From NCBI RefSeq assembly GCF_000260985.4, contig NC_017857.3:1364001-1428000 (forward strand): a DNA stretch of 64,000 bases, in the 5' to 3' direction. Below are positions 1-64,000 of the stretch, piece by piece. Below the pieces are notes generated by a model that did not search any database, had not been told where the DNA came from, and saw only the letters and a list, made by a program, of their open reading frames with translations. Positions within the stretch are counted from its first letter, which is position 1. Each line of letters starts with the position of its first letter. This stretch comes from Methylophaga nitratireducenticrescens (GTDB taxonomy: Bacteria; Pseudomonadota; Gammaproteobacteria; Nitrosococcales; Methylophagaceae). The position numbers were made by a program, and so were the translations under genes.

Positions 1-383
1 GGCAAATAGTACTGACCTCGGCAGCACCTTTGGCTCGCATCTGCACCGATGAGGAACAATTACATCAGGTAATATGGAATTTGATAGATAATGCATGGCA
101 CTATGCCGATAAAGCACAAGAACTGCCCATTGAAATCCGTATTACGTTACAGTCTGAAGATATCCATATTGATGTGATTGATAACGGAGCAGGTGTCAGT
201 CCTCAAGCGATGCAGCATTTGTTTGAACCTTTTCATTCAGAACGCACTGGTGGCACAGGTTTGGGGTTATATCTGGCGCGTGAGTTATGCCAGGCAAATG
301 GTGCCAGATTAAGTTACCTGCCGGAGTTTGGCAGTTGTTTCAGAATTAGTTATCCACTGCAAAGACAAGAGTTTATCCAATGA
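1..383 (+). CDS. pilS: Sensor histidine kinase, C-terminal part (PilS-like), cut by window edge
   Basis: The reading frame is open from the left edge (first full codon at base 3), so only the C-terminal ATPase domain is present. It has the N box (NLIDNA), the G1 box (DNGAGVSP), an EPF motif and the G2 box (GTGLGLYLA) of HATPase_c domains. The domain would supply phosphoryl groups to the partner regulator PilR for control of type IV pilus genes. Its stop overlaps the next start (ATGA), so the two are translationally coupled. The PilS name rests on the PilR-like neighbour, since the sensing domain lies outside the window. Confidence 0.85.
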   Translation, partial: QIVLTSAAPLARICTDEEQLHQVIWNLIDNAWHYADKAQELPIEIRITLQSEDIHIDVIDNGAGVSPQAMQHLFEPFHSERTGGTGLGLYLARELCQANGARLSYLPEFGSCFRISYPLQRQEFIQ

Positions 384-1735
384 ATCCACAAGCATTGATT
401 GTCGATGATGAACCTGACATTCTTGATTTATTGTCGATGACGCTGTCAGGCATGTCGATAGATTGTGTTACCGCTGAGAGTATCGCTGAAGCTGAAAGAC
501 TTCTGGCACAACAATCCTTTGATTTATGTTTTACCGATATGCGATTGCCGGATGGCGACGGACTGGAACTGGTAAAAAAAATTCAAACCAGTTATCCGGA
601 GCTTCCCATTGCCGTGGTGACTGCTTATGGCAATATGGATTTAGCAATCACAGCATTAAAATCCGGTGCGTTTGATTTTGTCTCCAAACCATTGAAATTA
701 AGAGTATTACGCGAGCTTGTGGATGCCGCATTAAAACTCTCGCCCAAACGGTCTCATAAAAAGGAGCGTCGTTCACGTGACCGTTTATTAGGTGATACTG
801 GATTGATGCGTGAGTTGCGGGGTAAAGTTGCCAAACTGGCACGCAGTCAAGCACCGGTTTATATCAGCGGTGAATCCGGGACGGGGAAGGAGTTGGTGGC
901 AAGGTTAATTCATGATCTTGGTGCCCGCTCCGATAAGGCTTTTGTTCCGGTAAACTGTGGGGCGATACCCAACGAACTGATGGAAAGCGAATTTTTTGGC
1001 CACAAAAAAGGCGCGTTTACCGGCGCAGTTGCCGATAAACAGGGATTATTCCAACATGCTCATGGTGGCACACTATTTCTCGATGAAGTTGCCGATTTAC
1101 CGTTGATGATGCAGGTCAAACTGTTACGGGCGATTCAGGAAAAAGCTATTCGGCCGGTGGGATGCCACGAAGAGATCAATGTCGATGTCAGAATTTTATC
1201 CGCAACACATAAAAATCTTGCAGAATGCGTGGAAAAAGGAACCTTTCGTCAGGATTTATTTTATCGGCTTAATGTGATCGAATTACATGTACCACCATTG
1301 CGTGAACGCAAAGCTGATATCCCTATTCTGTCAGAGCATATTCTATTAAAACTGGCGGGTAAGACCCAATCAGCGGTTACGGCATTAACACCTGAAGCTC
1401 TTACTTCATTAGAGCAATATCCTTTCCCTGGGAATGTACGTGAGCTGGAAAACACGCTTGAGCGTGCGTTGACCTGGGCAGAGGGGACACGAATAACAGC
1501 AGAAGATTTGATGTTGCCAGCCGCTCCCCTAATAAATCATGCTGCCTCCCAGACATCAGACGTATCAATGCCTGTTTTGGATCAGGATTTAGAGTCGCAT
1601 CTGGAAGAACAGGAGCGGGCCATTATTGAAAAAGCACTAAATGAAACTCGCTGGAATAAAACAGCTGCTGCCAAACGGCTTGGTATTACGTTTCGGGCTT
1701 TACGTTACAAGCTAAAAAAGCTGGACTTGGACTAA
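380..1735 (+). CDS. pilR: Sigma-54 response regulator PilR
   Basis: An NtrC-family activator of 451 residues, the usual length. It has a receiver domain (residues 5-115, phospho-acceptor Asp53 in FTDMRLPDG), an AAA+ domain (about 140-370) with Walker A GESGTGKE and the sigma-54 contact loop GAFTGA, and a C-terminal Fis-type helix-turn-helix (NKTAAAKRLGIT). Phosphorylated PilR activates RpoN-dependent type IV pilin transcription. The receiver sequence resembles PilR more than PrsR, the regulator linked to exosortase systems, but the two are related and a role in PEP-CTERM control cannot be excluded by eye. It converges on ygfZ with a 14-base gap. Confidence 0.88.
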   Translation: MNPQALIVDDEPDILDLLSMTLSGMSIDCVTAESIAEAERLLAQQSFDLCFTDMRLPDGDGLELVKKIQTSYPELPIAVVTAYGNMDLAITALKSGAFDFVSKPLKLRVLRELVDAALKLSPKRSHKKERRSRDRLLGDTGLMRELRGKVAKLARSQAPVYISGESGTGKELVARLIHDLGARSDKAFVPVNCGAIPNELMESEFFGHKKGAFTGAVADKQGLFQHAHGGTLFLDEVADLPLMMQVKLLRAIQEKAIRPVGCHEEINVDVRILSATHKNLAECVEKGTFRQDLFYRLNVIELHVPPLRERKADIPILSEHILLKLAGKTQSAVTALTPEALTSLEQYPFPGNVRELENTLERALTWAEGTRITAEDLMLPAAPLINHAASQTSDVSMPVLDQDLESHLEEQERAIIEKALNETRWNKTAAAKRLGITFRALRYKLKKLDLD

Positions 1736-1749
1736 AAGAGCAACAAGCC

Positions 1750-2658
1750 CTAAACATACGCCTGCACCGATTCTATGGCGGTACCATCATTCAAATACAA
1801 ATCCTGATTGGCTCCATCCAGCTTTAAACTGAGCTGCAGAAATAGCTGGTTTTCATCGCCGTGGATAGCATTAACAACATGGCCAATCACTGCTTTTTCG
1901 TTATCAACAATGGTCTCACCAGTTTCAGGCACAGTATCTGTTTTGGCTATAGCCTGAAACAAACGACGTTTGGGTTCCCCAAGATAATGCAAACGCGCGA
2001 CCACTTCCTGTCCCGGGTAACAGCCTTTACGGAAACTCACACCACCGATTAAATCCAGGTTCAGCTGTTGTGCGGTAAACAGCTCGCGACTTGATGGAAA
2101 AATTACCGGAACTCCGCTTTCAATCTCAGTGATAAACCAACTGGCTTCTGCAGCAAGCTGCCAGCCTTTGCTCATCAGATCTTCCAACTCAGAAGTCATC
2201 TGGTCGGCTGAAGCGATCAGCAGAGCACGGGATTGTGAAGGTAAAGGGATTGCGGAAGTCGATGGATCGTTACCCTGCAGCCCGCATACTTGTAGCGTTT
2301 CGCTGCAGTCTACAACCTCAACTTTGCTGCGTAATTTGAACATTTGCAGCCGCTGTGCCAAAAAAGCACACTGGCTCTCAGGTAATACCAGCTGATAACC
2401 GTGCTCTGTTTTAGCCAGCAGAAAAAGTGCCAGCAAACGACCTTTTGGGTTACACATAGCCGTAATCTGCGAAGCTTGTTGTTCCAGTTGCTTGACATCA
2501 TTGGTCAGTAGATTTTGCAAAAAGTCGGCAGCTTCTTCACCCGTTACCGTTATTACGCCATAACTAGGTAATGGAATCAGGTAATGGTTTTCATCATTCC
2601 TGGATGCCAATGGAGCTGATGTCTGTTGTTGCAAAATGGATTGATAGTCAGCGTTCAT
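1750..2658 (-). CDS. ygfZ: Folate-binding YgfZ, iron-sulfur cluster repair/assembly protein
   Basis: A GcvT-like tetrahydrofolate-binding protein of 302 residues. It carries the YgfZ signature KGCYPGQE with its conserved Cys at about residue 213. In E. coli, YgfZ helps maintain a subset of iron-sulfur enzymes such as MiaB. The start has an AAAGAG ribosome site just upstream. It is divergent from the YgfX-like gene and sits near nadB, a common gammaproteobacterial arrangement. The small sdhE gene that often lies between ygfZ and ygfX is not present in the 70-base gap. Confidence 0.9.
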   Translation of the reverse strand: MNADYQSILQQQTSAPLASRNDENHYLIPLPSYGVITVTGEEAADFLQNLLTNDVKQLEQQASQITAMCNPKGRLLALFLLAKTEHGYQLVLPESQCAFLAQRLQMFKLRSKVEVVDCSETLQVCGLQGNDPSTSAIPLPSQSRALLIASADQMTSELEDLMSKGWQLAAEASWFITEIESGVPVIFPSSRELFTAQQLNLDLIGGVSFRKGCYPGQEVVARLHYLGEPKRRLFQAIAKTDTVPETGETIVDNEKAVIGHVVNAIHGDENQLFLQLSLKLDGANQDLYLNDGTAIESVQAYV

Positions 2659-2728
2659 AAATTTACTCTTTAGCTTAAAGGATTAGTAACGTGTCATTGT
2701 AACAGGCCCCCAGTTAGGGAGAACATGG

Positions 2729-3172
2729 ATGAAGAAGCAGGAAAAAGGATTTTATCTGCCATTAGGGCGATCACGATATCTGCTTAGTTACAGCCTGCTG
2801 GCGCATTTGCTGGCAGTGATAAGTATAGTGTTAATAGCCGTCAGCCCAGCTGTGAAAATATTGTTTATTACAGGGATTTTTATAAATCAGTTTTTGCATA
2901 TCAGGCGGTTGGGTTATATCCGGGAATATAAGAAACGGCCTATCGCACTGATAAACGCCATGAATGAATATTGGCAAATAGGCTATGCCGACAGTTCAAA
3001 AACATCCGATTTATTACTCGAATCGGCCTGGATCAACCGTTTCGCCGTCATTATCCATTTCAAATCATTTAATAAAAAACGTCTTTCAATTGTTATCCTG
3101 AAAGATTCGGTTGAGCAGAAACAATTTCGACAATTACGTGTGCGACTCAGGTTGGCTTTTTTCCAGCAATAA
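2729..3172 (+). CDS. YgfX/CptA-like inner membrane protein
   Basis: A 147-residue protein with two closely spaced hydrophobic segments near the N-terminus (about residues 18-55) followed by a basic cytoplasmic tail. The pattern matches YgfX (DUF1434), including a C-terminal FRQLRVRLRL motif resembling the family ending. In E. coli, YgfX is a membrane protein encoded beside SdhE and has been reported as a toxin acting on MreB and FtsZ. Here it stands without sdhE. Its 3' end overlaps the convergent nadB gene by 26 bases. The assignment rests on topology, motif and neighbourhood. Confidence 0.65.
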   Translation: MKKQEKGFYLPLGRSRYLLSYSLLAHLLAVISIVLIAVSPAVKILFITGIFINQFLHIRRLGYIREYKKRPIALINAMNEYWQIGYADSSKTSDLLLESAWINRFAVIIHFKSFNKKRLSIVILKDSVEQKQFRQLRVRLRLAFFQQ

Positions 3173-4748
3173 TACTGTTACTGGCGGTTTTGTCCGATGT
3201 CTCCGGATAATCTAGCGTGTAATGCAGCCCACGACTTTCTTTACGCTGCAATGCTGACTCAATAATCAATTCAGCCACATCCGCCAGATTACGTAATTCC
3301 AGCAAATCATTACTGATATGGTGTTGACTATAAAACTCATCAATTTCCTGTTGTAACAGAAATAATCGTTGTCGGGCGCGATTAAGTCGTTGGGTACTGC
3401 GGACAATCCCCACATAGTCCCACATAAAACGACGCAATTCGTCCCAGTTATGACTTATTGCGACGGCTTCCTTGGCCGGGTACACGCGACTTTCGTCCCA
3501 ATGGGGGATGTTGCGCGGCAATGTGGTTTTGGGACGCTTGATAATATCGTGTGCCGCCGCATTGGCAAAGACCAGGCATTCCAGTAAGGAATTGCTCGCC
3601 ATACGATTAGCACCGTGCAAACCGGTATGAGCCGTTTCACCAATCGCATAAAGACCATCGATATCCGTTCTACCTCGCATATCGGTCATAATCCCACCAC
3701 AGGTGTAGTGTGCTGCTGGCACTACAGGAATCGGCTCTTTCGCCATATCCACACCGAACTGCAGGCAACGTTTATAGATAGTCGGAAAGTGAGTGGTAAT
3801 AAAAGTTTTTGCTTGATGACTGATATCCAGATAAACACAATCCTGTCCAAGACGTTTCATTTCATGATCAATGGCGCGTGCCACTATATCTCTTGGTGCC
3901 AGTTCAGCCTGAGGATGAAATGCCGGCATAAACCGCGTTCCATCAGCTAGTTTCAATGTGGCACCTTCACCACGCAAAGCTTCGGAGATTAAGAAAGATT
4001 TGGCTTTAGGATGAAATAAACAGGTCGGGTGGAACTGGATAAATTCCATATTGGCTATTCGGCAGCCGGCACGCCAGCCCATCGCAATGCCATCGCCTGT
4101 TGAGACATCGGGGTTACTGGTATATAAATACACTTTTCCGGCACCACCCGTGGCGAGCACAGTGACTGGGGCCAGAAAGGTTTTGGGTTGATCTTTTTTG
4201 ATATCCAGCACGTAACAGCCAAGACAGCTATTTTCATCAGTGGCCAGATGTTTGCGTGAGGTAATCAGATCAATACCGATGTGAAAAGGAAATAATGAAA
4301 TATTGGGATGTGCTTTGGCTTTATCCAGCAAGGTGGTTTCTACAGCGCGACCAGTTGCATCTGCGGAATGAATTACCCGTCGATGACTGTGACCACCTTC
4401 CTGAGTGAGATGATAAGTTTCAGAGGTCATATCATCTCGGGTAAAAGTAACCCCTTGTTCAATTAACCATTCAATACTTTCTCGCGCATGTTCAACAGTA
4501 AATCGTACAACATCTTCGTCGCATAACCCGTCCCCGGTGCGCAAAGTATCATCAATATGGGATTGCAAAGAATCGCCTTTATCGAGTACAACAGAGATGC
4601 CACCTTGAGCATAAAGAGAGGCTCCTTCCTCAAGCTGGCTTTTGGATAGAACGGCAACATGGGCCTGGTCTGCCATCTTCAAAGCAAGGGTTAAACCTGC
4701 TGTACCGCTGCCAATAATCAGCAGATCAAAATGATGTGTTGTCGTCAT
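3147..4748 (-). CDS. nadB: L-aspartate oxidase NadB
   Basis: An FAD enzyme oxidising L-aspartate to iminoaspartate, the first step of de novo NAD synthesis. The N-terminus has the dinucleotide-binding signature IIGSGTAGL, and conserved GGAGK, HPTCL and HGANRMASNS blocks follow in the order of the fumarate reductase/succinate dehydrogenase flavoprotein family. The length of 533 residues matches NadB. The frame is open 18 codons further upstream, but the start chosen (MTTTHHFD) has an AGGA ribosome site and begins right before the FAD motif. It is divergent from rpoE. Confidence 0.95.
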   Translation of the reverse strand: MTTTHHFDLLIIGSGTAGLTLALKMADQAHVAVLSKSQLEEGASLYAQGGISVVLDKGDSLQSHIDDTLRTGDGLCDEDVVRFTVEHARESIEWLIEQGVTFTRDDMTSETYHLTQEGGHSHRRVIHSADATGRAVETTLLDKAKAHPNISLFPFHIGIDLITSRKHLATDENSCLGCYVLDIKKDQPKTFLAPVTVLATGGAGKVYLYTSNPDVSTGDGIAMGWRAGCRIANMEFIQFHPTCLFHPKAKSFLISEALRGEGATLKLADGTRFMPAFHPQAELAPRDIVARAIDHEMKRLGQDCVYLDISHQAKTFITTHFPTIYKRCLQFGVDMAKEPIPVVPAAHYTCGGIMTDMRGRTDIDGLYAIGETAHTGLHGANRMASNSLLECLVFANAAAHDIIKRPKTTLPRNIPHWDESRVYPAKEAVAISHNWDELRRFMWDYVGIVRSTQRLNRARQRLFLLQQEIDEFYSQHHISNDLLELRNLADVAELIIESALQRKESRGLHYTLDYPETSDKTASNSIIAGKKPT

Positions 4749-4876
4749 GGGTCCTGTTACAGGTAGAATGCCAACAATTATTGTGCACTGATTGTGGAAC
4801 AAAAATAAATGACATTGGTCAATCTAGCATTAAACAGAAATTGTCTCCGGCTTGTCGGAGTAGGCCGGATAAATAA

Positions 4877-5452
4877 ATGAACGTGGATCAGGAATTAGTT
4901 CAGCGTGTGCAGGCGGGCGATAAAAAGGCGTTTGATATGCTGATAATGAAGTATCAACAGCGAATCATACATGTGATAACCGGATTTGTGCATGACCCAG
5001 TAGAAGCGATGGATGTTGCGCAGGAAGCTTTTATCAAAGCATATCGTGCGTTACCAAACTTTCGCGGTGACAGTGCTTTTTATACGTGGCTTTATCGTAT
5101 CGCCATCAACACATCTAAAAATCATCTTACTGCCAGTTCACGTCGACCACCGATGAGTGATGTTGATGCGATGGATGCAACAAATTATTACGATGCACCT
5201 GAACTTAAGGAATTTGAGACCCCTGAAAACAGTCTCATGTGTGTTGAACTCGAACAAGCGATTCAGCAAGCTATTGAAGATCTACCCGAAGATACGGCAA
5301 CAGCGATTAAATTACGCGAATTTGAAGGTATGAGTTATGAAGAAATCGCGGAAGCGATGGATTGTCCGATCGGTACCGTCCGATCGCGGATATTCAGGGC
5401 TAGGGAAGCTATCGATATACAAGTTAAGTCAGTGATGGGTGAAGAGGAATAA
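4877..5452 (+). CDS. rpoE: RNA polymerase sigma factor RpoE (sigma-E/AlgU)
   Basis: An ECF sigma factor of 191 residues. Region 2 includes the DVAQEAFIKAYRAL and FYTWLYRIAIN segments, and region 4 includes YEEIAEAMDCPIGTVRSRIFRAR. It directs the envelope stress regulon. It heads an operon with its membrane anti-sigma factor RseA two bases downstream, then RseB, RseC and a DegP-type protease, the classic rpoE-rseABC/algU-mucABCD order. Sigma-E genes usually autoregulate, but no convincing sigma-E promoter was identified by eye in the 128-base gap to nadB. Confidence 0.95.
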   Translation: MNVDQELVQRVQAGDKKAFDMLIMKYQQRIIHVITGFVHDPVEAMDVAQEAFIKAYRALPNFRGDSAFYTWLYRIAINTSKNHLTASSRRPPMSDVDAMDATNYYDAPELKEFETPENSLMCVELEQAIQQAIEDLPEDTATAIKLREFEGMSYEEIAEAMDCPIGTVRSRIFRAREAIDIQVKSVMGEEE

Positions 5453-5454
5453 TA

Positions 5455-6024
5455 ATGGCAATTAATCATCTCGAATTAGTGTCTGCTTTGGTTGATGGCC
5501 AGCTGACCGGCAATGAACTCGAACAGGCGTTGGCGTTAGTAAACAACGACAGACATGCCCGCGAAGCATTTATGCGATACCAGCAAGCAAGCGATATCCT
5601 CCACGGATATACACGAAGTATCACTCAGCATCCTATAGATTTAACCTCACGAATTTCCGCTGCACTTGATGATGAACCGGTTTACACAATTAAGACAGAA
5701 GCCAGTTCTTCAAAAAAATTATTGCGGTTTCCGAAAAAAAACTTCTGGAAACAGGCAACTGGACTGGCAATGGCCGCTTCTGTAGGAGCATTGGCTGTAA
5801 TAGGTGTCGCTCAACAGCAATCCGGAATGGATAATCTTCCCGTAGCCAGTATGGTCGCTGATGAAGCCCCGATCAGCATAACCAGTCGCTCAAATCGCTG
5901 GACGGTTGCCGAACCGGAGGTTGAAGACAGACTGAATAATTATCTCGTTGATCACAATGAGTATGTTGGTACATCTGGTATGTTTTCGTATGGACGTGTC
6001 GTTTCCTATGGTACGGAGCGATAA
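5455..6024 (+). CDS. rseA: Anti-sigma-E factor RseA/MucA
   Basis: A single-pass inner membrane protein of 189 residues. The N-terminal cytoplasmic domain (LVSALVDGQLTGNELEQAL) is the typical sigma-binding RseA/MucA fold. One membrane segment follows at about residues 100-122 (ATGLAMAASVGALAVIGV), then a periplasmic tail. It holds RpoE inactive until the DegS/RseP cascade cleaves it. It lies two bases after rpoE, consistent with co-translation of sigma and anti-sigma. The periplasmic end (YVGTSGMFSYGRVVSYG) resembles the MucA C-terminus. Confidence 0.9.
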   Translation: MAINHLELVSALVDGQLTGNELEQALALVNNDRHAREAFMRYQQASDILHGYTRSITQHPIDLTSRISAALDDEPVYTIKTEASSSKKLLRFPKKNFWKQATGLAMAASVGALAVIGVAQQQSGMDNLPVASMVADEAPISITSRSNRWTVAEPEVEDRLNNYLVDHNEYVGTSGMFSYGRVVSYGTER

Positions 6025-6027
6025 AAA

Positions 6028-7008
6028 ATGCGCCAGCAATTTCGTTTTTGTGTTGCGTTGTTGGTGCTATTTATTCCAACCGTTCAGGCAGAGCCCGCTT
6101 CGATAGAATTACTCGAACGAATGAGTCAGGCAGCAACTCAACTCAACTATGAAGGCGTATTTGCCTACCAAAGTGGCAAAACTTTCCAGTCAGTACGTAT
6201 TTATCATCGTAATGATGACGGCAATGAATCAGAACGACTGATTTCACTTAATGGTTCTGCCCGCGAAGTGCTTCGCTCTAACGATACGGTCACCTGTATT
6301 AATCCCGAGGGTAAACAGGTCAATGTTAGTCAGCGTCCTTTAGGTCATGGTTTTCCCAGTGATTTGCCACGTCGGTTACGTTCGGCTACACCATTTTACG
6401 AATTGGTCATGGGCGATGAAGATCGTATTGCGGGAAAATTAACCCAGAGACTGGAAATCAAACCGGTCGATAACTATCGTTATGGGTATCGGCTGTGGAT
6501 GGATAAAGAAACTGATTTACTCCTCAAATCCGAATTGATTGATGAAAACGATGAGGTTTTGGAAACCTTCGAATTTACTGTTATCGATACGAGTGTTGAT
6601 ATTCGGGATATCGATCTGGCCCCACAGATGTCAGGCAATGAAATGGTTTGGCATCGTACCGAGCCCGGTGAAATGACGACTCAGGATCTCGTGGCTTTTT
6701 CATATTGGCAGGCAAAGTGGCTGCCCGAAGGTTTTACGCTGATCGCCCATCAAAACCGATTGCGTGCCAATAATGGAGCTCATATTGAGCAGCGTGTTTA
6801 CAGTGATGGTTTAAGCTCTGTCTCAGTATTTATTGAAAAAATGCGGTCTCAACATAGCCATTTTTATGGTGGCTCTCACATGGGAGCAGTAAATGCATTT
6901 GGTAGCGTGATCCATGCGCATTTTGTAACTGTGGTCGGTGAAGTCCCTGCTGTGACGGTCGAAAAAATTGGTGCAGCAATTGAATATGCTGGCCCAGAAC
7001 CAAAATGA
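6028..7008 (+). CDS. rseB: Periplasmic sigma-E regulator RseB/MucB
   Basis: A 326-residue exported protein with an N-terminal signal peptide ending around VQAEP. The family's LolA-like fold is suggested by motifs such as NYEGVFAYQSG and YRYGYRLWMD. RseB binds the periplasmic part of RseA and shields it from DegS, releasing it when it senses mislocalised lipopolysaccharide. It follows rseA by three bases and its stop overlaps the rseC start. Confidence 0.93.
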   Translation: MRQQFRFCVALLVLFIPTVQAEPASIELLERMSQAATQLNYEGVFAYQSGKTFQSVRIYHRNDDGNESERLISLNGSAREVLRSNDTVTCINPEGKQVNVSQRPLGHGFPSDLPRRLRSATPFYELVMGDEDRIAGKLTQRLEIKPVDNYRYGYRLWMDKETDLLLKSELIDENDEVLETFEFTVIDTSVDIRDIDLAPQMSGNEMVWHRTEPGEMTTQDLVAFSYWQAKWLPEGFTLIAHQNRLRANNGAHIEQRVYSDGLSSVSVFIEKMRSQHSHFYGGSHMGAVNAFGSVIHAHFVTVVGEVPAVTVEKIGAAIEYAGPEPK

Positions 7009-7427
7009 TTGAACAAAAAGCGACGGTTTTACGTTCAGATGAATCAACTATCTGGTTGCAAGCCGAACGACAATCCACCTGTGATAAATGCCAGGTAAAA
7101 AAAGGCTGTGGGACTGGCTTGTTGAGTGAACATGTGGGGCGGCGCTTTTCCACCATAGCCGTTCCTAAAAAACAAGCTGTACAGCCAGGACAACAAATGA
7201 ATGTGTCTATTCCGGAAACTGCTCTGTTGCAAGGCGCTTTCATGATGTACCTATTACCGATTTTATTTATGTTCGCAGGCGCTGTCCTCAGTCGGTTTGT
7301 TTTTGCAAATGAACTGCTGGAAATTTTTTGTGGATTAGCGGGTCTGATTCTTGGATTTTATTGGGTCAGAAATCGACTCAAACATCAGAAAATAGCCATC
7401 GAAACTCAAATCATAGAGGAAAAATAA
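7005..7427 (+). CDS. rseC: SoxR-reducing/sigma-E modulator RseC
   Basis: A 140-residue inner membrane protein. The N-terminal domain has a cysteine cluster (CDKCQVKKGCGTG), and two membrane helices lie at about residues 78-120, typical of RseC/MucC. RseC family members modulate sigma-E activity and take part in reducing the iron-sulfur cluster of SoxR in some species. Start and stop overlap both neighbours (ATGA with rseB, TAATG with degP), so the operon is translated in a coupled way. Confidence 0.9.
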   Translation: MIEQKATVLRSDESTIWLQAERQSTCDKCQVKKGCGTGLLSEHVGRRFSTIAVPKKQAVQPGQQMNVSIPETALLQGAFMMYLLPILFMFAGAVLSRFVFANELLEIFCGLAGLILGFYWVRNRLKHQKIAIETQIIEEK

Positions 7428-8854
7428 TGACGCAATACAAAACAACAGGCGCAATGATATTCACATTGCTGATGTGGTTAATGTTGAGTTCAGCTGTTCA
7501 GGCACGGGGCGGTTTACCAGAATTTACTGAATTAGTGGCTGAAAATGGTGATGCAGTTGTTAATATCAGCACCAAAAGTAAACCTAATGAAGTGGCTTCT
7601 TCACAACTCCCCCCGGGCATGGAAATGCCAGAAGGCACGCCGTTTGATGATTTTTTCAAACGATTTTTTGGTGACCCTTCACAACCTCGTGCACCGCTAC
7701 CAAGTTCACTAGGCTCAGGATTTGTTTTATCAACTGATGGATATATTCTGACAAATCATCATGTTATCAAAGATGCTGACGAAATTATTGTACGTTTTAG
7801 TGACCGAACAGAATTAGTTGCCGAATTATTAGGTAGTGATGAGCGTAGTGATGTGGCTTTATTGAAAGTTGATGCAAAAGGCATGAATTTGAAAGCCGTT
7901 AAACTTGGCGATTCAAACGATTTGAAAGTCGGAGAATGGGTATTGGCAATTGGCTCTCCTTTCGGCTTTGATTATTCGGCGACTGCCGGTATTGTCAGTG
8001 CACTGGGGCGCAGCCTGCCAAGCGACAGTTATGTGCCGTTTATCCAAACTGACGTCGCTATCAATCCGGGTAACTCAGGTGGACCATTATTCAATCTGGA
8101 TGGTGAAGTCGTTGGCATAAACTCTCAAATCTATAGCCGTACCGGTGGCTTTATGGGGGTTTCGTTTGCTATCCCGGTGGATACAGTAATGAATGTGGTC
8201 GATCAGATCAAAGCACAAGGTTATGTCAGCCGTGGTTGGCTCGGTGTGGTTATTCAGGATGTAACACGTGAACTGGCAGAATCCTTTGGCTTGGATAAAC
8301 CTCGTGGCGCTTTGGTCTCACGGGTTGTGGCTGAAAGTCCTGCCGAGAAAGCCGGTTTTGAAGCGGGTGATGTGATTCTCAAATTTGATGACCGTAATGT
8401 TGATGCTTCATCAGACTTACCGCCAATTGTTGGACGCACCGAAATTGGGAAGAAATCCACTGCTGAAATCATGCGTAACAACAAAAAAATGACGCTTTCA
8501 GTCATTGTGGAAGAATTGCCTGAAGATGAGCAAATCGCGAGTGGTGCGGTGCCTCGTTCAGGTGAATTTTATAATAAACGCCTTGCGATTGAAGTCACTG
8601 ATTTGATCGTAGAGCAACGTGCTGAATTGGGGCCAAATCAGACGGGTGTAACGGTACGAAAAATTGAGTCAGGTCCGGCGGCAGAAGCTGGCATTGTTCC
8701 TGGCGATGTGTTGTTGAGTATTAATAATCAAAAGATTGTCGATGCAAAACAGTTTATTGAGCTGGTCGAACAATTGCCTGTCGACAAAGCTATTCCTGTA
8801 TTGGTACAGCGTTCTGGAACCTCTCAATTTCTGGCATTAAAAATTCCAGAATAA
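7427..8854 (+). CDS. degP: Periplasmic serine protease DegP/MucD
   Basis: An HtrA-family protease of 475 residues. A signal peptide ends near AVQARG. The trypsin-like domain has the triad His112 (TNHHVI), Asp142 (RSDVALLKV) and Ser217 (NPGNSGGP), followed by two PDZ domains. It degrades misfolded envelope proteins and, as MucD, dampens sigma-E signalling. The frame extends 33 codons upstream inside rseC, but the start used here follows an AGAGGA site and precedes the signal peptide. A strong terminator follows, closing the operon. Confidence 0.94.
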   Translation: MTQYKTTGAMIFTLLMWLMLSSAVQARGGLPEFTELVAENGDAVVNISTKSKPNEVASSQLPPGMEMPEGTPFDDFFKRFFGDPSQPRAPLPSSLGSGFVLSTDGYILTNHHVIKDADEIIVRFSDRTELVAELLGSDERSDVALLKVDAKGMNLKAVKLGDSNDLKVGEWVLAIGSPFGFDYSATAGIVSALGRSLPSDSYVPFIQTDVAINPGNSGGPLFNLDGEVVGINSQIYSRTGGFMGVSFAIPVDTVMNVVDQIKAQGYVSRGWLGVVIQDVTRELAESFGLDKPRGALVSRVVAESPAEKAGFEAGDVILKFDDRNVDASSDLPPIVGRTEIGKKSTAEIMRNNKKMTLSVIVEELPEDEQIASGAVPRSGEFYNKRLAIEVTDLIVEQRAELGPNQTGVTVRKIESGPAAEAGIVPGDVLLSINNQKIVDAKQFIELVEQLPVDKAIPVLVQRSGTSQFLALKIPE

Positions 8855-8895
8855 AACAGCACGATAACCCCGTACTTTTCTGGGTGAGCTTTAAA

Positions 8896-8930
8896 AGCAG
8901 TTGATGGGATTCCATCAGCTGCTTTTTTTT
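8896..8930 (+). terminator. Rho-independent terminator after degP
   Basis: A 12-bp stem (AGCAGTTGATGG paired with CCATCAGCTGCT, one mismatch) with a four-base loop is followed by eight Ts. It closes the rpoE-degP operon. Confidence 0.9.
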
Positions 8931-8984
8931 GCTTAGCAAAAGAGCCCATAAAAAAAACAAAGTTTCTTATTGAATGATTTCGCT

Positions 8985-9011
8985 TTATCATTAATGATAA
9001 CTATTATCATC
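8985..9011. promoter_or_regulatory. Fur box (overlapping Fur-type palindromes)
   Basis: TTATCATTAATGATAA at 8985-9000 is a perfect palindrome. It overlaps AATGATAACTATTATCATC at 8993-9011, which closely matches the 19-bp Fur consensus GATAATGATAATCATTATC. The site lies 20-45 bases before the response regulator start, where a bound repressor would block transcription. Iron repression of the two-component genes is inferred. Confidence 0.75.
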
Positions 9012-9031
9012 TAATAACCATTCTGTATTTT

Positions 9032-9736
9032 ATGCCCGATAAAAACAAAGACCCCAACAGCATTCTTATTATTGAAGATGATTTGGTGTTAAATCATCAG
9101 TTAAAACAGTTGCTGGAAAATCAAAGCTTCGTTGTTTGCCAGTGCTTCAATGGTGAACAGGGATTACTGACTGCTGTGAGTAATCATTTCGACCTGATTC
9201 TGCTTGATATCAGTTTGCCTCAACGCGATGGTTATTCTGTTTTAAATACCTTGCGAAAAACTCGACAAACGCCTGTGATTATTCTTACCGCACATGGCGC
9301 TGAAGAAGAACGCATTCTTGGTTTTAAAAATGGGGCGGACGATTATCTGCCAAAACCCTTTAATTTCACTGAACTGGTGCTTCGAATAGAAGTAATTCTC
9401 AGAAGAGCCAGTGGGCCCAATCATCAACAACCAGATATTTCAGTTTTGCAACATGAAGGTTTAATGCTAGACAGGCTGAAACAGCAGGTATTTTTTCATG
9501 GTCATGCCGTGCAACTGACACCCATCCAGTTCAAATTACTGTGGATTTTAATGCAGCACGCTAATCATTTGCTCAGTAAAGCACAGCTCTATCGACTGGT
9601 TATGGAGCGTGATTTCAGTCGTTATGACCGTAGTCTTGATATGCATATGAGTCGAGTCAGAAGAAAACTTGTTGAGGTTGGTATGCCTGTTGATCGACTG
9701 CAGACAGTGCATGGCACGGGCTATATCCTGTTATGA
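9032..9736 (+). CDS. OmpR-family response regulator of a Fur-linked two-component system
   Basis: A 234-residue regulator with a receiver domain (Asp59 in DLILLDISLP, Lys in the LPKPF motif) and a C-terminal winged-helix DNA-binding domain (LLSKAQLYRLVM, HMSRVRRKL, VHGTGYIL). Its kinase follows with an ATGA overlap. The Fur-type site just upstream and the TonB-dependent receptor downstream suggest it controls iron or siderophore uptake, as PfeR does in Pseudomonas; that role is inferred. No clear ribosome site precedes the ATG. Confidence 0.88.
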   Translation: MPDKNKDPNSILIIEDDLVLNHQLKQLLENQSFVVCQCFNGEQGLLTAVSNHFDLILLDISLPQRDGYSVLNTLRKTRQTPVIILTAHGAEEERILGFKNGADDYLPKPFNFTELVLRIEVILRRASGPNHQQPDISVLQHEGLMLDRLKQQVFFHGHAVQLTPIQFKLLWILMQHANHLLSKAQLYRLVMERDFSRYDRSLDMHMSRVRRKLVEVGMPVDRLQTVHGTGYILL

Positions 9737-11076
9737 AACGTCGTCTGTTCTGGAAACTGTGCACAACGATTACGGTAGGAACTATCGTATTATTCTGGAT
9801 AATTCATCATTTGATTCTGCAAACTGAGCAGCACATGAGTTTTATCGATCAACACTATCAGCAGCAATTGATTGATTATGCCAGTCACGCAGAAAAACTT
9901 TATTTACAAGGAGAAGAGGAAAAATTAGCCGATTGGATTAATACGATACAGCAGCGGGAAGACACTTGGGTGGCGCTGATCCGTTCAAAGCTCACTCCAC
10001 TGGCAGGCAGTGAGATGGATAATTATTTTATTGATAATTTTGCTTTGGGCAGGGATATCAGCTGGAAGATCCATCTGTATTTTGCCCAAAATCCCATTAT
10101 GGATATCACATTTTCTGATGGTCATACCCATTTCCTGATTCGTCTGCCACAGCGTATGCGTCCCGGAGGCTACTGGACTTATACCAGCCTGTTATTGCAG
10201 ATTGCATTACCAATGCTGTTACTGGCTATCCTGAGTATGGTGATTTATCGCCATGTTATGTCCCCACTGAGGCAACTTGAAAAAGCCACAAAACAATTCA
10301 GCGATGGTAATTATCAGGTCAGAGTACGTGATGATCTCGGTAAACGAAATGATGAAATAGCTTCTTTAGCCAGTACCTTTGACAGCATGGCTGAAAGAAT
10401 TGGCACCCAAATTCAGACTCAACGTCACCTTACTTCGGATTTATCCCATGAATTACGCACCCCATTAACACGCGTTGAGCTGGCATTAAGCATCGCCGAA
10501 CAATCCAATCCAAACGATGAGTCACTTCAGCGTATCCGTCATGAATGCCTGCAAATGCGTGAGCTGGTGGAAGATGCCTTAACACTTGCCTGGTTAGAGA
10601 ATGAGCGACCCGCTTTACGAAATGAAACACTGGATTTGACCGATCTGATTGATAGTATTGTGGAGAATGCTCGATTTGAATTTCCCAGGCATTTGATTAG
10701 CGTACAGACACCGGAAACGGCATGTCTTCAACAAAGTAGTGATCGCGCCTTAGGACATGCGATCGAGAACATACTACGTAATGCACTTTCCTATACACCA
10801 GCAGAAGGTGAAGTGAATTTAACGTTGAAGCAGCATACAGATCATTATGATTTACAGATTGATGATCAGGGGCCTGGCGTCCCTGAAGATCAATTGCAAA
10901 ATATATTCAAACCTTTTTTCCGTTTGAATAGTGTTGAATCAGGAAAACACAAAGGTTTTGGTGTGGGGTTGGCGCTTGCCAGACGGCAGGTCGAGTCGAC
11001 TGGCGGCAAGTTATGGGCACAGCTTCATGAAAAGGGTGGCTTGAGAATGATAATCCACTTACCAATACCGGTTTAA
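9733..11076 (+). CDS. Membrane sensor histidine kinase
   Basis: A 447-residue kinase. A first membrane segment lies at about residues 9-27, a periplasmic sensor region runs to about residue 150, and a second helix is at about 153-173 (LLLQIALPMLLLAILSMVIY). A HAMP linker follows, then a dimerisation domain with the H box SHELRTPLTR (His239) and an ATPase domain with N box ENILRNAL, G1 DDQGPGVP and G2 GVGLALA. It is the partner of the preceding regulator (4-base overlap). The periplasmic ligand cannot be told from sequence; iron or siderophore sensing is inferred from the Fur site and the receptor gene downstream. Confidence 0.88.
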   Translation: MKRRLFWKLCTTITVGTIVLFWIIHHLILQTEQHMSFIDQHYQQQLIDYASHAEKLYLQGEEEKLADWINTIQQREDTWVALIRSKLTPLAGSEMDNYFIDNFALGRDISWKIHLYFAQNPIMDITFSDGHTHFLIRLPQRMRPGGYWTYTSLLLQIALPMLLLAILSMVIYRHVMSPLRQLEKATKQFSDGNYQVRVRDDLGKRNDEIASLASTFDSMAERIGTQIQTQRHLTSDLSHELRTPLTRVELALSIAEQSNPNDESLQRIRHECLQMRELVEDALTLAWLENERPALRNETLDLTDLIDSIVENARFEFPRHLISVQTPETACLQQSSDRALGHAIENILRNALSYTPAEGEVNLTLKQHTDHYDLQIDDQGPGVPEDQLQNIFKPFFRLNSVESGKHKGFGVGLALARRQVESTGGKLWAQLHEKGGLRMIIHLPIPV

Positions 11077-11170
11077 AACGCAATAACCTTAATCAGTAAC
11101 GCGGTTGTAACAATTGTAAATTTGGTTTTAATCTTTGTTCATGCAAACTAGAATGCGAATCTATTCTATT

Positions 11171-11190
11171 TGGTAATGATTACTATTCGC
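11171..11190. promoter_or_regulatory. Fur-like operator before TonB-dependent receptor
   Basis: GTAATGATTACTATTC at 11173-11188 contains the palindrome GTAATGATTAC (one central base unpaired) and matches the hexameric NATWAT arrangement of Fur sites. It lies directly upstream of the ribosome site (GGAGG at 11192-11196) of the receptor gene. It matches less well than the site near 8990. Confidence 0.5.
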
Positions 11191-11202
11191 TGGAGGTTAA
11201 GT

Positions 11203-13194
11203 GTGAGCATAAAACAGGGTTTCATCGTTCGGCCAACGATTTTAACAATGGCAATTTTAGCTGCCTTGTCAAGTAAGGTTGCCGTGTCAGCAGAAAAGGA
11301 AAATGTTGAACTGGATATCGTAAAAGTGACGGCAAATACGATTACACCAGAAATTAATAGCGTCACAGCAGAGCAAATTGGAAAAATTCAAGCCAATGAT
11401 TTGGAAGATTTATTCAGCCAGTCACCGGAGGTAAGCATTGGTGGAGGTGTGGATATCGCACAAAAGCTTTATATACGTGGAATTGAGGACCAACTATTAA
11501 ATATCAATATTGATGGTGCTGTACAAGCTACTCGATTGTTCCATCATGCTAGTCGAATTAGTATCGAGCCGGAACTGTTAAAAAGAGTAGAAGTCAACGC
11601 TGGGGCCGGTAATGCACTTTCCGGTGCGGGTGCTTTGGGTGGTTCGGTAAAATTTGTGACCAAAGATCCTGAGGATATGCTCAAACCTGGTGAGAACTTT
11701 GGTGGATTGGTAAAAGGTATGTTTTCAAGCAATACCGACGCTTTTAAAACCAATACGACATTATTCGGTCGTCTAAACGATGACTGGAGTGCGATGGTCT
11801 CAGCTACCAATTACAATCCTGATGCTTATGAAGATGGTAGTGGTGATGAAGTTTCCGGAACTAAGTTTGACCAAGATTTCCTGTTTGCCAAGTTGGTCGG
11901 CAATCTGACAGACAGTCAGACATTGCGCTTGAGTTATCAGAAAAGAAATGATGATGGAGAACGAGCGCTCAGACCGCAATGGCTGGTAAGTGGATGGAAT
12001 CCGCTTGTTCCCACTGAACTTGAGCGTGAAACCATTACGCTTAACTATGAGCTGAATCCGATTGAAAATCCTTATATTGATGTCGATCTGACAATTTATA
12101 ACATTGATTCTGAGCTTGATCGAAGCGGTGATTTTCGTCCATATGTGGGTAATGGTGAGAGCAAGGGGTTTGATTTGAGAAACACCTCTATTCTGGGCAT
12201 GCACAAACTAAGTTATGGTGTGGATTATCGACGTGATGAAACAATTGCTGGTCCACCAACTGACAGAAGTAATCTAAAGGAAAAGGCCAAAGTAAAAGGC
12301 ATTTACCTCCAGGATGATATCCAACTGACGGATGATCTGCTGCTGAGTGCTGGGCTACGCTACGATGATTATGAACTTGACGATTCAAATGATCAGAAAT
12401 TTGATGAAAGTGAAATTAGTCACAATATTGGTATGAACTTTCATTTCAATGATAACTGGCATGCCTTTGTTTCTTATGCCGAAGCTTTCAAAGGCCCCTT
12501 GTCCCAGGACGCATACAAATTATTCGGTACTAACGATGCCAGCCTAAAACCGGAGGATGCAGATAACACTGAATTTGGTATCGCCTATGAATCAGCGACC
12601 TGGTTCGGTTCGGCCAAAGCCTATCGCTCTGACATTGATGACTTGATTGGTGATCGGATTGCAGATGATGCTGGTACCTTCTTTACCAATATTGGTGACT
12701 TGGAATCAGATGGCTATATTCTGGAAATTGGTCGTCATTGGGATAAACTGATGGCTCGATTGAGTTATCACCAAAACGATATTGAAATCGATGGTAGAGA
12801 TGCGGGAGGCTATTCGACTAACGGGGTGGGTAATACCATCGGTGATAATCTGGTTGCGACACTTGATTACCGGCTGAACTCACAATGGACGTTCGGCTGG
12901 AATGCGCAATTTGTCAAAGGCGAAGATAATGTTGACGTCTATGCTGGCGATTGGTTGCCAGCTGGTGCCACTATCGATAAGCCTGGCTACGGTATCCATG
13001 ATTTCTATACACAATGGCGACCATCAACTACGGAAGATGTCACCATAACGCTGACAGTCAGAAATGTTTTCGATAAACACTATTTTGATCATGCTAGTGC
13101 AGAAGATCTGCAACAATTCCCAGGTTATGAGGGGACATCTGGATTTGCAGAACCCGGACGAGATGTGCGATTAAGTGTGGGCTGGCAATTCTAA
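11203..13194 (+). CDS. TonB-dependent outer membrane receptor (iron/siderophore or heme type)
   Basis: A 663-residue receptor. A signal peptide (ending about AVSAEK) is followed by a TonB-box-like DIVKVTA, a plug domain (YIRGIEDQLLNINIDG and the GAGNALSGAGALGGSVKF block) and a long beta-barrel ending in LSVGWQF with the C-terminal aromatic residue of outer membrane proteins. It imports a chelate with TonB energy. The substrate is unknown; the Fur-like site and the neighbouring two-component system point to iron. GTG at 11203 is chosen because it follows GGAGG with good spacing; an ORF extending to 11170 would run through the operator. Confidence 0.88.
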   Translation: MSIKQGFIVRPTILTMAILAALSSKVAVSAEKENVELDIVKVTANTITPEINSVTAEQIGKIQANDLEDLFSQSPEVSIGGGVDIAQKLYIRGIEDQLLNINIDGAVQATRLFHHASRISIEPELLKRVEVNAGAGNALSGAGALGGSVKFVTKDPEDMLKPGENFGGLVKGMFSSNTDAFKTNTTLFGRLNDDWSAMVSATNYNPDAYEDGSGDEVSGTKFDQDFLFAKLVGNLTDSQTLRLSYQKRNDDGERALRPQWLVSGWNPLVPTELERETITLNYELNPIENPYIDVDLTIYNIDSELDRSGDFRPYVGNGESKGFDLRNTSILGMHKLSYGVDYRRDETIAGPPTDRSNLKEKAKVKGIYLQDDIQLTDDLLLSAGLRYDDYELDDSNDQKFDESEISHNIGMNFHFNDNWHAFVSYAEAFKGPLSQDAYKLFGTNDASLKPEDADNTEFGIAYESATWFGSAKAYRSDIDDLIGDRIADDAGTFFTNIGDLESDGYILEIGRHWDKLMARLSYHQNDIEIDGRDAGGYSTNGVGNTIGDNLVATLDYRLNSQWTFGWNAQFVKGEDNVDVYAGDWLPAGATIDKPGYGIHDFYTQWRPSTTEDVTITLTVRNVFDKHYFDHASAEDLQQFPGYEGTSGFAEPGRDVRLSVGWQF

Positions 13195-13234
13195 GGTATC
13201 TGGCAAGCTTTCCCTAGGATGTCTGGTGACCCTG

Positions 13235-13272
13235 GGCCGGATGTTGTGATGACGTCCGGCCTTTTTATTTTT
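13235..13272 (+). terminator. Rho-independent terminator after the receptor gene
   Basis: A perfect 7-bp stem (GGCCGGA paired with TCCGGCC) with a 13-base loop is followed by TTTTTATTTTT. It overlaps the 3' end of the convergent MATE gene. Confidence 0.8.
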
Positions 13273-14632
13273 CACGTTCACTATTTTTCTGAATAATGTT
13301 GCTGGGAGAATATTTCCAGCAAAGAACCAAAGCCAGAAAAAAAGTCAGCCATTCGGCCAGCGGAAGAGCGATAAGAAACTGTTTGTCTGGTAGCCATGCG
13401 ACAAACAGTAACAATAAAGCAGCAGGTAGCAGTAAGCCTCGGGATAAGGCAACAATCATAGAAGGCAACGGCTTTTGCATGGCGGTTAAATAAACAGACA
13501 ACGTGACATTCAGACCATTAACAATAAATAACGGCCAAACCAATAATATAAACTGAGCGGATAATTGCTGACTTTTCACGGCATTATCCTGTAAAAACAG
13601 TTGTATCAACCACTGCGGATATAGCAGTAAAACACTCATTAATAAAAGTGATAAAACCAGTACCAATGACATTGCGGTGATTAAAAAGTCTCCTATTCGC
13701 TTTGCCCGGGCAGCCCCATGATTTTGACTGATTAACAAATGCAGCGCATCGGCGATACCGTAATAAATCATCAGACTGATGAAAATCAGATAGTTAATCA
13801 CTGCAAATGCCGCTAATCCACTGACTCCCTGATAGATAATCAGTAGCCAGTTCAGCAATAAAATTACCATACCGCCGGAAAGCTCATTCACAAATTCAGA
13901 TAGCCCGTTGTAGGCGATTTTAATCAGTTCCGACCAGTTTCCAGGACACCATAGCAACGTTAAGCGTCGTTGTTTGCTGAGAAAATAGGTTGATAGAATC
14001 AACAGTTGCACAACATGTGCAGCCAACGTTGCCAACGCCGCACCCCTTAACCCCATTTCCAAGCTGATAATGAACAGAGCATCCAGCGCAATATTGATTA
14101 ACGCCCCGGCAACCAGCGCGAATGTCCCCAGTTTTTGACGGTTATCCAGCCGTACAAAGTAATACAGCACCATACTGGTCACCTGTAGAACCAGTACAAC
14201 ACAAATAATATGAAAGTAGGGCAGGATCAGCGATATCAATTCCTTCGTCGCGCCCAGCAGCATTAATATTGATTGATCTAAAATCAATGAAAAACTCATA
14301 AACAGCAAGCCGATAATAAAAATACTTATCAAACACTTACTGAAAACAGCAGAAGCGGCTTTGATTTTGTTTTGCCCTAAATAACTACCGGCACGAACAG
14401 CCCCGCCAATGGAAAACATCAGAGCAACAGCAAAAATTAGTGTAAAAAATGGAATCAATAACGTGATGGCAGCCAAGCCATCAGAGCTGACAAACTGACC
14501 GATAAAAATTCCATCTACGATGCTGGCGGTAGTGATGGCCAGTAATCCGAGGATGGAAGGGATAGCAAAGCGAAAAAAAGTGGAAATAATCGGACCGTTG
14601 AGGACGTCATTATCGGTGTTGCTAGCCTGCAT
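13265..14632 (-). CDS. MATE-family efflux transporter
   Basis: A 455-residue polytopic membrane protein with about 12 hydrophobic helices and the two-fold MATE layout. The N-terminal half carries IPSILGLLAITTASIVDGIFIG and a GGAVRAGSYLGQ block like those of MepA/NorM-type exporters. Such proteins expel cationic drugs or metabolites using a Na+ or H+ gradient; the substrate here cannot be predicted. It is monocistronic and convergent with the receptor gene. Confidence 0.88.
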   Translation of the reverse strand: MQASNTDNDVLNGPIISTFFRFAIPSILGLLAITTASIVDGIFIGQFVSSDGLAAITLLIPFFTLIFAVALMFSIGGAVRAGSYLGQNKIKAASAVFSKCLISIFIIGLLFMSFSLILDQSILMLLGATKELISLILPYFHIICVVLVLQVTSMVLYYFVRLDNRQKLGTFALVAGALINIALDALFIISLEMGLRGAALATLAAHVVQLLILSTYFLSKQRRLTLLWCPGNWSELIKIAYNGLSEFVNELSGGMVILLLNWLLIIYQGVSGLAAFAVINYLIFISLMIYYGIADALHLLISQNHGAARAKRIGDFLITAMSLVLVLSLLLMSVLLLYPQWLIQLFLQDNAVKSQQLSAQFILLVWPLFIVNGLNVTLSVYLTAMQKPLPSMIVALSRGLLLPAALLLLFVAWLPDKQFLIALPLAEWLTFFLALVLCWKYSPSNIIQKNSEREK

Positions 14633-14897
14633 TTGGTTTCCATTTTCAAAGAGGAAAGGTCGGGGAGTGCTTAATGCTAATAATTCTTTTTATTTTAGCA
14701 ACGCTCTTTTCACCGGAGCACATCAAAACGATTGAGTAATGCGGTATTTATTATCGTTATAACTCAGTTAAGTGCGTATAATACCGGGTCATTTGCACGA
14801 TGCGTGTTTCGCGTTGGCAACACATTCTAAAACATGGAGCTGAACACATTTTGCAACACATCATTTCAAACTCCGACACGTTCATAATCGCTATTCA

Positions 14898-16694
14898 ATG
14901 AAAAATATCAGAAACTTTTCAATCATTGCCCATATTGATCACGGTAAATCCACCATAGCAGACCGCTTTATTCAAATCTGCGGTGGTCTTACTGCACGTG
15001 AGATGTCCCAACAGGTGCTTGATTCGATGGACATCGAAAAAGAGCGCGGCATTACCATCAAGGCGCAAAGCGTTTCTTTGGACTACAAGGCAAAAGATGG
15101 TGAAACCTATCACCTCAACTTTATCGATACGCCTGGCCACGTTGACTTTTCCTATGAAGTTTCCCGCTCACTGGCTGCCTGTGAAGGTGCTTTACTGGTT
15201 GTGGATGCGGCTCAGGGTGTTGAAGCACAAAGTGTTGCCAACTGTTACACAGCTATCGATCTGGGGCTTGAAGTCCTGCCGGTGTTAAACAAAATTGATT
15301 TACCTGCTGCAGAACCCGATCGGGTTGCTCAGGAAATTGAAGATATTATCGGTGTGGACGCATTGAATGCCGTGCGTTGCAGTGCTAAAACGGGTGTCGG
15401 TATTGATGAAGTCCTTGAAGAGTTAGTTGCGCGTATTCCGCCACCACAAGGCGATCCCGAAGGTCAATTAAAAGCCCTGATTATTGATTCCTGGTTTGAT
15501 AGCTATGTCGGTGTTATCTCTTTGGTACGAATCAAACAGGGCAGACTGAAAACCCGCGATAAAATCAAAGTTATGTCCACCGGACAGGAATATCAGGTTG
15601 ACGAAGTCGGCGTATTTACGCCCAAGCGTAGTAAACGCACTGCTTTAAATTGTGGTGAAGTGGGTTATGTTATTTCCGGAGTCAAAGAAATTGACGGGGC
15701 GCCAGTGGGGGATACGTTAACGACGGCTCAACATGGTGCTACTGAAATGTTGCCGGGCTTTAAATCGGTAACGCCGCAGGTTTATGCCGGTGTATTCCCT
15801 GTTAGCAGTGATGATTACGATGCATTTCGTGAAGCTCTGGGCAAATTACGCTTAAACGATTCATCGCTGTTTTTTGAACCGGAAAACTCTCAGGCTTTGG
15901 GCTTCGGCTTTCGCTGTGGTTTCCTCGGTCTGCTGCATATGGAAATTATCCAGGAACGTCTGGAACGTGAATATGATCTGGATCTGATTACCACGGCTCC
16001 GACCGTGGTGTTTGAAGTGGTCACCAAAAAAGGTGATGTGATTAAGATCGAAAATCCGGCCTCATTACCGGATGCCGGTTCTGTTGAAGAAATCCGTGAA
16101 CCTATCGTAGCGGCCGACATGCTGGTGCCGCAGGATTATCTCGGCGCGGTTATCACCCTGTGTGTAGAAAAACGTGGCGTACAGAAATCCATGCATTACA
16201 TGGGCAAACAGGTTGCACTGAGTTACGAATTGCCAATGAATGAAGTAGTGATCGATTTCTTTGATCGCATCAAATCGGTCAGCCGTGGCTATGCCTCATT
16301 GGACTATCATTTTATTCGCTTTCAGGCGGCACCCCTTGTGAAACTTGATGTCTTGATTAACGGCGAAAAAGTTGATGCTTTGTCGATGATAGTGCATAAA
16401 GATCAAAGCGTTTCACGTGGTCGTCAGCTAGTTGAAAAAATGCAGGAGTTGATCCCGCGGCAAATGTTTGATGTCGCCATTCAGGCCGCTATTGGCGGAC
16501 ACATTATTGCGCGCTCAACAGTCAAGGCAATGCGGAAGAATGTTTTAGCAAAATGTTACGGAGGCGACGTTTCTCGTAAACGTAAATTGCTTGAAAAACA
16601 AAAAGCCGGTAAAAAACGAATGAAATCCATCGGCAAAGTGGATGTGCCGCAGGAAGCCTTCTTGGCGGTATTACAGTTATCCAAGAAATCTTAA
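14898..16694 (+). CDS. lepA: Elongation factor 4 LepA
   Basis: A translational GTPase of 598 residues. The G motifs are AHIDHGKST (G1), DTPGH (G3) and NKID (G4), followed by EF-G-like domains and the LepA C-terminal domain ([24 protein letters not shown]). It acts on ribosomes in initiation/elongation quality control. It heads the conserved lepA-lepB-rnc-era-recO-pdxJ-acpS run. The start begins right at the G-domain ([16 protein letters not shown]), as in the family, although the ribosome site is weak. Confidence 0.97.
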
Positions 16695-16707
16695 TAAGGA
16701 GCGTCAA

Positions 16708-17469
16708 GTGAGTTTCCCAGCAATAATGGTGTTACTGGTCGCGATAACCGGTCTGATATGGTTGGTGGACCGCTTTTGGTTAGCACCTAAACGTAAAGTA
16801 AATGACAGTGAACCGGCGATTGTTGAATATGCCAAATCATTTTTCCCCATCCTGTTGCTGGTGTTGGTGATTCGCTCGTTTATCGCTGAACCGTTCCGCA
16901 TTCCTTCAGAATCTATGTTGCCGACTTTGCATGTCGGTGACTTTATTTTGGTGAACAAATTTTCCTACGGTGTTCGACTGCCGGTCATTAATACTAAAAT
17001 TCTGGATACCGGTTCGCCGGAACGCGGTGATGTGATGGTATTTCGTTATCCTAAACAACCTGAAATTGACTATATCAAACGTGTTATTGGTTTACCGGGT
17101 GACAAAGTCGGTTATTTCAACAAAACACTCTATATAAACGGTCAGGAAGTTAAAACGGAGTTAGTTGATAAACCTTCAGAAATGCTGGGTACTATTGCGC
17201 CGCGGGTACAGCTGAAGCATGAATTTCTGGACGCTGACGGACATGAAATATTTTTAGATCCGCAACGTCATTCAATGGAAGGTGAGGTTACTGTTCCGGA
17301 AGGCCATTATTTTGTTATGGGCGATAACCGCGACAATAGTAATGACAGCCGTGTGTGGGGCACTGTGCCCGAAGAAAATCTGGTCGGTAAAGCATTCTTT
17401 GTCTGGATGAGTTGGGATTGGAATCAAGGCGGTTTGGTCTGGTCAAGGGTGGGAAGCTCTATTAACTAG
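16708..17469 (+). CDS. lepB: Signal peptidase I LepB
   Basis: An inner membrane serine protease of 253 residues that removes signal peptides from exported proteins. Two N-terminal membrane segments precede the catalytic Ser69 (PSESMLPT) and the general base Lys124 (YIKRVIGLPGDKV), with the conserved GDNRDNSNDSR box near the C-terminus. The start is a GTG at 16708 behind AAGGAG; an alternative start 22 codons upstream lies inside lepA and lacks a ribosome site. Confidence 0.95.
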   Translation: MSFPAIMVLLVAITGLIWLVDRFWLAPKRKVNDSEPAIVEYAKSFFPILLLVLVIRSFIAEPFRIPSESMLPTLHVGDFILVNKFSYGVRLPVINTKILDTGSPERGDVMVFRYPKQPEIDYIKRVIGLPGDKVGYFNKTLYINGQEVKTELVDKPSEMLGTIAPRVQLKHEFLDADGHEIFLDPQRHSMEGEVTVPEGHYFVMGDNRDNSNDSRVWGTVPEENLVGKAFFVWMSWDWNQGGLVWSRVGSSIN

Positions 17470-17540
17470 GGACGAGTTTTTCCATTGGAATTGATTTATA
17501 GAATCTAAATAAGTTATTTCCGCCTTATTTGATGAAAGGA

Positions 17541-17580
17541 GCCTCCAGCAGTGGTGGCGAGGAAAGATTAACAAGTCCTA
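17541..17580 (+). repeat. Copy of a dispersed 40-nt motif with a GC-rich hairpin
   Basis: GCCTCC-AGCAGT-GGTGGC can fold into a small hairpin and is followed by GAAAGATTAACAAGTCCTA. A second copy at 35979-36018 matches at about 32 of 40 positions. Shorter relatives of the second half occur near 32801, 34574 and 43848. Confidence 0.5.
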
Positions 17581-17590
17581 GGAGTGCATT

Positions 17591-17977
17591 ATGAAAAAAC
17601 AACAGGGAATGACATTAATCAGTTGGGTGATTGTGCTGGCAATCATTGCTTTTTTTGCGACCTTAACCATGCGGTTGGTGCCGATGTATCAGGAATACTA
17701 CGGTGTCTTGCAAATCATGAAGTCTATGGAAACCGAATTAAAAAACAATAAGCTGAGCAATCAACAAGTAATGTTACTACTGAGTAAACGGTTTAATACC
17801 GGTTATATCTCCAGCGTAAAAAAAGAAAATATCGAATTATCCCGTGGCAGAAGCAATGCTTATGTCACCAAAATAGTGCTTGATTATGAAGTGCGGAAAC
17901 CGTTTTTTGCCCACATTGATTTAGTCGGGCATTTTGTGACTGAAGTGGATGTGGAACCGGAACCAACAAATCGATGA
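17591..17977 (+). CDS. DUF4845 single-pass membrane protein
   Basis: A 128-residue protein with a prepilin-like N-terminus (KKQQGMTLISWVIVLAIIAFFATL) giving one membrane helix, then a soluble domain. This matches DUF4845 proteins, which are regularly encoded between lepB and rnc in gammaproteobacteria. Function is unknown. Its stop overlaps the rnc start by four bases, so it is probably co-translated with rnc. The GMTLI motif recalls type IV pilin cleavage sites but lacks the usual Glu5, so true prepilin processing is doubtful. Confidence 0.85.
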   Translation: MKKQQGMTLISWVIVLAIIAFFATLTMRLVPMYQEYYGVLQIMKSMETELKNNKLSNQQVMLLLSKRFNTGYISSVKKENIELSRGRSNAYVTKIVLDYEVRKPFFAHIDLVGHFVTEVDVEPEPTNR

Positions 17978-18657
17978 CAAGCATCAAACAAAAAAAACTG
18001 TGTCAGCAACTTGGCGTTCAATTTAACAATGAAGCGTTTTTGTTGCAGGCTTTGACACATCGCAGTGCCGATCCAAAAAATAATGAACGACTAGAATTCC
18101 TGGGCGATGCAATTTTGAGTTTCGTGATCGCTGAAGAACTGTTTAATCGTTTTCCACAAGCCAAAGAAGGCAAGATGAGTCGCCTGCGCGCCAGCTTGGT
18201 GAAAGGGGAAACCCTGGCAGAAATTGCTCGCGAACTCAAATTAGGTGAGGTGTTAATCCTCGGCCAGGGTGAATTGAAAAGTGGTGGTTTCCGCCGTGAG
18301 TCAATTCTGGCCGATGCGCTGGAAGCTATTATTGGTGCCCTGTTTCTGGATTGTGGCATTGACGCTGTCAAGCCATTGATCCTGCGTCTTTATGATGAAC
18401 GTCTGGACTCTATTGACGTCACCGAAACGGTAAAGGATCCCAAAACCCGCTTGCAGGAATTACTACAAAGCCGCAAATTACCTTTGCCGCTATACAGTGT
18501 GAGAGAAATTGAATCTGCTGATAAACAGCCGGTTTTTGAAGCCTCTTGTCAGGTAAGTTTGCTGAATAAATTAGTGGTGGCTCAGGGAAGCAGTCATCGC
18601 AAGGCTGAAAAAAAAGCCGCTGAACGCGCCCTGACGCTAATCGAGTCAAAATTATGA
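17974..18657 (+). CDS. rnc: Ribonuclease III
   Basis: A double-stranded RNA endonuclease of 227 residues for rRNA and mRNA processing. The RNase III signature NERLEFLGDAILSF contains the catalytic Glu and Asp, a second acidic site is in DALEAIIGALFLD, and a C-terminal dsRNA-binding domain ends in SSHRKAEKKAAERAL. Overlaps of four bases with both neighbours (DUF4845 gene, era) show tight coupling in the conserved rnc-era-recO operon. Confidence 0.96.
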   Translation: MTSIKQKKLCQQLGVQFNNEAFLLQALTHRSADPKNNERLEFLGDAILSFVIAEELFNRFPQAKEGKMSRLRASLVKGETLAEIARELKLGEVLILGQGELKSGGFRRESILADALEAIIGALFLDCGIDAVKPLILRLYDERLDSIDVTETVKDPKTRLQELLQSRKLPLPLYSVREIESADKQPVFEASCQVSLLNKLVVAQGSSHRKAEKKAAERALTLIESKL

Positions 18658-19559
18658 ATGATCAACCTGCTTTTCGCAGTGGCTATGTAGCCATTATCGG
18701 CCGTCCCAATGTCGGCAAATCCACCCTGATTAATCGGGTGTTGGGTCAAAAGTTATGTATTACCTCCCGCCGTCCGCAAACCACCCGTCATCGTATTCTG
18801 GGTATCAAAACCACTGAACTGGGCCAATTCATTTACGTGGATACCCCTGGTATTCACAGTGATGGCAAACGGGCCATGAATCGCTATATGAATCGTGCTG
18901 CAGCCGCTTCGGTAGAAGATGTCGATGTCGTGGTGTTTGTTATCGAAGGCATGAAGTGGACCGAAGAGGATGAGCGGGTATTACAGAAATTAAAGGAAAC
19001 CAGCAAGCCAGTCATTTTAGTGATGAATAAAATTGATAAATTAGAAGATAAAGCGACTTTGTTTCCACAGGTAGAAAAGCTGGATGCATTGTTCAAATTT
19101 ACCGATATCGTGCCTTTATCAGCGCGTAAAGGCATCAATCTGGAATCTCTCGAAGAGTCCATCTATAAGTTAATGCCGGAAGGTGAGATGATCTTTGATG
19201 AGGATCAACTCACCGATCGCAGTTCACGCTTTCTGGCGGCCGAAATGGTGCGTGAAAAGTTGTTCCGCCATTTAGGTCAGGAACTGCCTTATTCATTGAC
19301 GGTTGATATCGAGCAATTTGAAGATGATAACGGTATGTATCGTATCAGCGCAGTTATCTATGTAGAACGCAGTGGCCAGAAATCTATTGTTATTGGCAAA
19401 AAAGGTGAGTTGCTCAAGCAAGTCGGCAAAGATGCTCGTGAAGATATGGAAAAGTTATTTGATTGTAAGGTGTTCTTGCAATTATGGGTCAAAGTGCGTG
19501 AAGGCTGGTCTGATAACGAGCGAATGCTCAGAAATCTGGGCTATAACGACGATCTCTGA
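18654..19559 (+). CDS. era: GTPase Era
   Basis: A 301-residue GTPase with P-loop GRPNVGKST, DTPG and NKID motifs and a C-terminal KH domain (SIVIGKKGELLKQVGKDAR). It binds the 3' end of 16S rRNA and helps assemble the 30S subunit. It is co-translated with rnc (ATGA overlap) and precedes recO by 12 bases. Confidence 0.97.
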   Translation: MNDQPAFRSGYVAIIGRPNVGKSTLINRVLGQKLCITSRRPQTTRHRILGIKTTELGQFIYVDTPGIHSDGKRAMNRYMNRAAAASVEDVDVVVFVIEGMKWTEEDERVLQKLKETSKPVILVMNKIDKLEDKATLFPQVEKLDALFKFTDIVPLSARKGINLESLEESIYKLMPEGEMIFDEDQLTDRSSRFLAAEMVREKLFRHLGQELPYSLTVDIEQFEDDNGMYRISAVIYVERSGQKSIVIGKKGELLKQVGKDAREDMEKLFDCKVFLQLWVKVREGWSDNERMLRNLGYNDDL

Positions 19560-19571
19560 TTAGGCATTACG

Positions 19572-20291
19572 TTGGAGTTCACCCAGGCATTTGTTTTACA
19601 CCAACGCCCCTATCGGGAAACCAGTTTTTTGCTGGATGTGTTTACCGAAGATTACGGACGATTAAGCCTGGTAGCTCGCGGCATGCGCCAAAACAAACGC
19701 CGTCACAATAACCCACTCCAATTATTCCAGCCACTATGGGTAAACTGGTTTGGAAGAGGTGACTTGTTGACACTAAGCAAAATTGAAACGACCAACGCAC
19801 CCTATTGGTTGCAGGGACATGCTGCTTTATGCGGTCTTTATATCAATGAATTATTAGTCAGATTGTTAACCCAGCAGCAAGCGGAACCAATGGTGTTTGA
19901 AGCTTATCAAAAAGCTTTGGATGGCTTGCAGCAGGCTGATCAGGCAGAGCACGTGTTAAGACTTTTTGAAAAGCGACTGCTTGAAGCGCTAGGTTATGGG
20001 CTGGACCTGAACACCGATAGTCAGGGTGAGCCAGTGTCCGATCAACAGCATTACAGTTATCAGCCGGAGCTGGGGTTGCAGCCTTGTCTGGCGAATGACC
20101 GAAAACGGATTATTTCAGGAGCCAGTTTGTCACAGCTTCAGCAGGAAAAACTGAGTGATCCGGTTAGTCTCAATGAAACGAAACAATTAATGCGTTTGAT
20201 AATAAACTATCATTTGGATGGCAAACCGCTGAAAAGCCGGCAGTTGTTTGCTGAAATGCAACGTTATGCCGGTCCTACAGCAGCGAATTAA
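19572..20291 (+). CDS. recO: DNA repair protein RecO
   Basis: A 239-residue recombination mediator that works with RecF and RecR to load RecA at gaps. It shows the N-terminal OB-fold signature (AFVLHQRPYRETSFLLDVFT, GRLSLVARGMR) and the helical C-terminal domain (LKSRQLFAEM). The start is TTG behind a weak TTGGAG-like context. It belongs to the rnc-era-recO-pdxJ-acpS run. Confidence 0.94.
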   Translation: MEFTQAFVLHQRPYRETSFLLDVFTEDYGRLSLVARGMRQNKRRHNNPLQLFQPLWVNWFGRGDLLTLSKIETTNAPYWLQGHAALCGLYINELLVRLLTQQQAEPMVFEAYQKALDGLQQADQAEHVLRLFEKRLLEALGYGLDLNTDSQGEPVSDQQHYSYQPELGLQPCLANDRKRIISGASLSQLQQEKLSDPVSLNETKQLMRLIINYHLDGKPLKSRQLFAEMQRYAGPTAAN

Positions 20292-20303
20292 TTAAGGAAC
20301 ATC

Positions 20304-21035
20304 ATGTCGATTTATCTTGGCGTTAATATTGATCATGTGGCCACGTTAAGACAAGCCCGCGATACCCGTTACCCCGATCCGATTCAGGCAGCTATTGAAG
20401 CCGAACAAGCCGGTGCCGACAGTATTACTTTGCATCTACGCGAAGACCGCCGGCATATTCAGGATCGTGATGTCAGAATGCTGGCCGATATTCTGCAAAC
20501 CAAAATGAATCTGGAGATGGCGGTCACCGAAGAAATGCTTGGCATCGCTGAACTATACCGTCCGGCTGATTGCTGCCTGGTACCTGAACGCAGAGAAGAG
20601 TTAACAACGGAAGGTGGTCTGGACGTCGCCGGACAACAATCCAGAATGCATGACGCCTGTACGCGATTAGCAGAAGCCGATATTACTGTTTCGTTATTTA
20701 TTGATCCAGAAATGAAACAAATCGAAGCTGCCGCGGCGTGTGGTGCGCCAGTCATCGAGTTACATACCGGTCGTTACGCCGAGGCCAGCTCTGCAGCTGA
20801 AGCCCAACATGAGCTTAAAATTATTCGTCAGGCTGCTGAAAAAGCCCATGCTATGGGCTTGCAGGTGAATGCTGGTCATGGTTTGCATTATCACAATGTA
20901 AGACCCATCGCAGCGATTAAAGAGCTGGTGGAGCTGAACATCGGCCATGCCATTGTGGCACGATCATTCTTTACCGGATTTCAGGAAGCCGTCCGGGAAA
21001 TGAAAAAACTGATGTTAGGTGCACGGCATTCATGA
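20304..21035 (+). CDS. pdxJ: Pyridoxine 5'-phosphate synthase PdxJ
   Basis: A TIM-barrel enzyme of 243 residues that condenses 1-deoxyxylulose 5-phosphate with 3-amino-2-oxopropyl phosphate to form pyridoxine 5'-phosphate. Typical blocks are [32 protein letters not shown] and [11 protein letters not shown]. It is preceded by AAGGA. The stop overlaps the acpS start, the usual pdxJ-acpS coupling. Confidence 0.97.
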
Positions 21036-21412
21036 TCAGTGGTATTGGCACGGATTTAGTGCATATTCCCCGTATCGCTGAAATGTTAAAAAAATACGGC
21101 GATAAAGCCGCGCAGCGTATTCTGGATGACTGCGAATTCGAGCAGTTTCAAAAAAACCAGCAACCCGCAGCTTTTCTGGCAAAGCGGTTTGCTGCAAAAG
21201 AAGCCACGGCCAAAGCCCTGGGCACAGGTTTCCGTGATGGACTAAGCCTGCAACATATCGCGGTTCGTAATAATAGTCTGGGCAAACCGGAACTGATATT
21301 CAATGCTTATGCCGAGCAGTTATTGTCTGAAAAAAATATCCAGACCGCTATGCTCAGTCTGAGTGACGATGGTGATTATGCCACCGCCTATGTTGTCCTG
21401 GTGGAAGGCTAG
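21032..21412 (+). CDS. acpS: Holo-ACP synthase AcpS
   Basis: A 126-residue phosphopantetheinyl transferase that activates acyl carrier protein. The N-terminal [12 protein letters not shown] and the [14 protein letters not shown] block hold the metal-binding Asp and Glu. Overlap with pdxJ and a one-base gap to cysM show an operon. Confidence 0.95.
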
Positions 21413-21413
21413 A

Positions 21414-22301
21414 ATGTCACACTATCCCACCATTGAATCCTGCATAGGCAATACCCCTCTGGTACGTTTACAGCGACTGCCCGGCAATACCAGTAATACC
21501 ATTCTGGCCAAGTTGGAAGGTAATAACCCAGCAGGTTCGGTTAAAGACAGGCCGGTTGCCAGCATGATTCGCCATGCTCAACTGAGAGGCGATATTGAGC
21601 CTGGTGATACGCTGATTGAAGCGACCAGTGGCAATACCGGTATCGCGCTGGCAATGGTCACCGCTATTCTGGGATATCGGATGATTCTGATTATGCCGGA
21701 AAACATGAGTTCGGAACGCCGCGCCGCGATGCGGGCTTATGGTGCAGAAATTATTTTAACCGATGGAATGGAAACTGCGCGTGATCTGGCGCTGCAAATG
21801 CAGGCGATGGGTGAAGGCAAAGTACTGAATCAGTTTGGTAATTTTGATAATCCATTAGCGCATTATGAAACCACCGGTCCTGAAATCTGGCAGGATACCA
21901 ATGGAGAAATAACCCATTTTGTCAGCGCCATGGGGACCACTGGCACCATCATGGGCGTTTCCAGATATTTGAAACAACAGAATCCAGCGGTTCAGATAGT
22001 CGGGGTTCAACCCGTCGAAGGCTCAAAAATTCCGGGTATCCGACGCTGGTCAGCCGCATACCTACCGGAAATCTTTGAGCCGGAACGAGTTGATATGACG
22101 CTGGATGTAGAACAGGACCTTGCTGAAGACACCATGCGCAAACTGGCCAGCGAGGAAGGCATTTTCTGTGGAGTCTCATCAGGTGGCAGTGTTGCTGCTG
22201 CGTTACGATTATCGGAAACGGTTAACAATGCTGTGATCGTCTGCATTATTTGTGATCGTGGTGATCGCTACCTTTCCATGGGTGTGTTTCCGGCAGACTA
22301 A
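21414..22301 (+). CDS. cysM: Cysteine synthase B CysM
   Basis: A PLP enzyme of 295 residues making cysteine from O-acetylserine and sulfide or thiosulfate. PLP Lys lies in NPAGSVKDRP, the substrate loop is EATSGNTGIALA, and the phosphate-binding glycine loop is GTTGTIMG. The start chosen (MSHYPTIESCIGNTPL) removes a 17-codon extension running back into acpS. The stop overlaps the next start (TAATG). Confidence 0.93.
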   Translation: MSHYPTIESCIGNTPLVRLQRLPGNTSNTILAKLEGNNPAGSVKDRPVASMIRHAQLRGDIEPGDTLIEATSGNTGIALAMVTAILGYRMILIMPENMSSERRAAMRAYGAEIILTDGMETARDLALQMQAMGEGKVLNQFGNFDNPLAHYETTGPEIWQDTNGEITHFVSAMGTTGTIMGVSRYLKQQNPAVQIVGVQPVEGSKIPGIRRWSAAYLPEIFEPERVDMTLDVEQDLAEDTMRKLASEEGIFCGVSSGGSVAAALRLSETVNNAVIVCIICDRGDRYLSMGVFPAD

Positions 22302-24358
22302 TGTCATCAAGGGTCCTAGTCATATTGGTTTTATTACTTGTAGTGACCTCCCAGTTACATGCAGTAGAACAGGCGGCTATTCAAATCGGTTCCTGGTCAA
22401 GTGAGCAAGTCCACATCACTGATTTGCAAGTTGAAATAAATTTACAATCCACTGGATTGGCGATTAACGCCACAGCCAAACAGGTACAGTTAACCGAACC
22501 AGTAGGTCAGCTATCAAATGTCAGACTGCGCTGTGACACCTTACGCTGGTTATCCGGGCAAATAGATTGTCAGTCTGGTCAACTGGACTTCACCCATGCC
22601 CTTTGGGGAAACCAAAAAATAGCATTCAATAGTAAATCTCGTGCAGAAGAAGAAAATTATCAACTGACTTTAACAGGTATCCAGCTGGGTCAGGGCAGCA
22701 TGAATGTGCAGGCAGATTACCAACAGGGACAGTGGCAAGCTGAGCTGACCGGGAAAAATATTGCATTAAACAGTTTGGTGAAGTTTATCGGTCCATACGT
22801 TAATGAAAAGCAACTGGAGATGCTTTCACAATGGAATATCAATGCCGTAATGAATGTTGATGCAGAACTTACTGGTCATCAAACACGCTTAGCATCGGCA
22901 AAAGTTTCCGGAAAACTAAGAGAAGTAATGTTTGCTGATCCTACCGGAAGTTACGCAGGCGAGGCCCTGGCGGCCCAAATACAAGTGGCACTGCAAATCG
23001 AAAATGATCGCTGGTCATGGCAGCAAACGCTGACTATCGATGATGGCCAGACATATCTTGAACCGATTTTTTTGGATTTGGCTGAACAATCGGTCACGTT
23101 AAGCAGTGAAGGACAATTCAATAATGCCAACAAAACATGGCAGATAAATAGTGTTAAATTTGCACAAAGCACTTCCATTTCAGCCAATGGGGAGCTAAAA
23201 GGTGAGGCAACGCAATTAACACATTTGCAAATAGACCTCAGCAGTGTTGATTTAGCACAATTATATAAAGATTGGCTGAAACCGTTTATTCCAGGCTCGT
23301 CCCTGAGTCATTTACAAACCCGTGGAGAGTTAACCGCCAGTTTGCAATGGCAGCCAGAGCAATATCAGTTTCAAATGAATTTACAGTCGGTCACGATAGT
23401 CGATGATGCTGGACGATTTGCTATTGAAAACCTCGAAGGAAAACTCGGCTGGACTAATCAGGCGACAGTGATACCGATTGATTTACGCTGGAGCTCGGCT
23501 TCAATTTTATCCTTGCCATTGGGTGGCTCGACCTTGCAGGCAGAAGCGAGCCAGAATCAGATTTATTTTTCCAATCTGTCATTGCCGATACTGGATGGTG
23601 AATTATCTCTGAATGACTTTCAATTAAGTTTGGATGAGGCTCAGGGAAGAAGTTGGCAGTTTGAGGGGGTACTAAGCCCGATTTCGATGGATCAATTAAG
23701 TCCTTTACTGGGCTGGCCAACGCTTCAGGGTAAATTGTCCGGCATGATTCCCAAAGTCAGTTATGCAGATGAAGAAATCATTGTTGATGGTGCGTTGTTA
23801 CTGAAATTATTTGATAGCTCTACGGTGATTAAAGACCTCCGTTTACAGCAGCCATTTGGAAGCCTGCCACAGTTATATGCCAATATCGATATTAACCGTC
23901 TTGATCTACAGACACTTACCAATACTTTCGATTTTGGTACTATAAGCGGTAAATTAAATGGTCGTATCCATAATTTACGCTTATCGAACTGGCAACCGGT
24001 GCAGTTTGATGCCTTATTTGAGACGCCAGAAGAGGAGCCAGGTCGGCGGCGAATAAGTCAGCGTGCCGTCAATAATCTTTCGCAGATTGGTGGTGGTCCG
24101 GCCGCCATTTTATCGCGTGGGTTTATGGGCCTGTTTGAAGATTTTTCCTATAGCAAAATTGGTCTAAGTTGTCGTTTGATGAATTCTGTCTGTCAGATGG
24201 ATGGTATAGAACCTGCAGAGCAAGGGTACTATATTGTTAAAGGTGGCGGCCTGCCACCATGGATTAATGTGATTGGCTATAACCGTGAGGTGGATTGGCC
24301 AGAATTAATCGCCAGATTAAAAGCGGTCAGTCAAAGCGACGGACCAGTTATTCAATAA
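22301..24358 (+). CDS. ydbH: YdbH-like AsmA-family intermembrane lipid transport protein
   Basis: A 685-residue protein with an N-terminal hydrophobic segment and a long region of repeated beta strands, as in AsmA/TamB/YhdP/YdbH proteins that span the periplasm. The C-terminal block (GRRRISQRAVNNLSQIGGG to LIARL) resembles the YdbH C-terminus. In E. coli, YdbH with TamB and YhdP moves phospholipids to the outer membrane, and the lipoprotein YnbE and the protein YdbL are its partners. A YdbL/DUF1318-type gene follows here, which supports the call. The symbol is a family-level assignment. Confidence 0.7.
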   Translation: MSSRVLVILVLLLVVTSQLHAVEQAAIQIGSWSSEQVHITDLQVEINLQSTGLAINATAKQVQLTEPVGQLSNVRLRCDTLRWLSGQIDCQSGQLDFTHALWGNQKIAFNSKSRAEEENYQLTLTGIQLGQGSMNVQADYQQGQWQAELTGKNIALNSLVKFIGPYVNEKQLEMLSQWNINAVMNVDAELTGHQTRLASAKVSGKLREVMFADPTGSYAGEALAAQIQVALQIENDRWSWQQTLTIDDGQTYLEPIFLDLAEQSVTLSSEGQFNNANKTWQINSVKFAQSTSISANGELKGEATQLTHLQIDLSSVDLAQLYKDWLKPFIPGSSLSHLQTRGELTASLQWQPEQYQFQMNLQSVTIVDDAGRFAIENLEGKLGWTNQATVIPIDLRWSSASILSLPLGGSTLQAEASQNQIYFSNLSLPILDGELSLNDFQLSLDEAQGRSWQFEGVLSPISMDQLSPLLGWPTLQGKLSGMIPKVSYADEEIIVDGALLLKLFDSSTVIKDLRLQQPFGSLPQLYANIDINRLDLQTLTNTFDFGTISGKLNGRIHNLRLSNWQPVQFDALFETPEEEPGRRRISQRAVNNLSQIGGGPAAILSRGFMGLFEDFSYSKIGLSCRLMNSVCQMDGIEPAEQGYYIVKGGGLPPWINVIGYNREVDWPELIARLKAVSQSDGPVIQ

Positions 24359-24369
24359 AGGAAAATCGA

Positions 24370-24969
24370 ATGGGTTTATTAAAATGGTTAATGGGCAGTA
24401 CCGCAGGGTTAATGCTGATTTCCTGCGTGACAATTAATATCTATTTTCCGGCAGCGGCTGCTGAAAAAGCTGCAGACCGAATTATTGAGGATGTTTGGGG
24501 ACGCGAAAACCCGAACCAGTTGCAACCGACAGAATCGGAAGACAGTAGTAGTGCTTTAAAACAGAATATGCCGCTTGCAATGCAGGTATTGAACTGGTTG
24601 GTCTCACCGGCGCAGGCGGAAGCCAATTTGAATATTAATTCACCGGCAATTAATGCCTTACAGGCAAAAATGAAACAGCGCCATGACAAACTGCATCCTT
24701 TTTATCAAACTGGGGCGGTGGGGTTAACTAACAATGGTCTGATTACCTTGCGTGATGCCTCTGCGGTGCCATTAAAAGATCGTAATACGGTAAATACTTT
24801 GATCGCAGAAGAGAATCAGGATCGAAAAGCCTTATACGCTGAAATAGCCCGTGCTAACGGTCACCCTGAATGGGAATCTGATATCCAGGAAACCTTTGCC
24901 AGACGCTGGATAAGCAATGCAGCCAAAGGCTGGTGGTATCAGCAAGGCGGTAGCTGGCAACAAAAATAA
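24370..24969 (+). CDS. DUF1318 lipoprotein, YdbL/YnbE-like
   Basis: A 199-residue putative lipoprotein with lipobox LISC (Cys at about residue 19) followed by VTINIYFPAAAAEKAADRI, the signature start of many DUF1318 proteins. The C-terminal half carries the DUF1318 region (TNNGLITLRDAS, LIAEENQDRKALYAEIARANG). E. coli YdbL has DUF1318 and the separate lipoprotein YnbE has a short strand ITINMNV that extends YdbH. This protein looks like both in one chain, which is an inference. The frame is open 25 codons upstream into ydbH; the ATG at 24370 with AAAGGAAAA is preferred. Confidence 0.75.
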   Translation: MGLLKWLMGSTAGLMLISCVTINIYFPAAAAEKAADRIIEDVWGRENPNQLQPTESEDSSSALKQNMPLAMQVLNWLVSPAQAEANLNINSPAINALQAKMKQRHDKLHPFYQTGAVGLTNNGLITLRDASAVPLKDRNTVNTLIAEENQDRKALYAEIARANGHPEWESDIQETFARRWISNAAKGWWYQQGGSWQQK

Positions 24970-24986
24970 AATTTCGATCAAGTTTA

Positions 24987-25023
24987 AGTCCGGTTATGCA
25001 AAAGCATGATCGGACTTTTTTTA
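24987..25023 (+). terminator. Rho-independent terminator after ydbH-ydbL
   Basis: A 13-bp stem (AGTCCGGTTATGC against GCATGATCGGACT, near perfect) with an AAAA loop is followed by seven Ts. Confidence 0.85.
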
Positions 25024-25050
25024 TGTAATTTTCGTTTAAAGGTTTAACAA

Positions 25051-26379
25051 ATGGCACGACGTAATCACAGAAAACGGCTCCCTGCAGAAGCTGTTCAGGC
25101 AACTATAGAGAGTCTTTCTCATGATGGTCGTGGCATTGCCCGTATAGAAGGTAAAACCGTCTTTGTCGACGGTGCTTTGGCGAGTGAAAATGTGTCATTC
25201 AAGTATACCCGGCTGCATAAAAAATATGATGAGGCCAAAGTAATCTCGGTTGAGTCTGCCTCAACTGATCGCGTTGATGCGAAATGCCAACATTTTGGTG
25301 TGTGTGGCGGCTGCAGTTTGATGCATATGGCACCAGACGCTCAGTTAAGCCTGAAACAAGACACCTTAAAGGAACAACTTTCGCACTTTGGACAACTTAC
25401 TCCAGAGAATTGGTTAGCACCGTTAACCGGTCCTTTATGGGGTTATCGACGTAAAGCACGCTTAGGTGTCCGTTATGTGACCAAAAAAGAAAAAGTGCTG
25501 GTCGGCTTTAGAGAAAAAGGTTCGCCTTACCTGGCTGAGCTAACGCAATGTGAAGTACTGGATCCACGTGTTGGATTACGCCTGGAAGAGCTGGGGGAAA
25601 TGATCGCCAGCCTCGAAGCCTATAACCGAATCGCACAAATAGAAGTGGCGATGGATGATGCCAACACAGCTCTGGTTTTCCGGAATATGGATCCGTTGTG
25701 TGAAATGGATAAGCAAAAATTGATCAACTATGGTCAGCAACATGATTTGTGGATTTATCAGCAACCGGGCGGGCCGGATACTGTTAGCCCGTTATGGCCA
25801 GAAGCACCACAACTGCATTATGCGCCTGAAGAAGGTCTCAGACTGGAATTTGCCCCGGGCGATTTTACCCAGGTCAACGCCGGTATCAACCATAAAATGA
25901 TTGCCAAGGCGATTGAATTGCTTGATTTGCAAGAAAGTGATCGGGTACTGGATTTGTTTTGTGGTTTGGGTAACTTTACGCTGCCACTGGCAAAACGTGT
26001 CAGTAGTGTCATAGGGGTAGAAGGGGACAAATCTCTTGTGGCACATGCACAGCGCAATGCCGCAATGAATGGTTTGGACAACGCTGTATTTGAAATGGCT
26101 GATCTAACGATAACCCGATTAAAAGATTATCCATGGGCACTGGAAGGATTCACAAAAGTCTTACTGGATCCTCCCAGAAGCGGTGCCTTTGAGGTGCTGG
26201 GTCAGATTGCTGAATTGGGTGCAGAAACTATTGTTTACGTTTCCTGTAACCCCGCCACTCTGGCACGTGATGCCGGTGAGCTAGTAAATCAATATGGATA
26301 TACGCTTGTTCAGACCGGCATCATGGATATGTTTCCCCATACCAGTCATGTTGAATCGATCGCATTATTTCAAAAATGA
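25051..26379 (+). CDS. rlmD: 23S rRNA (uracil-1939-C5)-methyltransferase RlmD
   Basis: A SAM-dependent methyltransferase of 442 residues. It has an N-terminal TRAM domain (VQATIESLSHDGRGIARIEGKTVFVDGAL), a 4Fe-4S cysteine cluster (CQHFGVCGGCSLMHM), the SAM-binding LDLFCGLGNFTLPLA and the catalytic-cysteine motif VSCNPATLARD. It makes m5U1939 in 23S rRNA. It has its own promoter region after the preceding terminator. Confidence 0.95.
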   Translation: MARRNHRKRLPAEAVQATIESLSHDGRGIARIEGKTVFVDGALASENVSFKYTRLHKKYDEAKVISVESASTDRVDAKCQHFGVCGGCSLMHMAPDAQLSLKQDTLKEQLSHFGQLTPENWLAPLTGPLWGYRRKARLGVRYVTKKEKVLVGFREKGSPYLAELTQCEVLDPRVGLRLEELGEMIASLEAYNRIAQIEVAMDDANTALVFRNMDPLCEMDKQKLINYGQQHDLWIYQQPGGPDTVSPLWPEAPQLHYAPEEGLRLEFAPGDFTQVNAGINHKMIAKAIELLDLQESDRVLDLFCGLGNFTLPLAKRVSSVIGVEGDKSLVAHAQRNAAMNGLDNAVFEMADLTITRLKDYPWALEGFTKVLLDPPRSGAFEVLGQIAELGAETIVYVSCNPATLARDAGELVNQYGYTLVQTGIMDMFPHTSHVESIALFQK

Positions 26380-26439
26380 TGGCCTGGTTTTTAGTGGTTT
26401 AGAAAGTACTTGAAAATCAAATTTACAAAAAGTTCCTTA

Positions 26440-26460
26440 TTTAGTACCAAGGTACAATAG
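26440..26460. promoter_or_regulatory. Candidate palindromic operator shared by PEP-CTERM genes
   Basis: TTTAGTACCAAGGTACAATAG contains the near-perfect palindrome GTACC-AA-GGTAC (26444-26455). A related site, TTTAGTACCATAGTACAATTC, precedes the third tandem PEP-CTERM cassette, and weaker relatives precede the other two. It lies about 80 bases upstream of the riboswitch. The binding factor is unknown. Confidence 0.4.
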
Positions 26461-26534
26461 TTTTAGCAATTTTTTCCTATAAGATAGGCAACATTGCTCC
26501 AGAAATGAATCGGAACAATACCAATTAATTGAGT

Positions 26535-26597
26535 GCCAACCTTGGTGCGAACCAAGCGACGGAAAGCCACGGGTCTTATAGAAGATAGCCGGGTTGC
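26535..26597 (+). ncRNA. Cyclic di-GMP-I (GEMM-I) riboswitch, copy 1
   Basis: The segment follows the GEMM-I pattern: GCCAAC, a GNRA-capped stem (CTTGGT-GCGA-ACCAAG), the conserved GACGGAAAGCC, then a second stem (GGGTCTT...AAGATAGCC) and the closing GGGTTGC. By-eye alignment to the Vibrio cholerae Vc2 aptamer places G and C at the ligand-contacting positions G20 and C92. It ends 21 bases before the PEP-CTERM start, with GGAAGGAA between and no terminator-like T-run, so control of translation is the simplest reading. A covariance-model search (Rfam RF01051) would settle it. Confidence 0.82.
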
Positions 26598-26618
26598 ATT
26601 TTCAGGAAGGAAATGTAA

Positions 26619-27206
26619 ATGAAATTATTAACGCCAATCTTTGCTGTGACACTTTTGATGTTTGGCTTTTCTTCAACTGCATCAGCCACTTTTTATCATC
26701 CCAAGCCACATTATTGTGATAATGGTCAGTTATGTGATAACAGCCAGCCTTTTTCAACAACATTGACAACTGATGATATTGAAAATAACGGTAAATATGC
26801 TTTCTGGAGTTTCGACAGCATTGATGTTGCTGATTTGACAATTGAATCAGCAACTTTGACTGTAAAATCAAATGCTGATAACTTTTTTATTTTCGGTTGG
26901 GATAAAATTTTCGCTTATACCGATACTTGGTATGGCACTGGCTTTGAACATATTGGCTGGCTTGATGGCGGTTATGATGTATTTTCATTAAGCTCCAGTC
27001 TGTTTGATGAAATTATTGACGGCTTGTCACTAAAAGCGCTTTTCACCGATAGTTCAGAGGATGTTTACTGGTCTAAACTAGACGTTAGTGGTGTATATTG
27101 CCCGCCGATCAGCGAAGTCCCTTTACCAGCAGCAGTATGGTTATTTGGTTCTGGTTTGATGGGCTTTATGGCTGTACGTAGAAAAGCAAAAGCTCAGCAA
27201 GCTTAA
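26619..27206 (+). CDS. PEP-CTERM sorted surface protein, riboswitch-controlled
   Basis: A 195-residue exported protein. A signal peptide (cleavage near ASATF) precedes a beta-rich domain with a Cys-rich start (HYCDNGQLCDN). The C-terminal tripartite PEP-CTERM signal is VPLPAAVW, a hydrophobic helix LFGSGLMGFMA and the basic VRRKAKAQ. Such proteins are cleaved by an exosortase and associate with exopolysaccharide. The ectodomain differs from the three tandem paralogues near 42 kb, yet it shares the same riboswitch type. It is monogenic, with a terminator 24 bases downstream. Specific function unknown. Confidence 0.85.
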   Translation: MKLLTPIFAVTLLMFGFSSTASATFYHPKPHYCDNGQLCDNSQPFSTTLTTDDIENNGKYAFWSFDSIDVADLTIESATLTVKSNADNFFIFGWDKIFAYTDTWYGTGFEHIGWLDGGYDVFSLSSSLFDEIIDGLSLKALFTDSSEDVYWSKLDVSGVYCPPISEVPLPAAVWLFGSGLMGFMAVRRKAKAQQA

Positions 27207-27230
27207 TTCTCCCGTAATACCGTAAAATAA

Positions 27231-27260
27231 AAACCGTGGCTTTCGAGCCACGGTTTTTTT
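27231..27260 (+). terminator. Rho-independent terminator after PEP-CTERM gene
   Basis: A perfect 11-bp stem (AAACCGTGGCT against AGCCACGGTTT) with a TTCG loop and a following T-run. Confidence 0.92.
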
Positions 27261-27288
27261 ATGTCTGAAAAAAAGAGAGTGAATTCAA

Positions 27289-28431
27289 ATGGCAAAGTCT
27301 GATCCGTTAGCTGAATCCCCCCCAGCTTTATTAAAAGATTATATAAATGCCAATTCTATCGAGGCATTGGCAGGATTAATCAAACAATATAAACCGGATT
27401 TTCCTGACGATAAGTTCAGGACTATGGCAATGTTTCAGTTGGAACCCATGTCACTTAAAACCCGTGTAAACCATATTAGTGACGTTTTGGCCGTGCTACT
27501 GGTTGATGATTTCTCAGTGAACGCCAAATGGTTAAAGCAGGTTGCAGAGCACTGGCCCAATCAGGAGCCCGGTAAAGGTTGGCATAGTTTTATGGCTTGG
27601 CCATTAATTGATTATGCCGGAAAACAAGGACTGCAACAGCCAACCGCTGCGCTGGACGTATTAAAGCATTTGACACCATTGTTTACTGCAGAATTTGCTA
27701 TCAGACCGTACATACAACAGCATTTTGAGCTGACCTTCAAAGAATTGATGCGGTGGTGTGAGGATGATAATGAACATGTCCGGCGATTGGCATCAGAGGG
27801 AATGCGGCCAAGATTACCTTGGGGAGGGCATTTAAATGCATTTAAACATGACCCCCAGCCCGTATTTGAAATACTGAGTCAGCTCAGAGATGACAAAAGT
27901 AAATATGTCCAAAAATCGGTTGCCAATAATTTAAATGACATTAGTAAAGACCATCCTCATCGGGTGATAGATCTATGTCGTGAGTGGCTGGAAAATTCCA
28001 CACCACAACGCCGCTGGATTATCCGTCACGGGCTTCGCAGTCTGATTAAGGCCGGTGAGCCAGCTGTATTCCCTTTACTAGGCTATAGCGAGAAACCAGC
28101 GGTTAATGTTGATTTTAATGTAACTGATCAACATGTGAGGTTAGGACAAAAGTTGGAGATGCAGACCTTCATCCATTCTAAAACCAGTCAGGCTCAACAA
28201 CTGGTGGTGGATTATCGTGTCTGGCATGTCAAAAGCAACGGCAAGACTACCGCTAAAGTGTATAAATGGAAAAACATTACATTATTGGCTAGGGAGAGTG
28301 TTTATCTGAAGAAGTTACATGGATTTTTACAACTGACTACCCGACAATATTACGGTGGCCAACACACCATTGAAATCCTTATCAACGGGGTGGTTCATAA
28401 GCAGGCTACGGTGAATTTAGTGCTGGAGTGA
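27289..28431 (+). CDS. AlkC/AlkD-like HEAT-repeat DNA alkylation repair protein
   Basis: A 380-residue protein made largely of HEAT-like helical pairs. The block HVRRLASEGMRPRLPWG is characteristic of the AlkC branch of HEAT-repeat DNA glycosylases, which excise alkylated bases such as 3-methyladenine. The C-terminal 110 residues (NVDFNVTDQHVRLGQKLEM onward) form a beta-rich region resembling the Ig-like C-terminal domain of AlkC2-type proteins. It follows a terminator and appears to be a single-gene unit. Confidence 0.8.
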   Translation: MAKSDPLAESPPALLKDYINANSIEALAGLIKQYKPDFPDDKFRTMAMFQLEPMSLKTRVNHISDVLAVLLVDDFSVNAKWLKQVAEHWPNQEPGKGWHSFMAWPLIDYAGKQGLQQPTAALDVLKHLTPLFTAEFAIRPYIQQHFELTFKELMRWCEDDNEHVRRLASEGMRPRLPWGGHLNAFKHDPQPVFEILSQLRDDKSKYVQKSVANNLNDISKDHPHRVIDLCREWLENSTPQRRWIIRHGLRSLIKAGEPAVFPLLGYSEKPAVNVDFNVTDQHVRLGQKLEMQTFIHSKTSQAQQLVVDYRVWHVKSNGKTTAKVYKWKNITLLARESVYLKKLHGFLQLTTRQYYGGQHTIEILINGVVHKQATVNLVLE

Positions 28432-28456
28432 ATTAAAAGCATTTTTAATCACAGCC

Positions 28457-28492
28457 CAAAAAAATGAGCCCCGTAGGACTCATTTTGGTTGG
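28457..28492. terminator. Bidirectional terminator between alkC-like gene and ppsA
   Basis: An inverted repeat CCAAAAAAATGAGCCC/GGACTCATTTTGG with a short CGTA loop carries A- and T-rich flanks on both sides. It separates two convergent genes. Confidence 0.7.
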
Positions 28493-28512
28493 CATAAATG
28501 TAAGCAATATTT

Positions 28513-30870
28513 TTACTGTTTAGCTAATGCCTGCCAGGTACTGACAACCGTATCCGGATTTAATGAAATACTGCTGATTCCACGCTCAAGCAGCCATGCT
28601 GCTAAATCAGGATGATCAGAAGGACCCTGTCCACAGATACCGATATATTTATCCGCTTTATGACAGGCGTTAATCGCCATTTCCAGCATCGCCAATACCG
28701 CCGGGTCACGTTCATCAAATGCTGCGGCAATTTGTGCGGAATCCCGGTCCAGACCCAATGTCAGCTGAGTCATATCGTTAGATCCGATTGAAAAGCCATC
28801 AAAGAATTCCAGAAACTGATCTGCCAGTACTGCATTGGAAGGTAATTCACACATCATAATCAAACGCAGGCCATTTTTGCCGCGTTCCAGACCATTCTTT
28901 TTCAGAATGTTGATAACGGCTTCAGCTTCACTCAAGGTGCGGACAAAAGGAATCATCACTTCAACGTTGGTTAAACCCATGACATCACGGACACGCTTGA
29001 TTGCTTCACATTCCAATTCAAAGCAGGCTTCAAATTCCGGAGAGCTGTAGCGTGCTGCACCACGGAAACCAATCATCGGATTTTCTTCATGTGGTTCAAA
29101 TTCAGCGCCACCAACAAGGTTGCCGTATTCATTCGATTTAAAATCGGACATACGCACAATCACTTTGGACGGATAAAACGCCGCAGCAATAGTCGATACA
29201 CCTTCAGTAATACGGCTGATATAAAACTCTACCGGATCACCATAAGCAGTGGTTTTTTCGCGGATAACCTGTTGCACTTCGGCATCCATTTTATCTGCTG
29301 CCATTAGCGCTTTAGGATGAATACCGATCATATTATTGATAATAAATTCAAGCCGAGCCAGACCAACACCGTCATTAGGGAGTTGTGAAAAGCTGAATGC
29401 ACGGTCAGGATTACCTACATTCATCATAATTTTGACTGGTAACTCAGGCATTTGATCCAAAGACTGAACGCGATGTTCAAATTCAAGCAGGCCCTGATAG
29501 ATATAACCTTCATCACCCTTGGCACAGGAAACTGTTGCCGAAATGCCTTCAGCGACTTTTTCAGTGGCATCGCCACAGCCGACAACAGCCGGAATGCCTA
29601 ATTCACGTGCAATGATAGCGGCATGACAGGTGCGACCACCACGATTAGTAATAATCGCCGCCGCTTTTTTCATAATCGGTTCCCAATCAGGATCCGTCAT
29701 ATCTGTTAGTAATACATCGCCCGCTTCAAATTGATCCATTTGATCGAGGCTGTTCAGAATCCGAACCCGGCCACTGCCAATTTTTCTACCGATGGCACGA
29801 CCGCGGGCCAACAATTCACCTTTATCTTTTAAAATAAATTGCTCAGTCACATTTACGCTACGGCTTTCTACCGTTTCCGGCCGAGCCTGAACAATGTAGA
29901 TCTGGCCATCATTACCATCTTTTGCCCATTCGATATCCATTGGTCTTTGGTAATGCTTTTCAATAATCATCGCCATGCGGGCCAATGATTCTATTTCTTC
30001 ATCATTCAGACAAAAATGCAATCGTTCTTGGGGATCGACATCAACGGTTTTAACCGGTGATTTTGCATCACCTGAGTAAATCATTTTAAGCGCTTTCTGG
30101 CCCAGAGTTCTGCGTAATACCGCAGGCCGATCAGCGGTTAATGTGGTTTTATGCACATAAAATTCATCGGGATTAACCGCGCCTTGTACCACCATCTCGC
30201 CAAGACCGTAGCTGCCAGTGATAAAGACTACATCCCGAAAACCGCTTTCAGTATCCAGAGTGAAAGCTACACCGGCAGAAGCAATATCAGAACGGACCAT
30301 CTTCTGGATACCGGCAGACAAAGCAACTTCGCTGTGTTCAAATCCTTGGTGATCGCGATAGGCAATCGCCCGATCGTTAAACAGCGAAGCAAAAACTTCT
30401 CTGATGGCAAACTTGATATGGTCTAAACCGGCAACATTCAGAAAGGTTTCCTGTTGTCCGGCAAAAGATGCATCGGGTAAGTCTTCGGCAGTTGCAGATG
30501 AACGAACAGCCCAGCTGGTCGAAGTACCGTATTCTTCTACTAGCTTTTCATAAGCCTCATCAATTGCGGCTTCCATTTTTTCTGGATAAGGAATGGTCAT
30601 GATCCATTCACGGATGGTTTTACCCGCTTTTTGAAGTGCAACGACATCGTCAACATTCAGTTCACGTAATAATTCGTTTATCTGGTCTTGTAGTCCGTCA
30701 TGCTTTAAAAATTCTCTGTAAGCATCTGCCGTGGTCGCAAAACCGCTTGGAACAGCGACACCCAATGGTGCTAAATTCTGCAACATTTCACCTAAAGAAG
30801 CATTTTTCCCACCAACTCTGCCGACATCATTCATGCACAACTTATCAAGTGGAACTACATATTCGGTCAT
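28513..30870 (-). CDS. ppsA: Phosphoenolpyruvate synthase
   Basis: A 785-residue enzyme converting pyruvate and ATP to phosphoenolpyruvate, AMP and phosphate in gluconeogenesis. It has the N-terminal ATP-binding domain ([12 protein letters not shown]), the phosphohistidine domain with [14 protein letters not shown] (catalytic His) and the C-terminal barrel with [12 protein letters not shown]. It follows its regulator ppsR on the same strand with only five bases between them, an operon rather than the divergent pair seen in E. coli. Confidence 0.96.
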
Positions 30871-30875
30871 GACTA

Positions 30876-31766
30876 CTACCTTAAATTTTTAGTTTTATTA
30901 AATGTAATGGTTGATTCGCGGATGCGCTCACGCGCGAGGCCCATGGAGCGAACAACACGGCTGGATATTTCCTCAATAGAAGTATTTGTAGTATCAAATA
31001 CTGGAATATTCACTTTCTCAAACATAATCATCGCTTTGTCTAATTCTGCCTGACAGATTTCCAAAGAGGAATAATTACTGTCAGGGCGGCGTTGTCGGCG
31101 AATTCGACTCAGCGGTACCGGCTTAATCGTTAAGCCAGCAAGTTTATGTTGATGAATTTTAAGATATTCGGGTAATTCTTCTGCTTCCAAATCTTCAACG
31201 GTTAACGGATAGTTAGCCACTTTGAGGGAGAAATTCATCGCCAAATATAAGCTGGTAGGCGTTTTTCCACAACGTGAAACACCCACTAGAATGATATCAG
31301 ATTCTTCATATTGATCTGGGCGTATGCCATCATCATGAGTGAGCGCATAATCTATAGCATCCAAGCGCTTTTGATAGGTAGTATCACTTATTGAAATCCG
31401 TGAAACACCTTGTTTCTGAGAGGATTCCATCTCGAGAAATGTTTCCATAGAGCCGATAAACTGGTGAAACAGACTAATAACAAAGGCATCACAGCCTTCG
31501 ATAATTTGTTGGGCTTCATTGTTTACTAAGGTGCTAAAAACCAGTGGTGGTAAATCAGATTCTGTACATAGTTCGTTAATCTGTTTGCGGGCATCTTCTG
31601 CTTTTTCTTTGGTATCGACGAAAGCAAGGGTAATCGTTTCGAATTCAATATCGGGAAATTGCGCTAACAGGCATTTCCCATAAGATTCAGCGGTTAAACC
31701 GGTACGATCCGATACAAAAAAAACGTTTCTGATGGGTTGATTATTATTGGCAGTTACATCGTTCAT
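30876..31766 (-). CDS. ppsR: PEP synthase regulatory kinase/pyrophosphorylase PpsR
   Basis: A DUF299 family enzyme that inactivates PEP synthase by ADP-dependent phosphorylation and reactivates it by phosphorolysis. It has the N-terminal block [13 protein letters not shown], the P-loop [11 protein letters not shown] and the C-terminal NTSIEEISS. Length is 296 residues from the ATG chosen here (MNDVTANN); a TTG start 13 codons earlier (31805) is also open, and neither has a strong ribosome site. It is encoded directly upstream of its target, ppsA. Confidence 0.93.
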
Positions 31767-31865
31767 TATTAAATGATGTGCTGAAAAGGCGGTATTGATC
31801 AACAAAAAGTTTAGGAATGAAGCAGATAAGTTTTAACAACAAGTTGAGCAAATGTAGATAACTCA

Positions 31866-32036
31866 TTGTATCGTAAATTGCGAGAGGTTCTCTCTCGGCA
31901 TCTTGCACTGCTAGAACAAGAAAAATTTGACAGTGTAGTCGTGCTGAAAGAAGTTAGTTTGGCGGCGATTAGACACGCAAAAAATAGAGTTCAAGATGAT
32001 ACAGATCATCACATTTATAGCATCAGGACTTGTTGA
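31866..32036 (+). CDS. Possible small ORF of unknown function
   Basis: A 56-codon frame from TTG to TGA reads LYRKLREVLSRHLALLEQE and ends DDTDHHIYSIRTC. Its composition is plausibly protein-like (helical, charged), and the region is otherwise empty. There is no ATG and no clear ribosome site, so it may be a decayed fragment or noncoding. No family was recognised. Confidence 0.25.
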   Translation: MYRKLREVLSRHLALLEQEKFDSVVVLKEVSLAAIRHAKNRVQDDTDHHIYSIRTC

Positions 32037-32083
32037 ATAATCACAAAACAGATGGAATCATGATTGGTTTTACTTCTAAGAGA

Positions 32084-32140
32084 AGAGGGGGCGGCTTTGA
32101 AAAAAAAGAAAGAAGGTGAACGTATTTTTCAGCCCCCTCT
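32084..32140. terminator. Inverted repeat, possible terminator of the FNR-linked small gene
   Basis: A perfect 9-bp inverted repeat, AGAGGGGGC (32084-32092) and GCCCCCTCT (32132-32140), is separated by 39 A-rich bases. It lies just past the stop of the small gene at 32149. The long loop and lack of a clean T-run make a terminator role uncertain. Confidence 0.35.
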
Positions 32141-32148
32141 GAATTTCT

Positions 32149-32253
32149 TCATGACATGAATAAACCAAAAGCAACCAGTCCAATGCAAGCCAGTGAAATC
32201 ACTATTATAAAGTCAATGAAATGATCCATTAGCCATTCTTCTAATTTGTGCAT
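32149..32253 (-). CDS. Small membrane protein (34 aa) with FNR-type promoter
   Basis: The 34-codon gene encodes MHKLEEWLMDHF, then a hydrophobic helix (IIVISLACIGLVAFGLFM). AGAAGG sits eight bases before the ATG. A perfect FNR-type box centred about 81 bases upstream, with a -10-like GATAAT exactly 22 bases after the box, gives class II spacing and supports real transcription. A second gene at 32402-32509 encodes a homologue, 12 of 34 residues identical and most others similar. Function unknown; a helper subunit or regulator of a membrane enzyme under low oxygen is possible but is only inference. Confidence 0.7.
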   Translation of the reverse strand: MHKLEEWLMDHFIDFIIVISLACIGLVAFGLFMS

Positions 32254-32299
32254 GATAAACCTTCTTAGTAACGGTTATACAGAGTAAGTTGCCGTTCTT

Positions 32300-32341
32300 A
32301 TTATCATGCTACGAAGGTTAGAGGACATTGATCTGGATCAA
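32300..32341 (-). promoter_or_regulatory. FNR/Anr-dependent class II promoter
   Basis: TTGATCCAGATCAA (minus strand; 32328-32341) matches TTGAT-N4-ATCAA exactly. On the same strand GATAAT (32300-32305) follows after 22 bases, the spacing of FNR sites centred at -41.5. It reads toward the small membrane protein gene at 32253. Confidence 0.75.
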
Positions 32342-32401
32342 AGCATATCGGTGTTATATGCGTCCGCATTTTTTACGGGTTAATTAAATCAGCCGATTTT
32401 A

Positions 32402-32509
32402 TTAAGACAAATACCATCCAATTGCCACTAACCCCAGCCAGAAAAAAGTGAAAAGCAGAATGATAAGGGGAAATCGTTGCATTAAAAATTCATCAATTTT
32501 TTTTAACAT
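32402..32509 (-). CDS. Small membrane protein (35 aa), paralogue of the 32149-32253 product
   Basis: A 35-codon gene encoding MLKKIDEFLMQRF followed by one hydrophobic helix (LIILLFTFFWLGLVAIGWYL). GTGAGG precedes the ATG by about six bases. It aligns without gaps to the neighbouring 34-residue protein; shared residues include LM, F and GLVA-x-G, and both end in Ser. Conservation between two adjacent copies argues that both are real genes. No FNR box was found directly upstream of this one. Function unknown. Confidence 0.62.
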   Translation of the reverse strand: MLKKIDEFLMQRFPLIILLFTFFWLGLVAIGWYLS

Positions 32510-32612
32510 TTTTGCCTCACCTAAGATTCATTTCAATTAGTAAAGATACCACTTGCAAGCCAGATATACCAGTCGGGAAGGTGCTGTTTTTCTATGTTTT
32601 CAACGGTATTGA

Positions 32613-32789
32613 AAAGCTGTAAATAACACTTTTTGTTATGTTCTGAAAATCAGTGGAGAGTCGATGATCGGCAAAGGTATCATGTCCGGGCATTATGTGG
32701 TGGTGGAGTCAACACGGCAGGCAAAACATAGTGATATGTTTGTTGCACTGGTCGATGGTTACGATGCCACCCTCAAAACCATGCTGTGA
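32613..32789 (+). pseudogene. lexA fragment (S24 peptidase domain remnant)
   Basis: The open frame reads YVLKISGESMIGKGI, then YVVVESTRQAKHSDMFVALVD and GYDATLKTML before a stop. This is the LexA C-terminal protease core, with GESM in place of the usual GDSM around the catalytic serine. The N-terminal DNA-binding domain and the catalytic lysine end are missing and no start signal is visible. It is read as a decayed or truncated copy of a LexA/UmuD-type repressor. A complete lexA would be expected elsewhere in the genome. Confidence 0.6.
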
Positions 32790-32800
32790 ACAATCAGGAT

Positions 32801-32820
32801 GAAAGATCAACAAGCCCTAA
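32801..32820 (+). repeat. Dispersed motif GAAAGATCAACAAGCCCTAA
   Basis: A copy of the tail of the 40-nt motif seen at 17541 and 35979, located between the lexA fragment and the galU end. Confidence 0.35.
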
Positions 32821-32866
32821 TGCCAGATAATGATGACTTCGAAGCGGAATCAATGGCAAACGGATA

Positions 32867-33712
32867 TTAACCATACTGCTTATTAAAGTAATAATTGGTG
32901 GCTTCAACATAACCGGCGATGCTGCCGCAATCAAATCGATGGCCATCGAATTTGATGGCTAACACCGGTTTTTCCTGCGCCATAGCCCGGATGGCATCGG
33001 TGATTTGTATTTCGCCATTTGCACCGGGAGGAGTATTACGTAAATAATCAAAAATATCCGGTGTAAGAACATAACGACCGATAATCGCCAGATTACTGGG
33101 GGCTTCTTCGGGTTTCGGTTTCTCTACCATATCACTGATACGATATACGTTCGGTTCAAGTTCCTCCCCAGAAATTACACCATAGCTACCGGTTGCCTCG
33201 GCAGGAACTTCCTCAATCGCTACAATGGTGCATTGATGTTTTTGATAAAGTTCAACCAGCTGACCAAGTGCCCGCTTCCCACCAGATTCAGGTGCTGCGC
33301 ATAAATCATCCGCCAGTAATACCGCAAAGGGTTCATTGCCGATAATAGGTTCTCCAGTCAGTATGGCATGGCCTAATCCCAACATGGCACGCTGACGCAT
33401 AAATATAAAGTCACAGGAATCCATCACCTTACGGATATCGTCAAGGTGGGATTCTTTACTGGTTCCCTGGATTTGATGCTCCAGTTCAAAGCTGGTATCA
33501 AAGTGATCGGCAATGGCTCTTTTACCTCGTCCGGTAATAAAACCCATACTGCGCAGGCCAGCCTCCATCGCTTCTTCGACACCATATTGGATCAGCGGTT
33601 TATCAACGATAGGCAACATTTCTTTTGGCATTGCCTTGATCGCGGGCAAAAAACGTGTGCCATATCCGGCTACGGGAAATAGACATTTACGGATAGAAAC
33701 GTGTTCGGTCAT
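32867..33712 (-). CDS. galU: UTP-glucose-1-phosphate uridylyltransferase GalU, copy 1
   Basis: A 281-residue nucleotidyltransferase making UDP-glucose from UTP and glucose 1-phosphate. The N-terminal signature is FPVAGYGTRFLPAIKAMPKEMLP, followed by VEKPKPEEAPSNLAI and FDCGS. Family length is about 280-300. AAGGATT lies upstream of the ATG. A second copy at 36021 is very similar in sequence. UDP-glucose feeds the downstream galE and polysaccharide genes. Confidence 0.93.
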   Translation of the reverse strand: MTEHVSIRKCLFPVAGYGTRFLPAIKAMPKEMLPIVDKPLIQYGVEEAMEAGLRSMGFITGRGKRAIADHFDTSFELEHQIQGTSKESHLDDIRKVMDSCDFIFMRQRAMLGLGHAILTGEPIIGNEPFAVLLADDLCAAPESGGKRALGQLVELYQKHQCTIVAIEEVPAEATGSYGVISGEELEPNVYRISDMVEKPKPEEAPSNLAIIGRYVLTPDIFDYLRNTPPGANGEIQITDAIRAMAQEKPVLAIKFDGHRFDCGSIAGYVEATNYYFNKQYG

Positions 33713-34034
33713 GAATTAATCCTTAACTAAAATAGAGAAATTAGCGGTTACTTAGTCATATGCATTGATAGGGAGAAAGCTGAATGCCACTTTGCCAAGA
33801 GTCGATAATATTACCGTTGATCAAATCATGCCAGTCATTAGTCTTCGCCAGATTTAAGATCGGTAATACGTCATGCTTTGGACTGGTGATTGATATTGAA
33901 AGTACAGGGTATACTTTCTGTTAGTCTGAGACCAATAGCATTAGGTAGCGTATGCAAACAGCGATTGAAGGAATTTTTCCTGGTTTTGTATGGGTCAATA
34001 TAAATATTACTAACGAATCAAAGCAGGAGAGAGT
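33713..34034. other. Intergenic region between galU copy 1 and a secreted-protein gene
   Basis: About 320 bases, expected to hold divergent promoters. A 29-codon ORF starting at 33953 overlaps the next gene but has no ribosome site and was not called. No terminator, repeat or RNA motif was recognised. Confidence 0.4.
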
Positions 34035-34400
34035 GTGACTAACTTTGGTATCTCTTTATTGTTTTTGGTTCCAATACCTTTAATCGCGGCAGATATGCAA
34101 CGTTCTCAGAATTTGATGATGGATTGTTACCAGGAATGGCAAAGTCGTGGATGGACTTTAGGTGAAGACAGGCAACTGGCTGACAATATCCTTGGCTTTC
34201 GTAATGGCATCATGCAGATTTGTGAAGCTCGTACAGAATTATTTTTGCAAGGAGAAGATGTTTCACCTTATATACAGGGACGGCTTCGTGACTTGTCACC
34301 CTATATTTTTACGGCAAGTAAAGATGAGATAATACAACGGATTTTGCAGGTGAAGGATCAAACAGGCTATCCAGCTGGATCAGGATATTTATCTGAATAA
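34035..34400 (+). CDS. Small secreted protein of unknown function
   Basis: A 121-residue protein starting at GTG behind AGGAGA. A hydrophobic N-terminus (ISLLFLVPIPLIAAD) suggests export. The mature part is helical with two cysteines (MDCYQEW and MQICEAR), possibly a disulfide. No family was recognised. It lies upstream of a PQQ-repeat lipoprotein on the same strand, separated by 240 bases, between the two galU copies. Confidence 0.6.
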   Translation: MTNFGISLLFLVPIPLIAADMQRSQNLMMDCYQEWQSRGWTLGEDRQLADNILGFRNGIMQICEARTELFLQGEDVSPYIQGRLRDLSPYIFTASKDEIIQRILQVKDQTGYPAGSGYLSE

Positions 34401-34573
34401 AACAGTAAAGGTTTGTATCGTTAATTAAAAATGCTTCGATAAACAACGTTTCATGACATTGTCTTTGTATACACGCTATTCAAAGAGACAAATTTTTTTG
34501 GCATAAGATCCATTGGGTGGGATATATGTAGAGATTCGCTAAGAATATTATTTGAATCCCAGATTAATTTTTT

Positions 34574-34612
34574 CTCCAGAAATCAAGGCTATCAAAGATA
34601 AACAAACCCTAA
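34574..34612 (+). repeat. Degenerate copy of the dispersed 40-nt motif
   Basis: CTCCAG at 34574, then GGCTATCAAAGATAAACAAA and CCCTAA, aligns with the motif at 17541 and 35979. It sits 30 bases before the PQQ-repeat gene. Confidence 0.35.
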
Positions 34613-34642
34613 TCCCACTTTTATTAAAGTACAAAATTTAAA

Positions 34643-35788
34643 ATGAACCGATTTATCTTCACTAAAATTTTACTCATGATCATGGCTTTTTCAGTCCTGC
34701 CTTTGATAAACGGTTGTTCTGAAAACACGGAAACCGAATCATCTGCTATGTTCAGAGCTGACGAACAACGTAGTGGAGATTTTCAAGTCAAAGGACCCCA
34801 AAAAAAGCCTGAAATTATTTGGCGTTATCATGCAGACGTTGGTGCTTCATCTTCTCCTGTCAGTAGTGGAAATTTACTTTTTTCCGGTCGGTTTGATGGT
34901 CTGATGCTGGCATTAAATAAAATGACTGGTGAAGAGCAATGGCGGTTTGTTACCCAGGCAGGAATTTTTTCGACCCCAGCGGTCGCTGAAGAGCAAATCT
35001 TCTTCGGTAGTGATGATAAAAATATTTATGCTCTCAATAAATTCACCGGCAGCTTTTTATGGTCTTTTGAGACACAAGATAAAGTATTTGCTTCACCATT
35101 GGTTGCCAAAGACAGAGTTTTTGTTGGCAGCCTTGATCATTCCTTTTATGCTCTTGACAGACATAGTGGTGACCTTAAATGGCAAATTAAAACGGGAGGT
35201 CAGGTTGATTCGTCAGCCGCTTTTGCCGATGACAAGCTTTATTTTGGCAGTGACGATGGTTTGTTATACGCCGTGACAATTGATGGCGAGGTGTTATGGA
35301 CAATGGACACCGGCGCAGCTATCGATGCTTCTCCGGTGGTAGATCAAGAAGATGATATGTTGTATGTCGGTAATGATGCCGGCGTATTATTTGCCGTGGA
35401 TCTACAAACAGGTGAACCTGTCTGGTTATTTGAATCGGGGTCAAGGATGTTTGCTTCACCGGCTTTGAAAAATCAGCAAATCATTTTCGCTGCAACCGAT
35501 GGCCGGGTGTTCGCCTTGAATAAAGAAAGTGGTGAACCATTCTGGCAATTTGATGCTCAGGCAACGATCTTTTCTTCGCCAGCCATCGCCGGTGAACAAA
35601 TCTATATCGGTGCAATGGATGGTTACCTGTATGCACTTGATATAAATAACGGTGAGCAAAAATGGCGTCTTGATTCAGGATGGGCCATCTTTGCATCACC
35701 GTTTGTAGATAATGGAGTACTTTATATAAGCAGTGATGATGGTGATTTACTAGGGCTTGTTGATCCTTCATCTCCGCCTCTGTTGTGA
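34643..35788 (+). CDS. PQQ-like beta-propeller lipoprotein
   Basis: A 381-residue lipoprotein: signal peptide with lipobox INGC (Cys about residue 25), then a beta-propeller of about eight repeats of the type SPVVxxxxxYVGxxDGxLYALDxxTGExxWxF. The repeats resemble BamB and PQQ dehydrogenase propellers, but the catalytic and PQQ-binding residues of a quinoprotein are not evident, so a structural or binding role is more likely. BamB is usually encoded near der/hisS, so this is probably a separate propeller family. Its place between galU copies hints at an envelope or polysaccharide role. Confidence 0.78.
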   Translation: MNRFIFTKILLMIMAFSVLPLINGCSENTETESSAMFRADEQRSGDFQVKGPQKKPEIIWRYHADVGASSSPVSSGNLLFSGRFDGLMLALNKMTGEEQWRFVTQAGIFSTPAVAEEQIFFGSDDKNIYALNKFTGSFLWSFETQDKVFASPLVAKDRVFVGSLDHSFYALDRHSGDLKWQIKTGGQVDSSAAFADDKLYFGSDDGLLYAVTIDGEVLWTMDTGAAIDASPVVDQEDDMLYVGNDAGVLFAVDLQTGEPVWLFESGSRMFASPALKNQQIIFAATDGRVFALNKESGEPFWQFDAQATIFSSPAIAGEQIYIGAMDGYLYALDINNGEQKWRLDSGWAIFASPFVDNGVLYISSDDGDLLGLVDPSSPPLL

Positions 35789-35873
35789 CTGAAAATGCAC
35801 CAATCAAGGCGCGAGGAGAGCAGTTTAGTCATTCTAAATAAACGACGAGCAACACGGAGTGGTGCATTTTCAG
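35789..35873. repeat. Inverted-repeat element (14-bp perfect ends)
   Basis: CTGAAAATGCACCA at 35789-35802 and its exact reverse complement at 35860-35873 flank 57 bases. The unit begins at the stop codon of the PQQ-repeat gene. It could act as a terminator-like hairpin or be a short mobile repeat; no transposase is nearby. Confidence 0.7.
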
Positions 35874-35894
35874 CCCCAACCCGAAGGGCTGGGA

Positions 35895-35979
35895 CTATTT
35901 TTCCGCCCTACGGTGTTGGAAATGACTTATGTAGAACAACTACATCAAATCATTAACGCCTTGTAGGACGGAAAAATAG
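35895..35979. repeat. Long imperfect palindrome (REP/MITE-like)
   Basis: CTATTTTTCCGCCCTAC at 35895-35911 pairs with GTAGGACGGAAAAATAG at 35963-35979 (16 of 17 positions). The centre contains ATGTAG-AACAA-CTACAT, so the whole 85-base unit folds into one long hairpin. It resembles small palindromic interspersed elements; whether it is repeated in the genome cannot be seen here. Confidence 0.7.
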
Positions 35980-36018
35980 CCGCCAGCAGTGGTGGCTTTG
36001 AAAGATAAACAGACCCTA
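35979..36018 (+). repeat. Copy of a dispersed 40-nt motif with a GC-rich hairpin
   Basis: GCCGCC-AGCAGT-GGTGGC followed by GAAAGATAAACAGACCCTA matches the 17541-17580 copy at about 32 of 40 positions. It abuts the palindrome on the left and the galU stop on the right. Confidence 0.5.
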
Positions 36019-36020
36019 CC

Positions 36021-36878
36021 TTACGCTAATTTATTCAAATGCTCATGTTCGTAATAATAGTTTGTCGCTTCAACAAAACCTTCGACGCTGCCGCAATCAA
36101 AACGACGACCTTTAAATTTAACAGCTAAAACCAGTCGATCCTTTGCCAGCAAACGCAGGGCATCGGTTATTTGAACCTCGCCATTGGTGCCGGGTTTGGT
36201 TTTTCGCAGATATTCAAAAATCTCCGGTGTCAGAATATAGCGTCCGATAATTGCCAGATTGCTGGGGGCTTCTTCAGGTTTGGGTTTTTCAACCATGTCT
36301 TTTATTTGATAAATACCCGGAGCGATTTCATCACCGGAAATGACACCATAACTATGGGTTTCATCAGCAGGGACTTCCTCAATCGCGACGATGCTGCACT
36401 GATAACGTTCATATAATGCAACCAATTGACTCAGAGCACGTTCACCGCCTTCATCCGGTTTGGCGCATAAATCGTCAGCCAGAATGACCGCAAAAGGCTC
36501 ATTGCCAATCATCGGCTCGCCTGTCAGGATGGCATGACCCAAACCTAACATTTCCCGTTGGCGCATAAATACAAATTCACAGTTATCCATCAGATAACGA
36601 ATATCGTCGAGAAATTTTTCTTTTGAGGTACCTTTAATTTGATGTTCCAGTTCGAAACTGGTGTCGAAATGATCGGCAATGGCCCGTTTACCGCGGCCGG
36701 TAATAAAACCAATTTGTGAAATACCCGCCTCCATCGCTTCTTCAACACCATATTGAATCAAAGGTTTACTGACAATTGGTAACATTTCTTTGGGCATTGC
36801 TTTTGTTGCAGGAAGAAATCGTGTGCCATAACCTGCCGCAGGGAATAAACATTTTCTTATAAGACTTTTTACAGCCAT
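36021..36878 (-). CDS. galU: UTP-glucose-1-phosphate uridylyltransferase GalU, copy 2
   Basis: A 285-residue paralogue of the enzyme at 32867, with the same FPAAGYGTRFLPATKAMPKEMLP signature, VEKPKPEEAPSNLAI and FDCGSVEG. The start chosen (MAVKSLIRKC) follows AAGGAT; a TTG start six codons earlier is open but lacks a site. It is divergent from galE. Having two near-identical galU genes 3 kb apart suggests local duplication. One copy may be dedicated to exopolysaccharide and the other to general metabolism, but the sequence cannot tell which. Confidence 0.93.
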   Translation of the reverse strand: MAVKSLIRKCLFPAAGYGTRFLPATKAMPKEMLPIVSKPLIQYGVEEAMEAGISQIGFITGRGKRAIADHFDTSFELEHQIKGTSKEKFLDDIRYLMDNCEFVFMRQREMLGLGHAILTGEPMIGNEPFAVILADDLCAKPDEGGERALSQLVALYERYQCSIVAIEEVPADETHSYGVISGDEIAPGIYQIKDMVEKPKPEEAPSNLAIIGRYILTPEIFEYLRKTKPGTNGEVQITDALRLLAKDRLVLAVKFKGRRFDCGSVEGFVEATNYYYEHEHLNKLA

Positions 36879-37125
36879 TGACGAGATCCTTATCAAACTG
36901 TTGTGGAAAAAAGAGATGCCGTTAAGCTAAAGTAATTGGCTGTGAAGTTCAACAACTCCGCAGTCAAACAAATTAGATTAAGTCATCATTGGATGACGAA
37001 ATGATAAACATTAAACATGACTATTTAATTTCGCCCGGGAACTCATTCAATTTATAATCGGGTTAAGAAGCCTCGAATTTAGCTCAGAAGGTTTTCAATG
37101 GAGTTGTGTGAAATAAGGGATAAAA

Positions 37126-38106
37126 ATGAAAGTTTTAGTACTTGGCGGTGCTGGTTATATTGGTTCACACATCTGTAAGGCTTTAACATTAATCGGACAT
37201 CAAAGTGTTGTAATCGACAATCTCAGTACTGGTCATCGAGAGGCCGTAAAATGGAGCCAATTTGTCGAAACCGATATTCTTGATTCCGCAAAATTAATCA
37301 GCATATTGCAACATGCAGGGCCATTCGATTTGATAATGCATTTTTGTGCCAAATCATTGGTCGGGGAGTCGGTTCAAAACCCTGCTTTGTATTATCGAAA
37401 CAATGTCTCAGGTACGCTAAACCTGTTGGACGCAATGGTTGCAACCGGACATGACAAACTCGTTTTCTCCTCAACTGCTGCGGTATTTGGCATGCCTGCA
37501 CAAACGTTAATAGATGAACAGCATTCCCGATTGCCGATTAATCCTTACGGACAATCAAAGAAAATGATTGAGGACGTGTTGGGGGACTATCACCATGCTT
37601 ATGGTATAAGGTCAGTGGCATTACGCTATTTTAACGCTTGTGGTGCAGATCCTGAGGGTGAGATTGGTGAACGTCACGATCCTGAAACACATTTAATTCC
37701 TAATATTCTTAAATCTGTCATTGCTGACAAAGCGTCAGCATTAAAAGTGTTTGGAGATAACTATCCCACACCCGACGGTACCTGTATTCGGGATTATATT
37801 CATGTAAATGATTTGGCTTCCGCTCATATCCTGGCTGGAGAATATTTACAACAGCATGATGGTGCATTTGCTTTTAACCTAGGCAATGGAAATGGTTTCA
37901 GTGTTTTAGAGGTGATTGAAGCCGCCAAACAGGTTGTTCAGCAAAATATCGCTTATACGATTGAACCACCAAGAGCTGGCGATCCATCAGTTTTGGTAGC
38001 AAATTCAACAATGGCACGAGAAACTCTAGAGTGGCAGCCTAAGTTTACGGAGATTGAATCAATTATCGCGACGGCCTGGACTTGGCATCAAAATGAAAAA
38101 TTTTAA
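37126..38106 (+). CDS. galE: UDP-glucose 4-epimerase
   Basis: A 326-residue NAD-dependent short-chain epimerase interconverting UDP-glucose and UDP-galactose. It has the N-terminal GGAGYIGSH, the catalytic SSTAAVFG and YGQSK motifs, and the C-terminal AGDPSVLVA block of GalE. AAGGGA precedes the start. It is followed by manC 15 bases downstream, so the two form a sugar-nucleotide supply operon. Confidence 0.94.
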   Translation: MKVLVLGGAGYIGSHICKALTLIGHQSVVIDNLSTGHREAVKWSQFVETDILDSAKLISILQHAGPFDLIMHFCAKSLVGESVQNPALYYRNNVSGTLNLLDAMVATGHDKLVFSSTAAVFGMPAQTLIDEQHSRLPINPYGQSKKMIEDVLGDYHHAYGIRSVALRYFNACGADPEGEIGERHDPETHLIPNILKSVIADKASALKVFGDNYPTPDGTCIRDYIHVNDLASAHILAGEYLQQHDGAFAFNLGNGNGFSVLEVIEAAKQVVQQNIAYTIEPPRAGDPSVLVANSTMARETLEWQPKFTEIESIIATAWTWHQNEKF

Positions 38107-38121
38107 TAAGGATGACTTGAA

Positions 38122-39522
38122 ATGATTCCAGTAATTTTATCCGGTGGTTCCGGAAGTCGTTTATGGCCTTTATCCCGCAAGAATAAACCTAAACAGTTCT
38201 TGACATTGTTTGGTGACACATCGATGTTTCAAAGCACGCTTACCCGCTTAAATGGGTTGGCTTCTGTGGAAGCTCCGTTAATTGTCTGCAACAATGAGCA
38301 CCGCTTCATGGTCGCCGAACAGTTACAGGAAATCGGCCTGAAGGCGAGTGGCATTATTCTGGAGCCCTGTGCACGTAATACCGCTCCAGCTATTGCACTG
38401 GCCGCCTTAAAAGCGATGGAAAAGGGCGAAGATCCGGTACTTCTGGTGTTAGCTGCTGATCATATTATTCCGGATGTACCTGCTTTTCATAAGTCAATCG
38501 AAGAAGCTCAAAAACTGGCAGAGCAAGATAAGCTTGTCACTTTTGGTATTCAGCCTCAATCTGCTCACACCGGCTATGGCTATATTGAAGCAGAAGAAAA
38601 GTCTCAACCAAGTTCAGTAAAACGCTTTATCGAAAAACCAAATTTGTCGACAGCAGAATCCTATGTTACTGCCGGAAATTTTTTCTGGAACAGTGGGATG
38701 TTTTTATTCAAGGCTTCCACCTATATAAACGAACTCTCTCGCTTTTCTCCAGAAATGTTGTCTTTTTGTAAACAATCGCTTGAACAAGCAGTGATCGATC
38801 TTGATTTTGTCCGCGTTGATTCCGAACTTTTTGCACAAAGCCCGAGTGACTCAATTGATTATGCCGTCATGGAAAAGACCGATAAGGCGATGGTTGTCCC
38901 GCTTGATGCTGGCTGGAGTGATGTCGGTTCATGGTCATCTCTATGGGAGGCTTTTGCACAAGATGCGAATAACAATGTATTGATTGGCGATGTTATGGTT
39001 GAAAATGTACATAACGCCTATATTCATAGTGAAAATCGTCTGGTGACCGTTTTAGGTTTGGACGATGTAATTGTTGTCGAAACCCATGATGCTGTGATGG
39101 TGGCACATAAAGATCAGGCTCAAAAAGTCAAAACGATTGTTGAAGAACTGACCAAGCTGAACCGTAAAGAAGTTGATACGCATCGCAAGTGTTACCGCCC
39201 TTGGGGTAATTATGATTCGGTAGATATGGGGGATCGGTTTCAGGTTAAACGGATTATGGTGAACCCTGGCGCATCTTTATCCTTGCAGATGCACTACCAT
39301 CGTGCTGAGCACTGGGTAGTGGTTAGTGGAACCGCTGAAGTGACGCGTGATGATGAAGTTATGTTATTAGGCGAAAATGAGTCAACATTTATTCCGCTGG
39401 GCAGTGTTCATCGTTTGCGTAATCCCGGAAGAGTTCCATTGGAAATTATTGAAGTACAATCCGGCGCCTACCTGGAAGAAGATGACATTATCCGGCTTCA
39501 AGACAGTTATAACCGACAATAA
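38122..39522 (+). CDS. manC: Mannose-1-phosphate guanylyltransferase/mannose-6-phosphate isomerase
   Basis: A 466-residue bifunctional enzyme of the ManC/CpsB/AlgA type. The N-terminal nucleotidyltransferase has LSGGSGSRLWPLSRKNKPKQF, and FIEKPN supports GDP-mannose formation. The C-terminal cupin isomerase domain has QMHYHRAEHWVVVSGTAEV. It supplies GDP-mannose for polysaccharide synthesis. AAGGATGA lies before the ATG. It follows galE by 15 bases and precedes the initiating transferase by 27. Confidence 0.95.
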   Translation: MIPVILSGGSGSRLWPLSRKNKPKQFLTLFGDTSMFQSTLTRLNGLASVEAPLIVCNNEHRFMVAEQLQEIGLKASGIILEPCARNTAPAIALAALKAMEKGEDPVLLVLAADHIIPDVPAFHKSIEEAQKLAEQDKLVTFGIQPQSAHTGYGYIEAEEKSQPSSVKRFIEKPNLSTAESYVTAGNFFWNSGMFLFKASTYINELSRFSPEMLSFCKQSLEQAVIDLDFVRVDSELFAQSPSDSIDYAVMEKTDKAMVVPLDAGWSDVGSWSSLWEAFAQDANNNVLIGDVMVENVHNAYIHSENRLVTVLGLDDVIVVETHDAVMVAHKDQAQKVKTIVEELTKLNRKEVDTHRKCYRPWGNYDSVDMGDRFQVKRIMVNPGASLSLQMHYHRAEHWVVVSGTAEVTRDDEVMLLGENESTFIPLGSVHRLRNPGRVPLEIIEVQSGAYLEEDDIIRLQDSYNRQ

Positions 39523-39549
39523 CACAACAAGAGGTGGCCTAGGGAGATT

Positions 39550-40953
39550 ATGGCGCAAGGAAAAATCAGACACTACGACTCAAAAATAAATGCCATTTCG
39601 CGGCTAATTGATAGCGCCATTATATTAGTGACATTTCTGGCTTTAATGGATTTGTTTGCAATAGAGTGGCAACCAAAACATGTCTGGTCTTTATTATTTT
39701 CAATTATTCTATTTCACTTTTTTGCCGAGTCTCAGGATGCTTATCGCTCCTGGCGAGGCACTTACCTGCGTGAAGAAGTCACCGCAGTATTATTTTCCTG
39801 GGGGACAAGCATTCTCGTTCTAGTGGCAATTGAACTTATTGTCATTAACGAACAAACTTACGCCACACCTTTTATATTAATCTGGTTTATCGCCACACCC
39901 ATTGAATTGATCTCCTGGCATGCCATTGTACGCATGGTGCTCGGGATAATGCGCTCTAAGGGCTTGAATACCCGACGTGTGGCAATCGTTGGGGCAACCG
40001 AATTAGGTTATCGGCTTGAGAAATCGTTTAACGAAATGGAATGGACAGGATACCGGTTCAGTGGTTTTTATGATGATCGCAAACCAGCGCCAAACCGCAG
40101 ACTAGAAGAGCAGCAGGCTACAGTTATTGGCAGTATTGAAGAGCTTATCGCTGACTGCCGATCTGGGAAAATAGATATTGTGTTTATCACCTTATCGTTG
40201 GCGGCTGAAGCACGTATTCGCTTAATGACTGAAAAACTGGCGGATACAACGGCTTCGGTTTATCTGGTTCCCGATCTGTTTACCTTTAATCTGTTGAATT
40301 CCAGATGGGTCGATTATCAGGGAATAACAGCCATCAGTATTTATGAAACTCCTTTTGCCGGCATTGATAGTGCAATCAAACGCATTGAGGATGTTGTCTT
40401 AAGCTTTTTAATACTTTGTATTATCGCTATTCCTATGTTGTTTATTGCTATCGGCATAAAAGCCACATCGAAGGGCCCGGTTTTTTTCAAGCAGACACGC
40501 TATGGAATGGATGGTGGAAAAATAAAAGTCTGGAAGTTTCGTACCATGACCGTTGCTGAAGATGGTGATAAAGTTGTTCAAGCAAAAAAGAATGATCAAC
40601 GCGTTACAAACTTTGGCAAAATTTTACGCAGAACCTCTCTTGATGAATTACCACAGTTCTTTAATTCGCTAGGTGGGTCAATGTCTATTGTTGGACCGCG
40701 ACCACATGCTGTGGCGCATAATGAAGAATACCGAGCAAAAATTCAGGGCTACATGCTACGTCATAAAGTAAAGCCGGGGATTACAGGGCTAGCTCAGATT
40801 AATGGCTTTCGTGGAGAAACCGATACGCTTGATAAAATGGAAGGGCGTATAAAGTACGACCTTCAATATATACAGACTTGGACACTGCTTCTCGATCTGA
40901 AAATTATTTTATTAACGATCACTAGAGGTTTTGTGGGAAAGGATGTATATTAA
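39550..40953 (+). CDS. Initiating undecaprenyl-phosphate sugar phosphotransferase (WcaJ-like)
   Basis: A 467-residue polyprenyl glycosylphosphotransferase. Four N-terminal membrane helices (residues 15-130) are followed by a nucleotide-binding-like domain and a fifth helix (about 285-308). The C-terminal catalytic domain has KVWKFRTMT, RRTSLDELPQFFN, SIVGPRPHA and KPGITGLAQINGFRGET. It transfers the first sugar phosphate to the lipid carrier, starting each repeat unit. The close link to manC and galE fits a glucose or galactose starter; the exact sugar is unknown. Confidence 0.93.
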   Translation: MAQGKIRHYDSKINAISRLIDSAIILVTFLALMDLFAIEWQPKHVWSLLFSIILFHFFAESQDAYRSWRGTYLREEVTAVLFSWGTSILVLVAIELIVINEQTYATPFILIWFIATPIELISWHAIVRMVLGIMRSKGLNTRRVAIVGATELGYRLEKSFNEMEWTGYRFSGFYDDRKPAPNRRLEEQQATVIGSIEELIADCRSGKIDIVFITLSLAAEARIRLMTEKLADTTASVYLVPDLFTFNLLNSRWVDYQGITAISIYETPFAGIDSAIKRIEDVVLSFLILCIIAIPMLFIAIGIKATSKGPVFFKQTRYGMDGGKIKVWKFRTMTVAEDGDKVVQAKKNDQRVTNFGKILRRTSLDELPQFFNSLGGSMSIVGPRPHAVAHNEEYRAKIQGYMLRHKVKPGITGLAQINGFRGETDTLDKMEGRIKYDLQYIQTWTLLLDLKIILLTITRGFVGKDVY

Positions 40954-41069
40954 TACACAGAGTTCTGGTTTTGGTATGACATCGCTGTCTCACCATTAAC
41001 ACTGTGAAGCAATTCACACCTGATTAAAGGTTTTAATTAAGCCAGCGAGATTTTGTGTTCCATGACTCA

Positions 41070-41095
41070 TTATTAGTAACAAAGTAACAGTATTG
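41070..41095. promoter_or_regulatory. Degenerate relative of the PEP-CTERM operator candidate
   Basis: TTATTAGTAACAAAGTAACAGTATTG aligns with TTTAGTACCAWRGTACAAT found before two other PEP-CTERM genes, but both GTAC half-sites have changed. It lies 73 bases before the riboswitch. Part of an otherwise gene-free stretch of 317 bases that serves as leader for the first tandem PEP-CTERM gene. Confidence 0.25.
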
Positions 41096-41167
41096 TTTAA
41101 CCGTCGCTTGAGAGATGTTTCTAAGGGACTTTTTTGTTAGGAACAAAGTTTGTTCCTATTTTAAATC

Positions 41168-41238
41168 GCCAAACTTGTCGTGAGGCAAGGTCGGAAAGCC
41201 ACGGGTCTTCAGGTGTGATTTGAAGATGGCTGGGTTGC
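41168..41238 (+). ncRNA. Cyclic di-GMP-I (GEMM-I) riboswitch, copy 2
   Basis: GCCAAA is followed by a GNRA-capped stem (CTTGTC-GTGA-GGCAAG, one T-G pair), then GTCGGAAAGCCACGGG, the second stem (TCTTC...GAAGATGGC) and TGGGTTGC. It has the same architecture as the 26535 copy with compensatory changes in the stem. It ends 32 bases before the ATG. The intervening TTAATT...AATTAAAGGAAA could form a weak hairpin touching the ribosome site, which would fit translational control. Confidence 0.85.
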
Positions 41239-41270
41239 ATTGCTTAATTTTTCAATTAAAGGAAATTACT

Positions 41271-41795
41271 ATGAAAAATGCGATGCTATTTTGTATAGCT
41301 TTATTGTTCTCGGTTAGTGCTAATGCGGCTACATTGAGTTTATCAACTGTCGGATCTTCAGGTGCGACTCAGGAAATCAGTTTAAATAACAACAGCACTG
41401 TGCTTGCTGGCGGTACTGTTGCTAATACAGGTTCTTGGGAATCATTGTTTGATGTGACAACGGATGTTGATACTCCTGTAAGAGTTGAGTGGTCATTTAA
41501 TCCTTCAACGAGTTTGGACTCAGCTCAATTGGCTTTTGGTTTGATTTCTGGCCCTGGTGGTAGTTATGTTGGTTTGCCAACAATCTTTAATATCACTGGT
41601 GACTTTATCTTTACTGCTATTTTGACTGCAGGTTCATTTTTTGCTGTAGATATTTTTAATGCCACATCAGGTATTTTGAAATATGACCTGTCAATCTCTG
41701 CAGTGCCAGTACCAGCTGCATTATGGTTGTTTGCACCAGCTTTGATGGGCTTTTTCGGTTTACGCCGTCAAGCTCTGAAAACAGCGACTGCATAG
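41271..41795 (+). CDS. PEP-CTERM protein, tandem paralogue 1
   Basis: A 174-residue exported protein. Signal peptide (MKNAMLFCIALLFSVSANA), a beta-rich Ser/Thr/Asn/Gly domain of about 125 residues, and the C-terminal sorting signal VPVPAALW, LFAPALMGFFG, LRRQALK. An exosortase would cleave it at the cell surface. The start at 41271 follows AAAGGAAA; a longer frame from TTG at 41220 begins inside the riboswitch and is rejected. It is the first of three tandem cassettes right after the initiating transferase gene. Exact function unknown; an exopolysaccharide-associated matrix protein is likely. Confidence 0.85.
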   Translation: MKNAMLFCIALLFSVSANAATLSLSTVGSSGATQEISLNNNSTVLAGGTVANTGSWESLFDVTTDVDTPVRVEWSFNPSTSLDSAQLAFGLISGPGGSYVGLPTIFNITGDFIFTAILTAGSFFAVDIFNATSGILKYDLSISAVPVPAALWLFAPALMGFFGLRRQALKTATA

Positions 41796-41808
41796 CATCT
41801 AATTAAGT

Positions 41809-41857
41809 TAACAATATTGTTAGTTTTAAGAAAAGGGAGCTTCGGCTCCCTTTTTTT
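41809..41857 (+). terminator. Conserved palindrome and terminator of cassette 1
   Basis: TAACAATATTGTTA (41809-41822), a perfect palindrome kept in all three cassettes, precedes AAAAGGGAGC-TTCG-GCTCCCTTTT with a T-run (stem 41831-41854). Confidence 0.88.
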
Positions 41858-41979
41858 GTAGCGTTTTGCCATTGAATCTCGTTACGGCGCGAGGCCAAAG
41901 CCATCTAAGCAAAAGTAATATTAGAGATCGCCTCTTTGGATAAACAAAATCTTTTGAAATAATTTTGCAACTAGTTGCG

Positions 41980-42016
41980 GAGTACAATTTCTCAACATTA
42001 CTAGTGGGCTAGTAAT
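41980..42016. promoter_or_regulatory. Operator/promoter candidate of cassette 2
   Basis: GAGTACAATTT (41980-41990) retains one half of the shared TTTAGTACCAWRGTACAAT motif. A perfect 8-bp inverted repeat, ATTACTAG-TGGG-CTAGTAAT, follows at 41997-42016. They lie 73-109 bases upstream of the riboswitch. Confidence 0.35.
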
Positions 42017-42088
42017 GTTTAATCATCACTGAGAGATGTTTCTGGGAGATAAAAGTTTCGGAAGTGGAGTTTTGTTCCTGATGATGTT

Positions 42089-42160
42089 GCCAAACTTACT
42101 GTGAAGTAAGGTCGGAAAGCCACGGATCTTCTGGGTTTGATTTGAAGATGGCCGGGTTGC
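42089..42160 (+). ncRNA. Cyclic di-GMP-I (GEMM-I) riboswitch, copy 3
   Basis: GCCAAA, a perfect GNRA stem (CTTACT-GTGA-AGTAAG), GTCGGAAAGCCACGG, the second stem (ATCTTC...GAAGATGGC) and CGGGTTGC. Compared with copy 2, the first stem changes on both strands while pairing is kept. It ends 32 bases before the ATG. Confidence 0.85.
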
Positions 42161-42192
42161 ATTGCTTAATTTTCAATTAAAGGAAATTTATT

Positions 42193-42723
42193 ATGAAAAA
42201 TGCGATGCTATTTTGTATAGCTTTATTATTCTCAGTTGGTGCTAACGCCGCTACACTGAATTTATCAACCGTTGTTTCTTTGGGAGGAGCGACCCAAAGT
42301 ATTGATCTTAACAATAACAGTACGGTATTAGCTGGGGGTACTGTTTCCTCTTCAGGGGTTTGGACATCATTATTTGAAGTTACAACAGATGTGGATACAC
42401 CAGTGAAAGTTGAATGGTCATTTAATCCAACAAGCAGTTTGAGTAGTGCACAATTGGCCTTTGGTCTTCTTACTAGTCCTGGTGGGGGCTATGTTGTTGG
42501 TGGACCAACTAACTACAATATCACCGGTGACTTTGTTTTTACGGCGATATTAACTGCCGGTTCATTTTTTGGTGTTGACATTTTTAATGCAACTTCAGAT
42601 GTTCTAAAATACGACTTGTCAATTTCTGCAGTACCCGTACCGGCTGCGTTATGGTTATTTGCACCTGCTTTGATGGGCCTCTTCGGTTTACGCCGACAAG
42701 CTCGGAAAATGACAGTTGCATAA
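42193..42723 (+). CDS. PEP-CTERM protein, tandem paralogue 2
   Basis: A 176-residue paralogue with the same signal peptide (MKNAMLFCIALLFSVGANA) and sorting signal (VPVPAALWLFAPALMGLFGLRRQ). The middle differs from paralogue 1 by scattered substitutions and a two-residue insertion around PGGGYVVGGP. AAAGGAAA precedes the start. It has its own riboswitch and terminator, so it is expressed independently rather than as part of an operon. Confidence 0.85.
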   Translation: MKNAMLFCIALLFSVGANAATLNLSTVVSLGGATQSIDLNNNSTVLAGGTVSSSGVWTSLFEVTTDVDTPVKVEWSFNPTSSLSSAQLAFGLLTSPGGGYVVGGPTNYNITGDFVFTAILTAGSFFGVDIFNATSDVLKYDLSISAVPVPAALWLFAPALMGLFGLRRQARKMTVA

Positions 42724-42735
42724 CACTATAAGAGT

Positions 42736-42777
42736 TAACAATATTGTTAGTTTTAAGGGGGCTTCGGCTCCCTTTTT
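42736..42777 (+). terminator. Conserved palindrome and terminator of cassette 2
   Basis: TAACAATATTGTTA at 42736-42749 is followed by AAGGGGGC-TTCG-GCTCCCTT and a T-run. Confidence 0.85.
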
Positions 42778-42914
42778 TGAATTAATTCTTATCATGATAA
42801 TTTGAGATGTCTGAGCATCGTGTTAAATCATTAAGAGATAAATTTAATTACTAAAATCATTCTCTTATCACAGAGCTCACTAAATAGGGCTCTTTTTTTA
42901 ATAAAAGTTACGAT

Positions 42915-42934
42915 TTAGTACCATAGTACAATTC
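42915..42934. promoter_or_regulatory. Candidate palindromic operator of cassette 3
   Basis: TTAGTACCATAGTACAATTC contains GTAC-CATA-GTAC (42918-42929), closely matching the site at 26440-26460 upstream of the separate PEP-CTERM gene. It lies 100 bases before the riboswitch. Confidence 0.4.
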
Positions 42935-43029
42935 CAATCGTACTAACTAGCGAGTAATGTTCAACTATCCCCGAGAGAAATTTCTGGGAGATAAATGGTT
43001 CAGGGACAATGTTTGCTCCTGATTTTATA

Positions 43030-43100
43030 GCCAAACTTACCGCGAGGTGAGGTCGGAAAGCCACGGATCTTCGGGCTTTATTTGAAGATGGCCGGGTTGC
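43030..43100 (+). ncRNA. Cyclic di-GMP-I (GEMM-I) riboswitch, copy 4
   Basis: GCCAAA, a GNRA stem (CTTACC-GCGA-GGTGAG with one T-G pair), GTCGGAAAGCCACGG, the second stem (ATCTTC...GAAGATGGC) and CGGGTTGC. Spacing to the ATG is 32 bases, as in the other tandem copies. Confidence 0.85.
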
Positions 43101-43132
43101 ATTGCTTAATTTTTCAATTAAAGGAAATTATT

Positions 43133-43657
43133 ATGAAAAATGCGATGCTATTTTGTATAGCTTTATTGTTCTCAGTTGGTGCTAACGCCGCTACACTGAC
43201 ATTATCAACCGTAAGTTCTTCTGGCGCTACTCAAAGTGTTGACCTGAATAATAACAGTACTGTTCTAGCTGGCGGTACTGTAGAAAATACAGGACTTTGG
43301 GAATCTTTGTTTGATGTTCAAACGGATGTTGATACGCCAGTGAAGGTTGAATGGTCATTCAATCCTACTAGCAGTTTGAGTAATGCTCAACTGGCGTTTG
43401 GAGAGATTACTGGCTCTGGTGGTAGTTATGTCGGTTTGCCAACAATCTTTAATATCACAGGTGATTTTGTCTTTACGGCTATTTTGACTGCGGGAACTTT
43501 CTTTGGCGTGGATATTTTTAATGCCACTTCAGACGTATTGAAATATGACCTGTCGATCTCTGCAGTACCTGTACCAGCTGCGTTATGGTTGTTTGCACCC
43601 GCTCTGATGGGCTTCTTCGGTTTACGCCGTAAAGCACTGAAAGCAACTGCTGCATAA
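43133..43657 (+). CDS. PEP-CTERM protein, tandem paralogue 3
   Basis: A 174-residue paralogue with the signal peptide MKNAMLFCIALLFSVGANA and sorting signal VPVPAALW, LFAPALMGFFG, LRRKALKA. Its middle is a mosaic: parts match paralogue 1 (GGSYVGLPTIFNITGDF) and parts match paralogue 2 (SLSNAQLAFG, SDVLKYDLS), suggesting recombination among copies. A longer frame from TTG at 43082 starts inside the riboswitch and is rejected. Confidence 0.85.
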   Translation: MKNAMLFCIALLFSVGANAATLTLSTVSSSGATQSVDLNNNSTVLAGGTVENTGLWESLFDVQTDVDTPVKVEWSFNPTSSLSNAQLAFGEITGSGGSYVGLPTIFNITGDFVFTAILTAGTFFGVDIFNATSDVLKYDLSISAVPVPAALWLFAPALMGFFGLRRKALKATAA

Positions 43658-43669
43658 CAGCAAATGAGT

Positions 43670-43717
43670 TAACAATATTGTTAGTTTGTAAGAAAAGGGA
43701 GCTTCGCTCCCTTTTCT
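43670..43717 (+). terminator. Conserved palindrome and terminator of cassette 3
   Basis: TAACAATATTGTTA at 43670-43683 precedes GAAAAGGGAGC-TTC-GCTCCCTTTTC with a T-rich tail. Confidence 0.85.
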
Positions 43718-43847
43718 TTTTGAACAGTTAAACAAAAAACTTATAACGAAACAGTATATTAAGTTGGAAAAATCAAAAGTTTTAGGACATGTTAATCTTT
43801 AAGCTGCTCTACTGCTGGATGCTCATTTTGTTCAACAAGGAAGTTAT

Positions 43848-43867
43848 GCAAGATAAACAAGCCCTTG
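43848..43867 (+). repeat. Copy of the dispersed AGATAAACAAGCCCT motif
   Basis: GCAAGATAAACAAGCCCTTG resembles the tails of the 17541 and 35979 repeats. It sits in the gene-poor stretch after the PEP-CTERM cassettes. Confidence 0.3.
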
Positions 43868-43897
43868 GTCTTGTCCAATATTATGAACAATTTAGTA

Positions 43898-44104
43898 TCA
43901 CATCAGATTTCTCATTGCAGCCATGATAATGTCTGGGGTGACTTCTGGTTTAGACTTTTCTAATGCCTCTTCTAATGCCTCTTCTAATGAACTCAAATAA
44001 GATGTTTTTGTCTCTGCTGCCCCTTTTTCAGTGACATTTTTACTTTTTTGCGCCTGCGTAATTAGGCCTCTTGGGACTGCGTCAATGTGCTAAATCAAAT
44101 GCAT
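43898..44104 (-). pseudogene. Small gene interrupted by an in-frame TAG
   Basis: From an ATG at 44104 the frame reads MHLI, a TAG stop, then HIDAVPRGLITQAQKSKN onward to SKPEVTPDIIMAAMRNLM. Without the TAG (one base from a Gln codon) it would be a 68-residue helical protein. Inside it, a 12-bp tandem repeat (about 2.6 units, 43964-43997) encodes LEEALEEALE. No ribosome site or family was recognised, so it may be a decayed gene or chance. The rest of this gap (43718-44228) holds only a dispersed motif and AT-rich sequence. Confidence 0.3.
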
Positions 44105-44228
44105 AAAAATGATTAATTTAGCAATAATACTAATTTAGAATAAGGGAGCAGAAATACTCGCTTTTTTTATGCTTAAATAACGTGTTATCATCCGAAACGA
44201 ATGTAATTTATAAACATGGAGAAGAATA

Positions 44229-44780
44229 ATGAATAAGTTGGCAAATATGGTGTTGCTAATGGTAACACTAATGATGGGATCATTTGTTCATGCTTCCGAG
44301 CCCTATACACTTAATGCAGGAGATATCTTAAGTATTTCTGTTTGGAATGAAGATGCATTGCAGAAAGAAGTCGTTGTTCTTCCCGATGGCACCATTTCTT
44401 TTCCCTTGGCAGGTCAACTGAATGCTAAGGATAAAACAGTTCTTCAGGTTGAAACAGAACTTAAAGAAAAATTATCAGAATATATTTCAGACCCCGTAGT
44501 TAACGTTACCGTCAATCAGGTTTCAGGAAATACGGTACATATCCTGGGTAAAGTATTACGTCCTGGATCATTTGGAATGAGTCAGCCACTTGATGCAATG
44601 CAGGCTTTGAGCCTAGCAGGGGGGCTGACAACTTATGCAAAAGAAAATGACATTATCATTCTCCGCAGAGATGGAATGAAACAACAAATCATCCCAGTGC
44701 TTTACGCTAATATCAAACAAGGTAAATCGCTCGAATCTAATGTGCTGTTACAAAGCGGTGATGTCATTATTATTCCTTGA
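44229..44780 (+). CDS. Polysaccharide export protein, exosortase-locus type
   Basis: A 183-residue periplasmic/outer membrane protein. A signal peptide ending near VHASEP is followed by the Poly_export domain (YTLNAGDILSISVWNED) and one SLBB domain (VHILGKVLRPGSFGMSQP to LLQSGDVIIIP). It is much shorter than E. coli Wza and lacks a lipobox cysteine, as in the short export proteins of XrtA/EpsH-type loci. GGAGAA precedes the ATG. It heads the export and length-control operon. Confidence 0.9.
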   Translation: MNKLANMVLLMVTLMMGSFVHASEPYTLNAGDILSISVWNEDALQKEVVVLPDGTISFPLAGQLNAKDKTVLQVETELKEKLSEYISDPVVNVTVNQVSGNTVHILGKVLRPGSFGMSQPLDAMQALSLAGGLTTYAKENDIIILRRDGMKQQIIPVLYANIKQGKSLESNVLLQSGDVIIIP

Positions 44781-44818
44781 ACGGGGATAATAATGACAGG
44801 CCTCATGACGGAGTCAGC

Positions 44819-46003
44819 ATGAAAATAAAAATTATTATGTCGGTTTTGGTTGCAAGCTTGTTCCAATCGAATATCGCCAGATCCGCCGAATATATTATCG
44901 GGGCCGACTTTTCTCCGACATTCAATTATGATGATAACGTTGAGTTGCGGGATGATGAAGAAGGTAGCTTTGTTACCAAAATAACCCCCACATTATTATT
45001 GTCTCGAGCGGTTGAAAATGCATCCATTAGTATGAATGCAGGTTATCGTGTGGAACGATACACAAGCTTATCCGATCTGGATAGGCAGGATCCCTTCGCA
45101 AACATAGCGGGTAGTTACAATACGGAACGTAGCGCTTACGGACTGAGAGCTGGTTATTCTGAAAGAGCACAGCGTTCAATTGCAGATGAAGATACCGGGG
45201 ATTTTTCTTCTAATGCAACGGTAACCACAAAATCACTGGCACCAAGCTATCAATATCAATTCACGGAACGTGATTTCCTTTATACCAGCGTTAACTATAA
45301 CGAAAGTGCTTACGATACAAGTCGCTTCAGTGATACTGAAACCACGTCTTTAACCGGAGGGTGGCGTCGAAACTTGACGGAACGTTTGACCGGTGGATTG
45401 GCGTTGACATATGCACAGTATGAATCGGAGTCTGAATTTAGCGAATCAGAATACGACAGTTACAATTTAAGTGTCACCAGTACCTATATGATGAATGAAC
45501 AATGGTCATTTTCTGGTCAGGTTGGCTATCGGACAACTGAAAGTGAATCACAATCTTTACTCGGTGGCCCCAAACAAACAGACAGAAACACAGGTTCTTT
45601 ATTTGATTTTTCAGCAAATTATGTTGGTGAATTGAATACATTATCATTTTCATTATCACGTTCTCTTAATCCTTCAGGCGAGGGGGTGGTCAATGAAACT
45701 GACCGTGTCTCACTTTCCTGGAACAGAAATATCGCGGAAACAGTGTCGGTTTCATTCAACACCTCCTATCAGGAAACGCAGTCTGCAGACGATCTGACAA
45801 ACACCGACAGAGAATATTTTACCTTTTCGCCAGCACTTAACTGGCAATTGCAAAGAAACCTTGCCCTAAAAATGGGTTATCAGTATCGCCAACAAAAAGG
45901 CACAAGTTTTGGTGGATTAGATACCAATGATGACAAAGTCGACAGTAATATGGTTTTCCTCACGGTAAACTACGACTGGGACGGTTTGCGTTTTTCGCGA
46001 TAA
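44819..46003 (+). CDS. Outer membrane beta-barrel protein of exopolysaccharide locus
   Basis: A 394-residue protein from MKIKIIMS. A signal peptide ending near ARSAEY is followed by alternating amphipathic strands rich in Tyr, Ser and Thr, ending in DWDGLRFSR. It matches the barrel proteins encoded between the export and chain-length genes of exosortase (PEP-CTERM) loci, which may form or gate the secretion pore. The frame can be read from TTG at 44777, but the ATG at 44819 after CGGAG directly precedes the signal peptide. Confidence 0.78.
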   Translation: MKIKIIMSVLVASLFQSNIARSAEYIIGADFSPTFNYDDNVELRDDEEGSFVTKITPTLLLSRAVENASISMNAGYRVERYTSLSDLDRQDPFANIAGSYNTERSAYGLRAGYSERAQRSIADEDTGDFSSNATVTTKSLAPSYQYQFTERDFLYTSVNYNESAYDTSRFSDTETTSLTGGWRRNLTERLTGGLALTYAQYESESEFSESEYDSYNLSVTSTYMMNEQWSFSGQVGYRTTESESQSLLGGPKQTDRNTGSLFDFSANYVGELNTLSFSLSRSLNPSGEGVVNETDRVSLSWNRNIAETVSVSFNTSYQETQSADDLTNTDREYFTFSPALNWQLQRNLALKMGYQYRQQKGTSFGGLDTNDDKVDSNMVFLTVNYDWDGLRFSR

Positions 46004-46018
46004 CTTTAAGAGAACATA

Positions 46019-47779
46019 ATGGAAGAAGATGTCAAAAGCCTACGGGATTACTTGGATATTCTGTGGCGGCGTAAATATTGGATTGTAATCCCGGCTTTTA
46101 TCCTGATGATAGGTACAGTGGTATTCACATACTCACTTCCCGAGAGCTTTAAATCACAAGGTTTGATTTTGATCGAATCTCAGGAAATTCCACAAGATTT
46201 GATTCGCACCACCGTGACAAGTTATGCAGATCAACGTATTGAAGTTATTAAACAACGTCTGCTCACAACCAACCGGATTATGGAGGTTGTTGAAAAACAT
46301 AATCTTTATCTGGAGCAAAGAAAAAGCTCACCCATTACAGCACCGATTGTGGAGTTATTTAAGAGCAATGTCAGCGTAGATATTATTCAGGCAAATGTCA
46401 CCGACCCTGCCAGTGGTCGAGCTAAAAAAGCCAGTATTGCATTTACTGTCTCGTTCATGGATCAGTCTCCTCGAAAAGCCCAACAAGTTGCAAATGAACT
46501 GGTTACAGAGTTCTTAAATGAAAATGCCAGAGCAAGAACAGATCGGGCCCAGGACACCACCCAGTTTTTGAAACTGGAAGGTGACAGAATGCAGAAAGAA
46601 ATTCAGCAAACTGAAAAAGAAATTGCAGAATTTCGTGATCAATACAGCGATAGTCTTCCGGACATGCTCGAATATAATTTGAACACGGTTCAAAATATTC
46701 AGGAAGAGATTGCTTCAATACAGAACCAAATCATGGTGCAAAGCGACCAAATGACCACAATGGGATTACAGTTGTCCATGATTCCTAAGCAGCTCACCGG
46801 CCCGACCAGTAACGCAGCCGGTCAGCCATCAGCCTCCATGGTAGCTTTGCAACAATTACGTGCTGAATACCGTTCAATGCAAAGCAAGTATTCTGCTAAT
46901 CATCCAGACTTACAGCGTGTAAAGCGTGAAATAGATGCACTGGAAGCAGAAATTGGTGTCGCTGCATCTCCGCGAGAAGAGGTTGAAATGCAATTAACTT
47001 CGGCTAGAAGTAATTTGCAAACACTCAAACAACGTTATGCAGCAGAACATCCAGATGTTAAAGCTGCAGCAGCTGAAATAGATCGTCTGGAACAACGCCT
47101 TAGTGATTTGCCAGAAGAAATGTCTGATGAAGCGACAACTGCAAATGGTTCAACAAACCCGGTATATATAGAAGTAAGTGCCAAAATTGACGCGACAGAG
47201 CGTGAGATTGGCCGCTTGAGAGAGAGGCAGGCAGAATTACGCGAGAAACTGGCAGAATACGAAAACCGTGTTTATCAGACCAATCAGGTTCAACGCGCTT
47301 ATCAGGATCTGACCCGTGACCGTGAAAATAAACTGGCTAAATATCAAGAGCTAAGAGCCAAACAATTAGAAGCTGAACTGGCACAAACCCTGGAAACTGA
47401 AAACAAGGGCGAAAATTTTACCCTTATTGAACCGCCTCAGGTTTCAAATGAAGCTGAGAAACCAAATCGTAAGAAACTTATCGCCATGGGCTTTGTAGGC
47501 TCGGTTGGTGCAGGAATCGGTCTCGCCATTCTGGTTGAAATGTTATTTGGTGGAGTGCGTGGCTATACACAGATTTCAAGAATCGTTGGAAAGCCTCCTA
47601 TTGTTGTTATACCAATTATTCAAACCGATCAACAAAAACGCCGTAAAAGACGAATCATCTATAGTCTGATCGTTTTAGGAATTATCTTCGGCCTATGTGC
47701 AATCGCATTGTTTCATTTCTTTGTGATGAATCTGGAAGTGCTTTGGTTCAAAGTACTGAATAAGCTGAGCTTGCTGTAA
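46019..47779 (+). CDS. Wzc-like chain-length determinant (exosortase-type polysaccharide co-polymerase)
   Basis: A 586-residue inner membrane protein. An N-terminal Wzz segment (LRDYLDILWRRKYWIVIPAFILM) and helix precede a long periplasmic coiled-coil (about residues 180-470, including repeated heptads around TSARSNLQTLKQRYAAEHPDV). A GNVR-like region and C-terminal helices follow (about 490-510 and 545-565). No kinase domain is fused; a separate tyrosine kinase gene follows. It sets polymer length and supports export. It lies 15 bases after the barrel gene. Confidence 0.9.
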   Translation: MEEDVKSLRDYLDILWRRKYWIVIPAFILMIGTVVFTYSLPESFKSQGLILIESQEIPQDLIRTTVTSYADQRIEVIKQRLLTTNRIMEVVEKHNLYLEQRKSSPITAPIVELFKSNVSVDIIQANVTDPASGRAKKASIAFTVSFMDQSPRKAQQVANELVTEFLNENARARTDRAQDTTQFLKLEGDRMQKEIQQTEKEIAEFRDQYSDSLPDMLEYNLNTVQNIQEEIASIQNQIMVQSDQMTTMGLQLSMIPKQLTGPTSNAAGQPSASMVALQQLRAEYRSMQSKYSANHPDLQRVKREIDALEAEIGVAASPREEVEMQLTSARSNLQTLKQRYAAEHPDVKAAAAEIDRLEQRLSDLPEEMSDEATTANGSTNPVYIEVSAKIDATEREIGRLRERQAELREKLAEYENRVYQTNQVQRAYQDLTRDRENKLAKYQELRAKQLEAELAQTLETENKGENFTLIEPPQVSNEAEKPNRKKLIAMGFVGSVGAGIGLAILVEMLFGGVRGYTQISRIVGKPPIVVIPIIQTDQQKRRKRRIIYSLIVLGIIFGLCAIALFHFFVMNLEVLWFKVLNKLSLL

Positions 47780-47813
47780 CAACAGTATCAACAATTAATA
47801 CGGTAGTTTAATT

Positions 47814-48650
47814 ATGGACAGAATTCAGAAAGCGCTTGAAAAAGCCAAGCAGCGACACGCTCAGAAACCAGAGCCAGTCACCGTAGAACCCACTAAATCT
47901 GAGAGTAGTGTTTCGCAAGCCGAAGACCCATTGGCCGCGCCAATTGAATCGATATCGTATTCCCAGACCAAAGTGGTCAACGTTCCGAATCATCAGCTTG
48001 AACGTAAGCGGATCATTGCAGGTTTCTACAATAATCCACAATCAGCCGTGTTCAGAATGTTGCGGACCCAAGTACTGAAAAAAATGCGTAGCAATCGCTG
48101 GCAAACGCTGGCAGTTACCTCTCCAACAGCCGGGGAAGGTAAATCAGTTGTGGCCGCCAATCTTGCCATGGCAATTGCCATGGAGCTCAATCAAACGGTA
48201 TTGCTGGTCGATATGGATTTGCGTAATCCGAGTATCAGTAATTATTTTGGTCTCAATGCACAGGTGGGACTCAAAGATTATCTGTCGGGTGATTTACAAC
48301 TTTCTGAGGTCTTGATAAACCCAGGTATCAAACGATTGGTGATATTACCGGGGGTCGGAAGAGCAGAAGATTCTGCTGAACTGCTATCCAGCCCCAAAAT
48401 GGCGAGTCTGGTAGCTGACATTAAATCTCAATATGATTCCCGGGTCATTATTTTTGATGTGCCGCCTGTTTTGCAAACTGATGATGTGTCGCTTGCAGCA
48501 AGCTATTTTGACAGTACCTTGCTTGTGCTCGAAGATGGTAAGAATACTGAATCAAATATCACTAAATCTTTACAGATGCTTGAGGGATCACACTTGCTTG
48601 GTACAGTGGTGAACAAGTCTGCCAGTCCTCCCGAACATCAAAATTATTAA
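47814..48650 (+). CDS. Exopolysaccharide tyrosine kinase (CpsD/CapB-like, exosortase-type)
   Basis: A 278-residue BY-kinase with a Walker A motif (SPTAGEGKSVVAANLA), Walker A' (LLVDMDLRNPS) and Walker B (VIIFDVPPV). The N-terminal 60 residues are charged and disordered. The C-terminus (PPEHQNY) has a single terminal Tyr rather than a tyrosine cluster. It works with the chain-length protein to regulate polymer assembly by phosphorylation. Three bases separate it from the next ATPase gene. Confidence 0.9.
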   Translation: MDRIQKALEKAKQRHAQKPEPVTVEPTKSESSVSQAEDPLAAPIESISYSQTKVVNVPNHQLERKRIIAGFYNNPQSAVFRMLRTQVLKKMRSNRWQTLAVTSPTAGEGKSVVAANLAMAIAMELNQTVLLVDMDLRNPSISNYFGLNAQVGLKDYLSGDLQLSEVLINPGIKRLVILPGVGRAEDSAELLSSPKMASLVADIKSQYDSRVIIFDVPPVLQTDDVSLAASYFDSTLLVLEDGKNTESNITKSLQMLEGSHLLGTVVNKSASPPEHQNY

Positions 48651-48653
48651 TCT

Positions 48654-49544
48654 ATGTATACAGAACATTTTGGTCTCACGCACAAGCCCTTTAATCTGGT
48701 CCCCGATCCACAGTTCCTCTATATGAGCCCCAACCATAAAAAAGCGCTCACCATGTTGGAATATGGCCTGATGAGCCATGCGGGATTCACGGTGGTGACA
48801 GGAGAAATCGGGGCGGGTAAGACGACGCTTATACGGGCTCTGCTTGGAAAGATTGAAGATGATTGTGTTATCGGTCTGATCAATAACACGCATGAATCAT
48901 TTGGTGAGCTGATGGTATGGGTCTTGGACTCGCTTGAAATAGAGTCCAGTGCGACAGATAACGCTGGTCGTTATCGCGATTATATTAACTTTGTTGTTGA
49001 GCAACATGCTCAGGGTCGAAGAGTCGTATTAATTGTCGATGAGGCCCAAAACCTCTCGGTTCAGGCTCTTGAAGAATTACGGCTGTTATCCAATGTAAAT
49101 ATCGACTCTGATATCTTCCTGCAGCTTGTATTGACGGGGCAACCTGAATTAATCGAAAAACTAAATCGCCCAGAACTAGTGCAATTTGCTCAACGCATTG
49201 GGGTAGAGTTCCATCTTAAAGCGCTTAGCTATCCAGAAACACAGAATTACATTGAATACCGCCTGGAAGTCGCTGGAGCTAAACACAAAATTTTCAGTAA
49301 TGAAGCCTGTGCCGTAATTTATTGTTATAGCGAAGGAATCCCCAGACGAATTAATAACCTCTGTGATTTTGCTTTGGTTTATGCCTTTGCTGATGATAAG
49401 ACAGAAATTGATGTTGCCTTAATACAGGAGATGATGCGGGACAAAAAGTCCTCTCGAATTGTGGAGGCCAAGGCTTCCGAGAATCCGGATGTAAAACGCG
49501 TTAAAAACTGGTTGTTGGAGCAGCATAATATACAGATAGCCTGA
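48654..49544 (+). CDS. ExeA-like AAA ATPase of exosortase polysaccharide locus
   Basis: A 296-residue ATPase starting MYTEHFGLTHKPFNLVPDP, with Walker A GEIGAGKTTLIRALL and Walker B VVLIVDEAQNLS. It closely fits the XrtA-associated ATPase family encoded after the tyrosine kinase in PEP-CTERM exopolysaccharide loci and is related to ExeA/GspA. It probably energises an assembly or export step. It is the last gene of the 44.2-49.5 kb export operon. Confidence 0.9.
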   Translation: MYTEHFGLTHKPFNLVPDPQFLYMSPNHKKALTMLEYGLMSHAGFTVVTGEIGAGKTTLIRALLGKIEDDCVIGLINNTHESFGELMVWVLDSLEIESSATDNAGRYRDYINFVVEQHAQGRRVVLIVDEAQNLSVQALEELRLLSNVNIDSDIFLQLVLTGQPELIEKLNRPELVQFAQRIGVEFHLKALSYPETQNYIEYRLEVAGAKHKIFSNEACAVIYCYSEGIPRRINNLCDFALVYAFADDKTEIDVALIQEMMRDKKSSRIVEAKASENPDVKRVKNWLLEQHNIQIA

Positions 49545-49589
49545 TTTATAGCCGGGATTTTCTCACTGATAATCGAAATTATTCCATAT

Positions 49590-49605
49590 TGTGATAAGCA
49601 TCACG
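49590..49605. promoter_or_regulatory. CRP-like binding site
   Basis: TGTGATAAGCATCACG matches the TGTGA-N6-TCACA consensus at 9 of 10 positions. It is in the 350-base gap before the beta-helix gene, about 50 bases before a GGAG-ATG and a terminator. Confidence 0.45.
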
Positions 49606-49650
49606 ATTAAGCATGCGCTAAATTATTAATATCAAATCTTCTCCACTACA

Positions 49651-49744
49651 AAGGAGATGATGTCAGCAGATGAACAAAAAATGATTTTAAAATCCTCTGC
49701 CCCCCAGAGGGTTTTAGCCCGACTGAAAGGTCGGGTTTTTTTTT
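49651..49744 (+). other. Possible short transcript ending in a strong terminator
   Basis: AAGGAG directly precedes ATGATG at 49657, which opens a 30-codon frame (MMSADEQKMILKSSAPQRV...) running through a terminator hairpin (CCCGACTGAAAGGTCGGG, 49719-49736, then nine Ts). With the CRP-like site upstream, this could be an sRNA, a leader peptide or simply the terminator of the export operon. The 49545-49894 gap holds nothing else recognisable. Confidence 0.35.
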
Positions 49745-49894
49745 GCTGATTAGCCAAGCAAGATTTTTTGCTCACGAATTCACAAGTTCTGGTTAATAAA
49801 ATCAGCCAAATGAGAATGTGTGAATCGAGTCACTTTTATTTATGTAATATGAACATATCATCTAACACGTATCATCTAATTCACAGGGGGGGCG

Positions 49895-51793
49895 ATGATC
49901 ATGAAACTTACTTCAATTCTATTTTCAGGTTTACTTTTAGCTGTTTCAGCTTCAGCAGCATCTGCACAAAACTATTATGTATGTGACAACGGCGACGACA
50001 ATAACAACGGCCGTACCGAAACTGCACCATTCCGCTCATACGAAAAAGCAATGGATACATTCAATAAGATGGCTGCAGGAGATAGTATTCTTTTCTGTCG
50101 TGGTGGTGTTTTTCCAGCCACAAAACTTAAAAAACTGGCCAATTCAAATTGTAGCTCAGAGAAAAACTGTACTATTACTGACTATGGTGATGATGCCAAA
50201 CCAGCACCAATGATAGTGTCGGATGGCATTACAGTATTTAATTTCCAAAATCCAGGTAACTCATCAGCTGATGGTGGTTATCATATAAAAAACATGACGC
50301 TAATTAGCAAACAAAAGGCTCCTGCTGGCATCATGTTATTTAATGACGTAAATGATGTGCTTATGGAAAATCTGCATATTGAAGGTTTTACCGTAGCTGT
50401 ATATTCTGCTGGAGCCAACACACCTAACTCTGGTTCAAATCAAGCAAATGATCGCATTATTCTCAAAAATTCCAAATTGTTGAATAACAAAATGCAAGGT
50501 TGGTTGGGTGGTTGTAATGATTGCGTTATTGACAACAACCATTTTGAAGGGAACGGGTTTGGAATGGCTCTTCGTGGTCATAATGTATACATCGACAGTC
50601 CTGTAAAATCACAGAATTTCTACAATAACAATATTCGTTTTACTAACAATACTTTACTTAATTCCGGTAGAGTTGATGGTCGTTGTCAAGGAACTTCATT
50701 TGTGGTTCACGGTATCATTAAAAATCTGACAATAGATAGTAATGTTGTTCGTGAAGAGGTTGGAAAAACGGGTGATAACTGTTGGGGAATTTCCGTTGAT
50801 CCTGGCAATCAGTTAGATGAATCATTTGTTGGCTTGCGAATCACCAATAATAAAATATTCAATGTGGGTAATTTGGGTATTGGTTGTGCTTCTTGTAAAG
50901 ATGTACTGATTGCAGATAACCTAATAGTTGACGAGGGTGAAGTATTACGTTACGTAATTGCAGTTCCAAATAAACATGAAGATTCACAAAAATCCGAAAA
51001 TGTTACGATTCGTAATAATAAAATTGTTGCAAACCATGATTTGGCATATGGCATTTCACTTGGAGGGGAAAATCGGTTTGAAGCCATCAATAATGAAATC
51101 AGTCTCTCATCTACAGATTCAAGATCTAAATGTATTAATGTATCAAATGCGAATTTAGATACTGATATTAGTAATAATATCTGTAATTCACACACCTCGG
51201 TCAGCATCATAGATGACTCTGCTCCAATTGATGAAGTGCCAGTGGCGGAAAATACAGAACCGGAGCTGTCAGTTGATCCAACAGAGCCAGTAACTGAACA
51301 AACAGAAAATGATTCACAACCAGTGTACCAACGTGGATCGGGTTTAGTAGCTTCTGACAACACTACTGAAAATGGTGGCGATTCTTCTTTGAACATTACA
51401 TCAGCAGATCGTGGCATAGTACAGGATGCAATGACCGAAGAAACTGCTATTTCTGGAAATGAGGGTACTTCCACCTCTATTTCAGGCTCATCCAGCACTG
51501 AAACAGGTGATGCACCGTTGGATGATGGCTTGAGTGATTCAACTACCAGAAGCACAATGTTATCTGCATCAGTTCAGGATTCTGCATCGATGATTGATCA
51601 ATCAATCAGTCCAGAACTTTCAGAACCATCGGTATCTGAGCCTGTCACTAGAACTCGTGTTACTGAGTCAATAAGCTCGAACTACGTTCGTTCAGTTACA
51701 GTGGATGAGGTTGCTAATGTAATTGAGAACGACATCCCCGTTGAAGAAAGTCAATGTCGAGTGTTTGCGCGTGGACGTTGCATGATGATGTGA
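49895..51793 (+). CDS. Secreted right-handed beta-helix protein with Ser/Thr-rich tail
   Basis: A 632-residue exported protein. A signal peptide ends near ASAASAQN. Residues 30-420 contain repeats with NNxI/V-type turns (SKLLNNKMQGWL, ITNNKIFNVGNLGI, TIRNNKIVANH) typical of parallel beta-helix folds (PbH1), as in polysaccharide lyases and epimerases. Eight or more cysteines lie in this part. The last 200 residues are acidic, Ser/Thr-rich and probably disordered, ending CRVFARGRCMMM. A matrix-binding or polysaccharide-modifying role is plausible but unproven. ATG at 49901 is an equally likely start after the G-rich ribosome site. Confidence 0.75.
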   Translation: MIMKLTSILFSGLLLAVSASAASAQNYYVCDNGDDNNNGRTETAPFRSYEKAMDTFNKMAAGDSILFCRGGVFPATKLKKLANSNCSSEKNCTITDYGDDAKPAPMIVSDGITVFNFQNPGNSSADGGYHIKNMTLISKQKAPAGIMLFNDVNDVLMENLHIEGFTVAVYSAGANTPNSGSNQANDRIILKNSKLLNNKMQGWLGGCNDCVIDNNHFEGNGFGMALRGHNVYIDSPVKSQNFYNNNIRFTNNTLLNSGRVDGRCQGTSFVVHGIIKNLTIDSNVVREEVGKTGDNCWGISVDPGNQLDESFVGLRITNNKIFNVGNLGIGCASCKDVLIADNLIVDEGEVLRYVIAVPNKHEDSQKSENVTIRNNKIVANHDLAYGISLGGENRFEAINNEISLSSTDSRSKCINVSNANLDTDISNNICNSHTSVSIIDDSAPIDEVPVAENTEPELSVDPTEPVTEQTENDSQPVYQRGSGLVASDNTTENGGDSSLNITSADRGIVQDAMTEETAISGNEGTSTSISGSSSTETGDAPLDDGLSDSTTRSTMLSASVQDSASMIDQSISPELSEPSVSEPVTRTRVTESISSNYVRSVTVDEVANVIENDIPVEESQCRVFARGRCMMM

Positions 51794-51828
51794 AAACTTT
51801 TTCAATCCTAATTAACCACTATTTTTTT

Positions 51829-51860
51829 AAAACCGATTGCAACTCGTAATCGGTTTTTTT
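51829..51860 (+). terminator. Rho-independent terminator after beta-helix gene
   Basis: A perfect 10-bp stem (AAAACCGATT against AATCGGTTTT) and a T-run. The remainder of the 51794-52095 gap is AT-rich, with nothing else recognised. Confidence 0.85.
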
Positions 51861-52095
51861 ATGTTACTAATTTGATGTTTTACCGATCAATTAAATGATA
51901 TCGGTCTGTGGTGGATTGTCTATTGTAATAAAGAGTTCCATTTTACTTTTAATTTTGTATGTTTTAGGCGTTTTAACTGTAATAACTCATGTTTGAGATC
52001 ATCGATACTTGTTTTGTCACTACTCCATGTTATATTGATTTCTATAAATAGAATCAATCGCTTAAGTTTTAGATTGTAATGGAGATAGTTCAAGA

Positions 52096-53001
52096 ATGAA
52101 GAAACCAAAAATAGTATACGTCTTGGTAAGTGACCCAACAGATCATTTCACTGAAATGGCGATACTTTCTGTTTATTGTGCAAGGCAATATTCACCCTTG
52201 TGTAACATAGAAATTGTTATGGACAGGCAGACTTATGAAGGACTTAGCGGTTATAGATCTTCAATTATTAACATGGTGGATTATTACAAAGTTGTTGATA
52301 TTAATGCTGATAATAACGCTTTTAAAAGCCGTTACATAAAAACAAAACTTAGAGAGTTAGTAAAGGATGATTTTTTATATGTAGATATTGACGCTGTGCC
52401 TGTGAGTGAACTTAGTGATATTTTCAAAAAGCAAGCCGATATAGCAATGGCGTATGATTATAACGTCAGCCCTAAAAAATTTATTCTGCATGATTTTGAG
52501 CGAATTTCGTATGATAAAAATAACTGGCCCTTACCAGCTGAGTTCTTTAACAGTGGCGTGATGCTAACCAAGGATAACTCTAGTGTTAGAAAACTTTTCT
52601 CGTCATGGCACGAGCTATGGCATGAAAATCAAAAACTGGGTTTACATAAAGACCAGCCGCCCCTACATGAAGCAATTCGGAAAAATTCGATAAAGCTTGA
52701 GGTTTTGGAGCCCGAATGGAATATGATGATAGGCTTACAAACAGGTGTAGGAGCTAAAAATCCGAAGGTATATCATTACAGTACTGTGCGTTTTGAAACC
52801 CGTAATGATACATACTTCCATGAGATTGTAAGGAATATGAAAATAAACGAGGAAATAGATCTCTCACTTCTTAGAAAGATAATTTCCGATAAATATCCAT
52901 GGACAAATTCAGAGTCAATTCGACTTAATTTTGCTGCAGGTAAATATTACAAAATGCTTTCGATTTTGTTAAAGAAAGTGAAGACGGTTATCTTGAGGTA
53001 G
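52096..53001 (+). CDS. Glycosyltransferase-like protein (GT-A fold, possible)
   Basis: A 301-residue soluble protein beginning KIVYVLVSDPTDHFTEMAILSVY, with a DxD-type motif FLYVDIDAVPVSEL and the block FNSGVMLTKDN, a pattern shared by GT8-like and related nucleotide-sugar transferases. It is therefore probably a sugar transferase acting on the exopolysaccharide. AT-rich composition and position among glycosyltransferases suggest a horizontally variable part of the locus. It converges on the GT2 gene at 53114. Confidence 0.65.
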   Translation: MKKPKIVYVLVSDPTDHFTEMAILSVYCARQYSPLCNIEIVMDRQTYEGLSGYRSSIINMVDYYKVVDINADNNAFKSRYIKTKLRELVKDDFLYVDIDAVPVSELSDIFKKQADIAMAYDYNVSPKKFILHDFERISYDKNNWPLPAEFFNSGVMLTKDNSSVRKLFSSWHELWHENQKLGLHKDQPPLHEAIRKNSIKLEVLEPEWNMMIGLQTGVGAKNPKVYHYSTVRFETRNDTYFHEIVRNMKINEEIDLSLLRKIISDKYPWTNSESIRLNFAAGKYYKMLSILLKKVKTVILR

Positions 53002-53113
53002 CATAAATTATCCCCTTAAAGAACGCATATAATAAGCAAGACAGTTATAGGTGATGGTATGCTAGTTGGCTAATTTAGAGGAACGCGGGCTGACTTTGAT
53101 TCTCTCAACTCAG

Positions 53114-54016
53114 TCAGTTTGAAGTGGAAAGCAAATATAAAACTTTTAAAACCTCTAGACTCCATGGTTTAAATTTTAACGCCATGAGAGCATGTTTCCT
53201 ACCTGTTTGGTTCTGATTACTCTTATATGCCCACCAAGCCCACTTTAGATGGATATCAAACTTACTTGCTTGGGCTGTTCTTACATTCAATTCGTTAATA
53301 TCAAATTTACTACCTCTTCTTTGGCAGGCAGCAGCAACTGCATTAATGGTACTATTAATTTGACTGCTACGTTGTTTATAGCCAATGCTTTCAACATGCT
53401 GTCTATATTTGAGAAGGATTTTACTCAGATTAGCCAACTTCCCTACCTCAGCTAACTTTAGCCATAAATCAATATCTTCTGCATTTGGGCAATTCATATC
53501 ATACCCTCTGACTCCTTCTAAAGCCTTTTTACGCATTATTACGCTTGGATGAATAATCGCACCACCAGCTCCATGAATATGTTGGTGATCGATTTCCTCG
53601 TGTTTTGATTTTGTTGTAAACCCAGAGATAACATCACCGTCAGCATCTATAAGCTCAACTAAGGTGCCTAGTGCAACTATTTCAGGGTTTTGAGCCATAT
53701 AGTCAATTTGTAATTTGAATCTATCCTTATGACAAATATCATCTTGATCCATCCTAGCAATGAGCTCTGTGGTGGACTTACTGATGCCCTCGTTTAATGA
53801 GCAAATCAGACCTTTGTTTTCTCTTTCAATAAGTCTAATTCGTGGATCAGCTTTTTGATATTCACTAAGAATTCGACTTGAACCATCAGTCGAACCATCA
53901 TTAATAATAATAAATTCAAAGTCACCATAACTTTGATTCAGGACTGACTCAACCGATTCCCGAAGATATTTTTCACCATTGTAAACTGGCATCACTACCG
54001 ATAGTTTTTTTTGCAT
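53114..54016 (-). CDS. Family 2 glycosyltransferase
   Basis: A 300-residue GT2 enzyme with the N-terminal fold signature LSVVMPVYNGEKYLRESVESVLNQ, FEFIIINDGSTDGS, and the DxD-like motif ARMDQDDI. No membrane helices, so it is a cytoplasmic or peripheral enzyme adding one sugar to the lipid-linked repeat unit. It is on the minus strand directly after the flippase gene (two-base gap), forming a two-gene unit opposite to the rest of the locus. Confidence 0.88.
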   Translation of the reverse strand: MQKKLSVVMPVYNGEKYLRESVESVLNQSYGDFEFIIINDGSTDGSSRILSEYQKADPRIRLIERENKGLICSLNEGISKSTTELIARMDQDDICHKDRFKLQIDYMAQNPEIVALGTLVELIDADGDVISGFTTKSKHEEIDHQHIHGAGGAIIHPSVIMRKKALEGVRGYDMNCPNAEDIDLWLKLAEVGKLANLSKILLKYRQHVESIGYKQRSSQINSTINAVAAACQRRGSKFDINELNVRTAQASKFDIHLKWAWWAYKSNQNQTGRKHALMALKFKPWSLEVLKVLYLLSTSN

Positions 54017-54018
54017 GC

Positions 54019-55386
54019 TTATGTGCTTAAACCTGTAATGTCAAGGATGGTTTTAGTGAGAAAAAAGCTTATAAAAAATAGTGGAACCATTATGAACTCT
54101 TTACGTAGAATCAAAAGGTTTGATTTTTTTAAATAATAAAAGGTGGTTGGTATATCCACAACTTGATTCAGAGCAATGACCAAGATGGCACCATATAGTC
54201 CGAAATGATGATAAGCTAAAGGTACGAAGGTGAATAAAAATAGCACAGAAACAAATATCATTACGGAATAGCTTTTGGAATTGCCCCTAGCCATTAAAAA
54301 CATACCAGCCATACTAAAACCAACAAAAACAAGTGATAAGGACAATAGCTCCAACATCCAGCCTGCTTCAATATATCTATTATCGTATAATAACGATACG
54401 ACATCGCTACCTGCGGCCATTAAAAATCCAGCAACTGATAATGTGATCGCATCAACTCTGAGTCTGACTTTGTAATAGATTCTTTTCGCATGTTCAGGAT
54501 CACTTCGAGTGACTTCACTAATCGCCGGGTAAAATACGGTCACAATGAGTTTTTTGAAAAGCTCTCTGCAGGCTCCAGCAAGTAAGAAGGCTATGCTGTA
54601 AACCCCCAGCTTTTCAGGCGTCAGATAACCTGCCAGTAGAATTCTATCTCCGTTCCCGAGTAAGAAGCCTAATATGGAACCTATGAATATCCATTTACCA
54701 AAGTTAAATATTTCATGCCAGGAATCACGATCAAACATAAATTTAGTTTTAACACCGGTAATCAATTTATGTGAGAGAATCAGTTTGACCAAAGCGCTTG
54801 CTATGGCGGCAATTACTAATACCCATACTTCACGCCAAAATATAGCGATACTAATCATCAGGATGATACCGATAGTTTGGCTGAGCAATTCAATAAGCGT
54901 GACCTTACCCATTTGAAGGTTTCTGTTCATCAACTGCAAGTTGATAGAGTTAAACCCGCTTATTATTGCCGTTGAAGCAGTAACTGCGATTAAAAAGGGT
55001 AACTCTGGGGAAGCATAGGTTGAATCAGGTGAAATGGCTCCTGAGCTAACCATTAGGCTAAGACTAATCGCAACAATCAACAGAACGATGAATATCAGAA
55101 AACCACGCACAACCTGTACAGACCATGCGGTGCTCAGAAAAAGAGGTGAATCTCCACGTTTGCTCTGAATAATATTTGCCCGGAGTCCTACGTCTGACAG
55201 CATTGATACACCTGTTAAAAAAACAAATACAATGGACATGAGACCGAACATTTCAGGCACTAGGAGCCGTGTCATGATCAAATTTGAAGCTAGTCTGATA
55301 AACTGATTACCGAGTTGACCTGCGAGAACCCAAACAGATGAACGAATAGCGCGATTTTTTATGCCTTTAGATGATGTGTCTGTCAT
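54019..55386 (-). CDS. Polysaccharide flippase (Wzx/MviN-like, MOP superfamily)
   Basis: A 455-residue membrane protein with about 12-14 helices and the lipopolysaccharide biosynthesis flippase signature near the N-terminus (RSSVWVLAGQLGNQFIRLASNLIMTRLL, PEMFGLMSIVFVF). It moves lipid-linked repeat units across the inner membrane for a Wzy-type polymerase. It is divergent from the GT4 gene at 55430, with only 43 bases for both promoters. Confidence 0.9.
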   Translation of the reverse strand: MTDTSSKGIKNRAIRSSVWVLAGQLGNQFIRLASNLIMTRLLVPEMFGLMSIVFVFLTGVSMLSDVGLRANIIQSKRGDSPLFLSTAWSVQVVRGFLIFIVLLIVAISLSLMVSSGAISPDSTYASPELPFLIAVTASTAIISGFNSINLQLMNRNLQMGKVTLIELLSQTIGIILMISIAIFWREVWVLVIAAIASALVKLILSHKLITGVKTKFMFDRDSWHEIFNFGKWIFIGSILGFLLGNGDRILLAGYLTPEKLGVYSIAFLLAGACRELFKKLIVTVFYPAISEVTRSDPEHAKRIYYKVRLRVDAITLSVAGFLMAAGSDVVSLLYDNRYIEAGWMLELLSLSLVFVGFSMAGMFLMARGNSKSYSVMIFVSVLFLFTFVPLAYHHFGLYGAILVIALNQVVDIPTTFYYLKKSNLLILRKEFIMVPLFFISFFLTKTILDITGLST

Positions 55387-55429
55387 ATTGATTTCAAGCG
55401 ATACAGCCTAACTTAAATGTAAATTTAGA

Positions 55430-56584
55430 ATGGATGAAAAATTGACTTTTCGATTATTAGCGTGTGATGCAAGGCATATTACACCTTATGGAATCGGCTA
55501 TGCTTCTGATTCAATTGCTATTGCAATGAATAACCCAAAGACTAAATGCAGTATCTTGTCTTATTTTAACGATATGGGCTATGACAACACCCTTAGAATA
55601 CCTCTTTTTACTAACCACTTAGTATATACATTTTCGCGGAAACTGCTGTCAGAAAATCGACTACATAATCTGTTAACGTGTAAATTGATGGCCAATCTCA
55701 AAAATAATGAAGCTGTCCATTTTTGGACTGGATGTCCCCATAAGCTATATGTTAAAGCAAAGAAAAAAAATAAATTGATTCTTCATGAAGCGATAAACAC
55801 ACACCAAACCAGCGCCCGTCAAATCCTTGAAAGTGAATATCAATCTTTGGGACTTGGTGCATTCGAAGGTATCTCTGAATCTGCTATCGTTGTTGAAAAT
55901 CAGAAATTATCGATATCAGATTACATTTTCTGTCCAAGCCCAAATGTCACCAGATCCATGCTTGAGAATGGTGTTGATCCTCAAAAGTTAATTCAAACAT
56001 CTTATGGTCTAGGTGAGCATCAGCGTCATTATCCAGAAAAAAATAATTTGCAAACTGATGGGCTTAATGGGCTTTTTGTCGGGAGCGGTATTGTAAGAAA
56101 AGGTATCCATCTTTTACTTCAATATTGGAGAGATGCTGATTTGAGCGGTAATCTGGTCATCATCGGCAGCATTGACCCGGCAATTGAGCATATTGTTAAA
56201 CCTTATCGCGATGATCCACGGTTTGAGTTTATCAATTTCACAACTGATATAGACCAATATTTCAAAAAAGCAGATGTATTTATGTTACCGAGTCTTGAGG
56301 AGGGTAGCCCTCTGGTGACCTACCTCGCAATTGGTGCTGGGTTACCTTGCATCGTCTCACCTATGGGGGGGGATGGCGTGATAAGGCATGGGATTGAAGG
56401 TTATATTATAGAACCACATGATAAAGAAGGCTGGGTTTCAACACTTTTATCACTTGCTCAACAGCCTTCAAAACGGCGGGAATTATCAATGGCAGCTTAT
56501 GAACGATCGGAGTATTTCTTGTGGCATAATGTTGGAATGCGTCGAGCAGATGCATTAATGACAAGGATAGGTGAGAAACAATGA
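55430..56584 (+). CDS. Family 4 glycosyltransferase
   Basis: A 384-residue GT-B enzyme. The C-terminal donor-binding half has GLFVGSGIVRKGIHLLLQYW and the GT4 signature DVFMLPSLEEGSPLVTYLAIGAGLPCIVS with the EX7E arrangement. It transfers a sugar in repeat-unit assembly. Its stop overlaps the start of the epimerase/reductase gene. Confidence 0.87.
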   Translation: MDEKLTFRLLACDARHITPYGIGYASDSIAIAMNNPKTKCSILSYFNDMGYDNTLRIPLFTNHLVYTFSRKLLSENRLHNLLTCKLMANLKNNEAVHFWTGCPHKLYVKAKKKNKLILHEAINTHQTSARQILESEYQSLGLGAFEGISESAIVVENQKLSISDYIFCPSPNVTRSMLENGVDPQKLIQTSYGLGEHQRHYPEKNNLQTDGLNGLFVGSGIVRKGIHLLLQYWRDADLSGNLVIIGSIDPAIEHIVKPYRDDPRFEFINFTTDIDQYFKKADVFMLPSLEEGSPLVTYLAIGAGLPCIVSPMGGDGVIRHGIEGYIIEPHDKEGWVSTLLSLAQQPSKRRELSMAAYERSEYFLWHNVGMRRADALMTRIGEKQ

Positions 56585-57492
56585 AAGTGCTTGTGCTAGG
56601 GGGTAGTGGTTTTATTGGCAGTGCACTTGTTGGTGGCTTACTGAATCAAGGGCATCAGGTTAGAGTTTTCGATCGAAATATCGAAGCTGTCAGACAACAA
56701 TTTCCAGATATTAATGACGTTGTCCAGGCGGATTTTGTAGATGTTATGAGCCTTACAGAGGCTATGAGCGGTGTTGATATAGTTTTTCATCTAATTAGTA
56801 CATCAGTACCTGCAACATCTAATAAAAATCCGGTTCATGACATTGAGAGTAATCTGGTCAACACGGTAAAGCTTCTAGAATTAATGCGTAACGCTGACGT
56901 CAAGCGTATTGTTTACCTTTCCTCTGGTGGTACTGTTTATGGCACACCTAAAAGTTTGCCAATTACCGAAAATCATTCTACTAATCCGACATGTAGTTAT
57001 GGCATCGTAAAGCTTGCCATCGAAAAGTATCTTCTAATGTATGCTGAACTTTATCAGCTTGATGCTACTATTCTAAGACCTTCAAACCCATATGGACCTG
57101 GGCAAACACACAAAGGTGTGCAGGGTTTTATTGGAACCTGCATTGACAAAATCAATGACGGGCAACCCATCACAGTATGGGGTGATGGAAGTGTTGTCAG
57201 AGATTACGTATACATAGACGACGTTGTTTCGGCATGTCTTGCTACCATGAAAGGCCAGCAAAGAGGTCCTCTCAATATTTCCAGCGGTGTCGGTTATTCA
57301 CTTAATCAAATCATCAATATGATTGAAAAGTACAAAGGCGAAGAGGTTGAAGTTGTTTATCAATCAAAACGAAGCTTTGATATACCGGAAGTGATTCTGG
57401 ATAACCAGTTAGCTAAAAAATCACTCGGCTGGGTTCCACAAACACCGATTGAGCGGGGCTTGAACCTTACACTTCAGCACGGTTTGAAATAA
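56581..57492 (+). CDS. NAD-dependent sugar-nucleotide epimerase/dehydratase
   Basis: A 303-residue extended short-chain dehydrogenase with GGSGFIGSALVGG for NAD binding, the catalytic motif (YLSSGGTVYG) and a Y-x3-K equivalent (SYGIVKLAIEKY). It resembles UDP-glucose/UDP-galacturonate 4-epimerases (GalE-like), but the product cannot be told by eye. It overlaps the GT4 gene by four bases. Confidence 0.86.
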   Translation: MKVLVLGGSGFIGSALVGGLLNQGHQVRVFDRNIEAVRQQFPDINDVVQADFVDVMSLTEAMSGVDIVFHLISTSVPATSNKNPVHDIESNLVNTVKLLELMRNADVKRIVYLSSGGTVYGTPKSLPITENHSTNPTCSYGIVKLAIEKYLLMYAELYQLDATILRPSNPYGPGQTHKGVQGFIGTCIDKINDGQPITVWGDGSVVRDYVYIDDVVSACLATMKGQQRGPLNISSGVGYSLNQIINMIEKYKGEEVEVVYQSKRSFDIPEVILDNQLAKKSLGWVPQTPIERGLNLTLQHGLK

Positions 57493-57513
57493 TAGCAAAA
57501 AAAGAATTCTATT

Positions 57514-58887
57514 TTGCCAAATGTAATTGCTTATAGCTCACTGCTTACCTGGCCACTGGTCATGTTTTTTTTACTCAAACGTTTCGGTACGGCGAAGGGT
57601 ATTCTACTGTCTCTTTTGATTGCGTATTTGCTGCTGCCAGCCGGGTTTGAAGTTGATTTTCCTGTAATTCCGCCACTCAATAAATATACCCTTACCTCAT
57701 TGGTTTTGTTGATATATCTGATAATTACAAACCAACCTACAGGTTACAAGGAGCTAAAAGGCTGGCACAAATTTGTCTTAATGGCCTTGATTGTGTCGCC
57801 TTTTCTGACCAGCATTACGAATCAGGAACGCTATCTCTTTATACAGGGCTTGAGTCTTTATGATGGACTATCGCAGTCTGGAATCGAGTTCTTGAATTTT
57901 TTCCCGTTTTTATTGGGGGTGGCATATTTTAATACTTATGATAGACAAGTTTTGTTGCTCAGACTCGTGGCAATTGCAGCGGTCTTATATTCGATACCAG
58001 TTTTGTATGAAATCAGAATGAGTCCACAGTTACATTCAACCATCTATGGATATTTTCCACACTCTTTTTTACAACAGTATCGAGACGGTGGTTTTAGAGC
58101 GGTTGTATTCCTTGGGCATGGATTGGTCGTAGCAACGTTTTTAGCCGCAGGTTTTGCCTGTCTCTTTGCTTTACATAAGGCACAAATACGGGCTTGGCGC
58201 TTTGATAATAGACTTCTTTTATTAGTCTTATTCGTAACAATTGTACTTCAGAAAAGTTATGGGGCAATTGCGTATGCGTTAATTGCAATAACAATAATTA
58301 GTTTATTTTCTCCACGGAAAATACATCTGGCTTCTGTTAGCATCGCTACCATCTTTTTGACTTATCCGATTACTTCCAGTATTGGGATTTTCCCACATCA
58401 GGAAATTGTAAATACAGCCGAGTCATTGAGTCCGGAACGTGCTCAATCTCTGAATTTCAGGTTCGAACACGAAAATACGCTATTACAACACGCATTGAAA
58501 AAGCCTGAATTTGGATGGGGCTCCTGGGGCCGTAACCGTGTTTATGATCCAGAAACTGGTGCAGACTTGAGTGTAACTGATGGAAATTGGATTATTACAC
58601 TTGGTACGGGGGGGTGGTTAAGGTTTATTACATTATTTTATTTCGTAGTGATGTCTATATACCTTGCATACAGAACACAAAAATATCTACGTGGAAGTGA
58701 GGATGAGAAAAATAAACAATATCTAATGTCAGTCCACAGTCTTGTTGTTGCATTGATATTACTGGATCAAATGCCTAATTCATCTCTTCACCCATTATAT
58801 TGGCTGGTTATAGGTGCGTTATTTGGAAGGTATAAAAAGATTCTTAGAGAATGGCAAGTTAATAAAGTTAACGCTAGTTTAAAGTAG
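57514..58887 (+). CDS. O-antigen polymerase/ligase-like membrane protein (Wzy-type)
   Basis: A 457-residue protein with about 11 predicted membrane helices and a large hydrophilic loop near residues 300-355 (ERAQSLNFRFEHENTLLQHAL, WGSWGRNRVYDPETG), the layout of Wzy polymerases and WaaL ligases. With a flippase, length determinant and export protein nearby, a polymerase role is the better guess. The start is TTG at 57514 with a weak site. Confidence 0.72.
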   Translation: MPNVIAYSSLLTWPLVMFFLLKRFGTAKGILLSLLIAYLLLPAGFEVDFPVIPPLNKYTLTSLVLLIYLIITNQPTGYKELKGWHKFVLMALIVSPFLTSITNQERYLFIQGLSLYDGLSQSGIEFLNFFPFLLGVAYFNTYDRQVLLLRLVAIAAVLYSIPVLYEIRMSPQLHSTIYGYFPHSFLQQYRDGGFRAVVFLGHGLVVATFLAAGFACLFALHKAQIRAWRFDNRLLLLVLFVTIVLQKSYGAIAYALIAITIISLFSPRKIHLASVSIATIFLTYPITSSIGIFPHQEIVNTAESLSPERAQSLNFRFEHENTLLQHALKKPEFGWGSWGRNRVYDPETGADLSVTDGNWIITLGTGGWLRFITLFYFVVMSIYLAYRTQKYLRGSEDEKNKQYLMSVHSLVVALILLDQMPNSSLHPLYWLVIGALFGRYKKILREWQVNKVNASLK

Positions 58888-59002
58888 TCTTAGTGCTTTT
58901 CGATTAGATGTTTAAGAGTGTTCTGATGGTTTACCAACCACGTAAATGTTTTCGACTTTTTATTCATAATGTTTAAAACCTCTACAACTGGAACCTGTAT
59001 AA

Positions 59003-60079
59003 ATGAGAAAAATACTGTTGAAAACTGAAAGACTAATTTCAAGAATTAAATTAATAAAGTCTGAGCTTTTTTTCCCTTTCAAGTTGGCCAAAGAAACTCC
59101 AGAAAAAAAGAATGTAATCTTTATCCTTCCAGTCCAGAAGCACCCTGCTGGTGGAAGTATTGTTGCTCATCACCATTCGGATACAATAAATAAAATAAAT
59201 CTCAACGGTATTGAATCACAAGTACTTTATCCTCTTAATCCGCTCCACAATATCGAGCAATTCGTTCATAACTCACAGTTCAGAAGAAATTGCAGACTTA
59301 ACGCGAGAAGTGATTTTGTTATGATTCCCGAGATAATGGTTGCACGATATGCTTCCAAACTGAAGAAACTTGGTATTAAGTATGGAATTCATGTTCAAAA
59401 TGGCTATTCGATCGGTGTTGAAGTAATGGCCAAAATCGTTAGTTTTGATGAATTAAAAAATGCATATGGAAGAGCAGAAATCGTCATTGGAAACTCAAAC
59501 GATACAATTGACAACATCAATATTATATTCCCAGAAATTTCCGAAAAAATAATCCGATCTTACTTTGTTATAAACAAAGCAAAATACCAACCCATTGAGA
59601 ACAAAAAAAATATCATTACTTATATGCCCAGAAAGCTGGGTAAACATAGTGCTCTTGTGCTGCTTTTCCTGGGCGATAAATTACCAGCTAACTGGTCAAT
59701 TAAAGCTATTGATGGTGTAACGGAACAAGAAGTCTACGATATTTTTTATGAATCGAAGATTTTCCTGTCCTTTAGTGAGTTTGAAGGCTTGGCGATGCCT
59801 CCGGCTATGGCAGCAATGTCAGGCAATAGAGTGATTGGTTACACGGGGGAAGCCAATAAAGAATATTTTCATTTACCTTGTTTTGAAGAAGTTCATTGCG
59901 GCGACATTAAAGACTTCGTCAGAAAGATTCTCGCTGCAGTTGAGCGTTTTGACAGAGGTGAAGAAACTCTTGATTTAGCATCGATAGACTATCTTAAAGA
60001 TCTTTTTTCAGAACAGCGGCAGCAGAATTTTATTCGTGAACTGGTCGAAAAGGTAGATGAAAAGTTGCCATTGTCATGA
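59003..60079 (+). CDS. Glycosyltransferase (GT4-like, GT-B fold)
   Basis: A 358-residue protein whose C-terminal half carries a GT4-type donor site: FYESKIFLSFSEFEGLAMPPAMAAMSGNRVIGYTGEA. The N-terminal half includes PAGGSIVAHHHSD, reminiscent of acceptor domains. No membrane segments. It overlaps the following GT2 gene by four bases and is part of a tightly packed block that runs to 63.4 kb. Confidence 0.72.
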   Translation: MRKILLKTERLISRIKLIKSELFFPFKLAKETPEKKNVIFILPVQKHPAGGSIVAHHHSDTINKINLNGIESQVLYPLNPLHNIEQFVHNSQFRRNCRLNARSDFVMIPEIMVARYASKLKKLGIKYGIHVQNGYSIGVEVMAKIVSFDELKNAYGRAEIVIGNSNDTIDNINIIFPEISEKIIRSYFVINKAKYQPIENKKNIITYMPRKLGKHSALVLLFLGDKLPANWSIKAIDGVTEQEVYDIFYESKIFLSFSEFEGLAMPPAMAAMSGNRVIGYTGEANKEYFHLPCFEEVHCGDIKDFVRKILAAVERFDRGEETLDLASIDYLKDLFSEQRQQNFIRELVEKVDEKLPLS

Positions 60080-61056
60080 GTCCAGAAATAGATTTGTTGA
60101 TTGTCATCATCAACTATAAAACTCCAGAAATGACCTGTGATTGTCTGGCTTCGCTTTCGCCAGAAATAGCTAATCTAAACATCCATGTTGTTGTTGTTGA
60201 CAATGATTCAAAAGATGACTCTGTAAAACAAATCCAATCATGGATGGATAAGAACAATGCTGAACAGGTACACCTGATTCCTTCGGAGTTCAATGGAGGT
60301 TTTGCTTTTGGCAACAATCTCGGTCTCTCTTTTATAAATGCACGCTATTATCTTTTACTGAACAGCGATACAGTTGTTCGCAAGGGCGCTATTGAAACTT
60401 TACTTGAAACGATTAAGACCAACGAATCAGCAGGTATTGTAAGTCCAAGGCTGGAATGGTTGGATGGCAAACCTCAACAAAGCTGCTTTAACATGCATAC
60501 CCCTGTAAGTGAATTCTTATCTGCGGCCAAAACAGGTTTTTTTAGCAAACTGTTTAAAAAGTATGTGGTTGCCAAGCCTTTGGAACATACATCCAGTTAT
60601 TCAGACTGGACCAGTTTTGCCTGTGTGATGATCCGACAAGAAGTCTTTAAACAGATTGGCCTGATGGATGAGGGCTTTTTTATGTACTTTGAAGATGCAG
60701 AATTTTGTCATCGCGCCAGGAAGGCTGGCTGGAAAATACTTAATAATCCCGAAGCACATGTTGTACACCTCCGTGGCGGCAGCTCTCCAGTAAAAAAACA
60801 GACGCAACTCAGAAAACGCTTACCGCTTTACTATTATGAATCCAGAAGCCGATATTTTTATCAGATTTACGGACGTTCCGGGCTGTTTATGGCCAATATT
60901 CTTTGGTGTTTCGGCGCGACGATTACCCGATTGAGAAGTCTGATTTCATCGAATTACACCCCAGATATCTCTGAGAAACAATGGCAGGATATCTGGACAA
61001 ACTTTTTTAATCCACTTAAAAAGTATACGCATCCAGATGACTACAAGAAAACCTGA
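60076..61056 (+). CDS. Family 2 glycosyltransferase (rhamnosyltransferase-like)
   Basis: A 326-residue GT2 enzyme starting LLIVIINYKTPEMTCDCLASL, with VVVDNDSKDDSV, the DxD-type LLLNSDTVV and the acceptor motif GFFMYFEDAEFCHRARKAGWKI. This is the WcaA/RfbF-like subgroup often transferring rhamnose or related sugars. Starts within the previous stop and ends 20 bases inside the sulfotransferase gene. Confidence 0.88.
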   Translation: MSPEIDLLIVIINYKTPEMTCDCLASLSPEIANLNIHVVVVDNDSKDDSVKQIQSWMDKNNAEQVHLIPSEFNGGFAFGNNLGLSFINARYYLLLNSDTVVRKGAIETLLETIKTNESAGIVSPRLEWLDGKPQQSCFNMHTPVSEFLSAAKTGFFSKLFKKYVVAKPLEHTSSYSDWTSFACVMIRQEVFKQIGLMDEGFFMYFEDAEFCHRARKAGWKILNNPEAHVVHLRGGSSPVKKQTQLRKRLPLYYYESRSRYFYQIYGRSGLFMANILWCFGATITRLRSLISSNYTPDISEKQWQDIWTNFFNPLKKYTHPDDYKKT

Positions 61057-61915
61057 TTTCATCATTATCGGCGCAATGAAAAGTGCGACCAGTACGTTGC
61101 ACGAACAACTTGCACTTCAACCAGATTTTTTTATGTCTACGCCAAAGGAGCCATACTACTTCAGTGACGACGAAGTGTTTTCCATGGGCCGGGATTGGTA
61201 CCTGAACCTGTTCAGTAACGCAGAGCCTAATCAGCTGTGTGGCGAGTCCAGTACCCATTACACTAAGTTGCCTGACTATCCAGACACTATTACACGGATG
61301 AAATCAGAATTACCCAATATAAAACTGATATACGTTCTAAGACACCCTGTTGAGCGGCTGATTTCGCATTATATTCATCAGTGGTCACAGAATATTTTTC
61401 GCTGTGATATTAATGAAGCAATAGACCGATATGATGAGCTTGTAAATTACAGCCGGTACGCTTATCAAATTCAGCCGTATATTGACGTCTACGGACGTGA
61501 CAATATTTTGTTTGTCTTTAATGAAACTTTACGAGTCAGGCCACAAGCTGAGCTGGAAAGAGTGGCGAAGTTTTTGGGAATAGCACCTCAACGGGTAAAG
61601 TGGCATGAAAATCTTTCTGAACAAAATGTTTCAAGCCAGAGGGTGAGACGTTTTAATGGTTATAACGTATTAGTTGAATCAGCTGTAATGACGTGGTTGA
61701 GAAGGCGGCTAATTCCAAAAAGTTTCAGAACACGGGTGAGGGAATTCCTGTCGATGCGAAAAAAACCCACGATATCATCTTCAAATATCGATCAATTGAA
61801 CCGGATTTTTGATGACGATTTAGCTAAGCTAAGTAAAATTCTGGGGCAGGAGTTCAAAACCGCTACATTCAGTGAAAATGCAATCACTTACGCATCGGAG
61901 AAGGGGTCTTCATGA
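61037..61915 (+). CDS. PAPS-dependent sulfotransferase
   Basis: A 292-residue cytosolic-type sulfotransferase. The 5'-phosphosulfate loop is [16 protein letters not shown], the 3'-phosphate site [15 protein letters not shown], and CGESSTHY and EPYYFSD match heparan-type and bacterial Sulfotransfer domains. It would add sulfate from PAPS to a sugar, implying that the polysaccharide is sulfated. Overlaps on both sides (20 bases with GT2, 4 with the acetyltransferase) show it is an integral part of the operon. Confidence 0.87.
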
Positions 61916-62442
61916 GCAACGATATAACAGGCATTTCTTCAGAAGTCGCAGACTGGCAAAGAGAAAAACCAACAGGTTTTTGGATGCCTAATCGTAAATT
62001 GCTTAAATCAATAAGAGACTATAACGCCCATAATCAAAGAAGAACATTGTTGTCAGCTATGCTTAAGCGTTTTGCTGTACTGAGATACCGTTTCTGGTCG
62101 GTAATTACAAGTGCGGATATTCCATTGAACAGTCAGTTGGGTGGTGGCTTGTCAATCCCGCATCCCAATGGGATAGTCATCCATCCATCAAGCCTTATCG
62201 GTGTCAACTGTCTGATTCATCAACAGGTGACAATAGGTGTGAAACGAGGCGACCCTGGAGCACCCATAATAGGTGGACATGTTGATATTGGCGCTGGGGC
62301 AAAAATTATAGGCAATATTACCATTGGGGAGCATGCTCTTATCGGTGCTAATGCCGTGGTAATCAAGGATGTACCCGCATATGCTATCGTGGCGGGCATT
62401 CCTGCAAAAGTTATCGGCTTTACACAAAAAGTTGAACCATGA
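61912..62442 (+). CDS. Serine acetyltransferase-like hexapeptide acetyltransferase
   Basis: A 176-residue left-handed beta-helix acyltransferase. The C-terminal region has hexapeptide repeats ([57 protein letters not shown]) ending [16 protein letters not shown], with the catalytic His in the IPHPNG region. It resembles CysE/NodL-type enzymes. In this setting it more likely O-acetylates a sugar of the polysaccharide than serine. Confidence 0.85.
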
Positions 62443-63434
62443 GCTCAAAACGATTTGTCTCAAACATCGGAGGGGTTGTCATTGGTCGAAATGAAGGGCA
62501 AAGACTGATCCGATGTCTGCAATCCTTAGCTGATATAAACCGTATTGTCTACGTTGATTCAGGTTCGACAGATGGCAGTGTCAAATCAGCAAAAGAACTC
62601 GGTATAGAAGTAGTTGAGCTGGATACCAATGTACCTTTCACGGCTGCTCGCGCCCGTAACACGGGTGTTAATTATTTATTGCAGAAATATCCAAATATTG
62701 AGTTTATTCAGTTTGTTGATGGTGACTGTGAGGTAGCTGAGGACTGGATTGAGCTCTCAAGCCATTTTCTCGGCGAGAATCCCGACTATGCGGTTGTTTG
62801 TGGACGTCGTCGTGAAAGGTTTCCACAAGCAAGCATTTATAATCAGCTTTGTGATATTGAGTGGAATACTCCAATTGGCGAAGCCTTGGCTTGTGGCGGC
62901 GATGCACTTGTTCGAGTTTCCGCTTTCAATCAATTGAAAGGTTATCGAGATTCAATGATCGCTGGTGAAGAGCCGGAAATGTGTTACCGCCTGCGACAAG
63001 CTGGTTGGAAAATTTACCGTATTGATGCAGAAATGACACTGCATGATGCTGAGATGACCCATTTCGTGCAGTGGTGGAAGCGCAATGAACGAGCAGGACA
63101 TGCTTATGCTGAGAGTTATTCTTTGCATGGGAAAGAACCAGAAAATTTTCGAAAAAAAGAAACCCGAAGTATTGTTATCTGGGCGGCAGTCATCCCAATC
63201 ATTTTTCTTCTTTTGAACTGGGTTGAGAGTAGTTTTTTCTTTTTATGGTTGTTATATCCTCTCCAAATACTGCGATTAGGGCTTCAGTATAAAAATAAGT
63301 TGGGTTCGTTAAAGCATAGTTTCATTTACGCGACATCTAACGTTTTGGGTAAATGGCCCCAGTTTGTGGGCGTTATAGCTTTTTTAAAAAATTATGCTTA
63401 TGGAAAGCAGGGTGGTTTAATTGAATATAAGTAG
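62439..63434 (+). CDS. Membrane-associated family 2 glycosyltransferase
   Basis: A 331-residue GT2 enzyme ([36 protein letters not shown], the acceptor region [16 protein letters not shown]) with one or two C-terminal hydrophobic segments ([32 protein letters not shown]). It is similar to ExoA-type and other exopolysaccharide transferases. It is the last plus-strand gene of the block; the next gene is convergent, six bases away. Confidence 0.88.
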
Positions 63435-63440
63435 CTCAAT

Positions 63441-64000
63441 TTAAGTTTCTATCCGACTCTTCATTCTGAATAAAGCATAAGCAGCTAATAAACCTACAAA
63501 AGGTATTATTGGAAAATGATACCGGTCTCCAGAGGCAATAATGGTATGTAATGCTGTATTGTATGAAATTAAAGCAATGATGGGTGTGGTAGTAATGGCA
63601 TTATAAAATCCATCTGACCGAATTATCCGTATTCCTCCATAGATAGCTAACAAGACTAAGAAAATCCAATAACCTGAGCTCATTAATTTAAGTGGTAGCA
63701 CTGTTTTATCCAGTCCTTGTTGTTTTATACCCTCGATGTTCCAGTTCACACCAATATTTTCAGAACGAAAATAGTCCACAAATCGTTTTGCTAATCTCTT
63801 TGCAAAAATACCTGGCTCTTCTTTGATATGTTTGATGGCCTCAGATTTAAAGTAATCAGCTCGCTCGGTTTCTGAATCAAATTCTAGATCTTTCGGCAGT
63901 GGCATGTATTCACCTGTGGAATCAGGATTGTTACCCATCCAGAAGACAGGACCGCCGTTGGTAGAGATCAGAACAAACTCATCAAATAAATCATAGTTTC
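63441..64000 (-). CDS. Family 39 glycosyltransferase-like protein, C-terminal part, cut by window edge
   Basis: The frame remains open to the right edge, so the Met at 63938 is internal. The visible 186 residues contain FVLISTNGGPVFWMGNNPDSTGEY, followed by an amphipathic segment and three hydrophobic helices (residues near 85-100, 110-127 and 140-160 of the visible tail). The TNGGxxFWxGNNP motif is typical of the C-terminal region of GT39/ArnT-PMT-like dolichyl-phosphate-mannose transferases. It may decorate the polysaccharide or proteins. Confidence 0.7.
   Translation of the reverse strand, partial: NYDLFDEFVLISTNGGPVFWMGNNPDSTGEYMPLPKDLEFDSETERADYFKSEAIKHIKEEPGIFAKRLAKRFVDYFRSENIGVNWNIEGIKQQGLDKTVLPLKLMSSGYWIFLVLLAIYGGIRIIRSDGFYNAITTTPIIALISYNTALHTIIASGDRYHFPIIPFVGLLAAYALFRMKSRIET

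Follow-up and report, generated by a model that had tools for sequence, protein, structure and literature searches.

Two paralogous single-helix membrane proteins of Methylophagaceae with differing predicted oxygen regulation

Two small genes and their surroundings

Two short genes, referred to here as A and B, lie on the minus strand of the window, which is the whole stretch of 64,000 nucleotides that was analysed and belongs to the Methylophaga nitratireducenticrescens genome (one contig of 3.135 Mb). A published narK primer for M. nitratireducenticrescens JAM1 (PMC11526790) has an exact match in this genome. The features mapped at the locus are:

32082..32142, minus strand: long G+C-rich hairpin directly 3' of the stop codon of A (stem kept in the centroid structure)
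32149..32253, minus strand: gene A, predicted 34-aa single-helix membrane protein, MHKLEEWLMDHFIDFIIVISLACIGLVAFGLFMS (family conservation, dN/dS, AlphaFold helix)
32260..32266, minus strand: ribosome-binding site of A, AAGAAGG (orthologues are purine-rich at the equivalent site)
32300..32305, minus strand: -10 element of A, GATAAT, starting exactly 22 nt past the FNR box (alignment of 27 loci)
32328..32341, minus strand: FNR box of A, TTGATCCAGATCAA, class II position, centred at -41.5 (exact in the window, conserved in orthologues)
32402..32509, minus strand: gene B, 35-aa paralogue of A, MLKKIDEFLMQRFPLIILLFTFFWLGLVAIGWYLS (family conservation, dN/dS, profile-profile probability of 99.3%, AlphaFold helix)
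32515..32522, minus strand: ribosome-binding site of B, AGGTGAGG, purine-rich (from the sequence)
32543..32551, minus strand: extended -10 promoter element of B, TGGTATCTT (conserved in B orthologues)

An earlier note, made from the letters of the window, had described two short minus-strand genes with alignable products (12 of 34 residues identical), each preceded by a ribosome site. Both open reading frames were recovered here, at 34 and 35 codons, with 35% identity over 34 positions and a purine-rich site before each (AAGAAGG for A, AGGTGAGG for B). The final serine that the same note gave as a shared trait is common among the orthologues, but it is not invariant. Both frames are under purifying selection, with a dN/dS of ~0.03-0.1. 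When the window is compared with its three closest relatives, dN for A is ~0.07-0.08 and dS ~0.9-1.2 (dN/dS ~0.07-0.1), and the values for B are similar. The substitutions in A fall mostly at third codon positions (4/0/13, 2/0/16 and 3/1/13 by codon position in the three comparisons), and those in B are likewise concentrated there. The genes, their selection, paralogy, promoters and conservation are thus established at the level of the sequence. We infer translation and membrane insertion for both products.

The neighbours of A and B vary by lineage and include PpsR/ppsA, a DNA_alkylation-type repeat protein, an rlmD-like gene, lexA, galU and SulP. No operon partner was found among them, and A was not seen to be transcribed together with a gene downstream, the neighbour differing by lineage. 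The hairpin at 32082..32142 is probably the 3' end or terminator of A. Its U-rich loop of ~20-30 nt is unlike the usual terminator layout, and a search after A for the T-run terminator pattern found none. Between B and galU, a lexA remnant with an internal stop was observed at 32637-32843 on the plus strand (72% identical over 69 aa); close relatives carry an intact lexA at the equivalent place. Two galU-type paralogues, at 32867-33712 and 36021-36896 on the minus strand, cluster together, lie ~2.3 kb apart and open an exopolysaccharide-looking region.

Distribution and paralogy of the family

Of the 57 Methylophagaceae genomes, searches of the tblastn type detected A in 44 and B in 45, and a joint A/B profile found one or both genes in 44. 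Homologues with a conserved frame, whose lack the earlier note had named as a refutation and which it had proposed to look for by this kind of search, were thus present in 44 of the 57 family genomes, and its claim stands up to this check. The two genes usually form a pair ~280 nt apart, with constant order and strand. In the genome G034 they are ~1 Mb apart, which indicates that each gene stands alone. Among the genomes that carry ccoN and have no pair, a contig end lies beside the syntenic site in four of nine; an apparent loss in G038 (Methylophaga muralis), G020, G045 and G011 was rejected on this ground.

Relatives of A and B were absent from six genomes that represent the sister family within the order, and no true relative was found outside the family in even samples of ~365-369 genomes of the class and ~397-398 of the phylum; with ~770 proteobacterial genomes sampled in this way, rare relatives may exist elsewhere. 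The weak matches outside the family are only partial. The best of them, in G766 (locus L194, E 7e-5), was discarded as a chance match, since a suitable open reading frame is missing there and rnf genes adjoin it. A plasmid search gave no match. The statement that no family could be recognised holds in Pfam, NCBIfam, PHROGs and PDB, where no significant family match was obtained, and a literature search found no paper describing these proteins.

A profile-profile comparison of the A and B orthologues gave 99.3% probability across all 34 positions. Both share the pattern M-x-K-L-E-x(6)-F-x(3)-I-x(6)-W-x(2)-L-V-x(2)-G-L, and F12 and G30 are invariant in the family alignment. A protein tree of the 34 columns, which is poorly resolved, sets A apart from B, with the exception of two B rows that nest within A; either the duplication predates the greater part of the family or partial homogenisation of the copies has occurred. 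Judged from these alignments, A and B are an ancient paralogous pair that arose by an old duplication confined to Methylophagaceae. They form a genuine family, undescribed so far and restricted to this lineage, in which single-helix proteins come in pairs whose two members differ in their predicted oxygen regulation.

Promoters of A and B

FNR class II promoters have the site TTGATN4ATCAA centred at -41.5, together with a -10 element; the promoter of A has this form by sequence and differs from it in nothing. The perfect TTGAT-N4-ATCAA box with GATAAT at the -41.5 spacing, as first read from the window, was confirmed, and a box stands at the matching site in 32 of 36 distinct orthologues (at most one mismatch, 73-94 nt before the start of A, 19 of them perfect). 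The -10 element also begins 22 nt past the box in the aligned set of A orthologues, which is class II geometry, and has A at position 2 and T at position 6 in 26 of 27 aligned loci. TTGATN4ATCAA occurs 26 times in the 3.135 Mb genome, against a single site for the reversed control pattern, so that the box before A is not a chance occurrence. Several of these sites are intergenic and precede anaerobic-type genes, for example those for a class III ribonucleotide reductase, a NarX-type sensor and a U32-family protein (products named by eye). The FNR of this genome is of the oxygen-sensing type; it scores 246 bits, above the curated cut-off, and has an N-terminal C-x2-C-x5-C motif and an ETVSR recognition helix. 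Directly 3' of the fnr gene itself lies another perfect FNR box (L166:3268-3281, window genome 315267-315280). By sequence, A is predicted to be FNR-controlled across the whole family. That A and B are real genes and that A is under FNR control we regard as highly probable.

The promoter of B is of another type. An extended -10 element of the form TGnTAnnnT was mapped 35-75 nt before B in 32 of 33 orthologues, against 1.4 expected from shuffles, and before A in only 3 of 36. A sigma-54 promoter for B (TGGCAT...TGC) was considered and rejected, as the spacing does not fit and, in seven loci, the TGGCA forms the last letters of the SulP gene. No FNR box was found upstream of B in the window, nor in 30 of the 33 B orthologues. 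In the other three (G007, G008 and G019; loci L015, L059 and L082), a box with no or one mismatch is placed at -37/-38 of B, immediately past its -10 element. FNR bound there would block transcription, and these boxes are apparently the gain of a repressor site.

The two genes had been taken together as an oxygen-responsive pair. For A this stands by sequence, given the FNR box in 32 of 36 orthologues; B is not generally oxygen-induced, having a conserved FNR-independent promoter (32/33), to which three relatives add an FNR site in a repressing position. The promoter and site of B point instead to two oxygen-switched isoforms, and this is a better reading than a pair in which both members are induced when oxygen is low. 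A and B are most likely two forms of a single small membrane protein, A for low oxygen and B by default, and a fall in oxygen probably makes the cell exchange B for A. Reciprocal control of A and B in one sub-lineage is a prediction from the promoter sequences.

Candidate partners and relation to known systems

AlphaFold models of the single chains give one continuous helix for each protein (pLDDT 94 for A, 93 for B). The conservation moment of the transmembrane segment peaks at 100 degrees (p ~0.0002 for A, ~0.002 for B). The conserved positions are on one face of the helix, which suggests contact with a protein, and the helices may thus pack against a protein partner; a single conserved face would equally fit any helical partner, or self-association.

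Across the 57 family genomes, the pair co-occurs with ccoN, the gene that marks a cbb3 cytochrome c oxidase. Each of the 44 genomes with the pair has ccoN; the pair occurs in 44 of the 53 genomes with ccoN and in none of the four without it, namely G018, G027, G029 and G030 (Fisher p 0.0018, or 0.016 on the high-quality genomes). FNR co-occurs with the pair as well (p 0.005), and no link was seen for cydA (p 0.75). A reduced genome of 1.1 Mb, G003, has an fnr pseudogene with 11 stops and a degenerate FNR box before A, and has kept A and ccoN, which favours a respiratory partner over a role bound to the FNR regulon. The decayed fnr (L078 and G003:C6:289745-290347) is in step with the degenerate box at the single A-type gene of this genome. 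Several points weigh against cbb3. The four genomes without ccoN also lack other family genes, and one or two loss events may account for them, so that the co-occurrence is suggestive only. There is no physical or operon link of the pair to the cco genes; ccoN of the window genome is 56 kb from the pair, a distance accounted for by general synteny, and the ccoNOQP operon already encodes CcoQ. This operon carries an FNR box with one mismatch. Besides the complete ccoNOQP, the window genome has an orphan ccoN with no ccoO or ccoP behind it (L180:3921-5354, window genome 1646920-1648353).

We propose that B would be transcribed from a constitutive sigma-70 promoter and that, when oxygen drops, FNR would occupy the class II site of A and recruit RNA polymerase, so that A is made. 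In one sub-lineage, FNR would additionally repress B, and A would replace it. Through their conserved face, the two proteins would pack on one inner-membrane complex as exchangeable accessory subunits, B at normal and A at low oxygen, tuning its stability or activity. The complex contacted would most likely be the cbb3 cytochrome c oxidase. We infer the FNR response, the partner and its tuning in this scheme. Taken as a whole, the statement that A and B are oxygen-exchanged accessory subunits with cbb3 as their partner is tentative, and we rate it as a possibility short of an expectation. The fuller claim, that cbb3 has two interchangeable tiny subunits of a new family, a normal- and a low-oxygen isoform swapped by FNR, is on balance rather unlikely. 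The suggestion that the pair modulates a respiratory or transport complex is partly supported, its respiratory side being consistent with the cbb3 co-occurrence.

The pair could also be oxygen-switched isoforms serving complex I, bc1, an aa3-type oxidase or an assembly factor, as neither the regulation of A and B nor the conserved face singles out cbb3 and the ccoN test carries little weight when shared ancestry is allowed for. We find this unlikely, as the pair is missing from G027, G029 and G030, which apparently have an aa3-type oxidase only (their ccoN matches are weak), and bd oxidase is unlinked to it. A transporter is an improbable partner. The most plausible candidate would be the SulP-type anion permease (PF00916) directly upstream of B. 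Of 21 loci examined, 7 have it next to the pair on the same strand, and as these span all four genera the adjacency looks ancestral; however, B has a promoter of its own past the SulP stop codon, and most of the examined loci, the window included, have the pair with no SulP adjoining.

Action with no fixed partner must be weighed against these readings. E. coli YohP is proposed to act generally on the membrane, with no one fixed partner (PMC12719787). A and B could be free-standing stress proteins of this kind, lowering respiration or acting on curvature or lipids. A matches this class in length, in hydrophobicity and in its predicted induction under stress (PMC12719787), and a partner gene linked to A and B is absent. 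We consider this fairly improbable, if a little less so than the permease, since the conserved face, the invariant F12 and G30 and the conservation in 44 genomes suggest a specific contact, and B is constitutive. Tandem type I toxin peptides would likewise be short hydrophobic paralogues, and one stray match to PepG1 (E 0.33) was obtained; no other type I toxin model matched. This explanation is very improbable, given that each genome has a single orthologous pair and no scatter of copies, and given strong purifying selection and a dedicated FNR promoter, transcript structure no greater than that of shuffles (z -0.5), and no plasmid copies found.

Small membrane proteins are easily overlooked by annotation, and several of them, once found, proved to be oxidase subunits. 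Among the known systems closest to the proposed isoform pair is CcoM. A and B resemble this accessory subunit of the Pseudomonas stutzeri cbb3 oxidase (5DJQ, chain N) in size, in a single transmembrane helix, in genes placed outside the cco operon and in a link to low-oxygen life. CcoM has 36 aa and is important in low oxygen (PMC10433244). It is a single gene, whereas A and B would be an oxygen-switched pair. Homology was rejected for lack of sequence or profile similarity (profile probability 0.3%, with a CcoM-like sequence as query, which matches chain 5djq_N at E 1e-14). CcoQ/FixQ is a small single-helix cbb3 component, as is proposed for A and B; the window genome carries the gene for it within the cco operon, and A and B do not match it. 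CydX and CydH (YnhF) of E. coli cytochrome bd are single-helix small subunits of a terminal oxidase and alike in type, and YnhF was known as a small protein earlier than its complex. It was recognised late as a bd subunit (PMC9264385). Unlike a CydX-type small subunit, for which A and B were considered and rejected, they have no Pfam or other family-model match to it and do not co-occur with bd oxidase (cydA, p 0.75).

Methylophagaceae are marine methylotrophs with an important part in methanol oxidation and in denitrification. The family studied here offers a built-in experiment, with two paralogues under different predicted oxygen regulation kept across it. Paralogous small subunits of a terminal oxidase that are exchanged by oxygen are the yeast COX5a/COX5b and the mammalian COX4-1/COX4-2. 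The oxygen-dependent exchange proposed for A and B is alike; these subunits are eukaryotic, and their sequences and regulators are unrelated to those of A and B. If the partner is cbb3, bacteria would also exchange oxidase subunit isoforms with oxygen, which to our knowledge was previously known only from eukaryotes, and cbb3 subunits swapped by FNR would, if the proposal is true, parallel in bacteria the switch between COX5a and COX5b that oxygen regulates in yeast.
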